Positions 1-10,124 of a DNA stretch of 10,124 bases are shown here, in pieces. The position numbers were made by a program, and so were the translations under genes. Origin of the DNA: Candidatus Scatomorpha stercorigallinarum. Lineage in GTDB: Bacteria; Bacillota_A; Clostridia; Oscillospirales; Oscillospiraceae. Location of the stretch: assembly GCA_018713375.1 (NCBI GenBank), contig DVOV01000014.1, forward strand, positions 1 through 10,124, read 5' to 3'. Numbering within the stretch: position 1 is the stretch's first letter; every line of letters starts with the position of its first letter. Below the pieces are notes generated by a model that had not been told where the DNA came from, searched no databases, and worked only from the letters and a program-made list of their open reading frames with translations.

Positions 1-387
1 GGGGCGCGGGCGAGCGAAATGCGCCGAGCGGGCAAAGCCCGCCCACGAGGGGTGGTTCGCGTTGTTTGGGGCAGGGTGCTTGTCGCGGCGTTATTGGGGG
101 CTCCGCCCCCTTGCCCCCTATTTGCCTGTCAGCGGCGCGAGCGAAGCGAAGCATTCCGCGGTCGGCGATGGGCAGAGCCATACGACACCGGGATGACCAC
201 CCGAGACACCCAAAGGGATAAAAGACAGTACATACCTACGACCCGCACCAAAGCGGTTTTCTCTTTGGAGTCTGAGGGGTTTCTTTTTGACAAGACAAAA
301 AGAAATCTCTCAGAAGCCCCCTTGCGGGGGCCTTCCGTCAGCGCGGCGCGCAGCGCATCTACATCCAAGCGCAGCTTGGCCGGGCGG
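1..387. other. Hairpin-rich intergenic tract without a convincing gene
   Basis: No frame in this stretch has the strong third-position GC and clean start of the neighbouring genes. What is visible is a series of inverted repeats: GCGGGC/GCCCGC at 28-33/37-42, GGGGGC/GCCCCC at 96-101/105-110, CCGC/GCGG at 243-246/253-256, a 19-bp stem (two G-U pairs on the plus strand) at 271-289/296-314 with a 6-nt loop, GCCCCC/GGGGGC at 316-321/326-331, and CCAAGC/GCTTGG at 365-370/374-379. The last three lie just downstream of the minus-strand operon and may help end its transcription, but none is followed directly by a clean U-run. The overall look is that of a dispersed intergenic repeat. That is inference, since only one copy is in view. 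Confidence 0.5.
271..331 (-). terminator. Possible tandem terminator hairpins behind the transketolase operon
   Basis: Read on the minus strand, GCCCCC-gcaa-GGGGGC (331-316) is followed at once by a 19-bp stem-loop (314-296/289-271, loop of 6 nt, two non-Watson-Crick pairs). Both lie within 120 nt of the last stop codon of the operon (388). There is no uninterrupted U-run after either hairpin; the T-rich bases sit inside the second stem. This could be a non-canonical terminator or an RNA-stabilising 3' end, or simply part of an intergenic repeat. Confidence 0.3.
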
Positions 388-981
388 CTATTTTACGTCG
401 TATTTTTCCAGTATCTTTTCCTTCCAGACTTCCTGCGGCTGGCCGCGGTAGCTTTCTATGTAGTCCACGAGCTTCGGGATGTCCGTGAAGGTCTCATAGA
501 GCGCGTAGCCGTCCTCGCTGAGGAAGCGCTCGGCGACGGCGCGGCGGAGCATGGCGTCCATGGCGTCATAGTAGCCGCGGGTGTTGAGCACGGCCATGGC
601 CTTGGCGTGGCGGCCCAGCTGCTTGAGCGTCAGCGCCTCAAAGAACTCCTCAAAGGTGCCGATGCCGCCGGGCAGCGTGACAAAGGCGTCCGACATGTCC
701 TCCATCAGCTTTTTGCGCTCGGACATGGTCTCCGTGAACAGCATCTGCGTGCAGCCCTCATAGAGTATCCCCGGCTGGTCGAAAAACCGCGGGGCCACTC
801 CGATCAGCTCCCCGCCTTCTGCGGTGGCGCCGCGGGCTGCGGCGCCCATCAGCCCGCTGGCGCCGCCGCCGAACACGACGGCGTGCCCCCGGCGCGCCAG
901 CTCCGCGCCCAGCGCGCGGGCCTCTTCAAAGTACGCCTCGTCTATCGAACGGCTGGAGGCCGCAAAAACGCATACTTTCAT
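388..981 (-). CDS. LOG family (TIGR00730) Rossmann-fold protein, putative nucleoside-monophosphate phosphoribohydrolase
   Basis: The 197-residue protein has the LOG-family fold signature. It shows a Rossmann-like N-terminus (MKVCVFAASS), a glycine-rich segment FGGGASGLMG near residue 38, MSERK at 86-90, and the family hallmark PGGxGTxxE at 104-112. Characterised relatives (plant LOG and bacterial homologues) remove ribose 5'-phosphate from N6-modified AMP or other nucleotides in the cytosol. The true substrate in gut Clostridia is usually unknown. Length fits the family (about 180-200). I chose the ATG at 981 because a GAGGGGTGA ribosome binding site lies just upstream; an in-frame TTG at 996 would sit inside that site. 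It is the last gene of the minus-strand operon and starts 4 bp after the stop of the dehydrogenase gene. The link to sugar metabolism comes only from position. Confidence 0.88.
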   Translation of the reverse strand: MKVCVFAASSRSIDEAYFEEARALGAELARRGHAVVFGGGASGLMGAAARGATAEGGELIGVAPRFFDQPGILYEGCTQMLFTETMSERKKLMEDMSDAFVTLPGGIGTFEEFFEALTLKQLGRHAKAMAVLNTRGYYDAMDAMLRRAVAERFLSEDGYALYETFTDIPKLVDYIESYRGQPQEVWKEKILEKYDVK

Positions 982-985
982 GCCC

Positions 986-2224
986 TCACCCCTCAAAGTC
1001 CAGCACGCGGCGCATGCGCGCGAGCGTCAGGCGGTTGCGGATGGCCGAGGAGATGTCCAGCAGCTCCGGCCGCAGCGCCTCGTCGATGCCGATGTCGCGC
1101 AGGCGGTATTTCCCGTCCAGCGCCCTCAGCGTGTCCGCGAGGGACTCCGCGGAAGGTATTTGCGATATTATGTAAACTATTTCCTCCCAGCAGTCCACGA
1201 TGCGCCGCGCGTCGAAGCGCTTCAGGACATCATCGGCGTTCTCCGCGATTATCCCGTCCGCGAGCGGCCCGAACTTTTCCCTTATCCAGCGCTCGTCGAG
1301 CGGCTCGAAGGGCTTTGCCCGCGGCTTCAGCCGCGCGAGGCGGTGGTACTCCTCCGAGACCACCACCGCGCCCACGCCGACGCACTCGCCGTGCAGGCCG
1401 TGCGCGGACTCGAAGCGCGGGGGCTTCATCTCCACCAGGTGGGCGATGAGGTGTTCCGCGCCGGAGGCGGCGCGGGAGGAGCCCATCATCTGCATGGTGA
1501 GTCCGGAGTACATCTGCGCGGCGGTCATGGCCTCGAAATCCGGGCGCTCGCCGCGCAGCAGGCCGGCCACGCTGTGCTCCATCAGCGCCATCGCCTCCCG
1601 CGCGAGCAGCGCCACGCGCAGGCAGTAGTGCTCGCCGGAGACGAGGTGGGCTATCAGCCAGTCGGCCAGGGAGATGTGCTTGGCGAGGATGTCGGCCACG
1701 CCGCTGACCGTCAGCGACATGGGCGCGCCGGCGATGATGTTCAGGTCCGTCACCACCAGTGCGGGGGCGTGCATGGGGATGGAGCGCTTGTGCCCGTCGA
1801 TGACCACCGAGCAGACGTTGGCCGTGAAGCCGTCCGAGGAGGCCAGCGTGGGGATGGCGACGAAGGGGATGCCGAGGCTGTTGGCGTTGTAGCGCGCGAA
1901 GTCCATCAGCGTGCCGCTGCCCACGGTTATGATGACGTCCGGGTCGTCGAGCTCGGGGACGATGGCCTCGATGAGGCCCTTTTCCGAGTGCAGGCCGCGC
2001 GCTTCGAGCACGATCTCCTTGTCCGCGCGCACGTGCACCATGCCGGGCAGGTTGTAGGTGTTGGTGTCATAGAGCACCGTGCGCCGGCCCGTAAGGCCGC
2101 AGGCGTCCATATAGCGGTCGAAATCGCGCAGCGCGCCGTATTCGGCCACCACCAGCTTCGTCTCCAGCGGGTGAGCGCGCCCGCAGGCGCACGGCCCTGA
2201 GTATTTTGCGCAGTCGAGGATCAT
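986..2224 (-). CDS. sn-glycerol-1-phosphate dehydrogenase-like protein (AraM/EgsA family, iron-containing alcohol dehydrogenase superfamily)
   Basis: The 412-residue protein carries the NAD(P)-binding segment VGSGTLMD (101-108), IPTLASSDGF (124-133), and the metal-ligand positions of the family: Asp178 in SGVADILAK, His258 in SGAEHLIAHL, and His278 in AHGLHGECVG. Known relatives reduce dihydroxyacetone phosphate to glycerol-1-phosphate with NAD(P)H, using Ni2+ or Zn2+. An N-terminal CxCGRxH segment (C12, C14-R16, H18) is present; I believe it is a feature of this bacterial subgroup. The start is the ATG at 2224, which overlaps the TGA of the upstream transketolase gene (ATGA), so translation is probably coupled. 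A longer in-frame extension into that gene is arginine- and glycine-rich shadow and was not used. Because it is coupled to transketolase subunits, it may act on a related sugar phosphate rather than on G1P; the substrate cannot be read from the sequence. Confidence 0.87.
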   Translation of the reverse strand: MILDCAKYSGPCACGRAHPLETKLVVAEYGALRDFDRYMDACGLTGRRTVLYDTNTYNLPGMVHVRADKEIVLEARGLHSEKGLIEAIVPELDDPDVIITVGSGTLMDFARYNANSLGIPFVAIPTLASSDGFTANVCSVVIDGHKRSIPMHAPALVVTDLNIIAGAPMSLTVSGVADILAKHISLADWLIAHLVSGEHYCLRVALLAREAMALMEHSVAGLLRGERPDFEAMTAAQMYSGLTMQMMGSSRAASGAEHLIAHLVEMKPPRFESAHGLHGECVGVGAVVVSEEYHRLARLKPRAKPFEPLDERWIREKFGPLADGIIAENADDVLKRFDARRIVDCWEEIVYIISQIPSAESLADTLRALDGKYRLRDIGIDEALRPELLDISSAIRNRLTLARMRRVLDFEG

Positions 2225-3177
2225 TTCAGGCGCACCTTGAGCTCCAGCGCCCGGCGCGCGCTGTCCGCGATGCCGTCCGGCGTGAGGCCGAAGGCCTCGA
2301 GCACCGCCTCGGCCTTCCCGGAGCGGCCGAACTCGTCGCGCACGCCGTGCCGCACGACGGGCACGGGGCACTTTTCGCCGACGGCGGCGGCCACGGCCTC
2401 GCCGAGCCCGCCGATGACCGTGTGTTCCTCACTGGTGACGATGCAGCCCGTCTCCCTCGCAGCGGCGAGGATGAGCTCCTCGTCGAGCGGCTTTATCGTG
2501 TGTATGTCCAGCACGCGCGCGGAAATGCCCTCCTGCGCGAGGATATCCGCGGCGGCGAGGGCGCGCTGCACCATCAGGCCCGTGGCGGCGATGGTCACGT
2601 CCGTCCCCGCGCGCAGCACGGCCCCGCGGCCGAGCTCGAACTGATAGCCGGGCGCGGAGTCGGTCACCGTCTCCACGGCCATGCGGCCCAGGCGGATGTA
2701 GGCCGGGCCCTCGTATTCGGCGAGGGCTGCCATGGCCAGGCGCATCTCGTTGGCGTCGCAGGGGTTGAGCACCATCATCCCGGGGATGGCGCGCATCAGC
2801 GCGAAGTCCTCGATGCACTGGTGCGTGGCGCCGTCCTCGCCCACGGAGAGCCCGCCGTGCGAGCCGGCGCACTTGACGTTCAGGTGCGGGTAGCCGATGG
2901 AGTTGCGCACCTGCTCATAGGCCCGGCCGGCGACGAACATGGCGAAGGAGCTGATATATGGCTTCTTGCCGCAGGTGGCCATGCCGGCGGCCACGGCCGC
3001 CATGTTGCCCTCGGCGATGCCCATGTTGAAGAATCTGTCGGGGAAGGCCTTGGCGAAGGTCTTGCTCATCGTGGAGCCGGAGAGGTCGGCGTCGAGCACA
3101 ACGATCTCCGGGTACTTTGCGCCCAGCTCGGCGAGGGCTTCGCCGTAAGCGGCGCGGGTGGCTTTTTTCTCTCCCAT
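2221..3177 (-). CDS. Transketolase, C-terminal subunit (pyrimidine-binding and C-terminal domains)
   Basis: The 318-residue protein matches the second half of a transketolase, as found in the split enzymes of many Clostridia and archaea. Residues 1-165 form the pyrimidine-binding domain, with VLDADLSGST (27-36) and NMGIAEGNM (51-59). Glu56 is the expected activating glutamate for thiamine diphosphate. The segment SHGGLSVGEDGATHQ and the C-terminal transketolase domain follow (about 185-310). Together with the subunit encoded just upstream it should form the cytosolic enzyme that moves two-carbon units between ketose and aldose phosphates. The start is the ATG at 3177, with GGAGG 9 nt upstream. 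A TTG at 3186 is in frame but directly abuts that site. It begins one base after the stop of the N-terminal subunit and overlaps the next gene by 4 bp, so 1:1 expression is likely. Confidence 0.93.
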   Translation of the reverse strand: MGEKKATRAAYGEALAELGAKYPEIVVLDADLSGSTMSKTFAKAFPDRFFNMGIAEGNMAAVAAGMATCGKKPYISSFAMFVAGRAYEQVRNSIGYPHLNVKCAGSHGGLSVGEDGATHQCIEDFALMRAIPGMMVLNPCDANEMRLAMAALAEYEGPAYIRLGRMAVETVTDSAPGYQFELGRGAVLRAGTDVTIAATGLMVQRALAAADILAQEGISARVLDIHTIKPLDEELILAAARETGCIVTSEEHTVIGGLGEAVAAAVGEKCPVPVVRHGVRDEFGRSGKAEAVLEAFGLTPDGIADSARRALELKVRLK

Positions 3178-3178
3178 C

Positions 3179-4015
3179 TTACTCAACCTCCAGTCTCTCC
3201 ACGGCGGCGTTCAGCTCCGCCATTGCCCGCTCGTACTGCTCGGCGTTCGGCGCCTTGCCGTGCCAGCCCGGGTCGTTTTCCATGAAGCTCACGCCCTTGC
3301 TCTTCACCGTTTTGGCGATGAGGACGGTGGGCTGCCCCTTGACCTGCCGCGCTTCGGCGAAGGCGGCGCGCAGCGCGTCGAAATCGTGCCCGTCCACTGT
3401 TATCACATGCCAGTTGAAGGCGGCGAATTTTCTGTCCAGCGGCTCGGACGGCATCACGTCCGCCGTGCGTCCGTCGATCTGCAATCCGTTCACGTCCACG
3501 ATGGCGCAGAGGTTATCGAGCCCGTATTTGGCGGCGCTCATGGCCGCCTCCCAGACCTCACCCTCCTCCACCTCGCCGTCGCCCAGCAGGGCGTAGACTC
3601 GGTAGGGCGCGCCGTCCAGCTTGCCGGCGATGGCCATGCCCACGGCGGCGGAGATGCCCTGCCCCAGCGAGCCGGTGGACATGTCCACACCGGGGACATG
3701 CGCCATGTCCGGGTGGCCGGACATGTGCCCTTTGATGCTGCGGAAGAGCTCCAGATCCTTTTCGGGGAAATAGCCTCTCAGCGCAAGGATGGAGTAGAGC
3801 GCGGGGGTGCAGTGCCCCTTGCTGAGCACAAAGCGGTCGCGCCCCGGCGCGCGAGGCGCGGCGGGGTCGATGCGCATCTCCTCGAAATAGAGCTCCGTCA
3901 GTATATCCATCGCCGAGAAGGAGCCGCCGATGTGGCCGCTCGCGGCGCGGAACACCATTTCCATGCCCAGCCGGCGGCCCTTCGCCGCGGTGAGCTCAAG
4001 TTCCCTGTTAGTCAT
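3179..4015 (-). CDS. Transketolase, N-terminal subunit (thiamine diphosphate-binding domain)
   Basis: The 278-residue protein is a stand-alone thiamine-diphosphate PP domain. Visible landmarks are SGHIGGSFS (His28), SKGHCTPALY (His68), STGSLGQG (113-120), and the metal/diphosphate motif GDGEVEEGEVWEA (145-157), closed by the Asn at 176 in VDVNGLQIDG. Length matches the split N-terminal subunits (about 270-285). The ATG at 4015 has an AGGAGG site (4023-4028 on the plus strand) 7 nt upstream. It is the first gene of the four-gene operon and is driven by the promoter at 4060-4088. It supplies half of the active site, the partner half being the next gene. Such split pairs often serve pentose, apiose or ulose catabolism as well as the pentose-phosphate pathway; here no sugar kinase or transporter gene is in view to narrow this. 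Confidence 0.94.
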   Translation of the reverse strand: MTNRELELTAAKGRRLGMEMVFRAASGHIGGSFSAMDILTELYFEEMRIDPAAPRAPGRDRFVLSKGHCTPALYSILALRGYFPEKDLELFRSIKGHMSGHPDMAHVPGVDMSTGSLGQGISAAVGMAIAGKLDGAPYRVYALLGDGEVEEGEVWEAAMSAAKYGLDNLCAIVDVNGLQIDGRTADVMPSEPLDRKFAAFNWHVITVDGHDFDALRAAFAEARQVKGQPTVLIAKTVKSKGVSFMENDPGWHGKAPNAEQYERAMAELNAAVERLEVE

Positions 4016-4059
4016 AGAAAGTCCTCCTGACCGTCATGTAAAGACACAGTAATAAACAC

Positions 4060-4088
4060 AGTATATCATTCCTCGTCCGGCTTTTCAA
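4060..4088 (-). promoter_or_regulatory. Sigma-A promoter of the transketolase operon
   Basis: Reading the minus strand, TTGAAA (4088-4083) and TATACT (4065-4060) are separated by exactly 17 bp. Transcription should start near 4053 and gives a leader of about 38 nt to the ATG at 4015. The 7-mer ACACAGT occurs twice, at 4044-4050 and 4056-4062, 12 bp apart on the same strand. These copies overlap the -10 box and the start site, so they are a candidate operator. Confidence 0.75.
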
Positions 4089-4091
4089 TGC

Positions 4092-4105
4092 TGCTCTTTG
4101 GAGCA
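4092..4105. promoter_or_regulatory. Short palindrome between two divergent promoters
   Basis: TGCTC-tttg-GAGCA is a perfect 5-bp inverted repeat. It sits between the -35 boxes of the leftward transketolase promoter (4083-4088) and the rightward DegV promoter (4114-4119), nearly at their midpoint. A dimeric regulator bound there could touch both promoters. A 5-bp arm is short enough to arise by chance. Confidence 0.3.
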
Positions 4106-4113
4106 AACTTCCC

Positions 4114-4142
4114 TTGCCAAATTCCCCCTTATGGTCTATAAT
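4114..4142 (+). promoter_or_regulatory. Sigma-A promoter of the DegV gene
   Basis: TTGCCA (4114-4119) and a perfect TATAAT (4137-4142) are separated by 17 bp. The start site should be near 4149, giving a leader of about 26 nt that contains the AAGGAG ribosome binding site at 4161-4166. Confidence 0.82.
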
Positions 4143-4174
4143 CGCAAGCAGCAAAACACAAAGGAGCGATTACC

Positions 4175-5050
4175 ATGTCTGACAACAAGTACCGCATCAC
4201 TGCGGATTCCGGCTGCGACCTCTCGCTCGAGCTCTGCGAGAGCCTCGGCGTGCTGCCGTACAAAATGCCTTTCACAATGGACGGCGAACTGATGACCGAC
4301 GGGATGACGGAGGAGAGCTTCCGCCGGTTTTACGATATGATGCGCGCCGGCGGCGTGGCCAAAACCAGCCAGATCAACCCCGGGGAATTCATCGACTTCT
4401 GGCGCCCGCTCGCCGAGGCCGGCGAGGACGTGCTGCATGTCTCGCTGGCGGCGGCCATCTCCGGCTCCTGCAACAACGCGCGCAGCGCGGCGGAGACGCT
4501 GATGGGCGAATACCCCGGCTGGACCTGCCGCGTGGTGGACTCGGCCAACGCCTCCGCCGGCTTCGGGCTGATGGTCCTGCGCGCGGTGAATAACCGCGGC
4601 GGCGGCCTCGATCTGGAGGCCAACGCCCGCGAGCTGGAGGGCGTGGCGCACAATGTGAACTCCATCTTCACCACCAACGACCTCACCTACCTCTATCGCG
4701 GCGGGCGCGTCAGCCGCACGGCGGCCGCCTTCGGCACCGCGCTCAATATCGTGCCCATAATGCACCTCGACTATGAGGGCCATCTCGAGGTCTGGCAGAA
4801 AGTGCGCGGTGACAGGCAGTGCTTCAAAAAGCTGATAAAGGACGTCAAGGAACTGGTCGTAGACGCCGCGAGCCAGACGCTGATAATCTCGGAGGCGGAC
4901 GCGCCTGAGAAGGCGCGCGAATACGGCGACGCGCTTAAGGCCGAATGCGGCTTTAAGGACGTGTTCTACACGCACATCGGGCCCATCATCGGCGCGCACA
5001 CCGGCCCCGGGCTCATCTCCGTGTTCTTCGTCGGCAAGGAGCGGGTATAA
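4175..5050 (+). CDS. DegV family protein (fatty-acid-binding, FakB-like)
   Basis: The 291-residue protein shows the DegV order of motifs. These are TADSGCDL at 9-16, the lipid-headgroup motif KTSQ at 63-66, ISGSCNNA at 95-102, VDSANASAGFG at 121-131, LTYLYRGGR at 170-178, and IGPIIGAHTGPG at 268-279. DegV proteins bind a single fatty acid. The FakB members present it to the kinase FakA for phosphorylation and phospholipid synthesis. No fakA (DAK-type kinase) gene is in the window, so the role here is assigned by family only. The ATG at 4175 has AAGGAG 8 nt upstream and a strong promoter of its own. It is transcribed away from the transketolase operon and ends at a strong hairpin. Confidence 0.93.
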   Translation: MSDNKYRITADSGCDLSLELCESLGVLPYKMPFTMDGELMTDGMTEESFRRFYDMMRAGGVAKTSQINPGEFIDFWRPLAEAGEDVLHVSLAAAISGSCNNARSAAETLMGEYPGWTCRVVDSANASAGFGLMVLRAVNNRGGGLDLEANARELEGVAHNVNSIFTTNDLTYLYRGGRVSRTAAAFGTALNIVPIMHLDYEGHLEVWQKVRGDRQCFKKLIKDVKELVVDAASQTLIISEADAPEKAREYGDALKAECGFKDVFYTHIGPIIGAHTGPGLISVFFVGKERV

Positions 5051-5064
5051 GGCCGGGATAAGCC

Positions 5065-5098
5065 AATGCCGCGGGAACGTTTTCGTTCCCGCGGCATT
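5065..5098 (+). terminator. Intrinsic terminator between convergent genes
   Basis: A perfect 15-bp stem, AATGCCGCGGGAACG/CGTTCCCGCGGCATT, closes a TTTT loop 14 nt after the DegV stop codon. The plus-strand tail (ATTATTTGC) is moderately U-rich; the minus-strand tail is poorer. It mainly serves the DegV gene and may also act on the convergent deacylase gene that stops at 5115. Confidence 0.8.
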
Positions 5099-5114
5099 AT
5101 TTGCATCGCGCGCC

Positions 5115-5654
5115 TCAGAGGGTGACGACGGTGTAGCCGTGCCCCACGGCGGGGAGGAATTTTTCAAACACGTCCGCCGTGCTCAGCTTCAGCGTGGAGG
5201 TGTTCACGCAGGGGTGGCAGCCGAACTCCGCGCCCTTGAGCACGTCGCCGTCCACCAGCAGGCGCACCTGGCCCTCGCTGTCGTTCATCAGCCCCATCAC
5301 GGAGACGGAGCCGGGGGCCAGCCCCAGCAGGCGCTCCATGTCCTCCGGCGTGCCGAAGGAGAGCCGCGCCGAGCCGATCTGCGCGGAGATCTCGCGCGTG
5401 TGGAAGGGCTTGTCCCCCTGCACGAGCAGCAGGTAAAACTGCGTCTTCTGCCGGTTGCAGAGGAAGAGGTTCTTGCATATCTCCATGCCCAGGGCCTCGT
5501 CCACCGCCTGGCAGGCGGCCATGGTGTCCACATGCTCGTGGTCGGCGCGGACGTAGGCGATGCCCAGGCTGTCCAGCAGGTCGTATACGGCCGTCTCCCG
5601 CGGCAGGCGCTGCGCGCAGTCCTGCGGGCGGCCCTGTGATAGCTTTACTTCCAT
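5115..5654 (-). CDS. YbaK/PrdX-type aminoacyl-tRNA deacylase (prolyl-tRNA synthetase-associated domain)
   Basis: The 179-residue protein matches free-standing relatives of the ProRS editing domain. It has an N-terminal segment with HEHVDTM, the conserved lysine in ICKNLFLCN (Lys61), SFGTPEDMERLLGLAPGSVS (99-118), GLMND (121-125), and GCHPCVNTSTL (145-155), the counterpart of the HPxxNTAT motif. Known members hydrolyse mischarged tRNA in trans, for example Ala-tRNAPro in the PrdX/ProXp-ala group. Which mischarged tRNA this one handles is not decidable by eye. The ATG at 5654 has GGAGG 8 nt upstream, but that site lies inside a 16-bp inverted repeat (5655-5694). The gene is 76 bp downstream of the ZIP transporter on the same strand and may be co-transcribed with it or use its own promoter. 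Confidence 0.87.
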   Translation of the reverse strand: MEVKLSQGRPQDCAQRLPRETAVYDLLDSLGIAYVRADHEHVDTMAACQAVDEALGMEICKNLFLCNRQKTQFYLLLVQGDKPFHTREISAQIGSARLSFGTPEDMERLLGLAPGSVSVMGLMNDSEGQVRLLVDGDVLKGAEFGCHPCVNTSTLKLSTADVFEKFLPAVGHGYTVVTL

Positions 5655-5694
5655 GTATGACGCCTCCGTTTTTTGTTCAACGGAGGCATCATAC
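5655..5694 (-). promoter_or_regulatory. Inverted repeat covering the Shine-Dalgarno site of the deacylase gene
   Basis: GTATGACGCCTCCGTT (5655-5670) and AACGGAGGCATCATAC (5679-5694) pair over 16 positions with one mismatch, around an 8-nt loop. In minus-strand RNA the mismatch becomes a U-G pair, giving an unbroken 16-bp hairpin. It contains the GGAGG site and ends at the base before the start codon AUG (5654). A U-run does not follow, so it is not a normal terminator. TATGAT (5693-5688), inside the upstream arm, also resembles a -10 box. The repeat might therefore instead be a DNA operator over a local promoter. Confidence 0.6.
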
Positions 5695-5730
5695 CACTCG
5701 CGGCGGGAAAAATCCAGCCCCTTTCGCGCG

Positions 5731-6516
5731 CTAACCCAGCGCCACGTCCAGCACCATCATCAGCGCGAAGCCCATGAGCGTGACGAAGGCCATCAGTCCC
5801 CGGCGCTCGTTGGCCAGGCTCTCCGGTATCAGCTCCGCCACGGCGACATAGAGCATGGCCCCGGCGGCGAAGCTCAGCAGGCCCGGCAGCAGCATCCGCG
5901 CGCCCATCACCAGCAGCGCCCCCGCCACGCCGGCCAGCGGCTCCACCACGGCGCTCAGCTGCCCGAGGAAAAAAGCCCGCCGGCGGCTGAGCCCCTCCCG
6001 CAGCAGCGGCAGGCTGACCGCCGCGCCCTCCGGGAAATTCTGTATGCCCACGCCGAGGGCCAGCATACAGGCCGCGGAGAGGGCCGCGCCCCCCGGCGCG
6101 TGGGCGAGCGAGCCGAAGGCCACGCCCACGGCCATCCCCTCCGGTATGTTGTGCAGCGTCATGCCGGCCATCAGCATCATCCGCCGGCGCGAGTGCGTCC
6201 CGCGCTCCGCCAGGCGGCCATAGGCCCAGTCGCCCGCCCAGAGCAGCGCCCCGCCCGCGAGCAGGCCCGCGCAGGCCGTAAAAGCGGCGTTCATCCCCAG
6301 CGCCTCCGCCTGCTCCAGCGCCGGCGAGAGCAGCGACCAGAAGGAGGCCGCCGTCATGATGCCCGCAGCGAAGCCCAGCATGGCGTCCAGCGCCGTGCGC
6401 CTCGCTCCGCGGACACAAAAGACCAGCCCCGCCCCCGCCGCCGTCACCGCCCAGGTGAAAAGCGTGGCCAGCAGCGCCTGCCAGACGTGGCCGAGCTGTG
6501 AAAACCAGTCAAACAT
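5731..6516 (-). CDS. ZIP family divalent metal transporter (ZupT/GufA-like)
   Basis: The 261-residue membrane protein has about eight hydrophobic segments and the two ZIP signature helices. LHNIPEGMAVG at 121-131 (His122, Asn123, Glu126) lies in helix 4. GIQNFPEGAAVSLP at 157-170 (Gln159, Asn160, Glu163) lies in helix 5. GQLSAVVEPLAG (Glu192) follows in the next helix. ZIP proteins bring Zn2+, Fe2+ or Mn2+ into the cytosol; the metal here is not predictable. I chose the ATG at 6516 (MFDWF) because the family begins shortly before QALLATLFTW and the residues upstream are proline- and arginine-rich without membrane character. Other in-frame starts are ATG at 6546 and 6549 and TTG at 6606. The ribosome binding site is weak (GGGGT). 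A candidate structured RNA ends about 110 nt upstream, which makes leader-based control of this gene possible. Confidence 0.88.
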   Translation of the reverse strand: MFDWFSQLGHVWQALLATLFTWAVTAAGAGLVFCVRGARRTALDAMLGFAAGIMTAASFWSLLSPALEQAEALGMNAAFTACAGLLAGGALLWAGDWAYGRLAERGTHSRRRMMLMAGMTLHNIPEGMAVGVAFGSLAHAPGGAALSAACMLALGVGIQNFPEGAAVSLPLLREGLSRRRAFFLGQLSAVVEPLAGVAGALLVMGARMLLPGLLSFAAGAMLYVAVAELIPESLANERRGLMAFVTLMGFALMMVLDVALG

Positions 6517-6626
6517 AGCATACCCCACAAAAGCGTTCTGCGCCATCATATGCCGGCGTGGAGCCCGGGGGCACAAAAATACCGCAGGGCGGCGGCCCGG
6601 CGGCAAATTTTTCCAATATAGGCCAT

Positions 6627-7111
6627 AAAAAACATCTGACCCTCACATACTGCCCGATACATACTTTTCAAAGCCCTACGCAGTTACTTCCAAGTTTTAT
6701 TCTTCCCGTATGTCTCATTCACGCGGCTTTCGTTCGCCATTCGCGCTGTGCGTTTATTTGGCATTCGCTTGCCTGCGTTTTTTTGACATCTGGTCAAGTG
6801 CAAACTTTGCGTCCCGCTTTTACATGTATCGATTTTTCGCAGGTGAGGGTCAGATGCTGTGATTCTTGGTATCTAACATCCATTTAACCTCTCTTTCTAC
6901 AGATTTCGGATCTCCGGCTGCGCACGTTTGCTGGGAATATGTCCTTCAAAAGCCCCGAACAAATATGCTATCCTCTTCTCATTTTTGCTTTTACCAAAGC
7001 CAGCTCACATTAACGGCTGCTCATGATAACATGTTCCGCAATTCGTATGCCGCCCGGTATCGATCCGATACACCGATAAGGCCTTGGCTTTTCGCCTTGC
7101 CTTTACCTTCT
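6627..7111 (-). ncRNA. Candidate structured non-coding RNA or long transporter leader
   Basis: A near-consensus promoter (7146-7118) should start a leftward transcript near 7111. Its last 230 nt are closed by a perfect 14-bp helix, CATCTGACCCTCAC (6856-6843) with GTGAGGGTCAGATG (6646-6633), and six U's follow at once (6632-6627). The enclosed region is tiled by further helices: 6 bp at 6659-6664/6708-6713, ACGC/GCGT plus GGC/GCC at 6721-6753, GGCA/TGCC at 6760-6773, CCTGCG/CGCAGG at 6772-6777/6838-6843, and inside that TTGAC/GTCAA at 6783-6797. The 5' part has its own hairpins at 7078-7103 and 7055-7075. No frame has neighbour-like codon use, and base composition is much lower in GC. I do not recognise the family. 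It was inspected for tmRNA, RNase P, SRP and common riboswitch cores without a match. It could be stand-alone, or an attenuator for the ZIP gene. Confidence 0.55.
6633..6856. repeat. 14-bp inverted repeat with 196-bp spacer
   Basis: The arms are 6633-6646 and 6843-6856 and are perfect. They are best read as the closing helix of the RNA above, because T6 follows on the minus strand. They could also be terminal inverted repeats of a 224-bp MITE-like element, but the bases flanking the two arms show no target-site duplication. Confidence 0.8.
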
Positions 7112-7117
7112 GGTCAT

Positions 7118-7146
7118 AATATACCACCGCGCCCCGCAAATGTCAA
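7118..7146 (-). promoter_or_regulatory. Strong sigma-A promoter upstream of the candidate RNA
   Basis: On the minus strand a perfect TTGACA (7146-7141) is followed after 17 bp by TATATT (7123-7118). No open reading frame of note begins within the next 100 nt, which is why an untranslated product is proposed. An imperfect palindrome with the core ACAAATTTGT (7166-7175) lies about 20 bp upstream of the -35 box. Confidence 0.82.
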
Positions 7147-7242
7147 CAGTAAATGTGCTCGTTTCACAAATTTGTCGAACATCACGAAAATTTAACATTC
7201 GTCGCTGTTGGGTTATCCGCCATCAGCCGGGTGTGATAAGAT

Positions 7243-7277
7243 AAAAAAGGTGCGGCCCGGATGATCCGGGCCGCACC
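7243..7277 (-). terminator. Intrinsic terminator of the B3/B4 operon
   Basis: On the minus strand GGTGCGGCCCGGA (7277-7265) pairs perfectly with its complement (7261-7249) around a 3-nt loop and is followed by six T's (7248-7243). The hairpin begins 4 nt after the stop codon of the 77-residue gene. It also insulates the following promoter at 7118-7146. Confidence 0.92.
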
Positions 7278-7280
7278 GCT

Positions 7281-7514
7281 TTATATGAGCGCCGCCGTCA
7301 TGTCCTCCGCCGCCTCCGCGCGGAACACGGGCAGCCACTCCACGCCCTCCGGCGGCCGCGCGCGCAGAGAGGAGCAGGCCACGCAGCCATCCCCCGCCCG
7401 GCGGGTGAAGATGGCCGCCGACGCCCCGGCATCGCCCTCGCGCATGTCCAGCAGCCTCAGCGCGCCCTCCAGCGGCTCGGGCGAGAGCGAGCCCATCGGC
7501 GAGGAATTCTTCAT
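7281..7514 (-). CDS. Small protein of unknown function (77 residues)
   Basis: I do not recognise this protein. It has no membrane segment. Its visible features are a CxxC pair in GCVACSSL (Cys44 and Cys47) and an acidic C-terminus (AEAAEDMTAALI). Codons from the start ATG onwards have very high third-position GC like the neighbouring genes, which supports this frame. The ATG at 7514 overlaps the TGA of the membrane-protein gene (ATGA), so translation is probably coupled. The nearest GGAGG (7538-7534) is 19 nt upstream, too far for normal initiation and ideally placed for a different frame at 7527. It is the last gene of a three-gene operon and a terminator follows 4 nt later. Confidence 0.65.
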   Translation of the reverse strand: MKNSSPMGSLSPEPLEGALRLLDMREGDAGASAAIFTRRAGDGCVACSSLRARPPEGVEWLPVFRAEAAEDMTAALI

Positions 7515-8443
7515 ACGTTTTGTCCATTCTGCGCCTCCATTTTTATCCTGCACAGCGCCTTTGTCGCGCGGATGGCCATGCCTGCGCCGAGCGCGGTGAC
7601 GATGAGCCATACGGCGAAGCCGGTGGCAACCGTCATCGCCGTGCGGAACACGCTGTCGTCCGCCGTGCCGAACTGCGCCAGCATCGCCGTCTCCAGGGCA
7701 AACATGCTCACCAGCGCCGAAGCCAGGCTGACGGCGCGCGCCGCGCTCATCACCGGGCTGTGGTAGCGGCGGTAGCGCGCGAGGTTTACGGCGCCCATGA
7801 TCGTTGCGTAAAAGGTGTAAGCCGCCATGGCGTAGATAAGGTTTCCCGCGTAGGCAAAGCCGCCGTCGCCGTGCATCACCAGCACGACCACGCCCGCCAG
7901 GATCACATTCATCAGCATGAGCAGCACGCCGCAGAGCCGGCTGCGCCGCCATTCCCCGGCCATGTCCGCGCCCAGGCCGCGCCGCCGGGCAAAGCGCAGC
8001 AGCAGAAACCGCAACACGGCGAGGAACATGTAATACGCCGCCAGCGTGCCGTACCAGTAGGAATGATATGCAAGGCCATATACCGCGTTCAGCGCCGAAT
8101 AGAGCGCGTTCAATCCCAGCGAAACGTGCAGCGCGCTGTTCACACGGAACTCCGGCTCGTCCAGATAGCGCTGCACGAGCGGTATGCGCAGCACCCTTTC
8201 GCGGCAGCGTCGAACAAGCGCCACGGCGTTCGCACAGACGGCCGCGAGCGCATAGGCGGAGAAGAGATAGGACGCATAGGCCAGCGGGCCGTCCTTCTCC
8301 CCGGCGGTGAATACATATACGAGCAGCGCCGCCGCGGCCGCCGCGCAGAGCAGCACCGCCGCCGCGCCCGGATAGAACAGCCGGCGCAGCGCACGCTTCA
8401 GCGCGTCCACCTTACGTCCATGCGCCGTCCGTCTGCCGCTCAA
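7511..8443 (-). CDS. Multi-pass membrane protein of unknown function
   Basis: The 310-residue protein has an arginine- and lysine-rich N-terminus (1-20). About eight hydrophobic segments follow, near residues 22-46, 55-78, 104-126, 128-152, 172-192, 198-220, 238-260 and 272-295. Short basic loops such as RFARRRGLG lie between them. Tyrosine-rich pieces (YHSYWYGTLAAYYMF) near 125-140 resemble a widespread, uncharacterised clostridial membrane protein. I cannot name a family. The start is a TTG at 8443, with AGGAGG exactly 7 nt upstream. That TTG overlaps the stop of the upstream gene (TTGA), and no ATG occurs nearby. It sits between the B3/B4-domain gene and the 77-residue gene with overlaps on both sides, so the three are almost certainly one transcription and translation unit. 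Confidence 0.82.
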   Translation of the reverse strand: MSGRRTAHGRKVDALKRALRRLFYPGAAAVLLCAAAAAALLVYVFTAGEKDGPLAYASYLFSAYALAAVCANAVALVRRCRERVLRIPLVQRYLDEPEFRVNSALHVSLGLNALYSALNAVYGLAYHSYWYGTLAAYYMFLAVLRFLLLRFARRRGLGADMAGEWRRSRLCGVLLMLMNVILAGVVVLVMHGDGGFAYAGNLIYAMAAYTFYATIMGAVNLARYRRYHSPVMSAARAVSLASALVSMFALETAMLAQFGTADDSVFRTAMTVATGFAVWLIVTALGAGMAIRATKALCRIKMEAQNGQNV

Positions 8444-9099
8444 AAAACGCCCTCCTCCGTCTGCGCGGCGGGGGCGAGCGTTTGGACGTAGCGCCGCAGC
8501 GCCGCCAGCGCGCCTTCCACCGTTTCGCGCGCCATGCCCGGCGTGCCGAAAACGGGGTATATCACGTGCCGGCTGTCCTCGCGCGCGCAGGTGCGCCCGT
8601 CCGTGCCGGCGATCTCGCTGAAGATGATGCCCGCGCCGTCGCGGCCGCAGAAGTCGCCGGGATAGGTGTGCAGCTCGCGCCCGCGCATCCCCTCGAAGGT
8701 GGCCTTCTCCGTGCCCAGGAAGAACTCCACGCCGCCCTCGATGTAGTCCACGTCGTGCGTGCCGGAGAGCATACAGGTCGTGAGCTCGAACAGAAACGGC
8801 ACTTCCGTCACCGGGTTTTCAAAGGGGAATGGCTGGCCCTTGACGATCACGGACTCGAATTGCAGCATCACGGTGTAGGTCTTTTTGAACTTGCGGAAGA
8901 AGCGGAAATAGGGGTCCTCGCCAAAAACGGCGCGGCGCTCATAGGCGGCGAATCTCGCGCGCGTCTCCTCGATCTCCCGCGCGGCCAGCGCGCGCCACTC
9001 GTCCACTCGCCACTCCGCGCGCGGCGGATAGCGCACCTCCAGCACGCCGAACGGTATGCCGCAACCTTCCAGCGAGGCATCTTTGCGTATCTCCAGCAT
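8440..9099 (-). CDS. B3/B4 tRNA-binding domain protein, possible free-standing editing-type protein
   Basis: The 219-residue protein fits the B3/B4 domain known from the beta subunit of phenylalanyl-tRNA synthetase. Segments seen are YFRFFRKFKKTYTVMLQFES (64-83), the core VKGQPFPFENPVTEVPFLFE (86-105), SGTHDVDYIEGGVEFFLG (112-129), and late in the domain FCGRDGAGIIFSEIAGTDGR (150-169). In PheRS this domain clears mischarged Tyr-tRNAPhe. Many bacteria carry short free-standing relatives, most of unproved function. The ATG at 9099 has GGAGGG 6 nt upstream. An in-frame ATG at 9117 lies before that site and is less likely. It is the first gene of the operon, with a strong promoter at 9134-9162. 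Confidence 0.8.
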   Translation of the reverse strand: MLEIRKDASLEGCGIPFGVLEVRYPPRAEWRVDEWRALAAREIEETRARFAAYERRAVFGEDPYFRFFRKFKKTYTVMLQFESVIVKGQPFPFENPVTEVPFLFELTTCMLSGTHDVDYIEGGVEFFLGTEKATFEGMRGRELHTYPGDFCGRDGAGIIFSEIAGTDGRTCAREDSRHVIYPVFGTPGMARETVEGALAALRRYVQTLAPAAQTEEGVF

Positions 9100-9133
9100 A
9101 TCGAGCCCTCCGTCCATCAAAGTGTACTGTGAT

Positions 9134-9162
9134 ATGATAAAGTGTTTTGCCCAGGCTGTCAA
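9134..9162 (-). promoter_or_regulatory. Sigma-A promoter of the B3/B4 operon
   Basis: On the minus strand a perfect TTGACA (9162-9157) is separated by 17 bp from TATCAT (9139-9134). The start site should lie near 9127, about 28 nt before the ATG at 9099. Confidence 0.8.
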
Positions 9163-9188
9163 GCCGCCCGGAGCCACGCCCCCAGTTG

Positions 9189-9224
9189 AAAAAAGCAGCG
9201 AAAGCCATTGCTTTCGCTGCTTTT
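9189..9224 (-). terminator. Intrinsic terminator, probably bidirectional
   Basis: AAAAGCAGCGAAAGC (9191-9205) pairs perfectly with GCTTTCGCTGCTTTT (9210-9224) around a 4-nt loop. The minus strand gives GCTGC followed by six T's, the plus strand four. It ends leftward transcription from the recombinase module before the B3/B4 promoter begins. Confidence 0.88.
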
Positions 9225-9272
9225 GACGTATTCTACGCCTGTTTATCCCGCAATTACCGCATATTATAGCAC

Positions 9273-9374
9273 TCAGGCAGGGATTTGACCCATCGTGCCA
9301 AACGCCCTGTTTGCCACTCCGACCAGCTGCGCTGGTTTGTTGTACTTTACCCTGGCATAAACGTCCATTGTCAT
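9273..9374 (-). CDS. Small ORF downstream of the recombinase (33 residues)
   Basis: A short frame reads MTMDVYARVKYN, then a middle ending in LVGVANRAFG, and a C-terminus TMGQIPA. It is in an AT-richer tract between the recombinase remnant and the terminator at 9189-9224. The composition looks protein-like, and I have an uncertain impression of having seen similar short ORFs beside clostridial recombinases. No clear ribosome binding site precedes either ATG (9374 or 9368), and the frame stays open upstream to a TAA near 9410. It may be a real small protein, the remnant of a longer gene, or conserved DNA of the element read as protein. Confidence 0.4.
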   Translation of the reverse strand: MTMDVYARVKYNKPAQLVGVANRAFGTMGQIPA

Positions 9375-9460
9375 TATCAGACATCGTTCGCTTATATTGA
9401 ATGAAGCATTTTACGAGCCTTTCCTCTTTTTCCATCCAACAGAAAACTGCTCGGTGTCTA

Positions 9461-10040
9461 TCACCAGTTGAGAAATGTACTGTGCGCGATCCCGAGCATC
9501 CGCGCGGCGGCGCGTGCGCTGATATCATTGCTGAGATAGCTGTCCATCAACGGATAAAAGTCCTCGGGGATAGGCAGCTTTTCTCTGCCGAAGCGCACCC
9601 CGCGCGCTTTCGCCGCCGCTATGCCTTCGGCCTGCCGCTGCCTTGTATTCTCGCGCTCCACCTGCGCCACGTAGCAGAGGATCTGCAGCACGATATCTGC
9701 TATGAATGTGCCTGTGAGATCTCTGCCTTTTTGGCGGGTATCTAAAAGCGGCATATCCAGCACGACTATGTCCGCGCACTTCACCTTGGTGATATGCCGC
9801 CACTGTTCCTGTATCTCGGTGTAATTTCGCCCAAGCCTGTCGATCGATTTTATTACAAACATCTCCGGCCCTGATGCGCCGCACCAGGCATTTGTACTGC
9901 GGCCTTTCAAAATTTTTGCCGCTCAACTTGTCGGCATAGATGTACCTCTCCGACACGCCAAACTCCCGCATGGCGACGAGCTGCCTTTCCTCGTACTGGT
10001 CTCTGCTGGATACGCGCACATATCCGTACATTTTTCCCAT
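9461..10040 (-). pseudogene. Serine recombinase (resolvase/invertase family), broken by a frameshift
   Basis: The N-terminal piece begins at the ATG at 10040, with GGAGG 7 nt upstream, and reads MGKMYGYVRVSSRDQ. Ser11 in RVSS is the expected nucleophile. KLSGKNFERPQYK and RIRAGD follow. At about 9856-9860 (GTTTG on the minus strand) the frame is lost. The rest of the protein continues in another frame as FVIKSIDRLGRNY, then GTFIADIVLQILCYVAQVER, AAKARGVRFGREK and a helix-turn-helix-like tail SARAAARMLGIAHSTFLNW, stopping at 9461. The joined product would be about 193 residues, normal for a small resolvase. Relatives usually read GDVLVIKSIDRLGRN, so the loss of two T's from a T-run would explain the break. 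Unless it is a sequencing error, the enzyme is split between the nucleophile and the arginine-bearing part and should be inactive. Confidence 0.87.
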
Positions 10041-10124
10041 GAATATGCCTCCTATAGCATGAAAAAGTGTCACCGTATAGGATGCCATCATTCACCGCAA
10101 AATGCGGTAAGAATATATAAAGAA

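Follow-up and report, generated by a model that had tools for sequence, protein, structure and literature searches.

Short open reading frames (ORFs) at regulatory hairpins are known from leader-peptide attenuators such as tnaC and the ermC leader, and in the bar minigenes of lambda two-codon ORFs stand behind Shine-Dalgarno (SD) sequences, their translation releasing peptidyl-tRNA and slowing translation. The element described here is like the attenuators in having a short ORF at a hairpin, but lacks a consistent downstream gene or orientation; it is like the bar minigenes in having two-codon ORFs, but its copies are conserved, chromosomal, terminated RNA genes. To raiA, OLE, ROOL and GOLLD, the large structured RNAs of Bacillota, the likeness is confined to size, and no scan matched them. 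In the cry3A mRNA of Bacillus thuringiensis, as outlined in a review (PMC4113751), a ribosome at a 5' site, the STAB-SD, protects the RNA from 5' exonuclease. Our element is similar in carrying near the RNA 5' end an SD-like purine run that can pair with the 3' end of 16S rRNA; it differs in that an ORF of at most four codons usually comes next, the RNA is stand-alone, and a second site lies at its 3' end. The dual-function small RNA SR1/SR1P of Bacillus subtilis (PMC8501984) is likewise a stand-alone RNA with a small ORF, whereas the ORFs of our family have 2–10 codons, with the stop inside the terminator stem, and the family is multi-copy.

The locus lies on the minus strand of the window (the whole stretch of 10,124 nucleotides that was analysed), upstream of a gene for a ZIP metal transporter, and its parts are listed in Table 1. 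An initial annotation had proposed either a stand-alone structured RNA of about 485 nt or a metal- or ligand-switched leader of the ZIP gene. Several of its observations were borne out. The promoter has 11 of 12 consensus bases, with TG ahead of the -10 box, and is the better of the two promoter-like sites found in 2 kb (shuffle mean, 0.7); the perfect 14-bp helix followed by six U's is indeed formed by exact complements and a T run; and the GC content per 200-base window is lower in the tract (0.44–0.50) than in its neighbours (0.59–0.77). A strong terminator-like site (7277-7249) is found upstream of the promoter. Absent from that annotation were an SD and a nine-codon ORF (hereafter ORF2) with its stop in the 5' arm of the helix; a second ATG, four bases upstream of the ORF2 ATG, opens another frame. 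At the position of the AGAAGGT near the predicted 5' end, many relatives have a strong SD and an ORF of at most four codons (ORF1), whereas the window is without that ORF. The promoter of its own, the upstream terminator-like site, homologues with the same ends and covariation in the helix favour a predicted stand-alone transcript of about 485 nt, and on balance we lean toward reading the tract as a member of a new family of stand-alone RNA genes found in Clostridia (Oscillospiraceae-type genomes), in which micro-ORFs would hold the RNA between two ribosomes. Elsewhere in the window, a gene for an aminoacyl-tRNA editing domain protein (PF04073; 5115-5654, minus strand) directly follows ZIP, and two overlapping frames at 9461-10091 on the minus strand (MYGYVRVSSRDQYEERQ... 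and ...VIKSIDRLGRNYTEIQEQW...) resemble, by eye, one serine recombinase apparently split by a frameshift.

Table 1. Positions in the window of the parts of the element and of the neighbouring hairpin.
Feature	Positions	Strand	Remarks
Promoter TTGACA-N17-TATATT, extended -10 (TG)	7118..7146	(-)	From sequence; kept in L001-L003
AGAAGGT at predicted 5' end, weak complement of the 16S tail	7105..7111	(-)	Duplex -9.5 kcal/mol
5' domain, about 215 nt, differing between relatives	6899..7111	(-)	
Extended Shine-Dalgarno AGAAAGAGAGGT of ORF2	6887..6898	(-)	
ORF2, ATG TTA GAT ACC AAG AAT CAC AGC ATC TGA = MLDTKNHSI-stop	6850..6879	(-)	Stop within terminator 5' arm
Terminator 5' arm (14-bp helix of the initial annotation)	6843..6856	(-)	
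196-nt insert in the terminator loop, common to window and L001	6647..6842	(-)	12-13 nt at this place in L002 and L003
Terminator 3' arm	6633..6646	(-)	Exact 14-bp complement of 6856-6843
Terminator U-tract, six T	6627..6632	(-)	
Second terminator-like hairpin, weak, ahead of ZIP	6581..6596	(-)	Similar sites in L002 and L003

Based on a scan for ZIP proteins (Pfam PF02535), 62 loci were collected and compared with the tract by BLAST. Three of them (L001, L002 and L003) match, and in all three the match lies upstream of ZIP and co-directional with it; L001 is 75% identical over 547 aligned positions, and the alignment of the window with these three shows conservation of the promoter, of the final 100 nt and of the terminator. 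BLAST with the core at E <= 0.01 gave hits in 53 of 296 relatives of L001's genome, three of which (G074, G079 and G208) match only outside the core and were taken as chance. A covariance model, R1, was built from 27 simple copies; the window scores 57.4 bits against it (E = 7e-10), with the extended SD and the tiny ORF ending in the terminator 5' arm present. With R1, 22 of the 391 genomes in a class sample match, one of them (G409/L123) within an apparent protein gene, as do 74 of the 394 genomes in an order sample under strict filters, with at most four matches per genome and, in six of the 74, a best E above 1e-5. The distinct strong R1 matches in genomes of Clostridia number 148 and share the extended SD, the tiny ORF and the intrinsic terminator. 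Candidatus Scatomorpha, at the centre of the samples, is placed by the NCBI taxonomy in Clostridia, Eubacteriales, and its GTDB order we take to be Oscillospirales. Twelve of the 32 genomes behind the named loci match R1; chance probably explains the two weakest matches, in Enterococcus aquimarinus (E = 0.002) and a Bacilli MAG (E = 0.006), and the remaining ten genomes carry the labels Scatomorpha, Oscillospiraceae, Oscillibacter, Ruminococcaceae or Eubacteriales. Among the 20 genomes of this set in which R1 found no match are Treponema, Bacteroidales, Chloroflexi, archaea, other Bacilli and Lachnospiraceae, as well as two labelled Oscillospiraceae (L042 and L052) and three labelled Clostridia (L046, L053 and L060). 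A phage or plasmid origin was considered and rejected: plasmids gave no match, and the sole phage match covered 23 nt at E 0.2. In IMG/VR, the exact core pattern stands right at the end of one viral contig (L101, 6164-6191, plus strand), and at another locus (L107, 1699-1889, plus strand) a tRNA and a Gut-1 RNA (RF01706, 72.6 bits) lie about 90 and about 200 nt downstream of a family member.

Counted on the covariance-model matches without requiring particular codons, an ORF of 7–12 codons stands behind the SD in 146 of the 148 strong matches (related copies, not independent counts), and in 143 of these it has 9–10 codons; its stop is TGA in 83, TAA in 53 and TAG in 10, and it is lost in two (L183 and L219). 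After base-shuffling, an 8–10-codon ORF appears on average in 13.5 of 148 and never in more than 24. The stop falls exactly eight codons past the L codon in 136 of the 148, and the peptide has the consensus M-L-D-[I/T/N]-K-x4-stop, sometimes with an extra residue ahead of L. Variation at the codons for L, D and K is synonymous in 45 cells and non-synonymous in 13, and some of the latter (L210 and L213) are an alignment frame offset. Such codon-type variation supports translation of the ORF, which appears to behave like a translated frame in which about four residues are under selection; a fixed nucleotide motif recognized by some partner could mimic part of this codon conservation. The SD of ORF2 pairs with the 16S tail at -14.8 kcal/mol (shuffled, -6.8), and since the copies were found through that motif, its strength gives no independent support. 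More diverged peptides (MAEPKSEEN, MSEPKNEQK and MIEPKSFGK) have a D to E exchange, and E-P-K or E-P-A replaces D-x-K in L124, L125, L210, L213 and L218; the family probably reaches further than R1. It seems very likely that the family exists and that ORF2 is translated. A plain mRNA for a signal or effector peptide of 9–10 residues, with the remainder as untranslated leader, would also account for conserved L, D and K residues and for variation that is mainly synonymous. However, conservation is limited to about four residues, the final four are variable and also form a terminator arm, and the leaders reach several hundred nt, with a covarying pair in one cluster, so that we consider such an mRNA quite improbable.

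The terminator into which ORF2 runs is itself conserved as a structure. In two alignments of R1 matches, fitted to the model in a way that raises the paired percentage and holding 17 weak reverse-strand rows of the same hairpins, two-sided changes were seen at 17 of 17 and 16 of 17 modelled pairs, and 96.9% and 96.8% of the cells are paired; without the reverse-strand rows the percentages are 96.7% and 96.9% and the pair counts are unchanged. None of 500 shuffles reaches any of five measures, and slid-structure controls give at most 53.9% paired. The first alignment, of 27 copies and not model-fitted, has two-sided changes at 16 of 17 terminator pairs. The 14-bp helix of the initial annotation thus holds up as a covarying helix. 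That annotation had set conserved codons against conserved pairing, an opposition that did not stand; both were found, the pairing in the terminator and the codons in the tiny ORF entering it.

The structure enclosed by the helix is a different matter. The 485-nt tract folds with z = -5.64 (100 shuffles) and its last 234 nt with z = -6.83 (200 shuffles), no shuffled sequence being equally stable in either case. The four side-by-side helices of a multi-branch junction proposed earlier were not recovered: minimum free energy and centroid folds form one long stacked arm, and two of the listed helix intervals, 6760-6773 and 6772-6843, overlap each other. The window and L001, the only close relative found for the insert (65% identical columns), share 39 pairs including the terminator, 34 of them unchanged, five with one-sided and none with two-sided changes, because of which the predicted fold inside the 14-bp helix is unproven; consensus folding gave weak results for both the insert and the 5' domain. 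The terminator loop measures 196 nt in the window and 199 nt in L001, whereas L002 and L003, with 12-13 nt, have a simple hairpin, which argues that what had been taken for a closing helix is an ordinary intrinsic terminator whose loop has received an extra domain. Long loops occur in six of 120 extracted copies (window, L001, L075, L076, L078 and L162), as domains of 194-225 nt inside terminators at different loci of related genomes. L001 carries the related pieces AGGCGAACGAAGGCC and TGGCGAACGAAGGCC. As a candidate known element, the insert was rejected; five of 60 relatives searched match it at E <= 0.1, and only G001, the genome of L001, does so convincingly (2.2e-13), the other four lying at E 0.014-0.048.

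At the other end of the RNA, ORF1 was scored as an AUG 14–34 nt into a segment starting about 3 nt before the predicted start, with a stop within four codons. Of the 120 extracted copies, 96 have a clear promoter, and 62 of these carry ORF1 about 20 nt from the predicted start, compared with a mean of 6.6 and at most 12 in dinucleotide shuffles. The remaining 34 include the window, which like its near relatives L001-L003 and L075-L078 has a weaker purine run and no AUG; ORF1 is a frequent and not a defining feature of the family. Over the first 26 nt, pairing with the 3' tail of 16S rRNA averages -17.1 kcal/mol in the copies with ORF1 (shuffled, -7.4; stronger in 62/62) and -10.7 kcal/mol in those without it (shuffled, -7.7; stronger in 21/34), while random middle pieces give -6.5 (shuffled, -6.6). 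A 16S complement of the STAB-SD type is therefore clear in the former and marginal in the latter, the value for the window being that in Table 1. The ORF1 peptides are MYR, MY, MF, MKI, MRN and others. Two or three mini-ORFs follow the promoter in L106, L115, L137, L144 and L147; L115 has two units, and L106 has three MFR-stop units in a row, near-identical and about 45 nt long, as if duplicated. A minigene regulator, in which repeated translation of 2–3-codon ORFs frees peptidyl-tRNA, ties up initiating ribosomes or particular tRNAs and slows translation, would be in keeping with minimal ORFs behind very strong SDs, with tandem repeats such as those of L106, and with the copies in which the middle is nearly absent (L083, L096 and L170). 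Codons 2-3 vary among copies, however, and the window and its nearest relatives keep ORF2 but lack ORF1, and we regard such a regulator as decidedly unlikely.

The neighbourhood of the element differs from copy to copy. Among 66 copies at loci of at most 50% GC (GC-rich loci were left out), 58 are followed within 500 nt by a clear ORF, which is co-directional in 27 and on the opposite strand in 31; by eye, the downstream genes share no common function. ZIP was recognised as a neighbour only in the window, L001, L002 and L003, and is co-directional in all four; in L002 and L003 another terminator-like site lies between the RNA and ZIP, each weak alone (shuffles give 0.4 such sites). The many unrelated loci, the mixed orientation and these second sites do not bear out the ZIP leader of the initial annotation and point instead to a stand-alone, multi-copy RNA gene family; a ZIP leader or riboswitch was rejected on this context, the element having no consistent position before a metal-transport gene.

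An SD and a stop within the terminator would also suit a ribosome-gated attenuator, in which the ribosome on ORF2 covers the terminator 5' arm, and translation status or arrest at LDxK sets readthrough into the next gene, here ZIP. The stop lies inside the 5' arm at the fixed distance given above, a stop-in-hairpin geometry like that of leader-peptide attenuators, and ZIP is co-directional at all four of its loci. Against this, the next gene is convergent at 31 of the 58 scored loci, the downstream genes have no function in common, L002 and L003 have the second terminator-like site before ZIP, and tandem copies exist (G226, G800, G866 and G855). An attenuator seems unlikely to us. The tandem copies, together with several copies per genome (four matches each in G149 and G791) and variable inserts, might bring to mind a mobile or repetitive DNA element spread by transposition. 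Yet the same neighbours are kept at large divergence (by eye, the ZIP locus and metA, sensor-kinase-like and rubrerythrin-like genes), and the copies have their own promoter and a covarying terminator; spread by transposition is most improbable as an explanation.

The middle region between the two ORFs ranges from almost nil (L083, L096 and L170; in L106, the tandem mini-ORFs only) to several hundred nt. When 91 middles were compared, 20 fell into one cluster and the remainder into 57 clusters of four or fewer; because the middle is unalignable across most copies, an effector role for it is unproven. In the large cluster, a motif CACG-R-CG-GUG...CG-Y is found in 16 of 18 chosen rows, with R/Y as A-U in eight and G-C in eight; this is a single pair among related sequences and would be compatible with a small pseudoknot. 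The row of the window in this alignment was rejected as a chance pattern match.

With Rfam 15 covariance models (raiA, OLE, ROOL, GOLLD, 6S, T-box and others), no match to the element was found at the curated threshold in the window and 38 loci, and so raiA and OLE, named by the initial annotation as first candidates, fall away. The only matches above threshold in the 38 loci, tRNAs and one Gut-1, lie outside the element. Below threshold, the trpB motif (RF04312) covers the core of L137 (1438-1560, minus strand) at 36.4 bits, with a threshold of 59 and E 0.22. We could not find a description of the family in the open full-text literature searched, nor in the main text of three discovery papers (PMC11109978, PMC8040213 and PMC8632094) under a few terms. 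The RNA gene family is apparently undescribed; an anonymous earlier prediction is possible, because thousands of candidates are reported in PMC8040213.

Promoter, terminator covariation, in-frame ORFs with codon-type variation and independence from the next gene are established here at the level of comparative sequence analysis, and a working scheme may be drawn from them. Each member would be transcribed from its own sigma-70-type promoter as a terminated unit independent of the next gene. Most scored copies present an extended SD and ORF1 of at most four codons near the start. The middle that follows varies and is often structured, and toward the 3' end comes another extended SD with the 9–10-codon ORF2, which enters the intrinsic terminator and has its stop in the hairpin; the window copy lacks the first AUG and carries an extra 196 nt within the terminator loop. 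If both ORFs are translated, a 30S subunit or 70S ribosome at the 5' site may shield the RNA from 5' exonuclease, as at the STAB-SD, and the ribosome on ORF2 should slow because it must melt the terminator hairpin to reach the stop, with L-D-x-K just made. That ribosome would occupy the 3' end, the RNA would be capped at both ends, and the capped RNA may act in trans through its structured middle. This capping by ribosomes is conceivable, although we would put it at somewhat less than an even chance. The fullest form of the scheme is a structured effector RNA between two ribosome-loading micro-ORFs, with nascent LDxK parking the ribosome before or on the terminator and with abundance and activity reporting free ribosomes; it would be a categorically new kind of RNA, and we advance it tentatively, as a doubtful extension.

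In short, the window appears to hold one member of a multi-copy RNA gene family that is present in about one in five of the genomes sampled from a single clostridial order (74 of 394, six of them weak). The anatomy of the family predicts ribosomes that would serve as RNA end-caps, ORFs of 2–3 codons that would be under selection, and 9–10-residue peptides in which about four positions are conserved; usual gene finding passes over ORFs and peptides of such sizes.
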